The notes under the pieces were generated by a model. The model worked only from the letters and a program-made list of their open reading frames with translations, did no database searches and was not told the DNA's origin. Positions 1 through 64,000 of a DNA stretch of 64,000 bases are shown here, piece after piece. The DNA is from Runella sp. MFBS21 (GTDB lineage: Bacteria > Bacteroidota > Bacteroidia > Cytophagales > Spirosomataceae): positions 1 through 64,000 of the forward strand of contig NZ_JARNTW010000009.1 in assembly GCF_029433105.1 (NCBI RefSeq). Direction: 5' to 3'. The translations under genes were made by a program, and so were the position numbers. How positions within the stretch are numbered: position 1 is the first letter of the stretch; each line of letters opens with the position of its first letter.

Positions 1-109
1 CTTATTGAACATACTGACATTCAAAATGCCGCTAAATGCCGTTCTGATAAGGGTACTTTGTTACATATTTTTGGTAAAATCGCTACCGCTTTGTGCATTT
101 ACATCTTTT

Positions 110-400
110 TCAACTCTTGATTCGCATTAATTGTTCATTAGTGGAATCTACCTGACTTAAACCAACCAACTTCCCATTTTTATAAATATTATATTGCTTA
201 GAGATAGTTTGATTCTGAACAATTTTTAGTTGTTTATCTTGAAAATTGCTCAAATATTTCTCTAAAGTGGGAGTAGTAAGGAGAACTTGTACTATTTGAG
301 TCGTATCTGATTCGGTAAGAGAATCATGCTCGTTACGATGGTTACAAGCGCCTAGGCAGCCCATGAAAGAGATGAAAATTAGGATAAGTGATGGTTTCAT
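110..400 (-). CDS. Small hypothetical lipoprotein
   Basis: A 96-residue protein of unknown function. It starts at an ATG and has a hydrophobic signal segment (residues 4-17) ending in a lipobox, LGAC, with Cys19 as the predicted lipidation site, so it is probably anchored to a membrane facing the periplasm. After the cysteine comes a polar sequence rich in Asn, Thr, Gln and Lys. I recognise no domain. It sits in an AT-rich stretch together with a second small lipoprotein on the same strand (588-1151), 187 bases away. Function is not inferable. Confidence 0.6.
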   Translation of the reverse strand: MKPSLILIFISFMGCLGACNHRNEHDSLTESDTTQIVQVLLTTPTLEKYLSNFQDKQLKIVQNQTISKQYNIYKNGKLVGLSQVDSTNEQLMRIKS

Positions 401-587
401 AAGATTTAGGTATGGAAGCTATATTTTATGGGTGGATTAGCTTTTTTCTAAAATGAAATTACTCACCATTTTATGGCTATTTCTATACACTATGCTTTTT
501 GAAATCTACCAAAATTATGGCCAAGTATTGACAAAAAAATATATTTGAAGAAGTAATCCAAAAATTCGGCATTTTATCTGATTTTAG

Positions 588-1151
588 TTAATCCAAAATA
601 ATACTGCCGTTTGATTCTACAAATCTGTCCATTTCTTGATCATTTAAGAGATAGAAAAATGAAGTATTAATTGGCTGAAAACCAAAGACTATGATAGATA
701 CACATTCGTTTATTTTAACTTTGTAATAGGTGATTTTTTGAAACTGTGTTTTGTTTATTACTATTGGTTTTTTGTATAAATCTTTTAATTGGGTAGCAAT
801 CATTTTTGTATCATTGGTACTCCAATCCAAAAAACTAATACCATAAATTCCCTTTTCTAATAGTTCGTCTTTTTTTTGATTTTCATTCATAGTATATCTG
901 TTATCATCATAACCCTTTCGATAATAAGCAACTATCTTTCTAGATTGTGCCAAAGCCGTATCAGCAAGTAAAGCTCTTCTTTTGAATTTTAAATCGTACG
1001 AATAAATAGCGTCTTTGGCTGAAATAGGAAAAGAAATAATGTGGCCTTTGTGTACTAAAGAAGTACTTGGGCAAGAATTAGCTGGGTCACAACTACTTAT
1101 AAGTATAACTACTGATATACTTATTAATATATTTATGGAAACCAAGTTCAT
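588..1151 (-). CDS. Hypothetical lipoprotein
   Basis: A 187-residue protein of unknown function starting at an ATG. The first 20 residues are hydrophobic and end in a lipobox, LISSC, with Cys21 as the lipidation site, followed by a second cysteine (Cys27). The rest is a mixed polar and aromatic sequence without a motif I recognise. It is very AT-rich, like its smaller lipoprotein neighbour, and unlike the higher-GC housekeeping genes after 2 kb; this could reflect horizontal origin or weak constraint. A good -7 promoter match lies about 40 bases upstream. Confidence 0.65.
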   Translation of the reverse strand: MNLVSINILISISVVILISSCDPANSCPSTSLVHKGHIISFPISAKDAIYSYDLKFKRRALLADTALAQSRKIVAYYRKGYDDNRYTMNENQKKDELLEKGIYGISFLDWSTNDTKMIATQLKDLYKKPIVINKTQFQKITYYKVKINECVSIIVFGFQPINTSFFYLLNDQEMDRFVESNGSIILD

Positions 1152-1449
1152 ACAAATAAAAAAGTGAAATAATAAAATACCTACTTGCTACAAAAATATT
1201 TTGACTCGGCTTTTTCTTATCGTTTTATAAGGTTTCCAATGATTTATCATTTAGTGGACATCCTATAAAATTTATTTTTATCCGTAAAATCTAAAATTAG
1301 ATTTTGCCAAAAATTCTATGGAAGATGTGGCAGCATTTCCAGAAGAAGGAATTTATTAGTCTATGAGCTTAAATATATTGTTTTTTGACTGTGATTTTAC
1401 TTCTAAAATAAACAGCGATGCCAAAAAAACCTCATAATTCTAGCTGCTA
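1152..1449. other. AT-rich intergenic region with no gene
   Basis: About 300 bases between two minus-strand genes. Apart from the -7 element near 1191 I see nothing definite. There is no strong hairpin followed by a T-run for the upstream gene, and no RNA gene fold. A 13-codon open frame near 1317 on the plus strand is too short to support. Confidence 0.5.
1191..1198 (-). promoter_or_regulatory. Putative -7 promoter element for the lipoprotein gene at 588-1151
   Basis: On the minus strand these bases read TATTTTTG, an 8/8 match to the Bacteroidota -7 consensus TAnnTTTG. It lies about 40 bases before the ATG at 1151. I do not see a convincing -33 TTTG at the usual spacing, so this is only a plausible promoter. 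Confidence 0.35.
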
Positions 1450-1956
1450 TCATAAGCCGTTCCATTTGATTTGCTTTACTCCATTTTTTGAGAAAGTTAC
1501 CGACAATACGGGAGGGTCAAAGGCAAGTAAGGAAGTCTCTATTAAGTCTTTGCTAATCTTTTTGGCGGTTTGTTGGGGAACCAAATATTTCTTTAATTTT
1601 TTGGTGAGATACTTCGCAAACGCCTCATTTCCTTGCATTAGTTTTCCGAGACCATTGTCAACTAAGAAAAAGTAGCCTTTGTGCTTGAATACAAAAAAAG
1701 GCTTAAAACTTTCGGTAATTGCCTCAAACGTGGCGATAGCCTCCACCTGATAAAGAATAGTGTCCTGAACCACCGCCATAGACAGATGTACGACTCTGTG
1801 AGTAGGGACTTTTTCGGTATAGTGATTGAGAACACCTAAAGTTAACGTGTCGTTAAAGGTTATTTCTCTGGAAAAGAAGGGGTCTTTCTTACTTTGAGCA
1901 GAGCTATAAGAGCCTATAAAAAAAATAAAATAGCAAATCCAAAGTAGCGTCTTCAT
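1450..1956 (-). CDS. Hypothetical secreted protein
   Basis: A 168-residue protein of unknown function. I chose the ATG at 1956 because it gives a clean signal peptide (MKTLLWICYFIFFIGSYSSAQ, hydrophobic core then SSAQ cleavage region). An ATG at 1968 and a GTG at 1992 lie upstream in frame and would add 4 or 12 residues. The mature part is Lys-rich with a central beta-like segment around FVFKHKGYFFLVD and a basic C-terminal half. No domain recognised. It stands alone between the lipoprotein pair and the rnc-fabF-acpP cluster and is probably exported to the periplasm. Confidence 0.6.
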   Translation of the reverse strand: MKTLLWICYFIFFIGSYSSAQSKKDPFFSREITFNDTLTLGVLNHYTEKVPTHRVVHLSMAVVQDTILYQVEAIATFEAITESFKPFFVFKHKGYFFLVDNGLGKLMQGNEAFAKYLTKKLKKYLVPQQTAKKISKDLIETSLLAFDPPVLSVTFSKNGVKQIKWNGL

Positions 1957-2067
1957 AGTCTGCACCATTGGCGGGGGCAACAATAAATACACGATAAAAC
2001 TTTTGGAGAATGTTCAGAAACGTTGAGTGAATAGGACGCCCGAAAAAGTAAATTTGGGGAAGTATGA

Positions 2068-2814
2068 TTACTTCAATTCCAATTGTTCACAAGCTTTTTC
2101 GGCGGCCGATTGTTCGGCTTTTTTCTTAGAATAGCCACTACCTTGGGCAAATACCTCGCCGTCAAGGGTCACTTGAGAAATAAATTCGCGGAAGTGGCGG
2201 CTGCCTTTTTCTTCCACAATCGCAAAGCGTACTTCTTTACCTTCACGCTGTGCCCATTCGATAAGGCGGCTTTTGAAGTTGGCGTTGTTGTTGATAAGTG
2301 CGTCTAAATCGTAGTGAGTGAGGAGTTCTTTGGTGATAAATTTCCGCGTAAAACGAAAACCTTTGTCCAGATATACCGCACCTACGAGCGCTTCGAGGGC
2401 ATCGCCATACATAGAAGAATTGGGCGGCATTCCTTTGCGGTTGCCGTCAAACTCAATCAGGCGGTCGAGGCCGATTTTACGAGCGATACCATTGAGGGTT
2501 TCACGATTGACAATCCGCGAGCGGATTTCGGTTAAGAAACCTTCATCTTTGTAAGGGAATTTTTTGAAGAGGTACTCCGCTATCACCATACCGAGTACTG
2601 AGTCGCCTAGATACTCCAATCGTTCGTTTGATTCTCTAAAACCTTTGATATTGGTTTCTTTGGAAGCGGAAGTATGGCGAAAAGCTAGCTGATAAACCTC
2701 CAAATTTGAAGGTTTTTCGCCGATGATTAATTCTACGGCCTTTCTAAATTTCTTTTCGGGGGACATATTCCCCGGTTTAAAGAAATCAATAATGGGATTT
2801 AACACCGTAGCCAA
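2068..2814 (-). CDS. rnc: Ribonuclease III
   Basis: Endoribonuclease that cleaves double-stranded RNA in rRNA processing and mRNA turnover; cytoplasmic. The 248 residues hold the RNase III catalytic domain (about 25-155) with the signature ERLEYLGDS (residues 64-72; Glu64, Glu67, Asp71) and the second metal-binding motif GDALEA (Asp138, Glu141). A double-stranded RNA-binding domain follows (about 180-246) ending in the typical SKKKAEQSAAEKA helix. The start is uncertain: a TTG at 2814 opens the frame and the first ATG is at 2766, just before the catalytic domain. Relatives usually carry a short N-terminal extension, so I kept the longer form. It lies 72 bases after fabF on the same strand, in the fabF-rnc order common in this phylum. 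Confidence 0.95.
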   Translation of the reverse strand: MATVLNPIIDFFKPGNMSPEKKFRKAVELIIGEKPSNLEVYQLAFRHTSASKETNIKGFRESNERLEYLGDSVLGMVIAEYLFKKFPYKDEGFLTEIRSRIVNRETLNGIARKIGLDRLIEFDGNRKGMPPNSSMYGDALEALVGAVYLDKGFRFTRKFITKELLTHYDLDALINNNANFKSRLIEWAQREGKEVRFAIVEEKGSRHFREFISQVTLDGEVFAQGSGYSKKKAEQSAAEKACEQLELK

Positions 2815-2886
2815 AGGAGGTGAATTTAAAGTTTTTACAATCTACAGTTTTTGATTGAAAAAATCAATCCTTACTGTTAAAATTAT

Positions 2887-4182
2887 TTACCCCTCAAATT
2901 TACGAAATACCACGCAGGTATTGTGTCCACCAAAACCAAAAGTATTGCTGATAGCAATATTTACCTTACGAGATTGTGCCTCATTGAAAGTCAAGTTCAA
3001 CCGAGGATTGATATCAGGGTCATCGGTGACGTGATTGATGGTAGGAGGGATTTTTTGCTCTTGGATTGCCAAAATAGAAGCTACTGCCTCTACAGCGCCT
3101 GCTCCTCCCAACAAGTGGCCCACCATTGATTTTGTAGAACTAATGTTGATATTGTAAGCGTGGTCACCAAAAAGCCGTTCAATAGCCTTGATTTCTTGGG
3201 GATCTCCAATAGGAGTAGAAGTACCGTGAGTGTTGATATAATCAACTTGCTCAGGGGTGATTTCGGCATCTTCAAGGGCATTTTTCATGCACATGTAAGC
3301 ACCTATACCGTCGGGGTGAGGAGCTGTAATGTGATAAGCATCCGAAGACATACCTCCGCCCAAAATTTCGGCATATATTTTGGCACCGCGTGCGATAGCG
3401 TGTTCGTATTCTTCCAAAATCAAACACGCACCACCTTCTCCTAAGACAAAACCGTCGCGGTCTTTATCGTAAGGACGAGAAGCGGTACTGGGGTCATCGT
3501 TACGTTCTGACATTGCTTTGAGGGCGTTGAAGCCTCCTACACCAGCTTGAGTAATAGCCGCTTCTGACCCACCTGATACGCAAATATCGATTTTGCCAAG
3601 GCGAATATAGTTGAAAGCGTCAATCAAGGAGTTGTTGGAAGAAGCGCAAGCCGATACCGTAACGTATGAAGGCCCTAACAGACCGTGCCGGATAGATAAA
3701 ATCCCTGAGGCACTATCTGCGATCATTTTAGGAATAAAAAATGGGTTGATGCGGGGAGTGCCGTCACCTTTGGCGAAGCTAATGATTTCTTCTTCAAAAG
3801 TTTTGAGACCTCCGATTCCGCCACCCCAGATACAGCCTACTCGGTGTAGGTTGACTGGCAAATCGGTCGGAATACCTTTTTCGAAGTCAATAGGTTTGAG
3901 GTATTCATCCAAACCAGCATCTCTGATGGCTTCTGCGGCCGCAACTACCGCAAATTGGGTATATAAATCCATTTTACGGGCTTCCTGACGGGGAATAAAC
4001 TGCGACATGTCTAGCCCCTTGACTTCACAGGCAAAGCGGGTTTTGAACTTAGTTGCGTCAAATCGGGTAATAGGCCCAGCCCCGCTGGTACCACTAAAAA
4101 GTCCCTCTTTGTATTCCGATAGCGTATTGCCGATAGGAGTTAAAGCCCCCATCCCTGTCACTACCACTCGTCTTAAAATCAT
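2887..4182 (-). CDS. fabF: 3-oxoacyl-[acyl-carrier-protein] synthase II
   Basis: Condensing enzyme of type II fatty acid synthesis, elongating acyl-ACP with malonyl-ACP in the cytoplasm. It is 431 residues, slightly longer than typical KAS II. The catalytic Cys179 lies in VSACASSNNS, His319 in NTHGTSTPIGDP, Lys351 in SSTKSMVGH and His356 in the same segment, so the Cys-His-His set with the conserved Lys is complete. A short insert around residues 97-115 (KPIDFEKGIPTDLPV) explains the extra length. It follows acpP by 31 bases on the same strand and is almost certainly co-transcribed with it, which pairs the enzyme with its carrier protein. Confidence 0.97.
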   Translation of the reverse strand: MILRRVVVTGMGALTPIGNTLSEYKEGLFSGTSGAGPITRFDATKFKTRFACEVKGLDMSQFIPRQEARKMDLYTQFAVVAAAEAIRDAGLDEYLKPIDFEKGIPTDLPVNLHRVGCIWGGGIGGLKTFEEEIISFAKGDGTPRINPFFIPKMIADSASGILSIRHGLLGPSYVTVSACASSNNSLIDAFNYIRLGKIDICVSGGSEAAITQAGVGGFNALKAMSERNDDPSTASRPYDKDRDGFVLGEGGACLILEEYEHAIARGAKIYAEILGGGMSSDAYHITAPHPDGIGAYMCMKNALEDAEITPEQVDYINTHGTSTPIGDPQEIKAIERLFGDHAYNINISSTKSMVGHLLGGAGAVEAVASILAIQEQKIPPTINHVTDDPDINPRLNLTFNEAQSRKVNIAISNTFGFGGHNTCVVFRKFEG

Positions 4183-4213
4183 AAAATGGATCTATAAATT
4201 AAGAAAAATAAGC

Positions 4214-4450
4214 TTACTTGACGTTTTCTTCGAGGTATTTGACAGCCTGACCTACCGTTCCGATGTGTTCAGCTTGGTCATCAGGAATCGAAACGTTAAA
4301 TTCTTTTTCGAATTCCATAATCAATTCTACCGTATCGAGCGAATCAGCGCCGAGGTCGTTGGTGAAGCTAGCTTCTTCAGTCACTTCTGACTCATCAACG
4401 CCTAATTTATCAACGATAATTTTCTTTACTTTTTCTGCAATCTCTGACAT
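4214..4450 (-). CDS. acpP: Acyl carrier protein
   Basis: Carrier of growing acyl chains in fatty acid synthesis. The 78-residue acidic protein has the phosphopantetheine site GADSLDTVE with Ser37, the usual ACP length, and the acidic helix II that contacts partner enzymes. It starts at an ATG. It heads the acpP-fabF-rnc run on the minus strand, with a promoter candidate in the 57-base gap after nadD. Confidence 0.98.
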
Positions 4451-4480
4451 TTTTTTGAGGAGTTTGGTTCAAAAACGCTG

Positions 4481-4512
4481 CAAAGTAATGTATTTCAAAG
4501 CAGATTGTCAAA
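4481..4512 (-). promoter_or_regulatory. Putative promoter of acpP-fabF
   Basis: Read on the minus strand, TTTGAC (4507-4512) is followed after about 18 bases by TTACTTTG (4481-4488), a 7/8 match to the -7 consensus TAnnTTTG with roughly the spacing expected for the Bacteroidota primary sigma factor. The -33 part overlaps the stop codon of nadD, so acpP can be expressed independently of it. Confidence 0.45.
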
Positions 4513-5080
4513 TATAAAATTTCTTCCTTTGTATCATCTCCTCCACAACATCCGCTACCATATACCGAATAGAACGTCTATTTTTGATGGATTCGCGAAT
4601 AAAAGTAGCAGAAATATCTAATAAAGGTGCCGAAAAAAAACGTACCGCAGGGTGATTCCCAAATTCATGAGGAGGGACATTTGGGCGTGGATATACATAT
4701 AATCCGTAATATTCTAAGATAGCTTCATAGTTTTTCCAGTTTCTAAATTGTGCTAAATTGTCTTCTCCGATGATAAGCTTAAAAGTATGCTGGGGGTATT
4801 TTTCTTGTAGTTTGGTCAGTGTATCAATCGTATAGCTTGGCTTGGGCATCGAAAATTCTACATCACTTACTTTTAGTTTGTGGTTGTCGGCGATGGCTTT
4901 GTCTACCATATCATAACGGTCAAACTCGTGCAGCAATCCTTTGTTCTTTTTAAAAGGATTTTGGGGAGATACCACAAACCACACCTGTTCTAAATCGGTA
5001 GAAGTTGCCATGGTATTGGCGATAATGAGATGGCCTACGTGAATAGGGTTAAAAGACCCAAAGAATAATCCTATTTTCAT
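4508..5080 (-). CDS. nadD: Nicotinate-nucleotide adenylyltransferase
   Basis: Converts nicotinate mononucleotide and ATP to deamido-NAD in NAD synthesis; cytoplasmic. The 190-residue protein shows the nucleotidyltransferase signature GSFNPIHVGH (residues 8-17) and the second motif ISATFIR near the C-terminus, which corresponds to the ISSTxxR ATP-binding motif. Length is typical. I chose the ATG at 5080 because the family starts directly with MKIGLFFGSFNP; a TTG at 5095 would add five residues. It lies upstream of acpP on the same strand and diverges from the M20 hydrolase gene. Confidence 0.95.
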   Translation of the reverse strand: MKIGLFFGSFNPIHVGHLIIANTMATSTDLEQVWFVVSPQNPFKKNKGLLHEFDRYDMVDKAIADNHKLKVSDVEFSMPKPSYTIDTLTKLQEKYPQHTFKLIIGEDNLAQFRNWKNYEAILEYYGLYVYPRPNVPPHEFGNHPAVRFFSAPLLDISATFIRESIKNRRSIRYMVADVVEEMIQRKKFYI

Positions 5081-5164
5081 TGTTTTGAGTACCAAAATAA
5101 AGTGGCAAAATAGATTTTTAAGGAGCTAAACGGGTGGATACTGCGTCATCCGCATTCTATTTTG

Positions 5165-5172
5165 TAGTTTTG
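5165..5172 (+). promoter_or_regulatory. Putative -7 promoter element for the M20 hydrolase gene
   Basis: TAGTTTTG is an 8/8 match to TAnnTTTG, 26 bases before the ATG at 5199. No clear TTTG stands at the expected -33 position, so the call rests on the -7 element alone. Confidence 0.4.
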
Positions 5173-5198
5173 TCTGGTCAAAGTTAAGACTATTTAAA

Positions 5199-6386
5199 AT
5201 GTTAGAAAAAATCAAAGTTTTATCTAAGGCTTATGCCGAAGATACGGTTGCTAATCGTCGACATTTACATACTCATCCCGAATTGTCGTTTCAGGAGTAT
5301 AACACGGCTCTATTTGTAGCCTCAAGATTGAGAGATATGGGGCTTGCTCCCCAAGAAGGAGTAGCCGACACGGGGGTAGTTGTAATGATTGAAGGCAAAA
5401 ACCCCGACAGTCGCGTTGTGGCACTTCGTGCGGATATGGACGCTTTGCCAATCATCGAAGCAAACGAGGTTTCGTATAAGTCACAAAACCCCGGCGTGAT
5501 GCACGCTTGTGGGCATGATGTACACACGTCGTCGTTGCTCAGTACGGCGCGTATTCTGAATGAATTGAAAGACGATTTTGAAGGAACAGTAAAATTGATT
5601 TTTCAACCTGGTGAAGAAAAAATCCCAGGAGGAGCTTCTTTGATGATAAAAGAAGGAGTACTCCAAAACCCTACCCCTGCGAGTATTTTGGGACAGCACG
5701 TAGCCCCTAATGTGCCTGTAGGTAAAATTGGCTTTAGAGAAGGGATGTACATGGCTAGTACCGACGAACTTTACTTAACTGTAAAAGGAAAAGGGGGGCA
5801 TGGGGCTATGCCTGATACGCTCATTGATCCTATCCTGATTGCATCTCATATCATCGTAGGGCTACAGCAGGTGATTAGCCGTAATCGCAAGCCAGCCGCA
5901 CCGTCAGTATTGTCTTTCGGTAAGGTGATTGCTAATGGCGCCACCAATGTCATTCCCAATGAAGTATATATAGAAGGGACGTTCCGTTGTATGGACGAAG
6001 AATGGAGAGAAGAAGGCTGGAAGCGAATCACCAAGATAGCGCAAGGATTGGCCGAAGCCATGGGCGGAAGCTGCGAAGTAGAGGTTAGAAAAGGATACCC
6101 TTTTCTCAAAAATCATCCCGAACTTACTCGGCGTACCAAAGCTGCTGCCGTAGCTTACATGGGTGCCGAAAACGTGATAGATTTGGATTTGTGGCTCGCA
6201 GGAGAAGATTTTGCGTTTTATTCGCAAGTAACTGACGCGTGTTTTTATCGACTAGGAACCCGCAACGAGGCGCGGGGTATCGTATCGGGGGTGCATACGC
6301 CTACTTTTGATATCGACGAATCTGCGTTGGAAATTGGCCCTGGTTTGATGGCTTGGTTGGCATTAGAAGAATTAAAAATTAGCTGA
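5199..6386 (+). CDS. M20 family metal-dependent amidohydrolase
   Basis: Zinc-type amidohydrolase of the M20D group, which hydrolyses N-acyl amino acids (hippurate hydrolase, N-acetyl-amino-acid deacetylase, IAA-amino-acid hydrolase); the substrate here cannot be told. The 395 residues carry the N-terminal HLHTHPELS motif (22-30), ALRADMDALPI (75-85), the metal motif HACGHDVHT (102-110; His102, Cys104, His106) and FQPGEE (135-140) with the catalytic glutamate. A dimerisation lid domain (about 185-300) and a final metal-binding segment near GVHTPTFDID follow. There is no signal peptide, so it is probably cytoplasmic. It starts a plus-strand run and is divergent from nadD. Confidence 0.9.
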   Translation: MLEKIKVLSKAYAEDTVANRRHLHTHPELSFQEYNTALFVASRLRDMGLAPQEGVADTGVVVMIEGKNPDSRVVALRADMDALPIIEANEVSYKSQNPGVMHACGHDVHTSSLLSTARILNELKDDFEGTVKLIFQPGEEKIPGGASLMIKEGVLQNPTPASILGQHVAPNVPVGKIGFREGMYMASTDELYLTVKGKGGHGAMPDTLIDPILIASHIIVGLQQVISRNRKPAAPSVLSFGKVIANGATNVIPNEVYIEGTFRCMDEEWREEGWKRITKIAQGLAEAMGGSCEVEVRKGYPFLKNHPELTRRTKAAAVAYMGAENVIDLDLWLAGEDFAFYSQVTDACFYRLGTRNEARGIVSGVHTPTFDIDESALEIGPGLMAWLALEELKIS

Positions 6387-6396
6387 TATTTTGGCA

Positions 6397-6855
6397 ATGA
6401 ATAAAATCCTCCCTTTGATTTGTTTTTTGATTCCTTGGATGTCTTTTGCCCAAGAAAACACGGCAAAGCCTACGCCTTTTGCTGTTTCCAAACATCCCTT
6501 TACTTATACAGGGCGGCAGATGATTGTAGGTCAAGCCATCGGAGGATTAGAAAAAGAATACCGTTTGCTTGAAGACGGGGGAATTTATCGACGCATGAAT
6601 ACTTCTCAGGAGTTTGAAGTCTTAGGTGAACAAACCAAACAAAATATCGAGACGGCATTTAAAGCCTTAAAAGATGTGAATTTTGAGGAGATAAATTTTA
6701 AACACCCAAGTCGTAGTTCATACTTTATTATTCTGAAAACGGGTTCAAAAGAGCATAAGGTCATATGGGGAGATGCCAAGCATCCAGCCCCTGAATCAGT
6801 GCTGAAAGTTTATAAAGCTTTTATGGGGATGATTCCTGCAAGTATGCGATTATGA
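6397..6855 (+). CDS. Hypothetical secreted protein
   Basis: A 152-residue protein of unknown function. I chose the ATG at 6397, ten bases after the previous stop, which gives the signal peptide MNKILPLICFLIPWMSFAQ; a TTG at 6391 is an alternative. The mature protein has a beta-like central part (HKVIWGD) and resembles in general character the small exported proteins in which a threshold-like FKALKDVNFEEI segment precedes a strand pair, but I recognise no family with certainty. The short gap suggests co-transcription with the M20 hydrolase. Confidence 0.65.
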   Translation: MNKILPLICFLIPWMSFAQENTAKPTPFAVSKHPFTYTGRQMIVGQAIGGLEKEYRLLEDGGIYRRMNTSQEFEVLGEQTKQNIETAFKALKDVNFEEINFKHPSRSSYFIILKTGSKEHKVIWGDAKHPAPESVLKVYKAFMGMIPASMRL

Positions 6856-6993
6856 AAGCCTTTGCTTAAGTTCAAGAACTTTATTTATAAATTTCAATAG
6901 TAAACCTGCCTCTTCTCAGAGTAATATACGTATCAACAGTGACTAAAAACCTGCATTTTACTATAAATCAATTGATAACATCTAAATTATATT

Positions 6994-7764
6994 ATGCGTC
7001 TTAAAGATAAAGTAGCCCTTATTACGGGTGGCAGCAGCGGAATTGGCCGCGAAACGGCATTGTTATTTGCACAAGAAGGAGCTGCAGTGGTGGTGGCTGA
7101 TATCAACGAAGCTGCTAAAGAAACCGTAGAACTCATCGAAAAACAAGGTGGAAAAGCGGCCTATATTCGTACCGATGTTTCTAAAGCTTCTGATTGTGAA
7201 AACATGGTGGCTTTTGCTGAACAAACTTTTGGCAAGCTCAACATCATTTTCAACAATGCGGGTATCATGCACAGCGATGATGACAATGCCATCACAACTG
7301 AAGAATCAGTGTGGGATCTCACTATGAATATCAATGTAAAAGGAGTCTTTTTTGGATGTAAATATGCTATTCCTGCCCTTCGTCGTGCTGGAGGAGGGAG
7401 TATCATCAATACAGCCTCTTTTGTAGCATTGTTGGGTGCTGCTACTCCCCAAATCGCCTATACTGCTAGTAAGGGAGCGGTGTTGTCGATGAGTCGTGAA
7501 CTGTCGGTGATTCATGCTCGTGAAAATATCCGTGTTAATGCGCTTTGTCCTGGCCCACTGCGGACTGAGCTTTTGATGAAATTTTTGAATACTGAAGAGA
7601 AAAAACAGCGTCGCTTGGTTCATATTCCTATGGGACGTTTCGGCGAAGCCAAAGAAATGGCTTATGCGGCACTCTACCTTGCCTCTGATGAATCTTCTTA
7701 TGTGACGGGTACAGAGTTTTTGGTAGACGGTGGTATCACCGCTGCGTATGTTACGCCCGAATAA
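6994..7764 (+). CDS. SDR family NAD(P)-dependent oxidoreductase
   Basis: Classical short-chain dehydrogenase/reductase, 256 residues, cytoplasmic. The Rossmann motif is TGGSSGIG (11-18), with Asp36 after the second strand (VVADI), which points to NAD rather than NADP. NNAG is at 87-90, and the catalytic residues are Ser142, Tyr156 and Lys160 (YTASK). The C-terminal TGTEFLVDGG is typical. The substrate is not predictable from sequence. It starts at an ATG after a 138-base gap and is followed by a strong palindromic terminator, so it ends the plus-strand run. Confidence 0.92.
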   Translation: MRLKDKVALITGGSSGIGRETALLFAQEGAAVVVADINEAAKETVELIEKQGGKAAYIRTDVSKASDCENMVAFAEQTFGKLNIIFNNAGIMHSDDDNAITTEESVWDLTMNINVKGVFFGCKYAIPALRRAGGGSIINTASFVALLGAATPQIAYTASKGAVLSMSRELSVIHARENIRVNALCPGPLRTELLMKFLNTEEKKQRRLVHIPMGRFGEAKEMAYAALYLASDESSYVTGTEFLVDGGITAAYVTPE

Positions 7765-7780
7765 CTTGCCACTTTTTCTT

Positions 7781-7830
7781 TTTATATAAACAAAGCCGCT
7801 GTCAATTGACAGCGGCTTTGTTTATATAAA
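7781..7830. terminator. Perfect 50-bp palindrome, bidirectional terminator
   Basis: Bases 7781-7805 are the exact reverse complement of 7806-7830. The GC-rich core is AAAGCCGCTGTCAA with A-runs on one side and T-runs on the other, on both strands. It lies between the converging SDR gene and the S41 protease gene and should terminate both. Confidence 0.85.
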
Positions 7831-7851
7831 ACATTGTAAAATGTCGATTAT

Positions 7852-9504
7852 TTATTTTTGCCCTTGCAAGATTTTAGCATGCCGTGATGAATCTTTAAAC
7901 AACTCTAGGGCCGTTTTTACTTCTGGGTCGTTTCGAAACACAAATTCCCTTTCTCCTTTTTGGAGATAGTAATGAGATACGATTTCGCGTTCTAAAGTGT
8001 GTTTGATTTCTTTTTTGAAGTTGGCCAAATCGGCGTCTTTACTGTGGGTAAGTTTGGTTTTAAGGGCTTTGAACTGCTCTTGAATGGCATCAAAATATTT
8101 TTCTTTCTTAGCCGATGCTTCCAGCTCCGACAAATCTTTCTCTACTTGGGTTGTATAGTCATATTCCTTGTCTTTGAGCCAAGTTACGAAGTTTTGATAA
8201 TCACTGTCGCTAAGTTCAAACTCTTTGGCGGGTTTGATAGTCGGATGGTCAGCACGGTATTTGAGAGCATAATCAAAAATAAGACCTTTGGCACTGAGAC
8301 TAGTGACAATGGGTGAGCGACTGGGAAGCTCTGTCACTATATCTGGTTCTACGCCACCGCCATCATATACCACGCGACCATTGCGAGTTTTGAAGGCGAC
8401 TTTAAGAGAATCTGGAATCTTACCAACACTACCGTCGGCATTGCGATGACTATAATCAATTGCCTGAATACATCTGCCACTTGGAATGTAATATTTAGCG
8501 ACGGTTACTTTGAGCTTGGTATTGTAGGATAAGTCGCGGGTCGTTTGGACGAGACCTTTGCCATAAGTACGTTGTCCAATCAACACGCCACGGTCGTAGT
8601 CTTGCATTACGCCCGATACAATTTCAGCAGCTGAGGCACTACGGCCGTTTACCAATACTACCAACGGAATATCGGTATCTACGGGAGCCATGGGAGCCGT
8701 GTAGGTTTTGTTCCACTCTGTTACCTTCCCCCGGTTTGATACCACCTCTGCATCTTTAGGGATAAAGAGATTACAAATCAAAACGGCTTGGTCTAGCAGC
8801 CCACCGGGGTTTTCGCGTACATCCAAGACCAGTTTCTTCATCCCCTTGCCTTTCAGTTCGATTAAAGCTGTTTTTACTTCGCGAGCAGCGGTTTGGTTGA
8901 AATCTTTGAGGTCGATATAGCCCACTTCGTCGTTGAGCATTCCATAGTAAGGAACATTTCCTGTTTTCACAAATTCACGCGTCACATTGATGTCGATTGG
9001 CTCTTTGCTACCTACTCTTTTGACCGTCAATTTGACGGACGAATTCGCCTGTCCTTTCATGAGTTTGTCGGGGTTGGCATCTTTGCGAGTCGTTAGGTCT
9101 ATCCCGTCGATTTTGACGATTTCGTCTCCAATGTGCAAGCCTGATTTTTCGGCAGGGGAGTCATCCAAAATTGAAAAAACGATATTTTTGCCTTTGACGC
9201 TCGAAATCACCGCTCCAATACCCGTGTACTGACCTGTGGTCATGGTACGATAGTCTTCTATCTCATCTTCGGCATAAAAATTAGTGTAAGGGTCAAGGTT
9301 TTTGAGCATCGACTCTATGCTCATTTTGGTAAGTCTGTTGGGATTGATTTCGTCTACATAATAGCGGTTCAGTTCTTTGAACAGGGTAGCGTAGATATCT
9401 AAGTTACGAGCGATTTCAAAAAAACGCTCATCGTTGCGGAAGGCAAAAAATCCCAATCCAGCAACACAAACAGCGGCTAAAGAGAATTTACGTAAATGTT
9501 TCAT
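7852..9504 (-). CDS. S41 family C-terminal processing peptidase
   Basis: Periplasmic serine protease of the CtpA/Prc group that trims or degrades proteins from the C-terminus. From the ATG at 9504 it has 550 residues; a TTG at 9519 would add five. A signal peptide or anchor covers residues 1-22, a PDZ domain about 83-165 (with DDSPAEKSGLHIGDEIVKIDG), and the S41 catalytic domain about 185-370. The nucleophile is in VNGRSASAAEI (Ser291) and the general base in YGKGLVQ (Lys316), so the Ser-Lys dyad is intact. A helical tail of about 150 residues with many Lys and Glu follows. A second S41 protease lies at 46830-48929. Confidence 0.93.
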   Translation of the reverse strand: MKHLRKFSLAAVCVAGLGFFAFRNDERFFEIARNLDIYATLFKELNRYYVDEINPNRLTKMSIESMLKNLDPYTNFYAEDEIEDYRTMTTGQYTGIGAVISSVKGKNIVFSILDDSPAEKSGLHIGDEIVKIDGIDLTTRKDANPDKLMKGQANSSVKLTVKRVGSKEPIDINVTREFVKTGNVPYYGMLNDEVGYIDLKDFNQTAAREVKTALIELKGKGMKKLVLDVRENPGGLLDQAVLICNLFIPKDAEVVSNRGKVTEWNKTYTAPMAPVDTDIPLVVLVNGRSASAAEIVSGVMQDYDRGVLIGQRTYGKGLVQTTRDLSYNTKLKVTVAKYYIPSGRCIQAIDYSHRNADGSVGKIPDSLKVAFKTRNGRVVYDGGGVEPDIVTELPSRSPIVTSLSAKGLIFDYALKYRADHPTIKPAKEFELSDSDYQNFVTWLKDKEYDYTTQVEKDLSELEASAKKEKYFDAIQEQFKALKTKLTHSKDADLANFKKEIKHTLEREIVSHYYLQKGEREFVFRNDPEVKTALELFKDSSRHAKILQGQK

Positions 9505-9603
9505 GGTTGTCAAATCCAAAGAAAAGTTTGTGGCAGGTCGATTGAGTGTTTATACTTCATGTTAAAATAACGAAAAATCACTACGAAGTTATGTATTTCT
9601 AAC

Positions 9604-9638
9604 AAAAAAACGAGCGATGCCCCAAAAGACATCGCTCG
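9604..9638 (-). terminator. Intrinsic terminator of the OmpA-like lipoprotein gene
   Basis: On the minus strand a 9-bp stem CGAGCGATG/CATCGCTCG (9638-9630 and 9619-9611) encloses an 11-base loop and is followed directly by seven T residues (9610-9604). It lies 38 bases after the end of the OmpA-like gene. Confidence 0.85.
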
Positions 9639-9675
9639 CATACAAGCAAGGACCTAAAACCTTACTTTATAAAGT

Positions 9676-10569
9676 TTACTTACCAGCTTCAAACAATTGG
9701 AAGAATTGATCCAATTTTGGTAAGATGATGATTTCAGTGCGGCGGTTTACGCTACGGCTTTTGGTGTCAGAGTTAGCGACTTTGGGGACAAATTCGCCAC
9801 GACCACCCGCAGTCATACGCTCAGGGGCAACTCCGTATTTTTTCTGAAGTGACCGTACCACTGAAGTAGCACGCTTCACGCTCAAATCCCAGTTGTCTTC
9901 CAATACTGAGGCACTGTTGTAAGGAATATTGTCGGTATGGCCTTCTACCAAAATGTCGAAGTCTTTGCGGTCGTTTACGACTTTAGCGATTTTACCCAAC
10001 ACACTTTCAGCTTGTGAAGTGATATCGTAGCTACCATACTTAAACAACATTTTGTCTGAAAGAGAGACATAAACAACTCCTTTTTTCACTTCGATGTTTA
10101 CATCTTCATCGTTGATATTTTCCAAAGAGCGCTTAAGTGCCATCACGAGTGCCAAGTTAAGAGAATCTTTGCGGCGCAAGTTAGAGTTAAGGTCTTGGAT
10201 ATAAGAACTTTGGCGGTTAAGTGCATCCAATGATTTTTTGATACTTTCGGCACCATCTTTACTTACAATTGACAAGTCAGAAAGACGGTCAAGCAAGTTG
10301 GTGTTGGTACGCTTTAAGTAAGCGATTTCATCTTCAAGAGCTTTCAATTTTGCTCTTTCATTGGTGATGTCGCCATCTTTCAATTTGATTTGGCCTTGCA
10401 AATCGCTCACGTCATTTTTGAGTTTGGCAGTAAGCGCGTCACAATCAGCTTTGTTTTTGTCGAGCAAGGCTTGAAGCTCAGCTTTGTCTTTGGTTAATTG
10501 AGCTAATTGTTTCTTATTGCAAGATGCAAACAAAAGAACAGATAAGGAAAACAAAATAATTTTTCTCAT
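9676..10569 (-). CDS. OmpA-family peptidoglycan-associated lipoprotein
   Basis: Outer-membrane lipoprotein tethering the envelope to peptidoglycan. The 297 residues begin with a signal peptide ending in the lipobox FASC (Cys17), followed by a long coiled coil (about 20-145, rich in Lys, Asp and Leu heptads). An OmpA C-terminal domain follows (about 160-288) with the peptidoglycan-binding pattern VEGHTDNIPY and the NRRTEIII ending. The coiled-coil plus OmpA layout resembles Pal/MotB-like proteins in general. It stands alone with its own promoter and terminator. Confidence 0.92.
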   Translation of the reverse strand: MRKIILFSLSVLLFASCNKKQLAQLTKDKAELQALLDKNKADCDALTAKLKNDVSDLQGQIKLKDGDITNERAKLKALEDEIAYLKRTNTNLLDRLSDLSIVSKDGAESIKKSLDALNRQSSYIQDLNSNLRRKDSLNLALVMALKRSLENINDEDVNIEVKKGVVYVSLSDKMLFKYGSYDITSQAESVLGKIAKVVNDRKDFDILVEGHTDNIPYNSASVLEDNWDLSVKRATSVVRSLQKKYGVAPERMTAGGRGEFVPKVANSDTKSRSVNRRTEIIILPKLDQFFQLFEAGK

Positions 10570-10644
10570 TTTGTATGAGGTTAAAGTGGATGTTTGTAGT
10601 TAGGTTTTATTGAAAATTATTAGGATATTTTTACAAATTTACTG

Positions 10645-10652
10645 CAAAAGTA
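10645..10652 (-). promoter_or_regulatory. Putative -7 promoter element for the OmpA-like lipoprotein gene
   Basis: On the minus strand TACTTTTG, an 8/8 match to TAnnTTTG, stands about 75 bases before the ATG at 10569. A -33 TTTG at the usual spacing is not evident. The rest of the 290-base gap (10570-10859) before the divergent P450 gene shows no gene or RNA that I can support. Confidence 0.4.
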
Positions 10653-10859
10653 AGCCCATTTCTATAACTTTTTACTGTTAGTTGGGATAGATTTTTTAAA
10701 AACCCTCTTATTTCAATACCAATACGCCAATTTGTGCGTTTAGGGCTACGCCTATCTGGGCTTTTTAACGATTTGTTTAGCTCTTTTAAAGTAAATTTAA
10801 AAGAAAGTAAACTAATGAAGGAAGTATACGCCCCAAAATTACTAAAAAATGCCTTTTAA

Positions 10860-12248
10860 ATGTTGTCAAAACAAAAAAAACTTCAAGCAGTCGCAGCGGC
10901 CCACAAGCTCCCTTGGGTAGGGCACACCTTGGCATTTGTTAAGAATCCACTTGGGTTTCTAGAAAAAATCCAAAGCCGTTATCATCATGAAAAGGTGGTA
11001 AAACTGAGCCTCGTCGGAAGGGAGTTTCATTTGGTACTTACTCCTGAGGACGTCAAACATGTGCTGCAAGAAAACAACCGCAACTATCATAAAAGTGAAG
11101 CCTATTCGGTATTGGCTATTTTTTTAGGGAATGGTTTATTGACAAGCGAAGGTGATTTTTGGCGGCGGCAGCGTAAATTGGCACAACCTGCTTTTTACAA
11201 ACAACGCCTCGCTCTAATGGTAGAAATGATGGGGAGCGAAACGAAAGGTCTGTTGGATAAGTGGGTGTCTGAAAAAGAAAATATACCAATAGATATCACA
11301 AAAGATATACTAAATCTAACGCTAGGCATCGTCACGAAAGCACTCTTCAGTGCAGATGTCAAACATCGATTGGAGGGAATTTCGGAGGCTCTCAACGACA
11401 TCATGCACTATGCCGATGATATTCTAAAAAGTTTTGTTCGCTTTCCACTTTCGTTTCCTACTCCCGCCAATCGGCGCTTTAAGCGTGCGGTCCAAAAAGT
11501 GGAGGGAATCATCTATGATATTATTGATGCACGTCGACAAGAATTGAAAAGAAACCCAAAAGTAAGATATGATGACTTGCTCGATATGCTCATTCATACC
11601 AAAGATGAAGAAACTGGCGAGACCATGACCGACAAACAACTCCGCGACGAGGTCACCACGATATTTATGGCAGGGCACGAAACTACCGCCAATGCTCTTT
11701 CATGGGCCTTGTATTTGCTAGCCCAGCACTCTGAGGTAGTAGCTAAGATGAGGCAGGAGCTAAACGCGGTGCTGGGTAAAAACGGAACGCCTACTTTCGA
11801 AAATATTCGTGAACTCAAGTACCTCTTACAAGTAGTACAAGAAGTGATGCGATTATATCCTCCGGCGTGGATCATGGGAAGGAAAGCTCTAAAGAGCGAT
11901 TTGTTGAGTGGGTATCCTATTCAGGCCAACTCTTTTGTGCTCATTTCAATTTATTTGCTTCATCGCCATCCTGATTATTGGGAAAGACCCAATGATTTTG
12001 ATCCAGATCATTTTTTGCCCGAACCCACCAAAAGTAGACCTACTTATGCTTACATTCCTTTTGGGGGAGGTCCTAGAATGTGTATCGGCAACAACTTCGC
12101 ATGGATGGAGATGCAAATTGTGATAGCGGTATTAATTCAAAAGTATGATTTTGTTTTGGACAATACAGAAAAAGTAGAACCTGACCCCCTGGTAACGTTA
12201 CGTCCCAAAAAGAACCTAAAAATATACCTAAAACCAATAGATGCCTAA
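10860..12248 (+). CDS. Cytochrome P450
   Basis: Heme monooxygenase of 462 residues, a typical bacterial P450 length, without signal peptide. The I-helix oxygen-activation motif is MAGHETTA (about residues 269-276), the K-helix ExxR is EVMRLYPPAW, and the heme-binding loop is FGGGPRMCIGNNFA with Cys408 as the axial ligand. All key residues are present. The overall sequence resembles the CYP4/CYP102-like class with a PPAW stretch, which often acts on fatty acids or terpenoids, but the substrate is unknown. No ferredoxin or ferredoxin reductase gene is adjacent, so its electron donor is encoded elsewhere. Confidence 0.95.
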   Translation: MLSKQKKLQAVAAAHKLPWVGHTLAFVKNPLGFLEKIQSRYHHEKVVKLSLVGREFHLVLTPEDVKHVLQENNRNYHKSEAYSVLAIFLGNGLLTSEGDFWRRQRKLAQPAFYKQRLALMVEMMGSETKGLLDKWVSEKENIPIDITKDILNLTLGIVTKALFSADVKHRLEGISEALNDIMHYADDILKSFVRFPLSFPTPANRRFKRAVQKVEGIIYDIIDARRQELKRNPKVRYDDLLDMLIHTKDEETGETMTDKQLRDEVTTIFMAGHETTANALSWALYLLAQHSEVVAKMRQELNAVLGKNGTPTFENIRELKYLLQVVQEVMRLYPPAWIMGRKALKSDLLSGYPIQANSFVLISIYLLHRHPDYWERPNDFDPDHFLPEPTKSRPTYAYIPFGGGPRMCIGNNFAWMEMQIVIAVLIQKYDFVLDNTEKVEPDPLVTLRPKKNLKIYLKPIDA

Positions 12249-12403
12249 CTCTCTGAAAAAGGCCTCAATTTGGTACAAAATCAAAGATATTGTTATTTTA
12301 GAGGTGGTGATTTTGGAGTATCGCTGGTTTGGTTAGACCATTTTTGCAAAAAATTCCTATTTTTACGCCCGTTTTCAACTCAAATCCGAATTTTAGACAT
12401 ACA

Positions 12404-13387
12404 ATGAGACAAATACTTTTCCGTGAAGCCTTGCGTGAGGCCCTATCTGAAGAAATGCGCCGTGATGCGAGCGTATTCTTGATGGGAGAAGAAGTTGCCG
12501 AATATAATGGAGCCTATAAGGTGAGTCAAGGAATGCTTGACGAATTTGGGCCAGAGAGAGTTATTGATACCCCTATCGCCGAATTGGGCTTTGCGGGTAT
12601 TGGAGTAGGAGCGGGTATGAACGGACTGCGCCCTATCATTGAGTTTATGACTTTCAATTTCTCTTTGGTAGCTATCGACCAAGTAATCAACTCGGCCGCT
12701 AAAATCCTTTCTATGTCGGGTGGGCAATATAGCTGCCCTATCGTATTTCGGGGACCTACCGGTAATGCGGGGCAATTGGGAGCGCAGCACTCACAAAACT
12801 TTGAAAATTGGTATGCCAATACACCTGGCTTGAAGGTGGTCGTTCCTGCTAATCCATATGATGCCAAAGGCTTGCTTAAAGCGTCTATTCGTGACAATGA
12901 CCCGGTGATTTTCATGGAGTCAGAGTTGATGTATGGTGACAAAGGCGAAGTGCCCGAAGAAGAATATATCATTCCATTGGGTAAAGCGGAAGTGAAAAAA
13001 GAAGGAAGTGATGTGACGATTGTTTCTTTTGGAAAGATGATTCCTCGCGTGGTAAATCCTGCTATCGAAGAGCTTTCTAAAATGGGTATCAATGCAGAAC
13101 TTATTGATTTAAGAACTGTCCGCCCTATTGATTATGACACAGTTATCAATTCTGTAAAGAAAACCAATCGTTGTGTAGTAGTAGAAGAAGCATGGCCATT
13201 GTCGTCGATTGCTTCAGAGCTGGCATATATGATTCAGCGCAAAGCTTTCGATTATCTTGATGCGCCTGTCATTCGTGTCAACAGCATGGACGTGTCATTG
13301 CCCTATGCACCTACATTGATTGAAGCGATATTGCCTAATGTAAAGCGTACAATTGATGCGGTAAAAGCAGTAACTTACCAAAATTAA
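12404..13387 (+). CDS. pdhB: Pyruvate dehydrogenase E1 component subunit beta
   Basis: Beta subunit of the thiamine-diphosphate-dependent E1 of pyruvate dehydrogenase, which decarboxylates pyruvate. From the ATG at 12404 it has 327 residues and starts MRQILFREALREALSEEM, matching the family; a TTG at 12329 would add 25 residues that do not belong. The ThDP-contacting region around EEVAEYNGAYKVSQG, the IDTPIAELGFAG motif and the C-terminal transketolase domain (about 190-310) are clear. The alpha subunit and the E2 and E3 genes are not nearby. It could in principle be a branched-chain E1 beta, but the sequence fits PdhB best. Confidence 0.93.
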   Translation: MRQILFREALREALSEEMRRDASVFLMGEEVAEYNGAYKVSQGMLDEFGPERVIDTPIAELGFAGIGVGAGMNGLRPIIEFMTFNFSLVAIDQVINSAAKILSMSGGQYSCPIVFRGPTGNAGQLGAQHSQNFENWYANTPGLKVVVPANPYDAKGLLKASIRDNDPVIFMESELMYGDKGEVPEEEYIIPLGKAEVKKEGSDVTIVSFGKMIPRVVNPAIEELSKMGINAELIDLRTVRPIDYDTVINSVKKTNRCVVVEEAWPLSSIASELAYMIQRKAFDYLDAPVIRVNSMDVSLPYAPTLIEAILPNVKRTIDAVKAVTYQN

Positions 13388-13448
13388 TTGCTTTGAGTTC
13401 GATTTTAGAAATATCCCAAACGACTAAAATTTTTTGGTATAATAGAAG

Positions 13449-13470
13449 GCCCCTGTCCAAGGGGCTTTTT
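13449..13470 (+). terminator. Intrinsic terminator after pdhB
   Basis: A 6-bp stem GCCCCT/AGGGGC (13449-13454 and 13460-13465) with a 5-base loop is followed by five T residues. It lies 62 bases past the pdhB stop. Confidence 0.8.
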
Positions 13471-13549
13471 GTTTGGCACGATTTTTTTAGGAATTTAAAT
13501 ATCATAAACCAATATTTTTGGAGTTATTTATCCAAAAATCTTTTTACCT

Positions 13550-14284
13550 ATGAAACATTACCTCCAAACTCTTTTGATTGTAGCGGCCACTCAAGTGAGT
13601 GTCATTGCCCAAACAAGCATTCCAGCCGACAGCATCTTTAACAAGTATTATACCGCTACGGGTGGTAAGGCACTTTGGGATGGCGTTCAGACCTATTCTA
13701 TCAAGCAAGCTTATCGGGCGGGCACCGCCAATGACTACGATTTAGAAATAAGGGGCTCTATGCCACTTCAAGCAATGTCCAAAATTCGGACTATCATGAA
13801 GCGCGATTTTGTATATGGTATGAAAGGCACCGATGGCTGGGTAAAGATACCTATTGGAAGCCGTGACAAAGTGACCCAATTCCAAACAAGCGCCTTAAGC
13901 GATAAAGAAAAAGAAACAATGCGTCGGGAATTAGGCGACATTCTGGTTCCTTTTTACAATTATGCCCAAAAAGGTTACATCGCTACTGTAGTGGGCCAAG
14001 AAACCATCAATGGAAAGCAGGCTTATAACGTAGAATTGGAAGGCAAAGGCGTAAAATACAATCTCTATTTTGATGCTCTCAAAGGAGAATTAATTAGAGA
14101 AAAGCTGACGCTACCTACCAATGAAATCCAGACTAGAGACCATACTCAATACACTAAGTCAGCTTATGGATTGTCATATCCTTCTGAATCGACGTTTGTG
14201 AGTAGCATCGATAAAAAAACAATGAAAGTAACTACTACAATAGAGTTCAACGCCAAACTCCCCGATGACTCTTTTGTGAAGTAG
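13550..14284 (+). CDS. Secreted protein, probable LolA/LppX-like fold
   Basis: A 244-residue exported protein. The signal peptide is MKHYLQTLLIVAATQVSVIAQ. The mature start SIPADSIFNKYYTATGGKALWDGVQTY matches the N-terminal pattern seen in Bacteroidota outer-membrane lipoprotein-sorting-like proteins (a helix, then GG.....W..V.). A succession of beta-strands with a DGWVKIP segment follows. By that resemblance it may bind a lipid or lipoprotein in the periplasm, but no catalytic motif is visible and the role is not established. It lies 55 bases before tamB on the same strand, an envelope-biogenesis context. Confidence 0.75.
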   Translation: MKHYLQTLLIVAATQVSVIAQTSIPADSIFNKYYTATGGKALWDGVQTYSIKQAYRAGTANDYDLEIRGSMPLQAMSKIRTIMKRDFVYGMKGTDGWVKIPIGSRDKVTQFQTSALSDKEKETMRRELGDILVPFYNYAQKGYIATVVGQETINGKQAYNVELEGKGVKYNLYFDALKGELIREKLTLPTNEIQTRDHTQYTKSAYGLSYPSESTFVSSIDKKTMKVTTTIEFNAKLPDDSFVK

Positions 14285-14339
14285 TAGAATAATTTATTTC
14301 CCAAATTATCCACCTTAACTATGTGCTTTTAGAAGCGCA

Positions 14340-17300
14340 GTGTTAGCATTTTATAGCATTTTGAGAAAAGTCGGTAGAATCCTCCTATTTATTTTCCTTG
14401 GGCTATTGCTAGTTTTTGGGACTGCTATTGTTTGGTTGCAAACGGGAGCAGGCCAAGACTGGCTTACGCGTCGGGTAGTGTCCTATTTGCGACAAAAACT
14501 CCAAACGCGGGTAGAAGTAGCTCAAGTGAGGTTTCAATTGCCCGACTGGATAGAGTTAAAAGAGGTGTATTTGGAAGACAAACACCGGGATACGTTGTTG
14601 TCGGGAGGGCGTTTGTTTGTGGATTTGGATGTTTGGGGGCTGCTAAGAAATAAAGTGGGTATCAATGAAATACAATTGGAAAATATTGTACTGAATGTCC
14701 ACCGAACTTTGCCTGATACTACTTTCAATTTTGCTTTTATTACGCAAGCTTTTGCAAGTCCAGATGCTGCTCCTGACACGGCATCGACCCCTTTGGAGAT
14801 GCGTCTTGATGCTATATCCCTCAAAAACGTCAACTTACAATACCGCGATGCCCTCATCGGGACCGATGCGAAGCTGTGGCTCAAGGATTCAAAAGTGACC
14901 TTTTCGGCTTTCAATCCTTCTTATAATCGTTATCATTTGAGTACTACAGTGCTAAATGAAGGCAAAGGCTCCGTGAGAATGTATGCGCCGCTTCGCACCG
15001 GTCCGGTAGCATCCGATAGTGTGGTGGTCATCTCTTCGCCTTCTGATTCTTTAGATATAAAGCTGGGCAAAATCCGGGTGGAAAACTATGAGTTAAATTA
15101 TGTGGATGAAACTCAAAAACTCAAAACCGGGGCAAGAATTGGGACTTTGGAGCTTGAAAGTGAACAGTTGTTTTTAGAAAAATTAGCCGTATCACTCAAA
15201 AAACTAGCCTTAAACAATTCAAGTTTGGTGTATAAAACCGATAGCTTGGATGTAGACCTTAGCCAAGTCAATACATTACTTGAAGATTTTAAATTTACCC
15301 CAAATTTTATCGAAGGTAAGCTCAAATCTGCTAGTATGGCCGAGAAAAGAGGGTTTGTGTTACGGCAGTTTCAAACCAACTTTGTGTATTCGGATACGCA
15401 AGCGTCTCTTCAAAATCTGTTGGTACAAACCAATGAAACAACCCTTCGTAACAAAGCCATACTCCGCTATCGTTCCCCTGAAGAATTATCAAAAAATATC
15501 GGAAATGTAGCTTTAGAAATCAACCTTCAGGATAGCAAGCTAGGTTTTAAGGATGTGTTGACTTGGATGCCGTCGCTTCGTAAAACTCCTCCCTTTGACA
15601 AAAATCCTAATGCCGTGGTTCAACTCAATGGCGTGGTAGAAGGGAAAGTGAATAATTTTATTTTGAAAAAAATAGATATAAGCACTTTGCAAGGGACGCG
15701 TCTAAAAATGGAAGGTAGAATAGCGGGATTACCTGAGCCTACAAAAGTGGTATTAGACTTAAAACTAAGCGAACTAGCTACTACCAAGGCTGACATCGAA
15801 CGACTTTTGCCTAAAGATGCGCTGCCTACATCGATTGACATACCAGGCCGATTGGCCATGAATGGTACGGTCAAAGGTAAAGCCGATGACCTCAATATCA
15901 ATACTCAGTTGGAATCAGATTTGGGAGGAGCAACTTTTGACGGCAATTTGAAAAATTTTGCAAAAGCCAAAAATCAAGCTTATCAAGGAACCTTAGTTTT
16001 AAAAGAATTTAATGCAGGAAAATTGCTGAAACAGCCCCCAGAGCAGTTGGGCAAGTTGTCGTTGTCGGTAACTGTAGATGGACAAGGCATTGATCCAAAA
16101 ACGCTGCAAGCTGATTTGAAAGGGACCCTTGAGAGTGCTGATATCAAAGGATATACTTATAATAACCTTAATCTTTCGGGCACTTATCGGCAGCAAGTGG
16201 CAGATTTTAAAGCCGACATAGAGGATGCAAATGCTACCCTACGGCTTTCGGCGCAGGCTGATTTGAGCACAGAATTTCCGGTCGTAAAATCGGAAGTAGA
16301 GATTGAAAAGCTACGCTTCAAACCGCTGAATTTATACACTGAGGATTTGGGAATAAAAGGAAAGATTAAAGCAGACTTTTCATCTACCAATCCAGAGGAC
16401 CCTCGCGGAACTTTGAGCGTAGAAAATGGCGTGCTGATACAGGACGGTAAAGAAATACCTCTTCAAGAGGTGCAAGTAAGATTAGAGAATCAAAATGGAC
16501 AACGTTTAGCTCTCATAGAAGCTCCTTTTGTGAAAGCAAAAGCTACTGGACAGTTTCGCTATGCCGAATTGGCGGATATAGTGTTGACCGAAATCAATCG
16601 GTATTTTGCAATTCCTGATGTCAAATACAAACCTATTACAGCACCTTACCAGCTTGTATTGGATGGAAAAGTAGCCAACCACCCTGCTATTAAAGCTTTT
16701 GTACCAGAGCTTACCAAAATGGATACCGTTAGGTTTTCGATGCAGCTCAATAGTCAGCAAGATACTACTTTAAAAATAAGCCTCGTGGCGCCTTTGATAG
16801 AGTACGATAGCTCAACCGTCGAAAAGGCTACCTTTAACATAGCAGGCGCTAACAATAAAGCCCAATACCATACTCACATTGACAAAATTACGTATGATAC
16901 CTACCAAATAAAACGTACCGACTTAGAAGGACAAATTGCTAATAACATCGTAGGTTTTAATCTTGTGCTCAAAGATTCGCTTGATAAAGACCGGCATGGA
17001 GTAGAAGGAGCACTTGCGGCGGTGGGGAGCAATTATCGCTTGCAGTTGCGTCGACGGGCGTTGCTTTTAGATTACAAGCCTTGGCAGGCCGATTCTATGG
17101 GATATGTTCAATTTGGTAAAGAAGGACTATTGGTCAAGCAATTTTTACTGACCCAAAACCGTCAGAGACTTTTCATAAATAGCGAGACAAATATTCCCAA
17201 TGAGCCTATCAGAGTAGAAATGGATAGTCTCAATTTGCGGCCATTGGTAGCGATTGCCGCCGATTCTATGCTGGTAGGAGGGGTATTGGCAGGAAATGTA

Positions 17301-19127
17301 CTTCTGCAAAACTATACTCAAACGCCTGTTTTTACGGGCAATTTTTCGATTCGTAATCTTAAGTTTACAGATATCTTGATAGGAGACTTGAAGGTGAAAG
17401 CTGATAATCAATCGGCTGATAATATTGCTGCTGAAGCCACTCTTCAAAGTCCCCAAAATGATGTAAGGCTTACTGGTAATTACCTTCTTAAAAACAAAAA
17501 TCCGCTTAACTTAAAACTAGACATTGCTCGCTTAGGGATGCAAACCGTAGAGGCGTTTAGTGTAGGGCAGTTGCGCCGTACGAAAGGAAGTCTGTCGGGT
17601 CAAGCTACTATCAGAGGGGCGATTGACAAGCCTCAGATCGAAGGGCGAATGGCTTTTGATAGTGTTTCTTTTAATGTGACCCAACTGGGCGCCACTTATC
17701 GAATCAACAAAAGCGATTTGCAATTTAAGGGTTCAGAAATCCTCCTTCAGAAATTTATAGTGAGTGATACCACCAATCAGCCTTTGCAAATCGATGGTAA
17801 AATCAATATAGCCAAGGTGCCCCAAGTAGCTTATGATCTCAATATAGCAGGGAAGAATTTTACGGTACTCAATGCCACCCGTAAAGAAAACGAATTCTTT
17901 TACGGGAAAGGTATCGTAGATGCAAATCTACACGTAGCAGGCGTAGGCACTACACCTACGATTGATGGGTCAGTGAAGTTGAAAGAAGGAAGTGATATTA
18001 CGGTTATTTTACCTGATGAATCACTTGGAGAAAATGCCGCCGAAGGAATTGTAGAATTTGTCAATCTCAAAAATCCTGCCGCTATGGTAGTAGATAGCAC
18101 CAAGGAAGAAGCGCCACATTATAGCTCTGAGATATCACTCAATCTAGAAGCCGATGACCGTTCGCAGCTGACTATTGTGGTGGATGAACTCAACGGTGAT
18201 AATCTAAAAGTAAGGGGAAATGCTCAGCTTAATGCCGGAATTTCGGAAAGTGGGCAAGTGTTTATTTTAGGACTTTATGAAATCACGCAAGGTTCTTATG
18301 ATTTGACATTTGAAATCTTAAAGCGTGGATTTACCATCGAAAAAGGCAGCCGTCTTATTTGGGCCGGCGACCCCATGAAAGCTGATGTGGACATTACGGC
18401 GGTGTATCCTGTTACTGCCGACCTAAGGGCACTTAACGCTGATGCAGCCAAATATGGTAAAGTGCCACTACAAGTATTGCTCAAAATGCAAGGAAGCTTA
18501 GAAAAACCGCAAATCAGTTTTGATATACGTCCTGATGCTACTAAACTATCAAGTGATGATCTTAGTAAGCTAAATAACGATAATATTTTTGGCGAAATGA
18601 GAAACAATGCCGTAATGATGAACAAGCAAGTTTTTTCATTGTTGGTTTTGAATAAATTCTCTGGAGAGCAATCTTCCGATTTCTTTTCCAATGTCAATCC
18701 TGAGCTTATCGCCCGCGAAAGTGTAAGTAAACTTCTTACTGATCAGCTCAATATGTTAGCTTCTGACTTGATAAAAGGCGTGAAGTTGGATTTTAATCTG
18801 AACTCTACTTCGGTAGCTACAGCTACTGGTAATGCCGCCCAAACGGATTTGAATGTGGGCTTGAGCAAAGCGTTTTTGGACGACCGCCTTACTGTCAATG
18901 TGGGACGTAATTTTGAGATTGAAAACGGAGCAAGAGCCGCCCGTTCGACGGAGATTGTTGACAATGTCAATATCAATTATAACCTTACTCGTGATGGCCG
19001 ATATGCCTTCCGTGCTTATCGAAAAAACCAATACCAGGCGGTTTTGGAAGGGTTTATTGTGGAAACAGGAGTGAGTTTTGCGGTAGTAATGGATTACGAT
19101 AAAATAAAGGAAATTTTCAAAAAATAG
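14340..19127 (+). CDS. tamB: Translocation and assembly module protein TamB (DUF490)
   Basis: Very long bridge protein of the AsmA/TamB superfamily spanning the periplasm, involved in phospholipid transport or outer-membrane protein assembly. It has 1595 residues: one N-terminal transmembrane helix (about 10-33), a hydrophobic-groove beta-taco region made of repeating short strands with many NL.L..L patterns, and the C-terminal DUF490 domain (about 1180-1590). That domain includes QGSYDLTFEILKRGF, IEKGSRLIWAGDP and the late KLLTDQLNMLASDLI motif. The start is a GTG at 14340, chosen because no ATG lies before the membrane segment. It is followed after 21 bases by a lipidated Omp85 partner. Confidence 0.92.
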   Translation: MLAFYSILRKVGRILLFIFLGLLLVFGTAIVWLQTGAGQDWLTRRVVSYLRQKLQTRVEVAQVRFQLPDWIELKEVYLEDKHRDTLLSGGRLFVDLDVWGLLRNKVGINEIQLENIVLNVHRTLPDTTFNFAFITQAFASPDAAPDTASTPLEMRLDAISLKNVNLQYRDALIGTDAKLWLKDSKVTFSAFNPSYNRYHLSTTVLNEGKGSVRMYAPLRTGPVASDSVVVISSPSDSLDIKLGKIRVENYELNYVDETQKLKTGARIGTLELESEQLFLEKLAVSLKKLALNNSSLVYKTDSLDVDLSQVNTLLEDFKFTPNFIEGKLKSASMAEKRGFVLRQFQTNFVYSDTQASLQNLLVQTNETTLRNKAILRYRSPEELSKNIGNVALEINLQDSKLGFKDVLTWMPSLRKTPPFDKNPNAVVQLNGVVEGKVNNFILKKIDISTLQGTRLKMEGRIAGLPEPTKVVLDLKLSELATTKADIERLLPKDALPTSIDIPGRLAMNGTVKGKADDLNINTQLESDLGGATFDGNLKNFAKAKNQAYQGTLVLKEFNAGKLLKQPPEQLGKLSLSVTVDGQGIDPKTLQADLKGTLESADIKGYTYNNLNLSGTYRQQVADFKADIEDANATLRLSAQADLSTEFPVVKSEVEIEKLRFKPLNLYTEDLGIKGKIKADFSSTNPEDPRGTLSVENGVLIQDGKEIPLQEVQVRLENQNGQRLALIEAPFVKAKATGQFRYAELADIVLTEINRYFAIPDVKYKPITAPYQLVLDGKVANHPAIKAFVPELTKMDTVRFSMQLNSQQDTTLKISLVAPLIEYDSSTVEKATFNIAGANNKAQYHTHIDKITYDTYQIKRTDLEGQIANNIVGFNLVLKDSLDKDRHGVEGALAAVGSNYRLQLRRRALLLDYKPWQADSMGYVQFGKEGLLVKQFLLTQNRQRLFINSETNIPNEPIRVEMDSLNLRPLVAIAADSMLVGGVLAGNVLLQNYTQTPVFTGNFSIRNLKFTDILIGDLKVKADNQSADNIAAEATLQSPQNDVRLTGNYLLKNKNPLNLKLDIARLGMQTVEAFSVGQLRRTKGSLSGQATIRGAIDKPQIEGRMAFDSVSFNVTQLGATYRINKSDLQFKGSEILLQKFIVSDTTNQPLQIDGKINIAKVPQVAYDLNIAGKNFTVLNATRKENEFFYGKGIVDANLHVAGVGTTPTIDGSVKLKEGSDITVILPDESLGENAAEGIVEFVNLKNPAAMVVDSTKEEAPHYSSEISLNLEADDRSQLTIVVDELNGDNLKVRGNAQLNAGISESGQVFILGLYEITQGSYDLTFEILKRGFTIEKGSRLIWAGDPMKADVDITAVYPVTADLRALNADAAKYGKVPLQVLLKMQGSLEKPQISFDIRPDATKLSSDDLSKLNNDNIFGEMRNNAVMMNKQVFSLLVLNKFSGEQSSDFFSNVNPELIARESVSKLLTDQLNMLASDLIKGVKLDFNLNSTSVATATGNAAQTDLNVGLSKAFLDDRLTVNVGRNFEIENGARAARSTEIVDNVNINYNLTRDGRYAFRAYRKNQYQAVLEGFIVETGVSFAVVMDYDKIKEIFKK

Positions 19128-19148
19128 TTTTAGAAAACTGAGCTAAGC

Positions 19149-21494
19149 GTGATTAGAGTATGCAATATCTTTTTTGTGTTGTTGGCGGTATGGCTTTCTA
19201 GCTGTTCGGTTTCGCGTTATTTGCCTCCTAATGAGAGCATATACACAGGTGCTGAAGTAAAAATGGTGGCGGATTCGGGCATGGCAGCTAAAGTGTCAAA
19301 AACAGTAAAAGAAGAAATAGAGCCTATCATAAGGCCCAAGCCCAATACGATGCTGCTAGGGTTTCCCTATAAAGTATGGTTGTATTATGTATTGGGAGAG
19401 CCTAAAAAAGAAAAAAGCTTTCGTGGATGGTTTCGAAAGAGATTTGGGGAACCCCCAGTATTTGCGAGTCGTCGGGCTGTCACCACCAACAGTGCTATCA
19501 TTGGCAATTATCTCAACAATGAAGGTTATTTTAGATCTAGCGCTACGGGCGAGCTGACCGAAAGCAAGCGTAAATCAAAGGCGACTTATACGGTATATCT
19601 GAAACATCGCTATACTATCAATAGTGTACAGTTTGTAAAGCCTGATTCAAACATCAGCGTTTTTTCCAAAAGTCTAGGTGATGTTTCCCCAAAAACACTC
19701 CTCAAAGCAGGAAATCCGTATCGGTTGAGTGTGATTGAAGAAGAACGAAACCGTGTAGAACGTGAACTTAAAAAGCAGGGATTTTATTATTTTCGGCCCG
19801 ATTACCTCATTGTCAAAGCTGATACCAATCTTAATACCCATAAGGTAAATTTGTACGTAGAGCTTAAACCTAACACGACACAGTTGGCTCTAAAAACGTA
19901 TTTTATTCAAAACATTTACGTTATTTCTGACAATGGAAGCCTGAAAAAAGATACTGTCCCGAGTCTGGTAGGACGAAGAAGCGGTGTCCGAATTGTAGAC
20001 CCTTCCCAGGCGTACAAACCAAGAATCTTTTTTGATGCTATTGGATTTCGTAGAGGGACGATGTACAGCAGCGAAGTCCATGATGTATCACTTTCGCGAC
20101 TCATCAACCTCAAAAATTTTAAGTTTGTCAAAAATCAATTTGAACTAGTTCCGCGCTCCGATTCGGCTTTTTTGGATGTATATTATTATCTGACTCCGCT
20201 CAAAAAGAAAACGCTTCGCGCTGAAATCAGTGCGGTGACTAAGTCTAATAACCTTACAGGTACTCAGTTTAACTTAACCTGGCTCAATCGAAATCTTTTT
20301 CGAGGAGCGGAGCAGCTTCGTCTCAATGCCACAGCTGGTTTGGATGTACAACTTGGGGGTAATCGCAACTCCAATGTCAGAGATTTTTATCGTACAAGTT
20401 TTGAGGCCGAATTGTCTTTTCCAAGATTTGTACTCCCTTTTTATCGAGTGAGACCCGAAAAAAGCCAAGGTCTTCCCAAAACAACCTTGACCACAGGTTT
20501 TGAGCGGCTGACTCAGCAGGGGCTTTATACCCAAACCTCCATTAAGTTCAATTGGGGGTATAGCTGGCGCAAAAGCACCGAGTTTGAGCATACCTTATTG
20601 CCTATTGCGCTCAATATAGTACAGCCTACTAATATCAATGGAGAAGCATTTTTGAATTTGATTACAGACCCCTTTGCCAAACCTCAAGATTTGCTTCGTT
20701 ATTTCAGGATTTTGGAAAATAGGCTCATTTTAGGAGCTCAATACAATGTTACGTATACGCCGACGCCTCGGCCATTGAGTAAAAACAACTTTGTATTTAC
20801 TGGCGGAATCGATATTGCTGGTAATGTCGCTGGGCTACTTGCCAAAGGTCGGGAAGAAGTAGGAATGGTATTTGGAATTCCTTATGAACAATACGCTCGC
20901 TTCGATTTTGAGATGCGTTATTATCGAGAGGTGAGTAAAACTATGAAATGGGCCAGTCGTGTATTGGCAGGTGTCGGGATTCCTTATGGCAATTCATTAT
21001 CAATGCCGCAGTTTAAACAGTATTTTGGGGGAGGAACCAACGGTATTCGGGCTTTTAGGGCGCGCACCTTAGGCCCTGGAAGCTATCAGCCCGACTCGGT
21101 TACGGCAAGTATTTTTGGAAACGCTTCTTTTGGGGATATTCGTTTGGAAGCGAGTACTGAATTACGGTTAAGATTTAGCCAATATTTTGAAGGAGCGATG
21201 TTTGTGGATGCAGGCAATATATGGATGTACCGCAATTATGATGATTCGTTTTATCTCCCAGAAGATAATGCGGTATTTACCAATCAATTTTACAAACAAG
21301 TAGCCGTAGGAGGAGGATTAGGGCTGCGGATTGTTACGCCTTTTGTGTTGTTACGTTTAGATTTGGCCACGCCTTTCCGTAAACCTTGGCTTCCAGAAAC
21401 TGAAAGATGGGTATTCAATCAGTTTGATTTTAGAAACAAAAGCTGGCGCAAAGAAAACCTTGTTTTTAATATTGCCGTTGGATATTCATTCTAA
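19149..21494 (+). CDS. Lipidated Omp85-family protein, TamL type
   Basis: Outer-membrane beta-barrel protein of the BamA/TamA family, 781 residues. The signal peptide ends in a lipobox, WLSSC, with Cys19 as lipidation site; a lipidated N-terminus is the mark of the Bacteroidota TamL variant. POTRA-like domains occupy about 30-360 (for example YTVYLKHRYTINSVQF). The C-terminal surface-antigen barrel (about 400-781) has the conserved segment FGGGTNGIRAFRARTLGPGSY and ends in a typical barrel strand, NIAVGYSF. The start is a GTG, 21 bases after tamB, and the two are surely one operon working together. Confidence 0.9.
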   Translation: MIRVCNIFFVLLAVWLSSCSVSRYLPPNESIYTGAEVKMVADSGMAAKVSKTVKEEIEPIIRPKPNTMLLGFPYKVWLYYVLGEPKKEKSFRGWFRKRFGEPPVFASRRAVTTNSAIIGNYLNNEGYFRSSATGELTESKRKSKATYTVYLKHRYTINSVQFVKPDSNISVFSKSLGDVSPKTLLKAGNPYRLSVIEEERNRVERELKKQGFYYFRPDYLIVKADTNLNTHKVNLYVELKPNTTQLALKTYFIQNIYVISDNGSLKKDTVPSLVGRRSGVRIVDPSQAYKPRIFFDAIGFRRGTMYSSEVHDVSLSRLINLKNFKFVKNQFELVPRSDSAFLDVYYYLTPLKKKTLRAEISAVTKSNNLTGTQFNLTWLNRNLFRGAEQLRLNATAGLDVQLGGNRNSNVRDFYRTSFEAELSFPRFVLPFYRVRPEKSQGLPKTTLTTGFERLTQQGLYTQTSIKFNWGYSWRKSTEFEHTLLPIALNIVQPTNINGEAFLNLITDPFAKPQDLLRYFRILENRLILGAQYNVTYTPTPRPLSKNNFVFTGGIDIAGNVAGLLAKGREEVGMVFGIPYEQYARFDFEMRYYREVSKTMKWASRVLAGVGIPYGNSLSMPQFKQYFGGGTNGIRAFRARTLGPGSYQPDSVTASIFGNASFGDIRLEASTELRLRFSQYFEGAMFVDAGNIWMYRNYDDSFYLPEDNAVFTNQFYKQVAVGGGLGLRIVTPFVLLRLDLATPFRKPWLPETERWVFNQFDFRNKSWRKENLVFNIAVGYSF

Positions 21495-21540
21495 CAATAA
21501 AAAACGCACATAAGAATTCTCATGTGCGTTTTTTATTGTT
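21493..21540. terminator. Bidirectional hairpin terminator between tamL and purQ
   Basis: A 19-bp inverted repeat (AACAATAAAAAACGCACAT at 21493-21511, complement at 21522-21540) encloses a partly self-complementary loop containing AGAATTCT. A-runs and T-runs flank the GC core CGCACAT on both strands, so it can serve both converging genes. Confidence 0.85.
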
Positions 21541-21553
21541 AGAATTTTAATTT

Positions 21554-22240
21554 TTAGGCGGTTACGGCCAAAAGTTGCTCTAAAATAAAACGCCCGTCGG
21601 CATTGCCAAGCGCATCATCAGAGGCTCTTTCGGGGTGAGGCATCATTCCAAACACATTTTTACCAGCGTTAGATACCCCTGCTATGTTTTCTAAGCTCCC
21701 ATTAGGATTGGCGGCTTCGGTGATAAGACCATTGGCGTCACAATATCTAAACAATACTTGATCGTTGTCATTAAGGCTTTTGAGCGTATCCTCATCTGCA
21801 AAATACCGTCCGTCTCCGTGTGCAATCGGAATTTTATAAGCAGAGCGGTCGAGACCTGCCGTCAAGATTGTTGATTTGCTTTGTGGATTCAAATATACAT
21901 TGCGGCAAATGTAGCGTTGAGAACTGTTGCGTAGCAATACCCCCGGTACGAGCCCTGCTTCGGCCAAAATCTGAAATCCGTTACAAATCCCCATCACATA
22001 TCCTCCCCGATTTGCGTGGGCGATTACTTCGTTCATGATAGGAGAAAAGCGGGCAATCGCTCCCGTACGTAAATAGTCACCGTACGAAAAACCACCCGGC
22101 AAAATGATAAAATCGCAACCTTTGAGGTCGTGGTCTTTGTGCCAAAGTTTAACAACTTCTTGTTCTAAATTGACCCGTAAGGTATAAACGGTGTCATCGT
22201 CGCAATTGGAGCCTGGAAATACTACTACGCCGAATTTCAT
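21554..22240 (-). CDS. purQ: Phosphoribosylformylglycinamidine synthase subunit PurQ
   Basis: Glutamine amidotransferase subunit supplying ammonia to PurL in the fourth step of purine synthesis. The 228 residues show PGSNCDDD near the start, LPGGFSYGDYLR (48-58), the nucleophile Cys86 in GICNGFQIL, and His202/Glu204 in MPHPER, completing the catalytic triad. Length is normal for the stand-alone small PurQ. No purL or purS is adjacent. It is convergent with tamL and separated from it by a shared terminator. Confidence 0.96.
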   Translation of the reverse strand: MKFGVVVFPGSNCDDDTVYTLRVNLEQEVVKLWHKDHDLKGCDFIILPGGFSYGDYLRTGAIARFSPIMNEVIAHANRGGYVMGICNGFQILAEAGLVPGVLLRNSSQRYICRNVYLNPQSKSTILTAGLDRSAYKIPIAHGDGRYFADEDTLKSLNDNDQVLFRYCDANGLITEAANPNGSLENIAGVSNAGKNVFGMMPHPERASDDALGNADGRFILEQLLAVTA

Positions 22241-22586
22241 ATATAATCTAAGATGGAGTAACTAAGCGGATGAATAAGTGACTTTTCGGTCACAAAGTTA
22301 AGATTTTCGTTGGGCTATTCGTAACAAAACTTCTTGTAACTTTGAATGTATTTGGAATTGAGTGCGTTAGAAAGAATAAAGAACAACGAATAGATTTTGT
22401 TTTTGAATAATTAATGATGTATTATATGATTGATATTCAGTTGTTTAATTTGTTTTTATAAATAAATATTTAAAAACAATTCCTTCCATAGGATTGAGTA
22501 GGTTTTGTTTGAGTTTTGGACAACCAAGCACAAGAAAGCGTACGTAAAGCTAACGTCTTTTCTTTATTTGAATTAAATTGATTTCG
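22241..22586. other. Divergent intergenic region between purQ and the DEAD-box helicase gene
   Basis: About 345 bases, very AT-rich in the middle (22370-22480). It contains the purQ -7 element and, by position, the helicase promoter and its 5' leader. I see no riboswitch fold, RNA gene or open frame worth supporting. Helicase genes of this kind often have long cold-responsive leaders, but nothing in the bases proves that here. Confidence 0.4.
22293..22300 (-). promoter_or_regulatory. Putative -7 promoter element for purQ
   Basis: On the minus strand TAACTTTG, an 8/8 match to TAnnTTTG, lies about 53 bases before the purQ ATG. A TTTTG (22325-22329) stands somewhat too far upstream to be an ideal -33 element. 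Confidence 0.4.
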
Positions 22587-23906
22587 ATGACTTTTGAAGA
22601 TTTTAACCTCAACCGACAGCTCCTCAATGCCATAGCAGAGGCCGGATACGAAACTCCATCGCCTATTCAAGAGCAGGCCATTCCGTTGGCATTGCAAGGG
22701 CATGATGTATTGGGAATTGCACAGACAGGTACAGGCAAAACCGCCGCCTATGTATTGCCTTTGTTGATGCGTATCAAATACGCCCAAGGACAGACTCCTC
22801 GGGCACTTATTTTGGCACCTACGCGCGAATTGGTAATGCAAATCCACGAAGCGATTGGCGTATTAGGCAAATATACGGATTTGAGGTGTGTCGCATTGTA
22901 TGGTGGTTTAGGTCCCAAAACGCAAATTGAAAATATCCAAAAAGGAGTAGATATTATCGTGGCTACCCCAGGGCGTTTTATGGATTTGTACTTGAGAGGG
23001 GAGATTGTAGTCAAGCAGCTTTCGACTTTGATTCTTGATGAAGCCGACAAGATGATGGATATGGGTTTTATGCCCCAAATCAATCGAATTTTGGAGGTAA
23101 TTCCCCGCAAAAGACAAAATTTGCTTTTCTCGGCTACCTTCCCACCTAAGGTTGAGCGCTTGTCTGAAAATTTTTTAGAAGCACCCGTTCGCGTAGAAGT
23201 GACCCCCCAAGCCACCACCGCCGAACGCGTAGCGCAGGTGATTTTTGAAGTACCCAACTTTAGAACCAAAATCAATTTGTTGGAGCATCTTGTTCAGGAT
23301 GCAGCGGTTTTTCAGCGCGGAATGGTCTTTGTACGGTCAAAAGAAGCAGCGGAGAATATTTACAAATTTTTGAAACGCAAGGTAGTTTCAGAAGATGAAG
23401 TGAGGGTAATCCATGCTAATAAAGGCCAAAATACGCGTATCAATGCTATGGAAGCCTTTAAGGAAGGCAATGTTCGTATCTTAATCGCTACGGATGTTGC
23501 TGCTCGTGGAATCGACGTCACGATGGTAAGTCATGTCGTTAATTTTGATGTACCCCTTATCTATGAAGATTATGTGCACCGTATTGGACGTACGGGACGT
23601 GCCAATCAAGAAGGAAAAGCCGTTACTTTTGTAACCATGTCGGATGAATATCATATTGCCAAAATTGAGAAAATCATTCGAATGAAGATTCCACGGACTT
23701 CTATGCCCCTAAACGTAGAAGTGCCCGAAACTCCCTTTGAGGAAAAACAGGAAATGCTTCGCGAACTCGACAATCAGCGTCGCAAAGAAGACCCAAATTT
23801 TAAAGGAGCATTTCATGAAAAGAAACATAAAAAATTTGTAGATTCGAAGCCTAAAAAAAAGCAAACCCTATCGCCAAAAAAAAACGGTAACAAACGAAAA
23901 AAGTGA
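22587..23906 (+). CDS. DEAD-box ATP-dependent RNA helicase (RhlE-like)
   Basis: RNA helicase remodelling structured RNA in ribosome assembly or decay. From the ATG at 22587 it has 439 residues; a TTG nine bases upstream is in frame. Motifs in order: Q motif TPSPIQEQAIP, motif I AQTGTGKT (45-52), PTRELV, DEAD (151-154), SAT, then the C-terminal RecA domain with ARGIDV and HRIGRTGRA. The tail from about 395 is strongly basic (many Lys), a common RNA-binding extension. RhlE is the closest subfamily by eye, not a certain assignment. Confidence 0.93.
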   Translation: MTFEDFNLNRQLLNAIAEAGYETPSPIQEQAIPLALQGHDVLGIAQTGTGKTAAYVLPLLMRIKYAQGQTPRALILAPTRELVMQIHEAIGVLGKYTDLRCVALYGGLGPKTQIENIQKGVDIIVATPGRFMDLYLRGEIVVKQLSTLILDEADKMMDMGFMPQINRILEVIPRKRQNLLFSATFPPKVERLSENFLEAPVRVEVTPQATTAERVAQVIFEVPNFRTKINLLEHLVQDAAVFQRGMVFVRSKEAAENIYKFLKRKVVSEDEVRVIHANKGQNTRINAMEAFKEGNVRILIATDVAARGIDVTMVSHVVNFDVPLIYEDYVHRIGRTGRANQEGKAVTFVTMSDEYHIAKIEKIIRMKIPRTSMPLNVEVPETPFEEKQEMLRELDNQRRKEDPNFKGAFHEKKHKKFVDSKPKKKQTLSPKKNGNKRKK

Positions 23907-23969
23907 GGATTGGGATAATAATGTGAAGAATGAAACGTTTTTTATGACGTTCTGATGAGTTGGTAGCGT

Positions 23970-24746
23970 ATGAAAGAGATATTGTCACTTAGTCATTTTG
24001 TATTGGGGTCCTTTTGGGCAATCTTAGCCCCTGTGGTAGCATCGGCTCAAGCCATGCAATTTGTGAGTAGTAGCCGCCCTGCCGATACTAGCACACAAGT
24101 AGCAAAAGAATCCGCTCCTGCTGTCAAAAACCCTCATCTGCTTCCTCTTTTTGGAGAAACGAGTAAGAGTGTAGAACAAATAGAGTTTGAAATACATTTC
24201 TTAAATGATTGTGACCAAAATTTTGCAAGTCGTAGCGAGGCAAGTCAGTTTTTTTCGGCTCGTGGTTGGGATTATCTACAAGAAGGAGAGCTAGATACGG
24301 CCTGCTATCGTTTCAATTTGGCCTATCTCCTCGACAATAAAAACAGTGATTGTTTGTGGGGATTGGGAGTGATGTGCTATCATCAAGGCCGCCTTACAGA
24401 TGCCGAAAGAATGCTCCGAAAAGGCGCTGATATCGATTCCATGAATGTAGGGCTTTTGGTAGATTTAGCTACGGTAGATTTGATCCATTTCAAAGACAGC
24501 AAAGACAATTGGGAGTTGATAGAGGCTGACCAAATCTTGAGTAGAGTGCTACGAATCGATAGCACCAATGCCAATGCCTACCTCAAAAAATCGGTCCTTG
24601 AATACCATAAAGAAAACTATGATGCTGCGTGGGCTAATCTTCATAAAACTCGGCTCTTAGATGCTGAGCTTCTAGATTATGAATTTATGAAAGAACTGCT
24701 CTCCAAAAAATGCGACCCTGAGGGGATTTTTAGTACACAAAATTAA
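23970..24746 (+). CDS. Secreted TPR-repeat protein
   Basis: A 258-residue exported protein with a signal peptide (about 1-27, ending VVASAQA) and at least three tetratricopeptide repeats between residues 95 and 235 (RGWDYLQEGELDTACYRF, then LGVMCYHQGRLTDAERML, then YLKKSVLEYHKENYDAAW). TPRs mediate protein-protein contacts; no catalytic domain is present, so the partner is unknown. It lies 63 bases after the helicase gene and is followed at once by a strong hairpin. Confidence 0.75.
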   Translation: MKEILSLSHFVLGSFWAILAPVVASAQAMQFVSSSRPADTSTQVAKESAPAVKNPHLLPLFGETSKSVEQIEFEIHFLNDCDQNFASRSEASQFFSARGWDYLQEGELDTACYRFNLAYLLDNKNSDCLWGLGVMCYHQGRLTDAERMLRKGADIDSMNVGLLVDLATVDLIHFKDSKDNWELIEADQILSRVLRIDSTNANAYLKKSVLEYHKENYDAAWANLHKTRLLDAELLDYEFMKELLSKKCDPEGIFSTQN

Positions 24747-24748
24747 AG

Positions 24749-24787
24749 TTGCGGCACTGTCACCAAAGGCAGTGCCGCAATTGTTTT
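24749..24787 (+). terminator. Intrinsic terminator after the TPR protein gene
   Basis: An 11-bp perfect stem TTGCGGCACTG/CAGTGCCGCAA (24749-24759 and 24770-24780) with a 10-base loop is followed by TTGTTTTT. It ends only a few bases before the start of the acetyltransferase gene, so that gene must have its own promoter inside or rely on read-through. Confidence 0.8.
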
Positions 24788-24792
24788 TGGTC

Positions 24793-25197
24793 ATGATTCG
24801 TGAAATAACCGCTGCTGATACCTACCCACTTCGTCATCAGGTTTTGTGGCCTGAGCAGTCACTCGACTTTGTGAAAGTACCCGAAGATGATGCGGGATTT
24901 CATTTTGGGTATTTTGTAGAAAATGAACTCGTATCCGTAATCTCTCTTTTTATAGATACGGGGCATCACGCCCGCTTTCGTAAATTTGCTACGCACCCTC
25001 ATTATCAAAGAAAAGGCATCGGAACCGCTTTGCTACAAGCGGTATTTGAGGAGGCTGTTTTACAAAAAGCTACTCAAATTTGGTGTGATGCGCGTTTAGA
25101 GGCCGCTCCTTTTTACCAACGTTTTGGGATGTACCAAGAAGGAGCAATTTTCTACAAAGGGCCTATTCCTTATGTCAAAATGCTGAGAATATTGTAG
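24793..25197 (+). CDS. GNAT family N-acetyltransferase
   Basis: A 134-residue acetyltransferase that moves an acetyl group from acetyl-CoA to an amine; substrate unknown. The acetyl-CoA-binding motif A is HPHYQRKGIGTALL (the Q/RxxGxG/A pattern), preceded by a strand RKFATHP and followed by the typical WCDARLEAAPFYQRFGM segment. I chose the ATG at 24793; an in-frame GTG at 24772 falls inside the preceding terminator stem and is unlikely. It is cytoplasmic by lack of a signal. Confidence 0.88.
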   Translation: MIREITAADTYPLRHQVLWPEQSLDFVKVPEDDAGFHFGYFVENELVSVISLFIDTGHHARFRKFATHPHYQRKGIGTALLQAVFEEAVLQKATQIWCDARLEAAPFYQRFGMYQEGAIFYKGPIPYVKMLRIL

Positions 25198-25343
25198 TGG
25201 GCAAAAATAGGGGAATTTTTTGCCCAAATTTCGACGTTTTTTTTGTGCAATCCTCGTTTTAAAGAGTTTTTGGTTTATATCTAAGTTTTGGGGAAATTGT
25301 TCTACAGTGTTTTGTGGAATAATTTTTTAACATTACTTCTTTA

Positions 25344-25351
25344 TAGTTTTG
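25344..25351 (+). promoter_or_regulatory. Putative -7 promoter element for the Mla-type operon
   Basis: TAGTTTTG is an 8/8 match to TAnnTTTG, 42 bases before the permease ATG at 25394. A matching -33 element is not obvious. The same gap begins with a hairpin (25199-25225) that may end the acetyltransferase transcript, though its T-run is poor. Confidence 0.4.
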
Positions 25352-25393
25352 AGTAAAATCTACGTCATAAAATCGAAACACTAGTACCAACAT

Positions 25394-26179
25394 ATGAGCA
25401 GGGAAGCAACAAAGCCAGTTTTTTCTGAAAAAATAGATGATTGGTTATTAGGTTTTTACAATGCCTTCGAATTTGTAAAATTGGTTTTTAAGGAAGCCTT
25501 TTCGGGTGATTTTGAGTTCAATGAATTTGTGCGTCAATGCTATCACATTGGGCTGCGTTCACTGCCTTTGATTTCATTGACGGGTTTTGTAACGGGCTTC
25601 GTTTTTACCAAGCAATCTCGGCCTTCGCTTATGGAGTTTGGGGCTACTTCATGGCTTCCTTCTCTGGTGACTATTGCTATTGTGAGAGCGTTGGCACCTT
25701 TAGTTACTTCTCTGATTTGTTCTGGTAAAATTGGGTCGGGAATTGGCGCCGAATTAGGTTCTATGAAAGTGACTGAGCAAATCGATGCTATGGAGGTATC
25801 GGCCGTAAATCCTATTCGATATTTGGTAGTGACGCGGGTACTAGCTTCCACCATTACCATTCCCATTTTGTCTTTTTATTGCGCTTTAGTGGCTTTGGCC
25901 GGCTGTTTTCTTAATGTTACAGTCAATGAAGGTACCAACCTCTACGCATTTTTTGAGAAAGGATTTGACAGTATTGTATTTCTAGACGTGATTACGGCCG
26001 TAATCAAAGCCGTTAGTTTTGGTTTTACTATTGGGATGATTGGATGTTATAAAGGCTTCAACGCCAGCAATGGTACCCAAGGTGTAGGAAAAGCTGCTAA
26101 CTCTTCGGTCGTACTTTCCATGTTTTTGATATTTATAGAAGAGATTTTTATTGTACAAGTCACCAATTGGTTTCGTTAA
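25394..26179 (+). CDS. mlaE: MlaE-family lipid ABC transporter permease
   Basis: Inner-membrane permease of an MCE/Mla-type transporter that moves phospholipids between membranes. The 261 residues contain about five to six membrane segments and the family region GKIGSGIGAELGSMKVTEQIDAMEV, the conserved cytoplasmic coupling loop with EQIDAM. It starts an operon with an ATPase (14-base gap) and an MCE-domain protein. The E. coli-type partners MlaA, MlaB and MlaC are not present here. Confidence 0.93.
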   Translation: MSREATKPVFSEKIDDWLLGFYNAFEFVKLVFKEAFSGDFEFNEFVRQCYHIGLRSLPLISLTGFVTGFVFTKQSRPSLMEFGATSWLPSLVTIAIVRALAPLVTSLICSGKIGSGIGAELGSMKVTEQIDAMEVSAVNPIRYLVVTRVLASTITIPILSFYCALVALAGCFLNVTVNEGTNLYAFFEKGFDSIVFLDVITAVIKAVSFGFTIGMIGCYKGFNASNGTQGVGKAANSSVVLSMFLIFIEEIFIVQVTNWFR

Positions 26180-26193
26180 AAATAGACCCAATC

Positions 26194-26952
26194 ATGGAGA
26201 AAACCATTGAAATAAAAGATTTATATAAATCATTTGGAAGCCTTGATGTATTGCTTGGTGTCAATCTGGACGTGTACGAAAATGAGAATGTGGTAGTATT
26301 GGGACGTTCGGGAACGGGCAAGTCAGTATTGATTAAAATCATTGCGGGATTGCTTTCGCCTGACCGAGGACAAGTAAAAGTATTTGGGCAGTCGGTGCCT
26401 GATTTAGATAAAAAAGAACTCAACGCCTTGCGTTTGAAAATAGGTTTTTCTTTCCAAAATAGCGCTTTGTACGATAGTATGACCGTGCGCGAAAACTTGG
26501 AGTTTCCGCTCGTCAGAAACATTAAAAATATGACACGCGCGGAAATCGATAAGGCAGTAGAAGAAGTAATAGATGGAGTAGGGCTCAAAAAGACACTTGA
26601 TCAGATGCCTTCAGAATTGTCGGGAGGGCAGCGAAAAAGGATTGGGATTGCGCGGACGCTCATCATGAACCCCAAAATCATGCTTTATGATGAACCCACG
26701 GCAGGTTTGGATCCTATTACGTGTCAAGAAATCAATGATTTGATGAATGAAGTGAAAGAAAGATACCGAACGAGTTCTATCATCATTACGCACGATTTGA
26801 CCTGTGCCAAAGAAACGGGCGACCGAGTAGCCGTGCTTTTCGACGGCAAGTTTAAGTATCAAGGTACGTTTGAGGAGGTCTTCTCTAATCCTGACCCTCG
26901 TATTCGTAACTTTTATGATTATAATTTTATTGAATCCAAACTTCAAGACTAA
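26194..26952 (+). CDS. mlaF: ABC transporter ATP-binding protein, MlaF type
   Basis: ATPase of the lipid transporter. From the ATG at 26194 it has 252 residues; an in-frame GTG 27 bases upstream overlaps the permease gene. Walker A is GRSGTGKS (37-44), Q-loop Gln88 in FSFQNS, signature LSGGQRKR (142-149), Walker B IMLYDEP (Asp166, Glu167), and the switch His is in IITHD. It is cytoplasmic and should bind MlaE through the coupling loop. Gene order permease-ATPase-MCE is the usual one. Confidence 0.94.
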   Translation: MEKTIEIKDLYKSFGSLDVLLGVNLDVYENENVVVLGRSGTGKSVLIKIIAGLLSPDRGQVKVFGQSVPDLDKKELNALRLKIGFSFQNSALYDSMTVRENLEFPLVRNIKNMTRAEIDKAVEEVIDGVGLKKTLDQMPSELSGGQRKRIGIARTLIMNPKIMLYDEPTAGLDPITCQEINDLMNEVKERYRTSSIIITHDLTCAKETGDRVAVLFDGKFKYQGTFEEVFSNPDPRIRNFYDYNFIESKLQD

Positions 26953-26966
26953 AACATATATACAGC

Positions 26967-28010
26967 ATGAAATCTGCGCCAAAGTCTAACAACTATAAAG
27001 TAAAAGTAGGTCTATTTGTGGTCTTGGGTGTCCTTATTTTAGTAGCAGGGATATTGATGATTGGCACAATGCGTAAGACGTTTGTCAATAAAATTGATGC
27101 TTATGCTATCCTAGACGATGTCAATGGCCTAACTCGGGGAAGCAATGTATGGTTTTCGGGAGTAAAAGTAGGGACCGTTAAACGCATTGATTTTGTAGAA
27201 AACTCAAAAGTGAAAGTAACTTTTGGGATTGAAGAGGCTTCCCAAAAATTCATTAAAAAGGATGCCACCGTCAAAGTAAGTTCCGACGGACTTATTGGAA
27301 ATACGATTATTGTGGTATCGGGTGGTTCCTCCGCTGCCGATATGGTAGAAGATGGCTATCAATTTCACGTATCTAAAGAAGAATCGCAGCAAGAAATGAT
27401 AAAAACTTTACAAGAAAACAATAAAAATTTGCTAGCGATTACGACCGATTTCAAAGAACTCATTCATAGTATTAAAGGGGGACAAGGGTCTGTGGGTAAG
27501 CTCTTGACGCAGGATGATTTATATACTAAATTAAACACTACTTTGAGTGGTTTGGAAGCGGCTACCGTCAACGCCAAAGCAACTACTGCTTCGTTGGCTC
27601 AATTTTCCAAAAACCTCAATACAGAGGGTAATTTTGTCAACGATTTGATGACAGATAAGCAGATGTATGGTGATTTGAAGCAAACGGTCAATACTTTAGG
27701 TGAAACTTCCCGCATGCTTCGCGAAACTTCTAACTCCGCCAAAGTCATGATGGCCAATCTACAAGAAACGAGTCAAAAAATTAATAACGACAAAAATAGT
27801 ACGGTGGGGGTGTTGCTTCATGATGCCAAAACCGCCCAAAATGTAAAAGGAATCCTTCAAAATCTTGAAAGTGGCTCGGCCAAACTTGACGAAAATCTCG
27901 AAGCTTTACAACATAACTTTCTGTTTAGAAGATATTTCAGAAAGAAAAAACAAAACGACGAAAAAGAAAAAGCAGATACACTTACTCAAGTTACGGCGAT
28001 TCCGAAATAG
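26967..28010 (+). CDS. mlaD: MCE domain protein, MlaD type
   Basis: Periplasmic lipid-binding part of the transporter, anchored in the inner membrane. The 347 residues have one N-terminal transmembrane helix (about 13-33) and one MCE domain (about 40-120, with DVNGLTRGSNVWFSGVKVGTV and a DGLIGNTIIVV strand). A long C-terminal region follows (about 130-325) predicted as helical coiled coil with repeated NTLGETSRMLRETS-type segments, then a basic tail. It is longer than E. coli MlaD (about 180 residues) because of this helical extension, which may form the needle-like tunnel seen in related MCE proteins. It follows mlaF by 14 bases. Confidence 0.92.
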   Translation: MKSAPKSNNYKVKVGLFVVLGVLILVAGILMIGTMRKTFVNKIDAYAILDDVNGLTRGSNVWFSGVKVGTVKRIDFVENSKVKVTFGIEEASQKFIKKDATVKVSSDGLIGNTIIVVSGGSSAADMVEDGYQFHVSKEESQQEMIKTLQENNKNLLAITTDFKELIHSIKGGQGSVGKLLTQDDLYTKLNTTLSGLEAATVNAKATTASLAQFSKNLNTEGNFVNDLMTDKQMYGDLKQTVNTLGETSRMLRETSNSAKVMMANLQETSQKINNDKNSTVGVLLHDAKTAQNVKGILQNLESGSAKLDENLEALQHNFLFRRYFRKKKQNDEKEKADTLTQVTAIPK

Positions 28011-28137
28011 TGCTGGCCTTGGTTATGAAAGGTTGGCCTTCTCATTAAGATGTAAAATAATAGCCTTAATGATATCATAATGTTAGAAATGGAAGATAAG
28101 TGTCTTATGTGAGCATCAATCAATATTCTTCTCTAAG

Positions 28138-30066
28138 ATGCGTTTCTTACTCTTCCTTTTTTTGTTTGTTGGGCTATCGGTTGCTCAGGCTCAAAACTGG
28201 TACAAAGGCAACTTGCATACGCATTCGTTATGGAGCGACGGCGACGATTATCCCGAAATGATTATGGAGTGGTACAAAGCCAACGGCTACCACTTTGTGG
28301 GATTATCAGATCATAATACTTTTCAAGAAGGCGAAAAATGGGTAAACGTACCGCGTGTACCAGAGCGTCGTCGTACGTTTGAACGCTATCTGCGCACTTT
28401 TGGCCCCGATTGGGTCACTTACAAAAAAGGTCCCAACGACTCTCTCAAAGTACGCCTCAAAAACCTGCAAGAATACCGAAGTTATTTTGATGAAGCCGGT
28501 AAGTTTTTGATTATCAAAAGTGAAGAGGTTTCTACCGGCTATGATAGCAAGCCTATCCATATCAATATGACCAATGTACAAAACCTCATTAGGCCACAAA
28601 GGGGAAACAGCGTAGCGGAGGTGATGCAAAACAATATTGATTTGGTAGTGGCGCAGCGCCGTCAGACGGGACAGCCGATGTTTCCTCATATCAATCATCC
28701 CAATTTTTATTATGCCATTACGGCGCAAGATTTGATGCAATTGCGCTACGAACGCTTTTTTGAGGTGTTTAATGGGCATCCTTTGGTCAATAATTATGGC
28801 GATGATAAGCGCGATGGTACCGAAACCATGTGGGATAAAATCAATGTGCATTTCCTCAAACAAGGTCGGCCACTGATGTATGGACTTGCTACCGACGATA
28901 GCCATAATTACCAATTTTTTGGCTTAGAATTTAGCAATACCGGCCGTGGTTGGGTAATGGTCAACGCGGCTGATTTATCACCTCGTTCGCTCATAGAAGC
29001 GATGGAAGCAGGGCGGTTTTATGCCACGTCTGGCGTGGAGCTTGAAAGATGTGTCCAAACCCCCGAGTCTATTTCGTTTAAAATCAAGGCAGAGCCTAAG
29101 ATTGAATATACCATACAGTGGATTGGTCTTAAAAAAGGAAAAGACAAAACGGAAGTTTTTAAGGAAATCAAAGGCACCGAATCAAGTTATACCTTGGGTG
29201 AAGATGAGTTGATGGTACGGGCTAAAATCATTTCTAACAAACCCAAATACAATCCTTTTGCGGCGGGAGATGTCGAAACCGCTTGGCTTCAACCTGTCGC
29301 GAAGCTACAAGCTCCTGCGGTGAAAACGGATGTCGTGGCTCTGCCCAATGCACATGCCCACAATGATTATGAACAATCGCGTCCTTTGTGGGATGCTCTC
29401 GACCAAGGGTTTACGAGTGTAGAAGCAGATGTATATCTTATCAATGATACGCTTTTTGTAGCACATGAGCGTCCTACTTTCAACAACGCTACAAATACGC
29501 TCGAAAACTTGTATTTCAAACCGCTTCAAGAACGCATCTCACAAAACAATGGACAAATTTATGCGGGCTATAAAGGACCGTTTTATTTGATGATTGATTT
29601 CAAAACCGAGGCTGAAAGTACGTATCTTGCTTTAGAAAAATTGTTGCAAAAATACCGTTCTTTGTTTACTTCCTATAAAGGCAATACGCCTAAGGTAAAC
29701 GCAGTGACGGTATTTATTTCGGGAAATCGGCCTATCGAAACCTTAAAAAAAGCCAAAGAAAGATTAGCGTCTTTGGACGGACGTCCGGCTGATTTGGGTA
29801 AAAAAATGAGTGCCAATTTAATGCCTGTCGTAAGCGACAATTACGCCAATCACTTGACATGGCGGGGTAAAGGAGAGATGCCAGAAGCTGAATTTCAGAA
29901 ATTGAAGACGTTGGTACAAAAAGTACACAGCGAAGGCAAAAAGCTACGTTTGTGGGCGTGTCCCGAAGACCCTGTAGTTTGGAAAAAGTTACGGGAAGCG
30001 GGAGCAGATTTCCTAAGTACCGACCAACTAGAGCTGGTAAAAGAGTTTTTGTTGGCAAAGCCTTAG
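28138..30066 (+). CDS. PHP phosphoesterase fused to a GDPD/PI-PLC-like domain
   Basis: A 642-residue exported protein with two metal-dependent phosphoesterase-type domains. The signal peptide is about 1-18 (ending SVAQA). The PHP domain (about 20-300) shows NLHTHSLWSDG, then VGLSDHNTF, MFPHINHPNF and a late ATDDSHNY, all typical metal ligands. After a beta-rich linker a second domain starts at about 400 with HAHNDYEQ, TSVEADVYL and VAHERP, the pattern of the PI-PLC X/GDPD TIM-barrel superfamily, and runs to the end with a YLMIDFKTE strand. The substrates are probably phosphodiesters or sugar phosphates in the periplasm, which is inference. The gene stands alone after the Mla operon. Confidence 0.82.
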   Translation: MRFLLFLFLFVGLSVAQAQNWYKGNLHTHSLWSDGDDYPEMIMEWYKANGYHFVGLSDHNTFQEGEKWVNVPRVPERRRTFERYLRTFGPDWVTYKKGPNDSLKVRLKNLQEYRSYFDEAGKFLIIKSEEVSTGYDSKPIHINMTNVQNLIRPQRGNSVAEVMQNNIDLVVAQRRQTGQPMFPHINHPNFYYAITAQDLMQLRYERFFEVFNGHPLVNNYGDDKRDGTETMWDKINVHFLKQGRPLMYGLATDDSHNYQFFGLEFSNTGRGWVMVNAADLSPRSLIEAMEAGRFYATSGVELERCVQTPESISFKIKAEPKIEYTIQWIGLKKGKDKTEVFKEIKGTESSYTLGEDELMVRAKIISNKPKYNPFAAGDVETAWLQPVAKLQAPAVKTDVVALPNAHAHNDYEQSRPLWDALDQGFTSVEADVYLINDTLFVAHERPTFNNATNTLENLYFKPLQERISQNNGQIYAGYKGPFYLMIDFKTEAESTYLALEKLLQKYRSLFTSYKGNTPKVNAVTVFISGNRPIETLKKAKERLASLDGRPADLGKKMSANLMPVVSDNYANHLTWRGKGEMPEAEFQKLKTLVQKVHSEGKKLRLWACPEDPVVWKKLREAGADFLSTDQLELVKEFLLAKP

Positions 30067-30096
30067 TTCAGAATTTCTAAATAATACTTTTAAAAC

Positions 30097-30138
30097 TCAA
30101 ACGCCCTTGGTTTCTCATCGGAAACCAAGGGCGTTTGA
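30097..30138. terminator. 18-bp stem terminator between converging genes
   Basis: Bases 30097-30114 are the exact reverse complement of 30121-30138 with a 6-base loop. The core is ACGCCCTTGGTTTC. It lies between the PHP fusion gene (plus) and the DUF2911 gene (minus). T-runs are short, but position and stem strength support a terminator for both. Confidence 0.75.
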
Positions 30139-30153
30139 ATTTTACTAACAATC

Positions 30154-30981
30154 TTATAAAGTAGCGATTAGCTTTTGGTTCAATACTACATAATCATCGT
30201 TTTTGGCTTGTTTTGCCAATTCGATAGATTTCATTGCAGTTGTTTTAGCACCTGCTTTATCGCCTGCTTTGGCTTGGATTTTGGCTTTAAGGTGCAATAC
30301 CCAAAAAGCAGTAGGCTGAGCTTCTACAGCCTTATTTGCCCATTCAAGCGCTTTGCTGATGTCTTTGCCGTTGTCGAAATAGTAGCTTGCTGCTTGGAAA
30401 TAAGGACGGCTATCTACAGCCATAGCAGTGTTGATTTGCGCCATGATTTTGCTATCAATGTCGGCTTCCACAGGGAATTCGACGGCGGTGTTTTCCCACA
30501 AGATTTGAACCGTAGCTGAAGATGCAGTGACGTTAGCCAAAATGACAGTGAAAGATTCAATTTCAAAAGGCAGCTCCATTGCTTTTACTTTGAAGCGAGC
30601 TACGTCATCTTCGGTTTTGTAACCAGTAAGACCACCGTTGTTGGCACCTTTGTTGATGATGATTTCCCACTCATTGGCGTTAGGTACAGAATAGATAGCA
30701 TAAGAACCCGCTTTAACAGGCACACCGCCTACTTTTACATCTTCGCCAAAAGTAATTTTGGTAGCACTGTTGGCGCCCGTTCTCCAGATTTTTCCGAAAG
30801 GCACCAAGTCACCAAAGATTTTACGACCTTTCATGACAGGCCGAGAATAGTTGATTTCGATAGAAGAAAGGGCAAAATCTTGCTTGATTGTTTGGGTGGG
30901 GCTTGGCGCAGGTGTCTTAATACCTTGGGCAAAAGCACCTACTGAAAGAAGAACACAAAGAAGTACAGCTACTTTTTTCAT
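30154..30981 (-). CDS. DUF2911 domain secreted protein
   Basis: A 275-residue exported protein of the DUF2911 family, common in Bacteroidota and of unknown function. I chose the ATG at 30981, giving the signal peptide MKKVAVLLCVLLSVGAFAQ; a TTG at 31008 is in frame. The DUF2911 domain (about 30-175) has the recognisable INYSRPVMKGRKIFG, PFGKIWRTGAN, ATKITF and AGSYAIYSVP segments. A TPR-like C-terminal helical part (about 190-275) with ALEWANKAVEAQP follows. Neighbours do not reveal a role. Confidence 0.88.
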   Translation of the reverse strand: MKKVAVLLCVLLSVGAFAQGIKTPAPSPTQTIKQDFALSSIEINYSRPVMKGRKIFGDLVPFGKIWRTGANSATKITFGEDVKVGGVPVKAGSYAIYSVPNANEWEIIINKGANNGGLTGYKTEDDVARFKVKAMELPFEIESFTVILANVTASSATVQILWENTAVEFPVEADIDSKIMAQINTAMAVDSRPYFQAASYYFDNGKDISKALEWANKAVEAQPTAFWVLHLKAKIQAKAGDKAGAKTTAMKSIELAKQAKNDDYVVLNQKLIATL

Positions 30982-31249
30982 TGGTTTGTTTAAGGTTTTG
31001 TTTAACAAAAACTAAATGCGTATGTCTATCGGCTATTAGTTGAAAAGAAAACTCAATAACGACACAAATGATTCATAAGTGTACATTTTTAAATAAAATA
31101 TTGAAAATAAAATGGGTTTTGTTGTTGATTTTTAGGGGCTTATGCACGGAAAACCTATCCTGTAGCTTGTTGGCTGACAGTAGGTGTCCTTGTAAACTGT
31201 GATGAAAAAAACTGTAAAGAAGTATAGTAGTTGTGTAGGAAAGTGTTGT

Positions 31250-31636
31250 TTATTTTTTAGTCAAGAAAAAGGAAGTTTTGAAGCCGTCAGGATACATAAT
31301 GGCTATTAAAGTACAAATCAAAAGAAAATTGTATTCGACTCCATTGCGGCCATTTCCGACCACAAACCATCCTTCGGGATAATGTGCAAGTATGATACCG
31401 CCAAGGAGTACCAAAATCGTAATAAATCCTGCCCATTTGAGGTATTTATTGACAACTAATAACAGCGCACAAACGACATGAGAGATTTTGACAGCCCATG
31501 CGATAGGAACCCCTAAGGGTGCAAAACCAATTTGGTTAAGAAAGAGATTGCCAAAATCGTTGACTCCATTGTTTAACATGACTGGCATGCTGTGTGTCAA
31601 CAAGATAATAGCTACTGCTATGCGTAAAATCATCAT
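31250..31636 (-). CDS. DoxX-like membrane protein
   Basis: A 128-residue inner-membrane protein with about four hydrophobic segments. The pattern HYPEGWFVVGNGRNGVEYN followed by a last membrane helix is typical of DoxX family members, a group linked to respiratory or redox functions in some bacteria but poorly defined in general. It starts at ATG 31636 or the next codon. It lies 67 bases after the OPT transporter gene on the same strand and may be co-transcribed with it. Confidence 0.8.
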   Translation of the reverse strand: MMILRIAVAIILLTHSMPVMLNNGVNDFGNLFLNQIGFAPLGVPIAWAVKISHVVCALLLVVNKYLKWAGFITILVLLGGIILAHYPEGWFVVGNGRNGVEYNFLLICTLIAIMYPDGFKTSFFLTKK

Positions 31637-31703
31637 GGCTTAGGAAAGTTAGAGAATTGGCAAGTTGAGAGGACGATAAAGCCCCAACTTGCCAAACTTA
31701 GAT

Positions 31704-33743
31704 TTAGCGTTTCATCGCAGTGCGGTACAGCACTACCGCCATAGCTGCAAACAATAACGTCCCTAATATATGATAACCGCCTTCTCCAAGGCTGTGAGCT
31801 AGGCTAGGCTCTAAATTAATATTGGCTAAGGCATTAAAAATAGAGTCATTGACTGATAGCAATGCCACCACAACACCCGCTAAAGCTCCGCCTGCTACGA
31901 GGCCCGTCGAAAACAAATTGCCTTTGCCTAAGTCGGCGTCTTCTTCTTCGATGCCTTTACGTTTGCTATTCCAATTGACAAAAGCCTTCACACAGCCTCC
32001 TGCAAAAATCGGTAGAGTAGTAGAAAGTGGTAAATATAAACCCACCGCAAACGAAAGCGCATTTACACCCATGATTTCGATTGTGACCGCAATGAATACC
32101 CCTACCAACACAAACTGCCAATCGAGATTAAAAGATAAAAGCCCTTTGATAAGGGTCGCCATGAGGGTACCCTGAGGAGCGGGAAATTTATCAGTACCGA
32201 TGGCATGTTGGATACCTTGAGCTGCTAAATCGGGGGTGGGTGTATCGAGAAGCTTGACCGTAGCTCCAATCACCAAAGACGACACAATGACGCCAATAAA
32301 GAGGGCAATTTGCTGATAACGAGGGGTTGCGCCTACTAAATAGCCCGTTTTTAAATCTTGAGAAGTATTGCCGGCATTGGCAGCGGCGATGCAAATCATA
32401 CCTCCAATAACCAATACGGCAGGTTCGTAGAGTTTGCCAGTAAGACCAAATCCAATAAAAACCAAAGAGGTGGCCATAATGGTAGCAATCGTCATTCCTG
32501 AAACGGGTGAAGAACTTGAACCAATAATACCCACAATGCGACTTGCTACCGTGACAAAGAAAAATCCAAATACGACGACCAAAATGGCGATTAGTGTTTT
32601 GGTTAAGAAGCCATCACCGGGGATTTGGGGAAGGATAATCATGAGGATGATTAATCCCAAACAGCCCAACAAAACCACTTTGAAAGATAAATCTTGCTCA
32701 GTGCGAGCGCGTCCACTTTCATTGCCTGCTTGCATCGAAGCCAAGCTTTGTTTGAAAGAGGAAACAATCGTAGGGATACTTTTCATCAAAGCCATAAAAC
32801 CACCCGCCGCCACTGCCCCTGCGCCAATCTGCCGAATATAAGCCCGATAAATGGCCGACGCTGTATCGGCAAAGCTATGAGTAGCGGGGTCCCAGCCGCC
32901 AGGCCCGCCTGCTGTAGTGAGGCTTTGTAAGTAGCCAAGTTTGATGAGCTGCTCTGCAATCGTATCTGCCGGAACAAGGGTCGCCAATAAAGGAATCAAT
33001 CCTAGCCAAGCCAACAAGCCTCCTCCTACCAAAACCGCCGAAATACGAAAACCAATGATATAGCCTACCCCAAGGTACTCAGGGGTGATTTCGCCACTGA
33101 CTACAGCCGACGGAAAAATTTTGTTTGCTTGCGAAGAAGCAAGTTTGGGGACTTCGGCAATGACGTGGAGTATCTTCTGAAAAAAAGCATAAAGCATGGC
33201 TACGCCTAGACCTTGATAGGCTGTTTTGGCTAAATCTCCCCCTTTCTCTCCTGCAATAAGTACAGAGCCACAAGCTGTTCCTTCGGGATAGGGGAGGGTA
33301 CCATGTTCTTGAACAATCAGCGAACGACGTAGGGGTATCATCATAAAAGTCCCGAGAAAACCACCCAAAATGGCCAAGGTCAAGATTGTCCAATAATTGA
33401 AAAAATCGGCACCGATACTTTTGCCTTCTTCGGTCATGGATAAAAACAAAAAACCGGGCAATGTAAACACTACTCCCGAAGCAATCGATTCTCCCGCTGA
33501 ACCAGTAGTTTGGATAATATTATTTTCGAGAATAGTGGTACCCAAAAACTTGCGTCCCAGCGAAATCGCTAAGACTGCAATGGGGATGGAGGCAGATACA
33601 GACAGCCCTGCTTTGAGTGATAAATAAACCGTGGCCGCTCCAAAAAGAATACCAAAAATAGCTCCCATGACGACCGATTTAACGGTAAACTCGGCAATGT
33701 TGCTTTCGTTGGGGATGTAGGGTTTGAAGTCTTTATTTTCCAT
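31704..33743 (-). CDS. OPT family oligopeptide transporter
   Basis: Proton-coupled transporter of the OPT superfamily, which carries oligopeptides or metal chelates. The 679-residue protein has about 14-16 hydrophobic segments. Characteristic parts are the N-terminal AEFTVKSVVMGAIFGILFG, the loop TTGSAGESIASGVVFTLP and LPYPEGTACGSVLIAGEKGG, which match bacterial OPT proteins. It starts at an ATG. The substrate cannot be inferred; bacterial members of this type are often annotated only as putative oligopeptide transporters. Confidence 0.92.
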   Translation of the reverse strand: MENKDFKPYIPNESNIAEFTVKSVVMGAIFGILFGAATVYLSLKAGLSVSASIPIAVLAISLGRKFLGTTILENNIIQTTGSAGESIASGVVFTLPGFLFLSMTEEGKSIGADFFNYWTILTLAILGGFLGTFMMIPLRRSLIVQEHGTLPYPEGTACGSVLIAGEKGGDLAKTAYQGLGVAMLYAFFQKILHVIAEVPKLASSQANKIFPSAVVSGEITPEYLGVGYIIGFRISAVLVGGGLLAWLGLIPLLATLVPADTIAEQLIKLGYLQSLTTAGGPGGWDPATHSFADTASAIYRAYIRQIGAGAVAAGGFMALMKSIPTIVSSFKQSLASMQAGNESGRARTEQDLSFKVVLLGCLGLIILMIILPQIPGDGFLTKTLIAILVVVFGFFFVTVASRIVGIIGSSSSPVSGMTIATIMATSLVFIGFGLTGKLYEPAVLVIGGMICIAAANAGNTSQDLKTGYLVGATPRYQQIALFIGVIVSSLVIGATVKLLDTPTPDLAAQGIQHAIGTDKFPAPQGTLMATLIKGLLSFNLDWQFVLVGVFIAVTIEIMGVNALSFAVGLYLPLSTTLPIFAGGCVKAFVNWNSKRKGIEEEDADLGKGNLFSTGLVAGGALAGVVVALLSVNDSIFNALANINLEPSLAHSLGEGGYHILGTLLFAAMAVVLYRTAMKR

Positions 33744-33847
33744 GAATTAAGGTTTAGAAAAGTATAGGCAATAAATATAAGAAGCTCTTTTTTTAAATAC
33801 AAAAGTCGGGTTCATACCCGACTTTTGTAATGGAAAATAACGCAGTG

Positions 33848-36800
33848 TTATCGTTGAATCATCACCTTTTGCACTTGTGTCTCTACCGAACCTTTTAATT
33901 GAATAAGATACAATCCTGCTTTTTCTTGAGAAAGGTCTAATTCAAACACATTCAATCCTTTTTCGGCAAATTTTTTGTGATTTAGGATAATATTACCCCG
34001 TAAATCTACCAAAGAGAAATTGATATTTTCGGCCATAGAAGATTGATATTTGATGCTAATAGGCCCTTCTGACGGATTTGGATATACTAGCATCTTTTCC
34101 AAAAGCGCTGTTGCTGGCTCCCATTCTGAGGCTATTCGGGCATTGTTGACATTTGTGAGGCGAATATTATCTAAATAAGCAGTCACGTTGTTTCCAGAAT
34201 TGTTCTGGATATTGACTCTTTTGATAATGGAAGGGTTGCCTAACTGACTCAAGTTCAGGACGATTTCTTGCCAAGTGTTGTTGGCACTTGTGAATGTATA
34301 ATTGCCAACTGCCGCGCCGTTGTCATCCGCTTGGATGTAGACACTGTAGCTGCTTGCGGTTGTGCTTCTTATCCAAAAACGTAATACCGTAGTAGATATG
34401 GTACTAATGCCAGTTTCGTGGCGAAGCGAAATACCACTCCACGCCGTGAAATCTGCTTTTAATGAATTACTACCTACTCTGACGGGAGTGGTGTTGGAGA
34501 AATTACGAGTTGTCCCCCACGACCAATCGCTCCAATTTGCCCCAATAGCATCATCATAGATGACGGGACTTAAGCAAGCTTCTGTTCTTACTGTCAAGCC
34601 TGAGCTTGCTTGCGAAATGTTTCCAGCGGCATCCTTGGCTTTGACAGTCATGCTGTAATTAGTATTGCAACTAAGACCCGTCACATCCAAAGATGTACTC
34701 GTGACATTGCCATTTAGTAAGACCCCTGCTTGATATACTTCATACGCTACTACTGCTACATTGTCGGTTGAGGCCGTCCACGAGAGCGTGAAGCCAGTTT
34801 GTGTTTTATTGGTAGCCACTAAACCCGCTGGTCTTGTTGGTGCTTGCGTATCAGGGCAGTTGGAGGTGGTGGCATTGGCGTTGTTGCTAGCAGTGGAAAT
34901 ATTTCCGGCGGCGTCTTTTGCCTTGACCGAAAAAGTATAAGCAGTGCCACAAGTAAGCCCCGTGACGTTGAAAGAATTAGTCGTAACATTTGCATTAAGC
35001 AAAGCAGTACCTCGATAAACTTCATAAGCGGTAACGCCTACGTTGTCGGTAGATGCTGTCCAAGAGAGTGTCAGTCCTGTTTGGGAAATATTGGACGCTG
35101 TTAAGTTAGTAGGAGCAGTGGGTGCTTGGGTATCAGGGCAGTTGGAGGTGGTGGCGTTGGCGTTGTTGCTAGCAGTGGAAATATTCCCAGCGGCATCTTT
35201 TGCCTTGACCGAAAAAGTATAAGCAGTACCACAAGTAAGCCCCGTGACGTTGAAAGAATTAGTGGTAACATTTGCATTAAGCAAAGTAGTACCTCGATAA
35301 ACTTCATAAGCGGTGACGGCTACGTTGTCGGTGGATGCGGTCCAAGAGAGTGTCAGTTCTGTTTGGGAAATATTGGAAGATGTCAGGTTAGTAGGAGCAG
35401 TGGGTGCTTGCGTATCTGAGGGGGAGCCTGTATCAATTCTGATTTGATCAAAATACACCGTTGCATTATTGGCAGAATTGTTCATAAAATTGATACGCTT
35501 GATAAGGGCAGGGTTACCGACTTGTGCTCTAGTGACGGTAATTTCTTTCCACTGATTAGCATCAGTACTAAAAGTGTATTCAGAAGTCAAAGGGGAATTA
35601 TCTTCAGTTTGTACCGAAAAACGAATACTGTTTACTCCTGTACTATATACCCAAAATTTGAAAACAGTGTTGGTATTGGTACTAATGGCGTTGGCTTGTC
35701 TTAAAGATAAACCTCCCCAAGCAGTATAATCAACCCGTATGGAGTTGGGTCCCGCTTGCGTAGGATTGGTATTAGAAAAATTGCGAGTCGAACTCCACGA
35801 CCAATCTTCCCAGCCAGTGGCCAATGCGTCGTCATAGATAAAGGCGCCCGTAGGGCAAGTCGAAGTACTGACATCTAGGGGATTGCTACTTGCAGAGATA
35901 TTGCCGGCAGCGTCTTTGGCCTTAACCGTAAAGCTGTAAGGAGTGTTACAAATAAGGCCAGTGATGTTTAAGGTCGTGCCTGAAACATTCCCATTCACTA
36001 GGGTATTTCCTCGGTACACTTCATAGGCGGTCACGCCCACGTTGTCGGTGGAGGCGGTCCAATTGAGCGTGAGGCTTCCTGTGGAGATATTAGAGGCGGT
36101 AAGGTTTGTAGGAATGCTTGGAGCTTGTACATCACAGGCAGAGGTGGTGGCAGAAGCTACATTGCTTGCTTCGGAGCTATTCCCCGCCGCATCTTTGGCT
36201 TTAACCGTGAAATTATAAGAGGTATTACAAGTAAGGCCGTTTACGACAAAGCTAGTTCCTACCACATTTCCATTCACCAAAGTTGTGCCTTGATATACTT
36301 CATAAGCCGTGACTCCTACGTTGTCGGTAGCGGCGGTCCAGTTTAGAGTCAGGCTTGTTTGCGAAATATTAGACGTCGTCAAGTTAGTTGGGGCGGTAGG
36401 GGCTTGGGTATCGGCGGTTGAGGTGACATTCATCAATCGCCCCAAAAGCATGATATAAGCTGCTTGGTTATAAATAGAAGGCTCGGTGATTTCCCAAGAG
36501 TTTTCAGGGGAACCGTTGTTCCATTCTTTATAGGCTTTTTGAGGTGGTTGATTGGTGATGTTTGCTACGGAACCAGTATAATTTTTGTTGGGGCCTCCTG
36601 TTACATAACCCGGAGCAGGGCCAGCGCTGGAGGTTTGTACATTGTCCCATATCGTACCATTGGTAAACCAAGTATGATAAATCTCGTTGACGCTGTTTTC
36701 GGCACCTGCTACAGACATATTGGATAGCATCACCAAATTCATAGGATTGACACCGTTCATCCAGTGAAGATATTGCTCCGCCACTTCTCGATATTGGGCA

Positions 36801-38293
36801 TGATTAGAAGTATTGACATTGAATGTTACGAAATCTAGACTAAGTAGCCCACAGTTGGCTCTGACTTGATTGCTACCCCAATGGTGCTGGTCATTGGCCA
36901 TATGAGCCCGATAGAGGTCGGTGGCGTTGTTGTAATCATTGAGTGAAAACAAATAATTCATCCCCGCTTTTTGATTGCGGATATTGTTAGCCACGCTTGA
37001 AGAAGCACCTGAGAGGGTCGAATACCGTAAAAAGGCCAATTGTTGAGGAATCCAATAGGGCCCCCACCAATTGTCACTATAGGGTTTGACAGAGGTGTAT
37101 CTTGATTCTACAAAAGTTTTATATTCTGCTTTTCCCGTAGCTTCATAAAGATAAACAGCTGCTACAAAAGCGCTTCCTAATTGACCATCGGCGGTTTGGT
37201 CCGAATCACCCGACTTGATGTTTCCGTCGTCGCAAGCGGTTTCGTAAGTAGTGAAGTTGTTGGTAGTAATCTTGGCCCGATTCCAAGCCGCTTCTGCTCG
37301 TGTGATGAGGTCGTTTCCATAATTAAGAAGGGGTGCATGGGTTTTGAAAGTTTGTCCAGCTACGGCAAACATCGCTGCGCCTGCGAGCGTGGCTGAAGTA
37401 CATTCGGGCAGATAATAACGTGGGCGAGTATCGGTACTAATAGGGGATACTTCGTTATAATTATCGACGCCTACTTTCAACAAAAACCCATTGGTTCCAG
37501 TTGCATCTTGCATTCTTTTGAGAAAGTCCAGTTCGTATTTTAATTCATCTAAAATATCAGGTGTTCCATTGCCCGACTCGGGGATATTATAATTGTCCTT
37601 AAATGCAGCGGGATTGATACGATAGGCTTCAGCTAATTGAATAACGGCGCTTTCGGCAAAGGTCGTGTATTTGTTGACGTCGCCTGCGTCCATCCAGCCT
37701 CCATGAAGGTCTTTGGCTGTGGCGGCATTGCCTTTGTTGTAACGACTCGTGGCAAAACGGTCTTGGCTAGCTCCTTCATAACTCGCTCCGTCTGCCCATT
37801 TAGAATCAGTGAAAGGTGTTTGTTTAGCAAAATTGAGACGTTGGTAGTAAAAGGTTCTGACGGCGTGTTTCATGGCTTCATCATAAACAGTAGCACCAAT
37901 GTCGAACCGATAAGAACCTACGTTGTTGGTTACGTCAAATATATAATAAGAGCCAGGACTAGTGACACTCGAAAAATCAAACCACCAGCCTCGGTCCCCA
38001 GATTGGGCGTGAGTAGTGCCGCCGTTCCACACTTGGAGTGTGCCGCTAAATACTACGGCGTCGTCATTCCAACGGCGGATTTGATATTGATTGGTTCCCG
38101 TGCCAGGATTAAAGGCTTCGGCGGCATTGTAGCCGACTTGGGGATCAACGACGACCGCTACTTTCTTGGAAGTAGGCAAATAGCCAAACTGGTCAATTTT
38201 GATATAGGGGGTAGTTTGGGAAGGCGCTGACCAGGCCAAACTCCAAATCATTGAAAAAACAAAAATAAAGGAGAGATAAAAGTGAGTTTTCAT
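33848..38293 (-). CDS. Multidomain GH9 cellulase with Fn3 and CBM-like domains, T9SS substrate
   Basis: Secreted endoglucanase-type enzyme of 1481 residues. Order: signal peptide (1-22); N-terminal Ig-like domain typical of GH9 (about 28-130); GH9 (alpha/alpha)6 catalytic domain (about 140-622) with GGWMDAGDVNKY, the base-bearing segment, and the C-terminal acid in WEITEPSIYNQAAY; Fn3 repeats 1 and 2 (about 628-720 and 721-810); a putative carbohydrate-binding beta-sandwich (about 811-957, IYDDALATGWEDWSW); Fn3 repeats 3, 4 and 5 (960-1053, 1054-1147, 1148-1237); a second copy of the binding-like domain (about 1238-1385); and a type IX secretion C-terminal sorting domain (about 1400-1481, VYPNPSEG to KVMIQR). 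It should therefore be exported by T9SS and attached to or released from the cell surface. No susC/susD pair lies beside it. Confidence 0.93.
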   Translation of the reverse strand: MKTHFYLSFIFVFSMIWSLAWSAPSQTTPYIKIDQFGYLPTSKKVAVVVDPQVGYNAAEAFNPGTGTNQYQIRRWNDDAVVFSGTLQVWNGGTTHAQSGDRGWWFDFSSVTSPGSYYIFDVTNNVGSYRFDIGATVYDEAMKHAVRTFYYQRLNFAKQTPFTDSKWADGASYEGASQDRFATSRYNKGNAATAKDLHGGWMDAGDVNKYTTFAESAVIQLAEAYRINPAAFKDNYNIPESGNGTPDILDELKYELDFLKRMQDATGTNGFLLKVGVDNYNEVSPISTDTRPRYYLPECTSATLAGAAMFAVAGQTFKTHAPLLNYGNDLITRAEAAWNRAKITTNNFTTYETACDDGNIKSGDSDQTADGQLGSAFVAAVYLYEATGKAEYKTFVESRYTSVKPYSDNWWGPYWIPQQLAFLRYSTLSGASSSVANNIRNQKAGMNYLFSLNDYNNATDLYRAHMANDQHHWGSNQVRANCGLLSLDFVTFNVNTSNHAQYREVAEQYLHWMNGVNPMNLVMLSNMSVAGAENSVNEIYHTWFTNGTIWDNVQTSSAGPAPGYVTGGPNKNYTGSVANITNQPPQKAYKEWNNGSPENSWEITEPSIYNQAAYIMLLGRLMNVTSTADTQAPTAPTNLTTSNISQTSLTLNWTAATDNVGVTAYEVYQGTTLVNGNVVGTSFVVNGLTCNTSYNFTVKAKDAAGNSSEASNVASATTSACDVQAPSIPTNLTASNISTGSLTLNWTASTDNVGVTAYEVYRGNTLVNGNVSGTTLNITGLICNTPYSFTVKAKDAAGNISASSNPLDVSTSTCPTGAFIYDDALATGWEDWSWSSTRNFSNTNPTQAGPNSIRVDYTAWGGLSLRQANAISTNTNTVFKFWVYSTGVNSIRFSVQTEDNSPLTSEYTFSTDANQWKEITVTRAQVGNPALIKRINFMNNSANNATVYFDQIRIDTGSPSDTQAPTAPTNLTSSNISQTELTLSWTASTDNVAVTAYEVYRGTTLLNANVTTNSFNVTGLTCGTAYTFSVKAKDAAGNISTASNNANATTSNCPDTQAPTAPTNLTASNISQTGLTLSWTASTDNVGVTAYEVYRGTALLNANVTTNSFNVTGLTCGTAYTFSVKAKDAAGNISTASNNANATTSNCPDTQAPTRPAGLVATNKTQTGFTLSWTASTDNVAVVAYEVYQAGVLLNGNVTSTSLDVTGLSCNTNYSMTVKAKDAAGNISQASSGLTVRTEACLSPVIYDDAIGANWSDWSWGTTRNFSNTTPVRVGSNSLKADFTAWSGISLRHETGISTISTTVLRFWIRSTTASSYSVYIQADDNGAAVGNYTFTSANNTWQEIVLNLSQLGNPSIIKRVNIQNNSGNNVTAYLDNIRLTNVNNARIASEWEPATALLEKMLVYPNPSEGPISIKYQSSMAENINFSLVDLRGNIILNHKKFAEKGLNVFELDLSQEKAGLYLIQLKGSVETQVQKVMIQR
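34853..35134 (-). repeat. Fn3 module repeat, copy 4 (282 bp)
   Basis: One of two adjacent 282-base units inside the GH9 gene, encoding the fourth Fn3 domain (residues 1054-1147). Compared by eye with the next unit it differs at roughly 20 positions only, mostly silent, so it arose by recent in-frame tandem duplication or is kept alike by recombination. Confidence 0.85.
35135..35416 (-). repeat. Fn3 module repeat, copy 3 (282 bp)
   Basis: Partner of the preceding unit, encoding the third Fn3 domain (residues 960-1053), immediately adjacent with no spacer. The first, second and fifth Fn3 modules of the same protein are clearly related but more diverged in DNA. Confidence 0.85.
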
Positions 38294-38932
38294 ACACTGA
38301 TTTTTATAAAAATAATAATGAGGCTGATATGCTTGAATCGTGTTTGCAGGAAGCTATTCACTCTTTAAAAGAGTGTACGTTGTGTTTGTAACGTCTTTGG
38401 GTGCCAAAGAATCTACAAATAAAAAGGCGTGACTTAAGCCAAGGTGTTTGGATTGGTTTGATGCTAGGAATACATTGTAGAAACCATGTTTTTTGTTTTA
38501 ACTAAATGATTTTAAAGTTATAAAACAGGTTTTCTTAGAAGGGTAATGCTTGTATGTAGCGTTTGATAGAGATAAGATAGGCACCCGATAAGCCAGCGAA
38601 TGGATGCCTCTTTTATTCTTGAGCAAGATAGAAAGAAGCCAATAGTTTCGAAAGTGAAAGCTCGTAATTTTATTTAAAGGGAAGTAGAGATTTAACTTGG
38701 AGGGTTTGCGTCGGAAACGCAGCACCATTTTTGATCCAAATGATAGTTTGGGGCAAGTTATTTCTCGTCCCGACATTATGTCGGGACGAGAATGGTATAA
38801 AGTCTCTGACTTTGTAATGCTCTGTACTAAGAGTTGATGATTATTTAGATGTAAAAATAGTAATAGCCTGACAAACCTTACCTCACGTTCAATGCTTGAA
38901 GTTTGTCCAAGCCTTAAAGGAAACTAAGGTAT
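38294..38932. other. 640-bp gene-free region between GH9 and GH127 genes
   Basis: No open frame here has family resemblance or plausible composition. It should contain the GH9 promoter near 38300-38400 (AT-rich, no clean consensus). It also holds a strong isolated inverted repeat at 38762-38792, listed separately. Nothing identifies an RNA gene or an insertion sequence. Confidence 0.5.
38762..38792. repeat. Isolated perfect inverted repeat
   Basis: A 14-bp arm TTCTCGTCCCGACA (38762-38775), 3-base loop and exact complement (38779-38792). No T-run follows on either strand, so it is not an ordinary terminator. It could be an intergenic palindromic repeat family or the end of a lost element. Confidence 0.6.
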
Positions 38933-40792
38933 TTATTTTTTCTCTTGCCAATCAATCCATACTTTCATGCGACCGGGTTGGCGATTGTCCCAAGAATAAT
39001 ACGGGATTAATGTAAAGTTATCTTTCCCATTTTGGGCTTTGATTGTCGCCACTCCACCCAACAGTGCAGGTTCAAAACTAGTGCTAAATTGGGTGGTTTT
39101 TGACAATACAATTTGGTCATAATCCAGGTGACGATTGTCTTGCTCTTCAATACAATAAACCAACGGACCCCGCTGTATGGCACGTTTGCCTATGTTGGCT
39201 TTTACCCGAGGGTCAGCAGCTATGATTTTGACGGGCATGTCCATGCGGAGTTTGAGCACATCATTTTTAGCCCAAGTACGATTGACAGTGATGTAGCCCT
39301 TTTCGGCTTTGGGGGCGGAGATGGGTTTACCGTTGACTTCAAGGGTATATTTGTCGCACCAAGCTGGGATGCGGAGCTTGACGGCAAAGTCGGCTTTACT
39401 ACTATCAGGACTTGCTTTTAGTTCTACTTCACCTGACCAAGGATAATTGGTTTTTTGGGCAAACTTTACTTTATGATTGGCAATTTGAACCTCAGTTTCG
39501 CTACCTACGTACAAATTGACCCACAAGGCATCTTTGGAAGTGTTGTAAATATAACCTCCTACCGAAGGCATCAATCGCGATACATTGCTTGGGCAGCAGG
39601 CAGTTCCGTACCAAGGTTTGCGGTGGTGTAACCCAAAAGAGGCTAGAGGGTTTACATAAAAGAAAAGATTCCCTGTAAGTTGAACGCCAGCCAAAGCACC
39701 ATTGTAAAGCGAACGTTCTAATACATCTACGTATTTGGCTTCGCCCGAATAGAGATTCATACGTTGATTCCAAAACACCATGCCTACCGAAGCACAAGTT
39801 TCGCAGTAGGCCGATTCGTTGGGCAGGTCATAATCAACCGTGAAGCCTTCATTTTTAGTGGAAGAACCAATGCCTCCAGTGATGTACATATTGCGCTCCA
39901 CTACGTCGGCCCATACTCGTTCGAGGGCTTGGGTGTAACCTTGGTCGCCTGTTTCGGCGGCTACGTCGGCCATTCCTGTGTACAAATACATTGCTCTCAC
40001 GGCATGACCTTTGATATCGGTCATTTCTCTGACGGGTACATCATCTTGACAATAACGAGCGCCATCAAAATGCTTGTCGGTCCAGATTTGGCCGCGCCCG
40101 TGGCCTTTGCCTCGCTGCTCAATAAGCCAATCGGCCAGTTTGAGATAACGATCGTTTTGAGTCGTATGGTAGAGTTTTACTAGAGCCAGCTCAAGTTCTT
40201 GATGACCCGTGACCCAAGGCCGATTTTGAAGTCGAAATGTAGAATCAAAATGATTGGCAAAGCGAATTGAAACATCCAAAAGTTTGCGTTTGCCAGTAGC
40301 GTCATAGTAGGCTACAGCACCTTCAATAAGATGACCTAAGCAGTAATCTTCGTGCTTTTCCATATCGCTCCAGCGTTTTTCCAGACCTTTGAGAGTATAG
40401 AAAGTATTGAGGTAACCGTCTGGTAATTGAGCGGCAGCTATTTTATCAATCCATCCATCAGTTTTGGCTTCAAGGGCTTTGTCGGGAGTAGTTTTGAGCG
40501 TATATGCAATTCCCTCAATCACCTTATAAACGTCCGAATCATCAAAGTAAATACCCTTGTGCTGTCCAGTGCGACGAGCGGCATTTTCAAAATTTCGGAT
40601 ACGAGCTGTAGAATCTTCCGTATAAGTCATACAAACAGGCAAAGTAGCCGAGTGTACTTTTTCAATGCGGGGTTTCCAGAAAAAATCTTTAACCGTGACC
40701 TTAGAAAAATTGACGGGAGTGATTTGGCGTTGGCTATACCCTTCTACCCCCCCCAACACGAAGAAAATGATGAAGTAAAATCTAGATTTCAT
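38933..40792 (-). CDS. GH127 family beta-L-arabinofuranosidase (DUF1680)
   Basis: Exported glycosidase likely removing L-arabinofuranose from plant arabinans or glycoproteins. From the ATG at 40792 it has 619 residues with signal peptide MKSRFYFIIFFVLGGVEGYSQ; an upstream ATG at 40843 would add 17 residues that spoil the signal. The (alpha/alpha)6 domain carries YCLGHLIEGAVAYYDATG. The zinc/catalytic set known from HypBA1 is present: the acid Glu in KNEGFTVDYD, Glu and Cys in YCETCASVG, and the paired Cys (nucleophile) in TACCPSNVSR. Two beta-sandwich domains follow. It heads a likely pentose-related set with the downstream genes on the same strand region. Confidence 0.9.
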   Translation of the reverse strand: MKSRFYFIIFFVLGGVEGYSQRQITPVNFSKVTVKDFFWKPRIEKVHSATLPVCMTYTEDSTARIRNFENAARRTGQHKGIYFDDSDVYKVIEGIAYTLKTTPDKALEAKTDGWIDKIAAAQLPDGYLNTFYTLKGLEKRWSDMEKHEDYCLGHLIEGAVAYYDATGKRKLLDVSIRFANHFDSTFRLQNRPWVTGHQELELALVKLYHTTQNDRYLKLADWLIEQRGKGHGRGQIWTDKHFDGARYCQDDVPVREMTDIKGHAVRAMYLYTGMADVAAETGDQGYTQALERVWADVVERNMYITGGIGSSTKNEGFTVDYDLPNESAYCETCASVGMVFWNQRMNLYSGEAKYVDVLERSLYNGALAGVQLTGNLFFYVNPLASFGLHHRKPWYGTACCPSNVSRLMPSVGGYIYNTSKDALWVNLYVGSETEVQIANHKVKFAQKTNYPWSGEVELKASPDSSKADFAVKLRIPAWCDKYTLEVNGKPISAPKAEKGYITVNRTWAKNDVLKLRMDMPVKIIAADPRVKANIGKRAIQRGPLVYCIEEQDNRHLDYDQIVLSKTTQFSTSFEPALLGGVATIKAQNGKDNFTLIPYYSWDNRQPGRMKVWIDWQEKK

Positions 40793-40805
40793 AGGAGTTG
40801 TTATT

Positions 40806-40906
40806 CTACCGATACAAAGCACAAAAGGTTTTGTTTTTAACATGAGAGAGACAAAGACATTTTATCAATTATCCCCACTTATAGTGTTACACCCGTGTAT
40901 CGGTAG
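40806..40906. promoter_or_regulatory. Pair of inverted 11-bp sites around the GH127 upstream region
   Basis: CTACCGATACA (40806-40816) and its exact reverse complement TGTATCGGTAG (40896-40906) are 79 bases apart, just upstream of the GH127 start. Two such facing half-sites in front of a sugar-hydrolase gene could be operators for a repressor that loops DNA. This is only a possibility; no regulator is nearby. Confidence 0.3.
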
Positions 40907-40916
40907 AAAACAGCGC

Positions 40917-41843
40917 TTAGGCAATTCCTATTTCCTGACTTAGCTTGGTTACCATTTCAAAAAGTTCATCGACTTCCGCTTTGACCTCTTCAGTACAAGC
41001 TTCTACTTTGCGACGAGTATAAAGCGAAATAGGGAAACCTCGTTTTTGAAGGTAGTATTTGGCTACTGTGGGGTAGGCATAATGAATCACCGGCATGGTT
41101 TGTATCAAGAGGTCTTGCACTTTAGTTACATTCTCTTGTTGCTCGGGGTTATTGTAATTATTGCAAAGCCATACAATAACTTCTGGGAAAAAATTGCCTT
41201 GAATACATGACAAGCCCGCTGAGCCTTCTTTGAGAGACGCCACTGCATGTTCCATATAAGCGTCGTAAAGTCCAAAATAATGCCCGTCTGTTGCATTGAG
41301 TTTGGCTTTTACGTGATTGATGTCTAGCGAGGTATCTTTATGATAAATCACTCGTCCGGTATCTACAAGTTTACCAAGATCGGCAGGTTGTACGAGACGT
41401 TTGTACGGAACAGGACACTCATACAATCCTAGCGGAATTTGAGGCGTGAGATCCATGAGTTCTTGCATACGCAGCATAAAAATTTCGTCAGGCTCGTCGG
41501 CGGCAGCAATAAGCCCCGTAATTACAATGACTCCCTGTACTCCTTTTTCATAAATGCGTTTTACAAAATTGGCTTGTTGAGCGATAGGCCCACCAAAAGT
41601 GCCGGTAGCGACTACTGGTACACGGCCATCTGTAACTTTTACCACATGCTGTGTGATAGCGAGTCTTTCTTCTTCGGTAAGTTCAAACATCTCCGAAGAA
41701 AGGCAGTTGGCAAACAAACCTGCGGCTCCCGCTTCGAGATAAAATTCGGTCAATTGGGTAAGTCCCTCGAAATCAATTTCACCATTTTCGGTGAAAGGAG
41801 TCAACATCACAGGGATAAACCCTTGGGGAAGTGAATTTTGCAT
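40917..41843 (-). CDS. DapA-family lyase/dehydratase
   Basis: A 308-residue class I aldolase-type TIM barrel of the DHDPS/NAL superfamily. The Schiff-base lysine is in RVIYHKDTSLD and the partner tyrosine in GLYECPVPYK, both present. The N-terminal GFIPVMLTPFTENGEIDF and FANCLSSEMFELTEEER segments fit the family; FANCLSSE replaces the GTTGE motif of true DapA, so it is not the lysine-pathway enzyme. With a 2-keto-3-deoxy-sugar-acid type FAH protein and xylA nearby, a 2-keto-3-deoxy-acid aldolase or dehydratase role is likely but inferred. Confidence 0.82.
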   Translation of the reverse strand: MQNSLPQGFIPVMLTPFTENGEIDFEGLTQLTEFYLEAGAAGLFANCLSSEMFELTEEERLAITQHVVKVTDGRVPVVATGTFGGPIAQQANFVKRIYEKGVQGVIVITGLIAAADEPDEIFMLRMQELMDLTPQIPLGLYECPVPYKRLVQPADLGKLVDTGRVIYHKDTSLDINHVKAKLNATDGHYFGLYDAYMEHAVASLKEGSAGLSCIQGNFFPEVIVWLCNNYNNPEQQENVTKVQDLLIQTMPVIHYAYPTVAKYYLQKRGFPISLYTRRKVEACTEEVKAEVDELFEMVTKLSQEIGIA

Positions 41844-41942
41844 GAGTTAATAATCAAATAGGTGCCAGAGCACAAGTTATTAGTGAGTTTTATTGGGCCA
41901 AATATACCGTAAATAAGGCTTAGGCTATCAGAATCTAATGAA

Positions 41943-42782
41943 TCAGCCTTTGGCAATACCTACGGTATTGATTAATTCTCCAATCATGTCGATAGAGATG
42001 TGGATTACATCGCCAAGCTCAAGAGTGAAGTCTGACGAAGGAACAAGCCCAGTTCCGGTCATCAAAAAAACACCAGTGGAAAAAGTATTGGAGCGAAATA
42101 GCCAACTGACTAATTCTTCTGGTTGACGTTTAAGCTGGTCGAGGGTAGTACGGCCCTCAAAAACCAACTTTGAGGCGCGACTTATTTCAATTGAGATGGC
42201 AGTTGACAATGACATAGGTTGAGCAGGAATATGCAAACAAGGCCCTAGTGCTGCCGAGCCATCATAAACTTTGGCTTGTGGCAAATAGAGGGGGTTTTCG
42301 CCTTCAATACTTCTTGAACTCATGTCGTTTCCGATGGTATATCCCACGATTTTTCCTGAGGAAGTCGCAAAAAGCGTCCATTCGGGTTCAGGTACGTTCC
42401 AAGTAGAATCGGGGCGAATATTAACCGTACCTCTTGGATGAACCACCTTTTGGGCTATCGATTTAAAAAATAATTCAGGACGCTCGCCCTCATATGCACG
42501 CTCATAAAACACATCGCCTCCGACTTCTTTAGCCTCTTCCATACGAGCGATTTTACTACGGTAGTAAGTCACGCCTGAAGCCCATACCTCTTGCGTACCA
42601 ATGGGCGCTAAAAGATTGGAAAAATTTACAAAATCAGCAGGTGATATGGCTTGTATGATCGTTTTTAAATAATCATACAAGTCGTCTCTGTTAATAAGAA
42701 CGTCCCAGTCAGAATGTGGGAGATGGTAATAATGTGTTTCATAATTAACGTAAAAGCCAATTGACGTACGATATAGTTTCAT
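41943..42782 (-). CDS. FAH family protein, 2-keto-3-deoxy-pentonate dehydratase-like
   Basis: A 279-residue fumarylacetoacetate-hydrolase-fold protein. I chose the ATG at 42782 ([10 protein letters not shown]); an upstream start would add 22 hydrophobic residues lacking family match. The segment [20 protein letters not shown], then [17 protein letters not shown]-like residues, closely recalls archaeal 2-dehydro-3-deoxy-D-arabinonate dehydratase (KdaD). The metal-binding EPEW and [24 protein letters not shown] region follow. The reaction would be loss of water from 2-keto-3-deoxy sugar acid to give the semialdehyde. It is divergent from xylA across 264 bases and lies 99 bases before the DapA-type gene. 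Confidence 0.85.
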
Positions 42783-42939
42783 AAAAAAATGAAGGTGGTA
42801 TAGCTGTATTGGGCTAATTAAAATGGCTTGGACAACGATAATTGGCAACTTGTTATAACTACTTAATTTCTTTTAAAATAGGCTATTGTGCACTAAACAT
42901 CTTTCTGAGCAATATCTCTTTATTTTTTTGAAAAATTAA

Positions 42940-42958
42940 AATTGTCAAATTGACAATT
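42940..42958. promoter_or_regulatory. Perfect 19-bp palindrome, operator candidate for xylA
   Basis: AATTGTCAAATTGACAATT is a 9+1+9 perfect inverted repeat in the xylA upstream region, about 90 bases before the ATG. Its TTG (42942-42944) stands 20 bases before a -7-like TTCTTTTG (42965-42972), so a protein bound here would cover the -33 element and act as a repressor. The regulator is not encoded in the window. Confidence 0.6.
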
Positions 42959-42972
42959 ATTTTATTCTTTTG
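42942..42972 (+). promoter_or_regulatory. Putative xylA promoter
   Basis: TTG (42942-42944) and TTCTTTTG (42965-42972, 7/8 to TAnnTTTG) with a 20-base spacer. Transcription should start near 42978, giving a leader of about 70 bases before the ATG at 43047. Confidence 0.45.
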
Positions 42973-43046
42973 CACAAGTAAGAATCAGTTTTTACTACTT
43001 TTAAAAGTATTATTCCTTTTTGAAAAAACTTAAAACCGTTTATTTT

Positions 43047-44375
43047 ATGTCTCTTACACTCGGAAATACCGAATATTTCAAAGGCATCTCCAAAATTCAG
43101 TTTGAAGGTCGTGACTCTGACAATCCACTTGCTTTTAAGTGGTATGATGAAAATCGTGTGATTGGTGGCAAAACCATGAAAGAGCATTTGCGTTTTGCGG
43201 TAGCCTACTGGCATACATTCTGTGGTACAGGTGCTGACCCTTTTGGACCCGGTACCAAAGTTTTTGCTTGGGATGCTAAGGCAGATGCCGTAGAGCGTGC
43301 CAAAGATAAAATGGACGCTGCATTTGAATTTATTACCAAGCTTGGCGTACCTTATTATTGTTTTCATGATGTAGATTTGGTAGATGAAGGGCCTAATATC
43401 AGTGAGTATGAGCGCCGTATGCAAGCAGTAGTAGATTATGCAAAAGAAAAACAAGCAGCAAGCGGAGTAAAATTGTTGTGGGGAACCGCCAATGTTTTCT
43501 CAAATCCTCGTTACATGAATGGTGCTTCTACCAATCCTGACTTCAATGTATTGGCACATGCAGGCGTCCAAGTAAAAAATGCCTTAGATGCTACAATTGC
43601 CCTTGGAGGAGAAAATTACGTATTTTGGGGAGGCCGTGAAGGCTACATGAGCTTACTCAATACCAACATGAAACGTGAGTTGGATCATTTGGGTCGTTTC
43701 TTGACGGTAGCTCGCGATTATGCCCGCAAAAACGGCTTCAAAGGAACTTTCTTTATTGAGCCTAAGCCATGCGAACCTACTAAGCATCAGTATGATTATG
43801 ATTCGGCTACGGTGATTGGTTTCTTACGCCAATATGGTTTAGATAAAGATTTTCAACTCAATATCGAAGTAAACCACGCTACTTTGGCCGGGCATACTTT
43901 CCAGCATGAGCTTCAAGTAGCAGCTGATGCGGGTATGTTAGGGAGTATTGATGCCAATCGTGGAGATTATCAGAATGGTTGGGATACGGATCAGTTTCCC
44001 ATTAATTTGAGCGAGTTAACAGAGGCCATGTTGGTGATATTAGAAGCAGGTGGAATCACGGCGGGTGGAATCAATTTTGACGCCAAAACACGTCGTAACT
44101 CTACTGACCTTGACGATATTTTCATTGCACACATTGGCGGTATGGATGCGTTTGCTCGCTCGCTCGTAATTGCTAATGACATCTTAGTAAAATCTCCTTA
44201 CCAAAAATTACGCACTGACCGTTATGCGTCTTTTGATAGCGGTACTGGCAAAGCGTTTGAAGAAGGTAAACTTTCTTTAGAAGACCTTCGGGATTACGCA
44301 ATTGCCGCGGGAGAGCCTAAGCAAATAAGTGGTAAGCAAGAATTGTTTGAAAATATCTTGAATCAGTATATCTAA
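43047..44375 (+). CDS. xylA: Xylose isomerase
   Basis: Converts D-xylose to D-xylulose, cytoplasmic, metal dependent. From the ATG at 43047 it has 442 residues, the length of the long class II enzymes; a TTG at 43020 is in frame but not needed. Signature regions are present: [15 protein letters not shown] with the catalytic His, [15 protein letters not shown], the metal-binding [16 protein letters not shown], and [16 protein letters not shown]. No xylulokinase (xylB) follows; a strong terminator ends the transcript at once. Expression probably responds to the palindrome in its promoter. Confidence 0.97.
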
Positions 44376-44396
44376 TCAAAAATTAGATTGAATCAT

Positions 44397-44430
44397 AAAA
44401 AAGGTGATAGCATATGCTATCACCTTTTTT
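44397..44430. terminator. Perfect 34-bp palindromic terminator after xylA
   Basis: Bases 44397-44413 are the exact reverse complement of 44414-44430, with six A on the left and six T on the right. It should terminate xylA and the converging OsmC gene. Confidence 0.88.
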
Positions 44431-44439
44431 ATGAAAGTA

Positions 44440-44850
44440 CTAAACCAGCTCCGCATCCATGGTGATGTCGGTATTCAACAATTTTGAAATTGGACAATTC
44501 TCCTTGGCATTTTGTGCCGCTGCCGCAAATTGCTCCGCCGACATACCTGGTACAGTAGCTTTTACGGACAAATGAATGTTAGGAATAGCGCCGTTTTCGA
44601 AGGTGACGGTAGCTTTGGTATCAATGTTATCGGCCGTAAAACCTCCTTCGTTGAGTACAAAGCTCAGTTTCATTGTAAAGCATCCTGCATGTGCTGCTCC
44701 CACAAGTTCTTCGGGATTGGTACCTATACCATCTGCAAAACGAGTGTTAAACGAATATTGGGTACCGTTTAAAACCGTACTTTGAGTAGATACTGTACCA
44801 TGTCCTTCTTTGCCAGTTCCTTGCCAATTGGCTGATGCACTTCTTTTCAT
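44440..44850 (-). CDS. OsmC family peroxiredoxin-like protein
   Basis: Organic hydroperoxide reductase of the OsmC group, 136 residues. The two redox cysteines are in [16 protein letters not shown] and [10 protein letters not shown], the standard spacing and context of OsmC itself rather than Ohr. It starts at an ATG and is cytoplasmic. It is convergent with xylA. Confidence 0.92.
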
Positions 44851-44987
44851 GATTTTTGAATTTAAAAGATATGAATGGATTGATTGATAAAATCAAATTA
44901 TTAGAAAGCTAAAGTACTTTCAATTGCTGGATAAATAAGAGAAAATGTTATTCCCCGGTTATCGTACATACTCGCTAACAAGTGTTT

Positions 44988-46319
44988 TTAATGCCCTTTG
45001 ATAAGCGACAATAATGCAAACAAATTAATAAACCACAGAGCCATAGAAACATCTCGCCATCGACCAAGCGCTATTTTGAGAATGGTCCAACTTAAAAAGC
45101 CAAATATAATACCTTGGGTAATAGAATAGCTAAAAGGTATCAACACCAATGCTAACAAACTCGGGATGGCTTCATCGAGCTGTGACCAATTGATTTTGGC
45201 AATAGGTTTCATCATAAATGCCCCTACCAATACCAAAGCGGGTGCGGTAGCTATGCTCGGTATCATGGACAGCAGAGGCGATAAAAACATAAAAGGTAAA
45301 AAAAGTATGCCTGCCACTACAGCCGTAAGGCCTGTTCGCCCGCCTTGTTCGATACCCACCGCTGATTCTATATAGGCTGTACCAGGACTTGTACCTATGA
45401 GGCCAGCGAGAGTGGTAGCGATGGCATCGGTAAGGAGTGATTGCTTAATATTTCGTGGATCCCCGTTGGCATCATATAGATTGGCGGCTTCGGCTACTCC
45501 TACAAAAGTAGAGAGGCTATCAAACAAATCTGTGAAAGCAAAAGCGAAAATAACTGGCCAAAGCGACAAGGATAAAGACCCTGCCAAATCAAGTTGAAAA
45601 AGAAGACTAAAGTTGGGAGGAGCCGAAAAACCGCTCCATTGCACCAAGATTTTTTGACCAAAATTAATAGCAGAAGCATCGCCCCACCATCTGCCGATGG
45701 GTACTGCGGCTAGGGTAGTCAAAATGATACCGATAACAATTCCGCCCGTGACTCTTTTAATCACTAAAATAGCGGTGATTGCCAACCCAAAAAGGAAAGA
45801 GAGTAAGATAGGGTCTTTGAGGTTGCCGATGCTGACCAAAGTAGCAGGATTGCTAACGATGAATTTGGCATTGGTAAGGCCAATCAAAGTAATAAATAAG
45901 CCAATCCCTGACGAAATAGCATATCGAAGAGGTTTGGGAATAGCTCTTACTATATGAGTACGAATGTTGAAAAAAGACAATAACAAGAAGATAATTCCTG
46001 CCCAAAATACCGCTCCTAACGCCGTCTGCCAAGCTACACCCATACCTTTGACTACGCTAAAAGTAAAAAAGGCATTTAGCCCCATCCCTGGAGCCACTAG
46101 CAGAGGGTTGCGGGCGTAAAGCCCCATCATGACGCTACAAAAAAAAGACAACAAAACCGTGGCCGTCAATACGCCGTCAAAGGGCATTCCAGATTGGCTA
46201 AGAATGGCGGGATTGACGACTATAATGTACATAGTGGCCAGAAAAGAAGATATGCCCGCGACTATTTCTGTTCGAAGGTTGGTGCCGTTTTGTGACAATA
46301 GAAAGTAACGTTGGAGCAT
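44988..46319 (-). CDS. NCS2 family purine permease (AzgA/PbuG-like)
   Basis: Inner-membrane permease for hypoxanthine, guanine or adenine. The 443 residues contain about 12-13 membrane segments. Family motifs are the N-terminal TEIVAGISSFLATMYIIVVNPAILS, the loop VAPGMGLNAFFTFSVVKG and GTSPGTAYIESAVGIEQGGRTGL, the last being diagnostic of the AzgA-like branch. It starts at an ATG. A structured intergenic element separates it from the upstream 2Fe-2S protein gene on the same strand. Confidence 0.92.
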   Translation of the reverse strand: MLQRYFLLSQNGTNLRTEIVAGISSFLATMYIIVVNPAILSQSGMPFDGVLTATVLLSFFCSVMMGLYARNPLLVAPGMGLNAFFTFSVVKGMGVAWQTALGAVFWAGIIFLLLSFFNIRTHIVRAIPKPLRYAISSGIGLFITLIGLTNAKFIVSNPATLVSIGNLKDPILLSFLFGLAITAILVIKRVTGGIVIGIILTTLAAVPIGRWWGDASAINFGQKILVQWSGFSAPPNFSLLFQLDLAGSLSLSLWPVIFAFAFTDLFDSLSTFVGVAEAANLYDANGDPRNIKQSLLTDAIATTLAGLIGTSPGTAYIESAVGIEQGGRTGLTAVVAGILFLPFMFLSPLLSMIPSIATAPALVLVGAFMMKPIAKINWSQLDEAIPSLLALVLIPFSYSITQGIIFGFLSWTILKIALGRWRDVSMALWFINLFALLSLIKGH

Positions 46320-46356
46320 ACATTGAGACGGTTTTGGGAAGCGGTAAAAATAAGAA

Positions 46357-46406
46357 TGCCGTTGTTGAAAATAAAGTCTTGGGGAAGATTTACCTCAACA
46401 ACGGCA
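46357..46406 (-). ncRNA. Long hairpin in the leader of the purine permease gene
   Basis: A 12-bp perfect stem TGCCGTTGTTGA/TCAACAACGGCA (46357-46368 and 46395-46406) encloses a 26-base segment that can itself pair (AAATCTT with AAGACTTT, one bulge). On the minus strand it lies after the ferredoxin-like gene and about 40 bases before the permease ATG. It may be a terminator of the first gene or a cis-acting leader of the second; the T-run is weak. Confidence 0.4.
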
Positions 46407-46424
46407 ACAAAATAATCAATATTC

Positions 46425-46730
46425 TTAGAATGGTAATCTCAGACGCTCTACAGGAGTATCATTTACAAGATGGCTTTCTACAATTTCTTCTACGTCAGAT
46501 AGCTCTACTTTTCCATAAAATATTCCTTCTGGGTATACTACCAACGCAGGCCCAAAAGCACATACATCTAAACAGCCAGCTCGTTGTGCGCGGATGTCAA
46601 TATGTAAATTTTTGTCTTTTAGTGAGTTTTTGAAGGCATCTACGAGAGCCATGCCATGTTCTGTGCCACAGCATTTTTTGCCACCATCTTTTTGGTTGGT
46701 ACAGATAAAAACGTGCTTTTTATATTTCAT
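46425..46730 (-). CDS. Thioredoxin-like 2Fe-2S ferredoxin
   Basis: A 101-residue protein of the thioredoxin-fold 2Fe-2S ferredoxin family (NuoE C-terminal-like). The four cluster ligands are likely Cys10 (VFICTNQ), one of Cys20/Cys21 (KKCCG), Cys53 and Cys57 (AGCLDVCAFGP), the usual C-x10-C and C-x3-C layout. It should carry electrons in the cytoplasm; the partner is unknown. It starts at an ATG. Confidence 0.88.
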   Translation of the reverse strand: MKYKKHVFICTNQKDGGKKCCGTEHGMALVDAFKNSLKDKNLHIDIRAQRAGCLDVCAFGPALVVYPEGIFYGKVELSDVEEIVESHLVNDTPVERLRLPF

Positions 46731-46829
46731 AATTGTTTGATTGGTAAACTAAGTAACAAATAAAAGTTGGGCGTCAGGAAAATAGCAGTTATCTACCTTT
46801 CCAACGCCCAACTTTAGTAATAGGATGAC

Positions 46830-48929
46830 TTATCTTTTGGCTACAGAAGGAGCTTTAATGAGGGTAATATAATCGGCCAAAATCCGACTACTCTCATTCA
46901 TATAAATATCCTTTTTCTTCTTTTTGTCGATTGGCTTTGCCGCAGTTTGGGCGTCCTCGTCTTCCTCGTCCTCGTCAGTTTCAAGTTTTTTGAGTGCTTC
47001 ACGCTTTTTCTCTGCTTCTTCGCGTTCTTTTTTGCGTTTGGTTTCTTGAAGCGATACGATTGTGTTTTGACGAGCTTTGCGGAAAAGGTCTATTTCTTCC
47101 ACAAAAGTCTTCATTTCTTGCTCTGATTTTAGACGTTGTTGGTATTTATCACGCAGTTTTGCGACTTGCTTTTCATTGAGCGCTTTGGTAATATCAAAAC
47201 GAGCAGAGGAGATTTGATCCCAAGGCAAAGCCGTAGGCTGAGAACTCTCACCGTATTCTTCGGCGCTAAATGCCGAGGGGAATTCGATGTCAGGTGTTAC
47301 GCCTTTACGTTGAGTACTACTACCATTGATTCTGTAAAACTTCGCTACTGTGATATTGATTTGGCCTAATTTGTCGCTATCGCGTATCCATTGGTTTAGA
47401 TCTACCATGGTTTGAACAGTGCCTTTACCATAGGTTTGTTCTCCTAAGATAATACCACGTTTGTAGTCTTGGATTGCTGCTGCAAAAATCTCCGATGCTG
47501 AGGCGCTGAAACGATTGATAAGCACAGCCACAGGGCCATCATAAGCAATAGCTGGGTCGGGGTCAGTTTGTACTTCTGTATCACCGCTTGATTCGCGTAC
47601 TTGTACTACCGGCCCTTTCGAGATAAAAAGACCTGTCAACGAAATTGCTTCAGTCAAAGAACCACCGCCATTGTTGCGTAGGTCGATGACCAATCCGTCG
47701 ATATTCTCAGTTTTCAAAGAATCTATGAGCTTATGTACATCACGGGTTGTACTGGCAAAATCTTTATCACGTTTGCCGGCTCCTTCAAAATCACGATAGA
47801 AAGAAGGAATATTGATAACCCCAATCTTGTAATCATGCTTATCTTGGGTAATCGTCACGATTTCTTTTTTAGCTCGTGATGTTTGTAAGTTTACTTTTTC
47901 CCGAATAAGCTGTATTTCTTTTGGGGGGTCATTAGCAAGCGCATCGGCGGCCAAAACTTGTAATCTCACTACGGTACCTTTGGCACCTTTTATTTTTTTG
48001 ACGGCGTCATCCACATACCAGCCTACAATGTCTTCATATTTTCCTTCAGCGCCTTGTGCTACTCCGATGATGCGATCGTCTTTTTTGAGACGTTTATCTT
48101 TGAAGGCAGGACCTCCAGGTACTACTTCTACTACTTTGATGTAATTGCCGTCTTCGCGCAATACCGCCCCAATACCTTCCAAAGCCTGATACATATCTTG
48201 CTTGAAGCGGTCCGAATCCATTGGCGAGAAGTAGCGAGTGTGTGGGTCTAGCACTTCACAAAATGAGTTCATATACATCTGAAATACTTGCTCACTTTTA
48301 AAACGCCCTAGGTTACGCTCCCGATTTTTGTAGCGGTCTTTTAGCAGGGTTACAATAGAACTATCTGCTTTACCGGAGAGTTTGAGTTCTAATGCCTCAT
48401 TTTTAATAAGCTTACGCCATACTTCGTTGAGCTCATCCGTATTTTTAGCCCACGTTACTTTTTCGCGGTCGGTATTGAAAGATTCGTCCACCGTAAAATC
48501 AAACGAAGGATTGGCTAGCAGTTTATCAATGTAAGTACTACGTTCGCGATAGCGTTTGCGGAATGTATTATAAATATCATACGCCGCTACTAAGTCACCA
48601 TTGTTGAGAGACTCATCTAGCTGGAAACGATATTTGTCAAAGTACTGTATATCCGATGACAGGAAGTACAGTTTCCCACGGTCAATCTCATTGAGGTAGT
48701 TTTCATACATCTTTGAGGAGAGTGAGTCATTGACAGTAAATTTCCGATAATGATAGCCCGAAAAGATTTTGGTCACATAAGCTTCTACTTTTTCTTGTGT
48801 GACGGTCGGCTTCAAATCATCGTCGGATGCAGTAAAAGGGCGAGAATTGCGCGTAGAGCGCGCGTCGTCGGGTTGCAGACCGAGCAGCAACACGGGAGCT
48901 AAGGCGATTAAAATGCTTTTCATTTTCAT
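46830..48929 (-). CDS. Tail-specific protease, S41 family (Prc-like)
   Basis: Large periplasmic C-terminal processing protease. From the ATG at 48929 it has 699 residues with a signal peptide; an upstream frame extension of 17 residues is possible. It has an N-terminal helical domain (about 40-210) typical of Prc/Tsp, a PDZ domain (about 230-330, GIGAVLREDGNYIKVVEVVPGGPA), the S41 domain with nucleophile in INRFSASASEIFAAAIQDY and lysine in TYGKGTVQ, and a C-terminal DUF3340-like helical region with a highly charged Lys/Glu stretch. It is a distinct type from the shorter S41 protease at 7852-9504. It lies just downstream of the FKBP gene on the same strand, 76 bases apart. Confidence 0.93.
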   Translation of the reverse strand: MKMKSILIALAPVLLLGLQPDDARSTRNSRPFTASDDDLKPTVTQEKVEAYVTKIFSGYHYRKFTVNDSLSSKMYENYLNEIDRGKLYFLSSDIQYFDKYRFQLDESLNNGDLVAAYDIYNTFRKRYRERSTYIDKLLANPSFDFTVDESFNTDREKVTWAKNTDELNEVWRKLIKNEALELKLSGKADSSIVTLLKDRYKNRERNLGRFKSEQVFQMYMNSFCEVLDPHTRYFSPMDSDRFKQDMYQALEGIGAVLREDGNYIKVVEVVPGGPAFKDKRLKKDDRIIGVAQGAEGKYEDIVGWYVDDAVKKIKGAKGTVVRLQVLAADALANDPPKEIQLIREKVNLQTSRAKKEIVTITQDKHDYKIGVINIPSFYRDFEGAGKRDKDFASTTRDVHKLIDSLKTENIDGLVIDLRNNGGGSLTEAISLTGLFISKGPVVQVRESSGDTEVQTDPDPAIAYDGPVAVLINRFSASASEIFAAAIQDYKRGIILGEQTYGKGTVQTMVDLNQWIRDSDKLGQINITVAKFYRINGSSTQRKGVTPDIEFPSAFSAEEYGESSQPTALPWDQISSARFDITKALNEKQVAKLRDKYQQRLKSEQEMKTFVEEIDLFRKARQNTIVSLQETKRKKEREEAEKKREALKKLETDEDEEDEDAQTAAKPIDKKKKKDIYMNESSRILADYITLIKAPSVAKR

Positions 48930-49005
48930 AAACTGATTTATTGACTTTGGTGTGAGATTTTGGGGGTGAAAAGACGCCACACTACGCCCACAAAACCAAT
49001 CAAAA

Positions 49006-49782
49006 TCACTTAACTATTTCTAACAACTCTACTTCAAAAATCAGGGCAGAATAAGGCTTAATCGTTGCACCAGGTGAGCGTTCGCCATAGGCGAGGGCTT
49101 GCGGTACATACAATTTCCATTTTGAACCTACGGGCATTAGCTGAAGGGCTTCGACCCATCCCTGAATTACGCCTCCCACCGGAAATTCGGCAGGTTGACC
49201 GCGCTGCACAGAGCTATCAAAAATCGTTCCATCAATCAGAGTTCCATGATAGTGTGTTTTGACGGTACTGTTGATTGTAGGCTTAGGTCCATCTCCTGCT
49301 TTCAAGATTTCGTATTGTAAGCCACTTGGTAGTGTAACGATTCCTGGCTTCTTTTTGTTTTCTTCCAAGAATTTCTCCCCTTCAAGCTTATTGCTTTCGT
49401 ATTTTTTGGCTTCGGAAGCTTGGCGCTCAGCTTGTAGCTTAGAAAAAAACTTGCCTAACACCATCTGTGCTTGTGACTCGTCAAAGTCGGTCTTGTTTGT
49501 TTTTAAAACGTCCTGAATACCTTTAGATAATAAGTTTATATTGATGTTTTCTAATCCTTGGCTTTTAAGCGTTTGGGCAATGTTCATTCCTATTCCGTAG
49601 GCAACTGAGTCCAGCTCACTGCTCATTTTGGAACTAGCGGGTGCGGCAGGAGTAGGGGCTTTTTTTACAGCAGTGGCGGGTTTGGCGGGAGTTTTTGCAG
49701 GGGTGGGTGTTTTTTTAGTTTGAGCAATGGATACGCAAGTTGAAACAAGAATCAAACAAAACAACGAGGTGAGACGCTTCAT
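49006..49782 (-). CDS. FKBP-type peptidyl-prolyl isomerase
   Basis: Periplasmic proline isomerase and chaperone of the FkpA/Mip type, 258 residues. Order: signal peptide (1-20), Pro/Ala/Lys-rich linker (22-52), helical dimerisation domain (about 55-140 with DSVAYGIGMNIAQTLKSQG), and FKBP domain (about 155-257) with GTIFDSSVQRGQPAEFPVG, VIQGWVEALQLMPVGSKW and the final SALIFEVELL strand. It starts at an ATG. The pairing with a tail-specific protease gene suggests periplasmic protein quality control. Confidence 0.92.
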   Translation of the reverse strand: MKRLTSLFCLILVSTCVSIAQTKKTPTPAKTPAKPATAVKKAPTPAAPASSKMSSELDSVAYGIGMNIAQTLKSQGLENININLLSKGIQDVLKTNKTDFDESQAQMVLGKFFSKLQAERQASEAKKYESNKLEGEKFLEENKKKPGIVTLPSGLQYEILKAGDGPKPTINSTVKTHYHGTLIDGTIFDSSVQRGQPAEFPVGGVIQGWVEALQLMPVGSKWKLYVPQALAYGERSPGATIKPYSALIFEVELLEIVK

Positions 49783-49937
49783 GCAATTGTAATTATTTTT
49801 GGGATGAATTTAGTTTTTTAATAGTTTTCGTAAATAAACGTAAAATTTACAGAAAAAAGTTTGGCAGAATGAATTATTTGAAATTAATCCCGCATATTGG
49901 GTTAGCCTTTGAATTAATTTTTTAAGCTTTTACGTTA

Positions 49938-50765
49938 TTGAGCCACTTTTACACTTCATTCGATTTCTCGGTGCACCACGACATCGCTTTGCATTCGGTC
50001 TATTTACAGCGAAATATTGTGCTGGATATTGTGCTGCCGTCCCATTATCATTCATCTGGAGAATTTTATAAAGTGCTTTATATGAATGACGGCCAAGACC
50101 TTGAACGCCTTCATCTGCTCGAAGTGCTGAAAAAATCGCACCACTCATCGGCGCTTTCATCATTTATCGTGATAGCGGTTCATTGTGGGGAGCGTATCAT
50201 GGAATATGGCACTGCCTCCCAAGCAGACTATAAGGAGCGGGGAGCTAAGGCTGGTGACTATACTTCTTTTATTTTACATGAACTGATGCCTCACATTGAA
50301 TCTAAGTACCGTGTTTTGAAAGGCCCTGAGCATACCGTATTTTGTGGATTTTCGCTGGGTGGATTGTCGGCCTTTGATATTACGTGGCATCACCCTTCTC
50401 ATTTTGGAAAAGCGGGCGTATTTTCGGGTTCTTTTTGGTGGCGGCAAAGGGCTTTTGATGAATACTATGACGACTATCACGACCGTATCATGCATCGCTT
50501 GGTAAGGGAGTCTCCTTGGTTTCCTCCTCATTCAAAACCACACTTTTGGCTTCAAACTGGCACCGAAGATGAGACAGATGACCGCAACAACAATGGCGTG
50601 ATTGACTCCATAGATGATACCCTAGATTTGATTGCAGAACTCGAAAAAAAAGGCTATCGTCTTGGAGAGGATGTCTGCTATGTAGAAGTGCTGGGTGGCC
50701 AGCACAACCAAGAAACTTGGGCGGCTATCATGCCGGAGTTTTTACGGTGGGCTTTTGGTAGATAG
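49938..50765 (+). CDS. Alpha/beta-hydrolase esterase (enterochelin esterase-like)
   Basis: A 275-residue putative esterase of the PF00756 family, without signal peptide. The nucleophile elbow is CGFSLGGLSAFD (Ser in GxSxG) and the likely catalytic His is in GGQHNQETW. The start is unusual: the frame opens with a TTG at 49938 just after a stop, and the first ATG comes nearly 50 residues later inside the conserved MNDGQD segment, so the TTG is the best choice. A segment DRNNNGVIDSID reads like a calcium-binding EF-hand loop. Substrate unknown; similar proteins are often annotated as esterases of siderophore or sugar esters. Confidence 0.82.
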   Translation: MSHFYTSFDFSVHHDIALHSVYLQRNIVLDIVLPSHYHSSGEFYKVLYMNDGQDLERLHLLEVLKKSHHSSALSSFIVIAVHCGERIMEYGTASQADYKERGAKAGDYTSFILHELMPHIESKYRVLKGPEHTVFCGFSLGGLSAFDITWHHPSHFGKAGVFSGSFWWRQRAFDEYYDDYHDRIMHRLVRESPWFPPHSKPHFWLQTGTEDETDDRNNNGVIDSIDDTLDLIAELEKKGYRLGEDVCYVEVLGGQHNQETWAAIMPEFLRWAFGR

Positions 50766-50797
50766 TTTTTTTGTTTGAAGTCACTATTTAGCTTTTT

Positions 50798-50813
50798 TGT
50801 CAGATAGCCGACA
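50798..50813. promoter_or_regulatory. 16-bp palindromic site upstream of the YHS gene
   Basis: TGTCAGATAGCCGACA has outer half-sites TGTC/GACA with an inner G/C pair. Its centre (50805.5) lies 36.5 bases before the end of a -7-like element CAGTTTTG (50835-50842, 7/8 to TAnnTTTG). That places it near -42, the usual place for a class II Crp/Fnr activator. A nearly identical site with identical spacing precedes the DM13 gene. Confidence 0.65.
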
Positions 50814-50865
50814 TTTGGTATGATAGAAAGAAAGCAGTTTTGTGTCGTAAAAAAACATTTATGTC

Positions 50866-51327
50866 ATGAAAACAAAAATTTCTTTGTTTATCGCACTATT
50901 GATGCTTGGAATCGCTAATGCTCAACAAAATCTAAATTACCGTACAAAACAATTTAACTTAGACAAAGGAGTTGCTTTGTCGGGCTATGACCCGGTTAGT
51001 TATTTTCTTAAAAATCCCACGAAGGGTTCTAAAACGTATGTATTTACGCAAGACGGGGTTAAGTATTATTTTGCGAATGCGGCCAACCTAGAGACTTTCA
51101 AGAAAAACCCTGCTGCTTATGAACCTCAATATGGCGGCTGGTGTGCTTACGCTATGGGTGCCAAGGGCGAAAAAGTCGAAGTAGACCCTGAGACTTATAA
51201 AATCGTGGAAGGTAAATTGTATTTGTTTTACAATCGGCTCTTCAACAATACCCTTACTGACTGGAATAAGGATGAAAGCAATCTGAAAAGAAAGGCAGAT
51301 GTCAACTGGATGAAATTTGTAAAATAA
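50866..51327 (+). CDS. Secreted YHS domain protein
   Basis: A 153-residue exported protein. The signal peptide is MKTKISLFIALLMLGIANAQ, then a YHS domain (about 40-105) with ALSGYDPVSYF, YYFANAANLETFKKNPAAYEPQYGGWCAYAM. YHS domains bind metal in several proteins, and the conserved Tyr, Cys and aromatic pattern is kept (Cys in GGWCAY). It opens the group of four plus-strand genes and has the palindromic site in front. The ATG is 23 bases after the -7 element. Confidence 0.88.
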   Translation: MKTKISLFIALLMLGIANAQQNLNYRTKQFNLDKGVALSGYDPVSYFLKNPTKGSKTYVFTQDGVKYYFANAANLETFKKNPAAYEPQYGGWCAYAMGAKGEKVEVDPETYKIVEGKLYLFYNRLFNNTLTDWNKDESNLKRKADVNWMKFVK

Positions 51328-51356
51328 TTGCTTTCAACTAATTTTAGAACAGAGAC

Positions 51357-51758
51357 ATGGAAATTAGAAAGATTATTTCGTGGATAGCCCAAATAACGGC
51401 AGCAGTAATTTTACTACAAACTTTATGGTTTAAGTTTACGGCAGCCCCCGAGAGTGTTTATATATTTTCAACTTTGGGTGTAGAGCCTTATGGGCGAATT
51501 GGTTCAGGAGTCATAGAGTTAGTAGCGGGATTACTTTTGTTGACTCCCCGATTTTGTAGTCTCGGAGCTTTGATAGCACTAGCTACGATGAAGGGAGCTA
51601 TTATCTCACACCTTACATTGCTAGGAATAGAGATATTGGGTGATGGGGGAGAGCTATTTGGATTGGCAATCATTACTTTTGTTTGTTGTGGAGTAGTAAT
51701 ATTTTTAAATTTTGAACAGCTTCGTGGTTTTGCACGAAAATGGGGAATACTCTTTTAA
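51357..51758 (+). CDS. DoxX family membrane protein
   Basis: A 133-residue inner-membrane protein with four hydrophobic helices in the DoxX pattern (SGVIELVAGLLLLTPR, then FCSLGALIALATMKGAIISHL). DoxX family members take part in respiratory or redox processes in some organisms, but no fixed reaction is known. It starts at an ATG 29 bases after the YHS gene, so they are very likely co-transcribed. Confidence 0.82.
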   Translation: MEIRKIISWIAQITAAVILLQTLWFKFTAAPESVYIFSTLGVEPYGRIGSGVIELVAGLLLLTPRFCSLGALIALATMKGAIISHLTLLGIEILGDGGELFGLAIITFVCCGVVIFLNFEQLRGFARKWGILF

Positions 51759-51803
51759 ATAGAGGGGCGCTTTTTTAGGACTTCTTAAACACATTTCTAT
51801 CGT

Positions 51804-52847
51804 ATGTTTTCCAAACAAAAGTTGCCGCTGTGGCTCATTAAAATATTTAATTATGAATACTGGACATGGTGGGTATTTTTCTTGCCCTTAGCGCCTTATT
51901 GGATGTATTTGGCTTTTCGAAATCGCTCACTTACTTATTTTACCACCGTCAACCCTTGTATCCCTGATGGAGGAGTCTTTGGGGAGTCCAAAAAAGACAT
52001 CCTTGATTTGATAGATAAGTCTTACCGCCCCGCAGATATTTTTGTGTTTAAGGGAGAGAATTGGGAACATGTAAAGCTAAAGCTCACACTGGCCAAAATC
52101 AATTTTCCGGTAGTGGCAAAACCTGACGTAGGAGGACGTGGTTTTAAGGTATATAAGCTAGAAACACCGGAAGCACTTAAAACTTACTTGGAAGCGTCAT
52201 CGCAGCCTGTGATAGTACAAGAATTTATTGATTATGACATTGAGCTAGGTGTCATGTATGCCCGTATGCCCAATGCCTCTTCAGGTCAAATCACCTCGAT
52301 TGTTCATAAAGAATTTCTTCACATAACGGGTGATGGGAAATCGACCGTCGAACAATTATTAAGCCAAAACCTACGCGCACGGTTTTCGATGGACGAACTT
52401 CGCGAACGCCTCAAAGAGCAGTGGCACACTGTACCCAAAAAAGGAGAAACAATGTTTCTACAGCCTATCGGGAATCATTGTTTAGGAACGAAGTTTTTGA
52501 ATGGCAATCACCTCATCAACGAACAATTGGTAAAAGTCTTTGATAAAATCGCTATCCCAATCGATGGGTTTTACTATGGTAGGTTTGATCTGAAAGTGCC
52601 TACATGGGAAGATTTGTATGAAGGGCGCAACATCAAAATTCTAGAACTGAACGGTGCTACTTCCGAGCCTGGGCACGTCTATGACCCAAACTACACGCTT
52701 TGGAAAGCCTACAGAGATATCATGTACAATATGAAAACCGTGGCCGATATTAGTGCTTACAATATGCGTAGAGGTATAAGACCCACTCCGCTGAGGGAAT
52801 TAATTCAGACCTCAAGGACATTTTTTGCAATGAGCGGACAGCTATAG
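51804..52847 (+). CDS. Membrane-anchored ATP-grasp enzyme, D-Ala-D-Ala ligase-like
   Basis: A 347-residue ATP-grasp protein. Residues about 17-40 (YWTWWVFFLPLAPYWMYLAF) are strongly hydrophobic and would tie it to the inner membrane. The ATP-grasp part (about 75-310) shows PVVAKPDVGGRGFKVYK, PVIVQEFIDYDIELGVMY and the metal-binding end YGRFDLKVPTW ... ILELNGATSEPGH, so the fold and Mg-ATP site are intact. Such enzymes join a carboxylate to an amine or thiol; annotation as D-alanine-D-alanine ligase is common but unsupported because the amino acid-binding domain differs. It follows DoxX by 45 bases in the same run. Confidence 0.78.
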   Translation: MFSKQKLPLWLIKIFNYEYWTWWVFFLPLAPYWMYLAFRNRSLTYFTTVNPCIPDGGVFGESKKDILDLIDKSYRPADIFVFKGENWEHVKLKLTLAKINFPVVAKPDVGGRGFKVYKLETPEALKTYLEASSQPVIVQEFIDYDIELGVMYARMPNASSGQITSIVHKEFLHITGDGKSTVEQLLSQNLRARFSMDELRERLKEQWHTVPKKGETMFLQPIGNHCLGTKFLNGNHLINEQLVKVFDKIAIPIDGFYYGRFDLKVPTWEDLYEGRNIKILELNGATSEPGHVYDPNYTLWKAYRDIMYNMKTVADISAYNMRRGIRPTPLRELIQTSRTFFAMSGQL

Positions 52848-52913
52848 GTAGAGTAAATAGTTTTTGTATATTTACCACTACTTATAACCTACTGATAAAA
52901 AAATACTTGCCTA

Positions 52914-53615
52914 ATGGCCTCTCAATTTCCGCTCGAAACCCGCTACTGGTATCTGCGTGATCACCAGTTGTTTAGGCACCTCAATTCCGCCGAACTCCGT
53001 CAAATTTGTCTGATTACAAATTTTAAAACTGCCAAAAAAAGCGAGATTATTTATTTTGCTCATGACGAGCAAAATAGGGTATATTTACTCAAAAAAGGTA
53101 TCATCAAAATCGTAGAGCTTGACGAGGATGGCACTGAGACGGTCAAGGATGTGCTTCAAAAAGGAGACCTCTTTGGACAGCTTACACTCGACGATACCGA
53201 AATGGAAGAATATGCCATTGCGCTGTCTGATTATGTCACTTGCTGTAGTTTCTTAATCGAAGATTTCGAGGAAGTGATTAGACAGCACCCTTCATTGGCT
53301 ATAAAATTTACAAAATTAATTGGGCTGAGATTTCGACGTCTAGAAAATCGTTATTCCAACCTTATGTTTAAGGATGTACGTACGCGATTGCTTCTTTTTT
53401 TGGAAGATTGGGCCGAAAAAGAAGGTACAGTCGAAAACAATGCGATTATGCTCAAAAACTACCTTACTCACCAAGACATGGCGGGATTGGTATGTAGTAC
53501 GCGCCAAACGGTCTCACAATTGTTCAATGAATTTAAGCAGCACGGTCTGATAGACTATAATCGTAGCTCAATCATTATTCCTGATTTAAAACGACTTAAA
53601 AGTTTCGTGAACTAA
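52914..53615 (+). CDS. Crp/Fnr family transcriptional regulator
   Basis: A 233-residue regulator with an N-terminal cyclic-nucleotide-binding-like jelly roll (about 18-125), a dimer helix (about 128-160) and a C-terminal winged helix (about 165-230), with recognition helix STRQTVSQLFNEF. Gln198 stands where Crp and Fnr have a conserved Glu, so its DNA target should differ from theirs. Cysteines are at 32, 110, 111 and 194 but not in the Fnr cluster pattern. The gene sits 66 bases after the ATP-grasp gene and directly before the second palindromic site, so it probably controls both groups and perhaps itself. Confidence 0.92.
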   Translation: MASQFPLETRYWYLRDHQLFRHLNSAELRQICLITNFKTAKKSEIIYFAHDEQNRVYLLKKGIIKIVELDEDGTETVKDVLQKGDLFGQLTLDDTEMEEYAIALSDYVTCCSFLIEDFEEVIRQHPSLAIKFTKLIGLRFRRLENRYSNLMFKDVRTRLLLFLEDWAEKEGTVENNAIMLKNYLTHQDMAGLVCSTRQTVSQLFNEFKQHGLIDYNRSSIIIPDLKRLKSFVN

Positions 53616-53626
53616 TCGTAGCCAAA

Positions 53627-53642
53627 TGTCAGGAAGCCGACA
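53627..53642. promoter_or_regulatory. 16-bp palindromic site upstream of the DM13 operon
   Basis: TGTCAGGAAGCCGACA, sharing 14 of 16 bases with the site at 50798-50813 and followed on both by ATTYGG. Its centre (53634.5) is 36.5 bases before the end of the -7-like element GATATTTG (53664-53671, 7/8), exactly as at the first site. The DM13 ATG follows 25 bases after the -7 element. Confidence 0.65.
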
Positions 53643-53696
53643 TTCGGAGTGAGGTAAGTTTTTGATATTTGTAATGTAAACTTTAAAACTTATTCC

Positions 53697-54137
53697 ATGA
53701 AACGATTATGGCTTATCACATTGCTCGCAGCATTTTTGGTGGCTTGTCAAAAAACGGAAGAACTCACTCCCGTAAGTAATGACCCAAATTCTCCTACCAA
53801 ACCTTTGGACAAATTTGATACAGCCGGACAAAAGCTAGTAGCACAGGGCGCTTTTATGTCGAATGTGCATCCTACGTCGGGCAATATCAAGCTGTATCAA
53901 AAAGACGGCAAACAAACGCTGGTTTTTGAGAATTTTAAAACTGACCCTGGCCCCGATTTGCGTATCTATCTTTCAGAAGATAAAGTAGCCTCTAAATTTG
54001 TGGAAGTAAGCCGTCAGGTAAATGTGGGGAATTATTTTGTGGAGCTTCCTGCCAATGCCGATACCAAAAATCAAAAGTTCGTCTTAATATGGTGTAAAGC
54101 CTTCTCTGTACTATTTGGAAATGCAGAGTTAAAATAG
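53697..54137 (+). CDS. DM13 domain lipoprotein
   Basis: A 146-residue lipoprotein. The signal peptide ends in a lipobox, FLVAC, with Cys17 lipidated, followed by a Pro/Ser/Thr linker. The DM13 domain (about 42-145) matches by GNIKLYQKDGKQTLVFENFKTDPGPDLRIYLS and the conserved cysteine in LIWCKAFSVLFG (Cys133). DM13 domains are proposed to carry redox function through this cysteine. It is the first gene of a five-gene plus-strand run. Confidence 0.86.
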   Translation: MKRLWLITLLAAFLVACQKTEELTPVSNDPNSPTKPLDKFDTAGQKLVAQGAFMSNVHPTSGNIKLYQKDGKQTLVFENFKTDPGPDLRIYLSEDKVASKFVEVSRQVNVGNYFVELPANADTKNQKFVLIWCKAFSVLFGNAELK

Positions 54138-54170
54138 ATTCTTCCTTTAAGTTTTTAAAACCTAACATCA

Positions 54171-54887
54171 ATGAAAAAAAGTGTTTTTCTGCTGCTGTTT
54201 TGCACAGCATATAGCTATAGTTATGCCCAAAGTCCCTATTCAAAGAAAGTAACTACTGCTGATGTGGCGATTTCGGCAGGAGGAGGTTTCTCGGGAGCAC
54301 TTTCCTATAGTCAAATGTATGGAATAGGAAAATCCAGCAGGTTTAAAATAGGTTGGGGAGCAAGATTGACGTCGTTTTTTGGTAAAAATCTAGATTATGC
54401 CACTGCCCCAGCTCGTCTTACTTCGGGCCAAACAGGCCCCCAAGTGTTGTTTGTGGAAAATATACTTTCTAATATTGATACGTTGAAGCTATCAAGTACC
54501 CAAACCAACGCCCTTAACTTGGTCATTCATTTGGAATACAATATTAAGAAGCTAGCCATAGGTTTTAATATTGATGCTGTGGGAGTAACTTTTGGGGCAC
54601 AACAACAAGGGACTTTTATGACCAAATCGACGGGTTCTCGATTACACAATACCCAGCAATCTGCCAAACCTACGGCCTTTAATTTGCTGCTTGTCAGCGA
54701 CAATGATTTAGGAAGTCTTAATTCTGAGTTGTATGCGCGCTATTGGCTCAAAGAAAAGCTAGGGCTGAGATTTGGAGCAAGTTTTCAGTTTACCGAATAT
54801 ACTACTTCCCAAAAACTTACGTTCGAAAATGACCGTTTTCGCAACAAAATTTTGATGCCATTTGTAGGGTTATCTATTAGATTATAA
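54171..54887 (+). CDS. Hypothetical outer-membrane beta-barrel-like protein
   Basis: A 238-residue exported protein with signal peptide MKKSVFLLLFCTAYSYSYAQ. The mature part is rich in alternating hydrophobic strands with Gly and aromatic residues and ends in a strand MPFVGLSIRL, typical of small outer-membrane barrels. No family is recognised. It starts 33 bases after the DM13 gene and is probably co-transcribed. Confidence 0.72.
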   Translation: MKKSVFLLLFCTAYSYSYAQSPYSKKVTTADVAISAGGGFSGALSYSQMYGIGKSSRFKIGWGARLTSFFGKNLDYATAPARLTSGQTGPQVLFVENILSNIDTLKLSSTQTNALNLVIHLEYNIKKLAIGFNIDAVGVTFGAQQQGTFMTKSTGSRLHNTQQSAKPTAFNLLLVSDNDLGSLNSELYARYWLKEKLGLRFGASFQFTEYTTSQKLTFENDRFRNKILMPFVGLSIRL

Positions 54888-54916
54888 TCAATTGGCTCTC
54901 ACACCCCTAAAAAGCT

Positions 54917-55450
54917 ATGAAAAAAATCTTGATATTTGTATTTTGCGTAAGTATATCGGGATATGGGATTTGTCAAACTTGGCGCCCTACTTCTGCTGAT
55001 ATTGGGTTTAAAATCAAGATGCTAGGAGTGACGGTTGAAGGGAAATTTAAAGGGCTATCAGCCACGATTCATTTTGACCCTAATGGTCCCGCCTCAAATA
55101 GTATCGTAGCGAGTGTTGATGCAGCTACTATCGATACCGACAATAGCCTACGTAATCGGCATTTGCGCGAAAAAGAAGATTTTTTTGAAGTATCCAAGTA
55201 CCCTAAGATTTTACTTAAATCAACCAAAATCGTAAAAACAGCCAGCGGATATATGGGCTATTTTGAAGTGACCATCAAATCAATCACTAAAGAAGTAAAA
55301 ATGCCCTTTACCTTTTCTGAAACAAACAATAAAGCGACTTTTGTAGGAAATGTGAATATCAATCGTCGAGATTGGGCGATTGGAGGCAATACCCTTGGCA
55401 TGTCTAATGATGTGGCTATCTATGTTATCGTTAACACCATTCAACAATGA
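54917..55450 (+). CDS. YceI family protein
   Basis: A 177-residue periplasmic lipocalin-like barrel with signal peptide (ending GYGICQ). The family pattern is clear: STADIGFKIKMLGVTVEGKFKG-like start, DPNGPASNSIVASVDAATIDT, RNRHLREKEDFFEVSKYPKI and DVAIYVIVNTIQ end. YceI proteins bind isoprenoids such as polyprenyl pyrophosphates or quinones. The next gene's ATG overlaps its stop (ATGA), so the two are translationally coupled. Confidence 0.93.
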   Translation: MKKILIFVFCVSISGYGICQTWRPTSADIGFKIKMLGVTVEGKFKGLSATIHFDPNGPASNSIVASVDAATIDTDNSLRNRHLREKEDFFEVSKYPKILLKSTKIVKTASGYMGYFEVTIKSITKEVKMPFTFSETNNKATFVGNVNINRRDWAIGGNTLGMSNDVAIYVIVNTIQQ

Positions 55451-55953
55451 ACTTGCTTCTAAAAACCAACCGAGACATTCTGTCTCAGATTGATGAGTTG
55501 CTCCAAGTGATTTCTTATTCGGCTTATTCTTCGCCTTTGGAGGTATTGCATGGAAGTACGGTAGGGCAGCACATACGGCATACACTTGAGTTTTATCAAT
55601 GTCTATACCAACAAGCACCCCTAGGATTTGTAGATTATGACGCGCGTCTGCGTGATTTAAGACTAGAGACGGATTTAGCTTTTAGTAGGTCGTTGATTCA
55701 CCAACTCAAAAATTGGCTCAGTGAGTCATTATTAAATACTCCCTTGTCTATGAAGGTTTTTTTGGGGAACGAAGACCAGTCTATCATTCATACGTCGCTG
55801 TGTCGGGAATTGTTGTATATGATTGAACACGCTATTCATCATTTGGCTATCATTAAGATTGCCATTACTGGTCAATTTCCTAAAATCCAGATTCCTGCTC
55901 ATTTTGGAGTAGCCTACTCAACGCTCAGATATCGAGAAAGTGCTCTGAAATAG
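55447..55953 (+). CDS. DinB family protein
   Basis: A 168-residue helical-bundle protein of the DinB/YfiT-like superfamily, cytoplasmic. The metal-ligand histidines are placed as usual: QHIRHTLEF (His42, His45) and EHAIHHLAII (His128, His131, His132). Members are often thiol-dependent S-transferases, bacillithiol- or mycothiol-linked, or have no known reaction. It overlaps the YceI gene by four bases. Confidence 0.85.
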   Translation: MNLLLKTNRDILSQIDELLQVISYSAYSSPLEVLHGSTVGQHIRHTLEFYQCLYQQAPLGFVDYDARLRDLRLETDLAFSRSLIHQLKNWLSESLLNTPLSMKVFLGNEDQSIIHTSLCRELLYMIEHAIHHLAIIKIAITGQFPKIQIPAHFGVAYSTLRYRESALK

Positions 55954-56003
55954 ATAAGGATGAATCAAAAAAGAATTTTATTCTTCTATAACTGCATCAC
56001 AAC

Positions 56004-56732
56004 ATGTGTTTTGTAACATATCTTCCATACCAAGAGGGTTTTATACTCACTTCTAATCGTGACGAACACGTAGGTAGACCTAAAGCCTCTCCTCCCAAAA
56101 AATATTATATCAATGGCAAAACGGTGTTTTATCCTCAAGATACATTGGCCGGAGGAACCTGGATAGCTACCTCTTCCAATGCAACGCTCTGCCTGCTCAA
56201 TGGGGCCTTCCAAAGACATGAACACCGTCCTCCCTATCGGCAGAGTCGAGGATTGGTCGTTTTAGATTTTTTTAAATACGACAATCTCACCCTTTTTCAG
56301 AACCAATACCTTTGGAACGGGATAGAGCCATTTACGCTAGTGGTAGTGGAGGAAAAAGACGAGATTCGGCTGACAGAATTGCGCTGGGATGGCCAGAAAA
56401 TGTACGTTAAGGAATTGGACTCCAGCCAAAGCCACGCTTGGTCGTCGGTGACGCTCTATAGTGATGATGTAATCAAACAACGGGAAGAGTGGTTTGAAAA
56501 ATGGCAGCACAACAACCTCTTTTATACTGGTGAAGATATCATGCAATTTCATGATTTGGGAGGAAATGGAGATATTACTAACGACTTGGTGATCAATCGT
56601 AATGATGAGCTTAAAACGGTAAGTACTACCCAAGTTCAAAAAACTTCGGAGGATTTTTTGATTAAATATCATGACCGCCTCAACGAGCAAGAATACAAAT
56701 ACCGGATTTTTGCTAGCGAAAATGTATGTTAG
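56004..56732 (+). CDS. TANGO2/NRDE family protein
   Basis: A 242-residue protein of the TANGO2 (DUF833, NRDE) family. The start MCFVTYL has Cys2, comparable to an N-terminal nucleophile, and the NRDE motif is at 18-21 (SNRDEHVGRP), with the usual GGTWIA segment at about 51-56. Eukaryotic and bacterial relatives have been tied to heme handling; the biochemical role is still debated. It closes the DM13 run after a 50-base gap and ends five bases from the converging histidine kinase gene. Confidence 0.88.
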   Translation: MCFVTYLPYQEGFILTSNRDEHVGRPKASPPKKYYINGKTVFYPQDTLAGGTWIATSSNATLCLLNGAFQRHEHRPPYRQSRGLVVLDFFKYDNLTLFQNQYLWNGIEPFTLVVVEEKDEIRLTELRWDGQKMYVKELDSSQSHAWSSVTLYSDDVIKQREEWFEKWQHNNLFYTGEDIMQFHDLGGNGDITNDLVINRNDELKTVSTTQVQKTSEDFLIKYHDRLNEQEYKYRIFASENVC

Positions 56733-56737
56733 CGTTT

Positions 56738-58645
56738 TTAGTTTTGAAAAGCCAATTGCCCTTGTTTGGCCGAGTCAAAAGGAATGTTGATGATAAAGAT
56801 AGTTCCTCCTTGGGGTTGATTTTCAAACGAGAAAGTACCTTTAATGTCGCTAGCGCGTTGTTTGATATTTTGTAGCCCCATACCTTCCGTTGTTTGAAGC
56901 TTCAAGATACCTTTACCGTTGTCAGACACCGATAGCATAAATCGAGTTCCTGAGCGTTGGAGATTAATATAGGCTTTGGTGGCTTGGGCGTGTTTGAGGA
57001 CGTTGTTGCAAAGTTCAAAACTAATCAGGTAGAGATTAAATTCGGTTTCTGGCGAGAGGCGTTTGGGAATGTCTTTGCCGATTTGGAGGGTAAATTGGGT
57101 AGTGCCTGCGCGGTTGAGTTTATGAACAAGGCGTTCTAAAGCCATCCACAGACCTTCTTTTTCTAAATCTTCGGGAAGCATATTGTGAGATAACGTACGC
57201 ACTTGCCGACAAGCATCTACCATCATTTCTACTACATTGTCATAGATTTCGCGTTCGTTGCGGTCTAGTTGAGAAGGGTCTAAAATTTGCAAACTGAGCT
57301 TTGCCGCCGAGAGTAGTCCACCAAGATTGTCATGGAGCTCAGTGGCTACCCGTTTTCTTTCGGTGGTTTGACCTTTCAGAAAAGCTTCCTCTATTTCCCT
57401 TTTTTTGCGGGCAAGCTCACGGTTTTTTTTGGTCAAAATGCGGCTATATACAATCAGGGCAATCCCAAATGCACTCACAAGCAGCAGCCCCGCTAAAAGA
57501 CCATTACGGGTGCGGTTTTGGAGGGCAATCTGCTGCTCAAGGCGGGCATTGTCTACTTCATATACGCGCTGCATATCTGCCAACGCCACCAAGCGCCGAG
57601 TAAGTCCTAAGCTATCTCTCAGGGCAGATACGAGGCGGTAAGCTCTTAAGGCTTCAAGCTCGTTGCCAAGTTTTTCTTGGGCTGCCCCCAAGGTTTGATA
57701 GGCATAGGGTTTGAGAGAGGCGTAGTTGTGTTGATTGGCTAGGTCAAGGGCTTTTTGGGCATAATGACGCGCTTTCCCGTAGTCGTTAAGGATCAAAAAA
57801 GCTTCTCCGAGGCTGTTGGTCACCGAGGCCACACCGCGTAAATGCTGGATTTCGGAAAAAAGCGCGTATGCTTTGCTCAAGTACGGCAAAGCCTTGCCTG
57901 CATGTCCTTTTTTGTTGTAATAGTCACCGATTTCTTCGTAAGTTCCTGCTAGAGAATGTTTGTTGTTGAGGGTACGTGCTACTTCAAGCTCTTTCTCAAA
58001 CATATCCATTACGAGTTCGTCCTTTCCCCATTGTTGGTAGAGGCTATTGAGCATGCTATAAAGTCCCAAAAAATATTTTTTCTTGAGAGGCTCGTCGTCC
58101 ATAGGGGTATTACGGAGCTGTTCTAGGGCAAGTTGGAAGTATGTTTCGGCTTTAGGGTAATTGGACGAATGAAAAAAACTCAAACCTAAATTTTGTTTAA
58201 TCATCCATGATTTGGAGCAAGAAGGGCCTATCGACTGACAAATTTTGAGGGCTTCCATGGTCACTTCTAGCGATTTGCCATAGTCATGATTGCGACGGTA
58301 TTTGATTTCGCGCCTTAGCAAGGCCGATATCATCATTTCTTTATCGTTTTGTTGAGAGGCAAGTTGGTAGAGTTGGTCATTGTAATTCATACTTGTGTCG
58401 AGGTCTCGATAGTCTCCTTCTAGATAAAGAGAACTAAGCAGATTCAACACTTTCATTTTTTGGTCAGAAGAGGCCTTATCAATCGTATTTTTAGAAGAAA
58501 TAGCAAAAAGAAGCTCTTTTGCCACGGTCTTCAGACTGTCTTTGTAGGCACGATTGTGATTGCGCGTATGGTCGAGTCGTGGTATTTGAGCTAGTGTTTG
58601 ACACAAAATCAAGCAAAAACTTCCTATTAAAAACCAGTTTTTCAT
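56738..58645 (-). CDS. TPR-containing sensor histidine kinase (NarL-partner type)
   Basis: A 635-residue kinase. A signal-like segment (1-19), TPR repeats (about 90-345) as periplasmic sensor, one transmembrane helix (382-400), then a HisKA_3 dimerisation domain with phosphoacceptor His438 in ERKRVATELHDNLGG, and a HATPase domain with SDNGKGI and GMGLQNIKQRA. HisKA_3 kinases signal to NarL/LuxR-type regulators; none is adjacent, so it is an orphan here. It starts at an ATG and converges with the TANGO2 gene. Confidence 0.9.
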   Translation of the reverse strand: MKNWFLIGSFCLILCQTLAQIPRLDHTRNHNRAYKDSLKTVAKELLFAISSKNTIDKASSDQKMKVLNLLSSLYLEGDYRDLDTSMNYNDQLYQLASQQNDKEMMISALLRREIKYRRNHDYGKSLEVTMEALKICQSIGPSCSKSWMIKQNLGLSFFHSSNYPKAETYFQLALEQLRNTPMDDEPLKKKYFLGLYSMLNSLYQQWGKDELVMDMFEKELEVARTLNNKHSLAGTYEEIGDYYNKKGHAGKALPYLSKAYALFSEIQHLRGVASVTNSLGEAFLILNDYGKARHYAQKALDLANQHNYASLKPYAYQTLGAAQEKLGNELEALRAYRLVSALRDSLGLTRRLVALADMQRVYEVDNARLEQQIALQNRTRNGLLAGLLLVSAFGIALIVYSRILTKKNRELARKKREIEEAFLKGQTTERKRVATELHDNLGGLLSAAKLSLQILDPSQLDRNEREIYDNVVEMMVDACRQVRTLSHNMLPEDLEKEGLWMALERLVHKLNRAGTTQFTLQIGKDIPKRLSPETEFNLYLISFELCNNVLKHAQATKAYINLQRSGTRFMLSVSDNGKGILKLQTTEGMGLQNIKQRASDIKGTFSFENQPQGGTIFIINIPFDSAKQGQLAFQN

Positions 58646-58859
58646 ACAAAAAAATCAAAAAGAGTAGGGTAAATGTACTGATTTTGTGCGATTTGAGCCT
58701 TCTAATTTAAGCTAAAATTACTTAACGGAAATAATTACGGTTGCTTTTATGGTATATTTTATCAAACTCCCACGTGTGTTGTTCTGAAGAGCAGCAAGTT
58801 TCGGGTTTTATGATTTAAGGGTGACCTAGATATTTGTGACTCACAAAGTAAAGGAAGTT

Positions 58860-59378
58860 ATGCAAATCAAAAATTGTTTGTTGAGCGATACCCACGAAAT
58901 CTTATCACTTTATGAGGCGGCAAGAAGTCTTCAAATGCAAAGAAAAATGGTAGTGTGGCCCTTTTTTGACAAGGCGTTTATTGAGAACGAAATAAACCAG
59001 CAACGCCAGTGGAAGATGGTGGTAGACGACATCATTGCCTGTAATTGGGTTATCTCATTTGAAGACAAAGAAATTTGGGGCGACAAAGAGCAAGGCGACT
59101 CAATTTATATTCACCGGATTTGTACCAATCCTAATTTTCGTGGAAACAGGTGTGTAGATAAAATAGTGGAATGGGCAAAAAAATAGGCAGTACAGTACGG
59201 AAAGTCGTTTGTACGATTAGATACTTTAGGAAACAACACCAAACTTATTAAGCATTATACCTCAGCAGGATTTGAATTTTTGGGAATGTTTCAATTGACT
59301 GATACCGCCAATCTTCCATTGCACTATCAAAATGAGCCAAACTGCTGTTTGTTTGAAATAAAAGTGTCTGATATTTAG
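58860..59378 (+). pseudogene. GNAT family acetyltransferase interrupted by an in-frame stop
   Basis: The ATG at 58860 opens a GNAT frame that reads MQIKNCLLSDTHEILSLYEA and reaches a TAG at 59184-59186. The same frame continues without interruption for 63 more codons (VRLDTLGNNTKLIKHYTSAGFEFLG ... the usual GNAT C-terminal half) to a second stop at 59376. Read through, it would be about 171 residues, a normal GNAT length. The acetyl-CoA loop has also degenerated (FRGNRCV instead of an RGxGxG pattern). This supports a recent nonsense mutation rather than a short functional protein. A GATATTTG element stands 24 bases before the start. Confidence 0.8.
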
Positions 59379-59585
59379 GATAAATTGTACACTCGTGACT
59401 GATTCTGTATGGAGGTAAAGAAGTTCTCTTTAACCTTTTATAGAGTCATTAGGTGTACCACTTGGACAAAGGTAAATGAGTCTTTTACCACATAATACGC
59501 ACCTTAGTGATTAATTCTGTCGATTATTTGGTATTTGTGCTTGGCTAAGTGTTTCTTTGTCAAAACTCAAAACCATAAAATTTAC

Positions 59586-60578
59586 ATGATACGCTGGGGA
59601 ATCATTGGGCCGGGGCGCATTGCGCACAAATTTGCCCAAGACTTAATGCAAGTAGAAGGAGCCAAGCTTACGGCGGTAGCTTCACGCGATTTGGGAAGGG
59701 CGCAGTTGTTTGCCCGCGAGTACGGTGCTAGCTATACGTATGGGAGTTACGACGAAATCGTCAATTGTCCTGAGTTAGATGCCGTTTATATCGCTTCGCC
59801 GCACGTGGGTCATTTCGACCATACGCTTTTGTGCCTCAATGCCCGTATTCCGGTACTGTGCGAAAAACCCTTTGCTATGAATACCGCCCAAGTCAGCGAG
59901 ATGATTCATGTGGCGCGTAGCCAAAATACCTTTTTGATGGAGGCACTTTGGACGCGTTTTTTGCCGACCACCCTCAAAACCCTCGAAATCATCCAATCAG
60001 GGGCGATTGGGAAAGTATTGGGGGTAAAAGCGGATTTTGGTTTTAAAGCTCCTTATGATGTTGACAAACGTACTTTCAACAAAAATCTGGGCGGCGGAGC
60101 TTTGCTTGATATTGGAATTTATCCTTTGTTTTTTTCCTATTTAGTACTGGGCAAACCTTCTAAAATCAAAGCGCAAGCTATTTTTGGAGAAACCAACGTG
60201 GACGAATCCACGGGCATGGTACTGACGTACGATGATGAGAAATTTGCCTTTTTAGACTGCACTTTCATGGCCCAAACCCCCTGCGAAGCTTTTGTGTTGG
60301 GAGAAAAAGGAAATATCAAAATTCATACACGCTGGCATGAAAGTAAGGCTATCACGGTTGAGTACAACGACGACACTACCGAAACCTTCACCTTTGAGCG
60401 TCCTACGTGGGGGTACCAATATGAGATAGAAGAAGTCAATGCGTGTTTGGCGGCTGGCAAGCTCGAAAGCGACGGCTGGTCGCTGACCGATAGTATGAAT
60501 CTGATCTCCTTGCTCGATGCCGTACGCCAAGAAATTGGCCTTGTCTACAAAGATTTTGACAAAAAAGAGGAAGCATAA
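59586..60578 (+). CDS. Gfo/Idh/MocA family oxidoreductase
   Basis: A 330-residue NAD(P)-dependent sugar-type dehydrogenase from the ATG at 59586; a TTG-like upstream extension of 17 residues is not needed. The Rossmann start GIIGPGRIAHKFAQDL and the EKPFAMN motif (the family EKP) are clear, followed by the C-terminal alpha/beta domain with LGGGALLDIGIYPLFF. Members oxidise or reduce cyclic sugars or trans-dihydrodiols; this one resembles the dihydrodiol dehydrogenase-like branch, but the substrate is unknown. It lies 17 bases before the LytTR gene. Confidence 0.9.
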   Translation: MIRWGIIGPGRIAHKFAQDLMQVEGAKLTAVASRDLGRAQLFAREYGASYTYGSYDEIVNCPELDAVYIASPHVGHFDHTLLCLNARIPVLCEKPFAMNTAQVSEMIHVARSQNTFLMEALWTRFLPTTLKTLEIIQSGAIGKVLGVKADFGFKAPYDVDKRTFNKNLGGGALLDIGIYPLFFSYLVLGKPSKIKAQAIFGETNVDESTGMVLTYDDEKFAFLDCTFMAQTPCEAFVLGEKGNIKIHTRWHESKAITVEYNDDTTETFTFERPTWGYQYEIEEVNACLAAGKLESDGWSLTDSMNLISLLDAVRQEIGLVYKDFDKKEEA

Positions 60579-60595
60579 ATAAGCAACCTTGACAC

Positions 60596-61474
60596 ATGCA
60601 GGGAATATCACGGCAAAAAGATTGGATAGCTCGTCTGGTTTGCATTCCTGCGGCAGCCTTTGTTGCCTCACATGTGGTATTTACAAAACTATGGCCTTGG
60701 AATATCGATTATCGATTTCCTTGGCCTTATTTTTTTACGGTGGGCACGGTCATGTTTTGCTGCTGGGAGGTCAATTGGCGGTTGTTTGAGTGGATGGATC
60801 GTCAATTACCCTTTTATGTAAACCCACTTCGCCGGATAACACGCCAAATCACCCTGAATGCCCTGGCTACGATGCTGACGTTTTTGGTTGTATTTCCTCT
60901 TGCCCAGCGAGTCTATCGTCAACAATGGCCGACTGTTTCGATTTTAATGACAGGAATGGTAGTTTGTGCTACGATTGCGACTCTTTTAAATGGAGCCTAT
61001 ATCGTTTTTTATTTGATGAAAACCATTTATTGGGAAAAACAAAGGGAAGAATCACCTGCTCAACTAGATTCAACTCAGAAACCATTGTCTTCTACTTTGA
61101 TAAAGGTAAAACTCAATAAAGCACAACTGCTCTTGGAACCGAATGAGATTGCGTATTTTTATTCGACAGCGGGCGTAGTGTTGATGGTTAAGAGAGATGG
61201 AAGTAAGGTCACGACCGATTATGATTCATTAAATGAAATTGTACCTGACATCCCTGCCGATTATTTCTTTCCGCTTAGTCGTCAAATTGTAGCAGGTAGA
61301 GGTGCTATTAGGGCGTTGAAAAACGTCGAAAATCGTAAAATGTTGGTATCGCTCATACCAGCCCTGCACCAAACCCAAACCGTAGAGGAAGTAGTCGTAA
61401 GCCGCTACCGTAGTGCAGAGCTTCGGAAATGGCTCGAAAAAGCCCCCGCCCCTGACCATTCATCCTTTGAGTAG
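60596..61474 (+). CDS. Membrane-bound LytTR-type DNA-binding regulator
   Basis: A 292-residue protein with four N-terminal transmembrane helices (about 13-30, 45-65, 85-103, 115-140) and a C-terminal LytTR DNA-binding domain (about 168-283). The domain is recognised by EIAYFYSTAGVVLMVKRDGSKV, DYDSLNEI and FFPLSRQIVAGRGAI. There is no receiver domain, so the signal must come from the membrane part or a partner. It is close to a Gfo/Idh gene and upstream of a multi-pass membrane protein. Confidence 0.86.
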   Translation: MQGISRQKDWIARLVCIPAAAFVASHVVFTKLWPWNIDYRFPWPYFFTVGTVMFCCWEVNWRLFEWMDRQLPFYVNPLRRITRQITLNALATMLTFLVVFPLAQRVYRQQWPTVSILMTGMVVCATIATLLNGAYIVFYLMKTIYWEKQREESPAQLDSTQKPLSSTLIKVKLNKAQLLLEPNEIAYFYSTAGVVLMVKRDGSKVTTDYDSLNEIVPDIPADYFFPLSRQIVAGRGAIRALKNVENRKMLVSLIPALHQTQTVEEVVVSRYRSAELRKWLEKAPAPDHSSFE

Positions 61475-61578
61475 GTACTATTGGGCGGTATGCAGGCTAG
61501 GATTGTGGCTAAAAATTGTCAAAATCGATTTGTTTTGAAGAGCGGCTAAGTTGTCGCTTTTCACTTTATTAAAATACG

Positions 61579-62289
61579 ATGAAGACTTTTTCTGCTTTTT
61601 TATTAAGCCCTATTCCTTCTTGGCTTTCTATTACGTTTGGCTTACTAGTGCTGCTGTTGGTAGGGGTAATGTTTCTTATTTTTCGTAAAGTATCTCCTAA
61701 AACTGCTTGGTGGTTTTTTGGGGGAAGTGTAGGATGGTTATTAGTGCTGTATTTACTAGCCCAAAATGGGTTTTTCTTGCATTTTACGACCATACCACCA
61801 CGTTTTTTGGTAGCGATTCTTCCGCCTTTGGGTGGGATAGGATGGGTATTTGTAGATGCTGCTGGAAAACGTTGGATAGACATTCTACCATTGAAACCGT
61901 TGACATGGATTCATAGTATTCGGATAGTAGTAGAATGGCTGCTTTGGGAGCTCTATCTAGCGCATCAAATCCCCCAAATTATGACGTTTGAGGGTCGAAA
62001 TTGGGATATTTTGGCTGGTATCACTGCCCCCGTGATGGTATGGATGATATTTGAAAGACGTAAATGGTCGCACAGAGTTTTGTTTTGGTGGAATATAGTT
62101 TCTTTAGGTTTACTGTTCAATATTATCCTTACGGCGATATTGTCATCCCCTTTGCCAATTCAACAATGGGGCTTTGAACAACCCAATGTGGGTATTCTCA
62201 AGCCTACATTTATTTGGTTGCCAGGTTTTGTGGTACCTGTCGTTTTGTTCTCGCATTTAGTAGCAATTCGACAACTTATGAAAGGCTAG
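61579..62289 (+). CDS. Hypothetical multi-pass membrane protein
   Basis: A 236-residue protein with about six or seven hydrophobic helices and many Trp residues; no family recognised. It starts at an ATG 104 bases after the LytTR gene. Its stop codon overlaps the stop of the converging histidine kinase gene in a shared CTAG (62286-62289). A functional link to the LytTR regulator is possible by position only. Confidence 0.75.
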   Translation: MKTFSAFLLSPIPSWLSITFGLLVLLLVGVMFLIFRKVSPKTAWWFFGGSVGWLLVLYLLAQNGFFLHFTTIPPRFLVAILPPLGGIGWVFVDAAGKRWIDILPLKPLTWIHSIRIVVEWLLWELYLAHQIPQIMTFEGRNWDILAGITAPVMVWMIFERRKWSHRVLFWWNIVSLGLLFNIILTAILSSPLPIQQWGFEQPNVGILKPTFIWLPGFVVPVVLFSHLVAIRQLMKG

Positions 62290-63983
62290 GCGACGGGCAG
62301 TTGAAACCAAAAACGGCTTCCGCTTCCCAGTTCGCTTTCAACTCCGATACTTCCTCTTTGTGTTTCGATAAATTCTTTCGAGATAGCCAATCCTAGTCCT
62401 GTACCTGTTTTGGGTTGCCCTTGGGTAGGTACTTGAAAATATCGGTCAAAGATGCGTTGCTGATATTTTTCTTCAATGCCTTTGCCTTCGTCTTTTACCG
62501 AAATCTCTACCTTGTGCAAAGCTTCGTGCAGTCGTGCTTGGATTTGAATGGTAGAATGGTCGGGACTGTGACGTAGGGCATTGGAGAGGAAGTTCATCAG
62601 CACCCAAACGGTCTTATCAAGGTCTGCTTGTACCGCAGGGAGGGGAGGCGTAAGGTCAACTTGGAAGTGAATTTGTTTTTGTTCGGCCAAAAAACGAACG
62701 GCTTCTACGGCCATATTTATCATTTCTTGGGGTTGCACTGTTTTGAAATTGAGCTGAATGTTGCCGGTTTCTACCTGCGATAAGTCAAGCAGCTCGCCAG
62801 TGATTTTGAGTAATCTTTGGCTGTCTTCCAAAATTTGCGTCAACAGATGTTTTTGTTCGTCGTTGAGATTACCGATGCGTTGGTCTTGCAGAAGCCGTAA
62901 ACTCATTTTGATGCTAGAAATGGGGGTTTTGAGCTCGTGCGAGATAGTCGCAATAAAGTTGGTTTTGGCTTGGTCGAGTTCGTGAAAAGGGGTAATATTT
63001 TTGAGAATTATGACTTTCCCGATGCGTTGGTCACCGTTTTTTACTTCCAATATTTCTTTGGTAAAATAGCTTTCGCGCTCATTGGCAAATATCTTAAGTG
63101 GTTTTGGCGAAGATTCATCATTGAGCAGCGTGCGGAGCAAATCATTTTTGAGAGCCAAGTCAGGAGCATAGCGACCAGGCACTTGGGAAGCATCTAAGCC
63201 AAGCATTTCGGAGCTTACCGAATTGATAAAAAGCAAGTGGTTGGTTTCGTCTAATCCGATGATAGCGTCGTTCATTTGATTAATAATCGTCTCGGTGCGA
63301 CGTTTCTCAAAGAGCACTCTAGCCAAGCTACTATGTTCATATTCATCGAGTTTTTGAGCCATTTGATTGAAAGCCTTCGCCATTTCGCCCAATTCATCGG
63401 AGCGATTGGTTCCAAGACGCGACTCATAATTTCGCAGACTAATCTCTCGTAGCCCATCGGTGATTTGTTGGATAGGTTCAGAGATTGTTTTAGGAAAATT
63501 GATAATAAACGAAAACGCTACCAATGCGCATATCGTAGCGATGAGCACCATGTAAGAATATACACTATCGGCGGTCTTTTTGACTTGCTCATTTTTACGA
63601 ATGATGGCTTGCATATTGATATCCGTGATTTGGCTTAGCTGTCGATGGATAAGTTGAAGACGGCTAGTGTCGCGGGTTTGTTTGAAGGCATTGAAATGCG
63701 CGCGCATTTCTTGGGTGATAGCGGCTTCCCCCACCTCCGTGAGATTTTGTTCTTGTTGACGGAGATTGTTTTCAAAAATGCGAAAATCTTCTTCGTTCCA
63801 GTTGTTGTTGTCAACAATATCGCGCATATGATGGGCGTATTCCAAAGAGATGTAGTTATCTTTCAGAATTCCTTGCGCTTCTTGCGAAAGTTTTTTGAGA
63901 TACCATGCACTTAGGCCGCCCAATAGCAATATTACGGCAAACAAAAACGTAAGGGCTAAACGAAGTTTGGTTTTAAGTTTCAT
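62286..63983 (-). CDS. Sensor histidine kinase with HAMP and PAS domains
   Basis: A 565-residue kinase. TM1 about 9-28, periplasmic helical sensor (about 30-140), TM2 about 143-163, HAMP (about 164-215), PAS (about 230-330, NQMNDAIIGLDETNHLLFIN), HisKA with phosphoacceptor His349 in FIATISHELKTPISS, and HATPase with VKDEGKGI and TGTGLGLAISKEF. It resembles KinB/NtrY-like kinases. Its start ATG is 17 bases before the window end, so a partner gene may lie just beyond; none is inside. Confidence 0.92.
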   Translation of the reverse strand: MKLKTKLRLALTFLFAVILLLGGLSAWYLKKLSQEAQGILKDNYISLEYAHHMRDIVDNNNWNEEDFRIFENNLRQQEQNLTEVGEAAITQEMRAHFNAFKQTRDTSRLQLIHRQLSQITDINMQAIIRKNEQVKKTADSVYSYMVLIATICALVAFSFIINFPKTISEPIQQITDGLREISLRNYESRLGTNRSDELGEMAKAFNQMAQKLDEYEHSSLARVLFEKRRTETIINQMNDAIIGLDETNHLLFINSVSSEMLGLDASQVPGRYAPDLALKNDLLRTLLNDESSPKPLKIFANERESYFTKEILEVKNGDQRIGKVIILKNITPFHELDQAKTNFIATISHELKTPISSIKMSLRLLQDQRIGNLNDEQKHLLTQILEDSQRLLKITGELLDLSQVETGNIQLNFKTVQPQEMINMAVEAVRFLAEQKQIHFQVDLTPPLPAVQADLDKTVWVLMNFLSNALRHSPDHSTIQIQARLHEALHKVEISVKDEGKGIEEKYQQRIFDRYFQVPTQGQPKTGTGLGLAISKEFIETQRGSIGVESELGSGSRFWFQLPVA

Positions 63984-64000
63984 CGTATCAACTGATTACT

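Follow-up and report, generated by a model that had tools for sequence, protein, structure and literature searches.

A Crp/Fnr-family regulator of Runella probably activates two adjacent gene groups from a conserved, promoter-spaced palindrome

We analyzed a 64,000-nucleotide stretch of the genome of Runella sp. MFBS21 (contig NZ_JARNTW010000009.1, positions 1 to 64,000 of the forward strand; here called the window). Two groups of genes lie side by side on its plus strand, with a palindromic candidate operator and a predicted promoter box at the head of each:

50798..50813, plus strand: operator 1, TGTCAGATAGCCGACA (genome pattern scan; orthologous sites upstream of YHS genes)
50835..50842, plus strand: promoter box CAGTTTTG (5 of 6 specified bases of TAnnTTTG; operator 1 centre 36.5 bases away)
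50866..51327, plus strand: YHS-domain protein (NF041384, family match), first gene of operon A
51357..51758, plus strand: DoxX-like protein, operon A (Pfam match below cut-off)
51804..52847, plus strand: ATP-grasp/RimK-like protein, operon A (Pfam)
52914..53615, plus strand: Crp/Fnr-family regulator, last gene of operon A, with the helix STRQTVSQLF (Pfam and alignment)
53627..53642, plus strand: operator 2, TGTCAGGAAGCCGACA (genome pattern scan; orthologous sites upstream of DM13 genes)
53664..53671, plus strand: promoter box GATATTTG (5 of 6 specified bases of TAnnTTTG)
53697..54137, plus strand: DM13-domain protein (Pfam), first gene of operon B
54171..54887, plus strand: protein without a Pfam match, operon B (exported and outer-membrane-like, by eye only)
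54917..55450, plus strand: YceI-family protein, operon B (Pfam)
55447..55953, plus strand: DinB-like protein, operon B (E 0.034, below cut-off)
56004..56732, plus strand: TANGO2-family protein, last gene of operon B (Pfam)

Since no intergenic gap inside either group exceeds 66 bases, the two groups are likely to be two operons. The window sequence bore out several particulars of the initial annotation: 14 of 16 bases are common to the two operators, the centre of each palindrome lies 36.5 bases from the last G of its box, and the regulator's open reading frame is situated between operators 1 and 2. The motif ATTYGG, described there as following both palindromes, stood only in part; TTTGG and TTCGG are present, and the "A" is the palindrome's own last base. 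Each box agrees with TAnnTTTG, which PMC6414381 gives as the Bacteroidota promoter, at 5 of 6 specified bases (7 of 8 when the Ns are counted).

A random scatter of the motif across the genome had been named as the outcome that would speak against a shared operator. Instead, a scan of the whole genome (7.88 Mb; 7,878,171 bases) with TGTCAGNNAGCCGACA returned exactly two matches, both of them the palindromes in the window, and the reversed control returned none. With the spacing to the promoter box included in the pattern, the genome held three matches at no more than one mismatch (control, 0). At up to three mismatches the counts (42+36) were close to those of the reversed control (33+36). Inside the window, five palindromes were found at up to three mismatches, not above the shuffle mean of 3.2, and loose matching there is therefore uninformative. 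A palindrome-only pattern, TGTCRGNNNNCYGACA, matched 77 of 150 genomes, but its control matched in many genomes as well, and it was not used as evidence.

Elsewhere in the same genome, spaced sites precede msrA (PF01625; site at C1:222871) and, with two mismatches, a second YHS gene, YHS2 (C23:371855). The YHS2 site was the only one counted among four at two mismatches, because YHS2 genes of relatives carry the site too. The regulon had been proposed to be small, with about nine genes; these two unlinked genes bring the number to about eleven.

We then turned to 62 named loci that encode a relative of the regulator (34 to 99% identity). They range from Runella and Emticicia to entries that bear the labels Flavobacterium and Algoriphagus, and the regulator of R. 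zeae is 99% identical to that of the window. Absence of the site from relatives that share the genes had likewise been set as a refutation. What we found was the arrangement TGTC-N6-CCGACA, N21, TAnnTTTG upstream of orthologues in Runella, Emticicia, Flectobacillus, Lacihabitans, and others. Over 61 of the 62 loci (L294 was omitted), the pattern TGTCNNNNNNCCGACA-N21-TANNTTTG had 12, 32, and 32 sites at zero, one, and two mismatches, against 0, 0, and 3 for the reversed pattern. The spacing was also measured without being assumed, by taking all 142 cores with at most one mismatch, in both orientations, from these 61 loci and the window (62 sequences). A promoter-like box stood 37 bases from the core 66 times, whereas no other distance between 16 and 60 bases had a count above 4 (mean, 0.84). 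The class II spacing claimed for the window thus holds in relatives.

The site was found in 24 of 28 DM13 upstream regions at up to two core mismatches (22 of 28 at one) and in 17 of 43 YHS upstream regions (16 of 43 at one); 200 Markov shuffles of the upstream regions gave no site at one core mismatch. Of the 26 YHS regions that lack it, five lie behind a site-bearing YHS2 gene, and six are of a degenerate type seen in Arcicella-type loci (L256 to L262); the remaining 15 lay outside this one-by-one breakdown. All seven Arcicella-type loci keep the promoter-proximal half of the operator upstream of YHS (MYGACA) and the exact spacing, and their distal half is degenerate.

To this we added the distribution of site and regulator across 150 genomes of the family, that of the window included. 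Regulator orthologues (E <= 1e-20) occur in 45 of these genomes and in 13 of 36 genera. The spaced site, at no more than one mismatch, was present in 39 of the 45 genomes with the regulator and in 8 of the 105 without it, and six regulator genomes had no site at this threshold. The site totals were 74 in the regulator genomes (control, 5) and 9 in the others (control, 17). Fisher's test for this co-occurrence gives P of 1e-21, a value that ignores the relatedness of the genomes and so overstates their independence. Sixteen genomes have a YHS gene (E <= 1e-10) and no regulator; two of them have a site, in neither case at the YHS gene. The association of the palindrome with the regulator gene at 52914, proposed from the window, was upheld in relatives. 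Another Crp/Fnr protein of the genome might bind the palindrome, with the 52914 regulator an incidental neighbour, and a first look at the genome did list 22 loose Crp-like candidates, one of which passes E 1e-20. However, the sites track this orthologue, and its gene itself sits behind a site-bearing promoter. We consider binding by another family member very improbable.

The regulator has the two domains of the Crp/Fnr superfamily, a beta roll (PF00027, E 7.1e-14) and HTH_Crp (PF13545, E 4.4e-14), both above cut-off, and its fold match agrees with this membership. Its translation confirmed Gln198 in the recognition helix. Among 33 relatives, Arg197 is present in 33 and Gln198 in 30; no site lies near the three Val198 relatives (L286, L290, and L293), nor within the 20 kb of L287, which is 37% identical and has the R-Q helix. 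We take the corresponding residues of CRP to be R-E; NtcA has R-V. Both share overall fold and domains with the window's regulator. PMC1274295 places base preference in the Crp/Fnr family at the specificity positions R180 and E181, and it also gives Gln at position 181 for P. gingivalis HcpR2. HcpR and DNR, heme-based NO sensors, have the Crp/Fnr fold in common with the regulator but different target genes. A covariation of helix and operator at position 202 was considered and set aside, not being clean by eye.

Gln198 had been thought to fit a non-standard target, and comparison with CooA agrees with this idea. Each window operator agrees with the CooA operator consensus TGTCGGCNNGCCGACA (PMC545781) at 12 of 14 specified bases. 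The regulator also shares TRQTVS in the recognition helix with CooA of Carboxydothermus hydrogenoformans, and CooA is its best single-sequence match in the PDB (E 1.9e-20). These likenesses would suit a CooA-type sensor of carbon monoxide that acquired new targets without losing its operator; the known CooA targets in Rhodospirillum, Desulfovibrio, and Carboxydothermus differ from those considered here. However, the column that we take to be that of the CooA heme histidine, L90 in the window's regulator, is occupied by L, F, I, or Y in all 33 relatives and never by His. The heme-ligand histidine of CooA is His77 (PMC12750200). In addition, PF03063 (CooS/Hcp) was found in 0 of the 150 genomes, in a search limited, among CO dehydrogenases, to the CooS type; the same absence separates the family from HcpR and DNR systems. 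A profile search with the regulator family put three NtcA chains at the top, followed by CooA in fourth place. A fold search with the AlphaFold model (mean pLDDT, 79.9) placed actinobacterial CRPs (GlxR and mycobacterial CRP) best and CooA 13th. We rejected CooA identity because the aligned heme position is never His and CooS/Hcp is missing from the 150 genomes, and a carbon monoxide sensor of this type is a most unlikely reading. Since NtcA in the profile search, and GlxR and mycobacterial CRP in the fold search, rank above CooA, the regulator probably forms its own clade with a CooA-like DNA preference.

Features of other sensors of the superfamily were looked for in the same alignments. Crp proteins that respond to cAMP have a phosphate-binding pair of the Arg82-Ser83 type; in our alignment the corresponding stretch reads EEY, with E99 in 29 and Y100 in 26 of 33 relatives. 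FNR binds a 4Fe-4S cluster through an N-terminal group of cysteines, a group not found in the window's regulator, whose only cysteines are 32, 110, 111, and 194. C32 and C194 presumably occupy the cysteine positions of E. coli CRP. C111 is invariant (46/46 and 33/33), and C32 is not (44/46 and 27/33). Redox sensing by C32 and C111 is offered only as a suggestion.

Transcription begins about 5 bases after a TAnnTTTG box. With the start so predicted, the operator centre falls near -41.5, at a fixed spacing to the -7 box, as is characteristic of class II sites. A -33 TTTG element would stand at a 19-base spacer from the box; the promoters look activator-dependent because columns 14 to 17 of the aligned sites, where this element would fall, read CAWT. 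We propose that a dimer of the 52914 protein binds TGTCR-N5-CCGACA operators, where its promoter-proximal half would extend over part of the -33 region, and would recruit RNA polymerase to the TAnnTTTG promoter. It would thereby activate its own operon (YHS, DoxX-like, ATP-grasp, and regulator genes; autoregulation), the adjacent operon (the genes for DM13, the protein without a Pfam match, YceI, DinB-like, and TANGO2 proteins), and the unlinked msrA and YHS2 genes. We give this reading, which is built from sequence comparisons, a probability of about 0.86. A dimer over the -33 region could also exclude polymerase, so that the regulator would repress rather than activate, and a TTTG immediately 3' of operator 1, at a 17-base spacer from its box, could conceivably be a -33-like element. 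However, the constant spacing fits polymerase contact, as does a proximal half that is conserved also in sites with a decayed distal half. We regard repression as improbable and favor class II activation.

The wider regulon was surveyed in stretches retrieved from the family genomes, with as many as two mismatches allowed (reversed control, 3 sites). Sites stood upstream of DM13 genes in 28 genomes, YHS in 21, YHS2 in 10, and MsrA in 8 (seven from the window's genus, plus G033). A LysE-type transporter gene was preceded by a site in 8 genomes and a type III polyketide synthase gene in 5 (at two mismatches only); MsrB, YceI, DinB-like, and ATP-grasp genes each had one in a single genome. Fifteen sites had no recognised gene behind them, four of these being the opposite strand of a palindrome already counted. 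Pfam confirmed the MsrB gene downstream of its site (SelR, L223), an ECF sigma factor gene with a perfect spaced site 31 bases upstream (L219:2265), and an AhpC/TSA-family (peroxiredoxin-family) gene behind a site in Flavobacterium cupreum.

Several loci of relatives have features of their own. The Flavobacterium cupreum locus (L265) carries four spaced sites of an altered type, TGTAA...YGACA, at two mismatches; they precede a short open reading frame followed by TANGO2, the AhpC/TSA-family gene, DM13, and a DUF7482 gene. The polyketide synthase gene has the same operator and spacing, with two mismatches, at L118:14899-17763, L252:2818-3952, L270, L275, and L276, and at L118 methyltransferase and FAD oxidoreductase genes come after it. 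In a Fibrisoma-type genome, a chlorite dismutase-family gene (PF06778, E 9.3e-9; L138:17957-18505) lies beside YHS and DM13; it is assigned to this cluster by its neighbours, not by an operator. One relative that lacks the regulator has TANGO2-like and ATP-grasp regions in a single 592-amino-acid frame (L151:6432-8210, minus strand), which suggests that the two proteins may act together.

The MsrA, MsrB, AhpC/TSA-family, and chlorite dismutase-family genes point weakly to an oxidant as the signal, and we infer that it would be oxidative or otherwise envelope-damaging. The abstract of PMC10470608 links bacterial TANGO2 homologues to heme traffic, and a heme role is disputed according to the abstract of PMC12782551. 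In the open-access literature searched, no title or opening lines of an abstract described this regulon. It is possible, if rather doubtful, that these regulators form an undescribed clade of Crp/Fnr activators for which oxidative or reactive-chlorine damage is the signal, with the invariant Cys111 as a possible sensor, and that the clade controls a conserved programme of envelope protection and repair through its CooA-like operator. If so, the programme would be made up of poorly known proteins: YHS, DM13, DoxX-like, ATP-grasp, TANGO2, YceI, and Msr, joined in some genera by a type III polyketide synthase. For a conserved but little-studied gene block of Bacteroidota, the analysis supplies a candidate operator, promoter architecture, and regulator, so that the inducing signal can be sought by reporter. 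A CooA-like operator in genomes with no detected CooS-type CO dehydrogenase would mean that DNA specificity and sensing are separate in the Crp/Fnr family.
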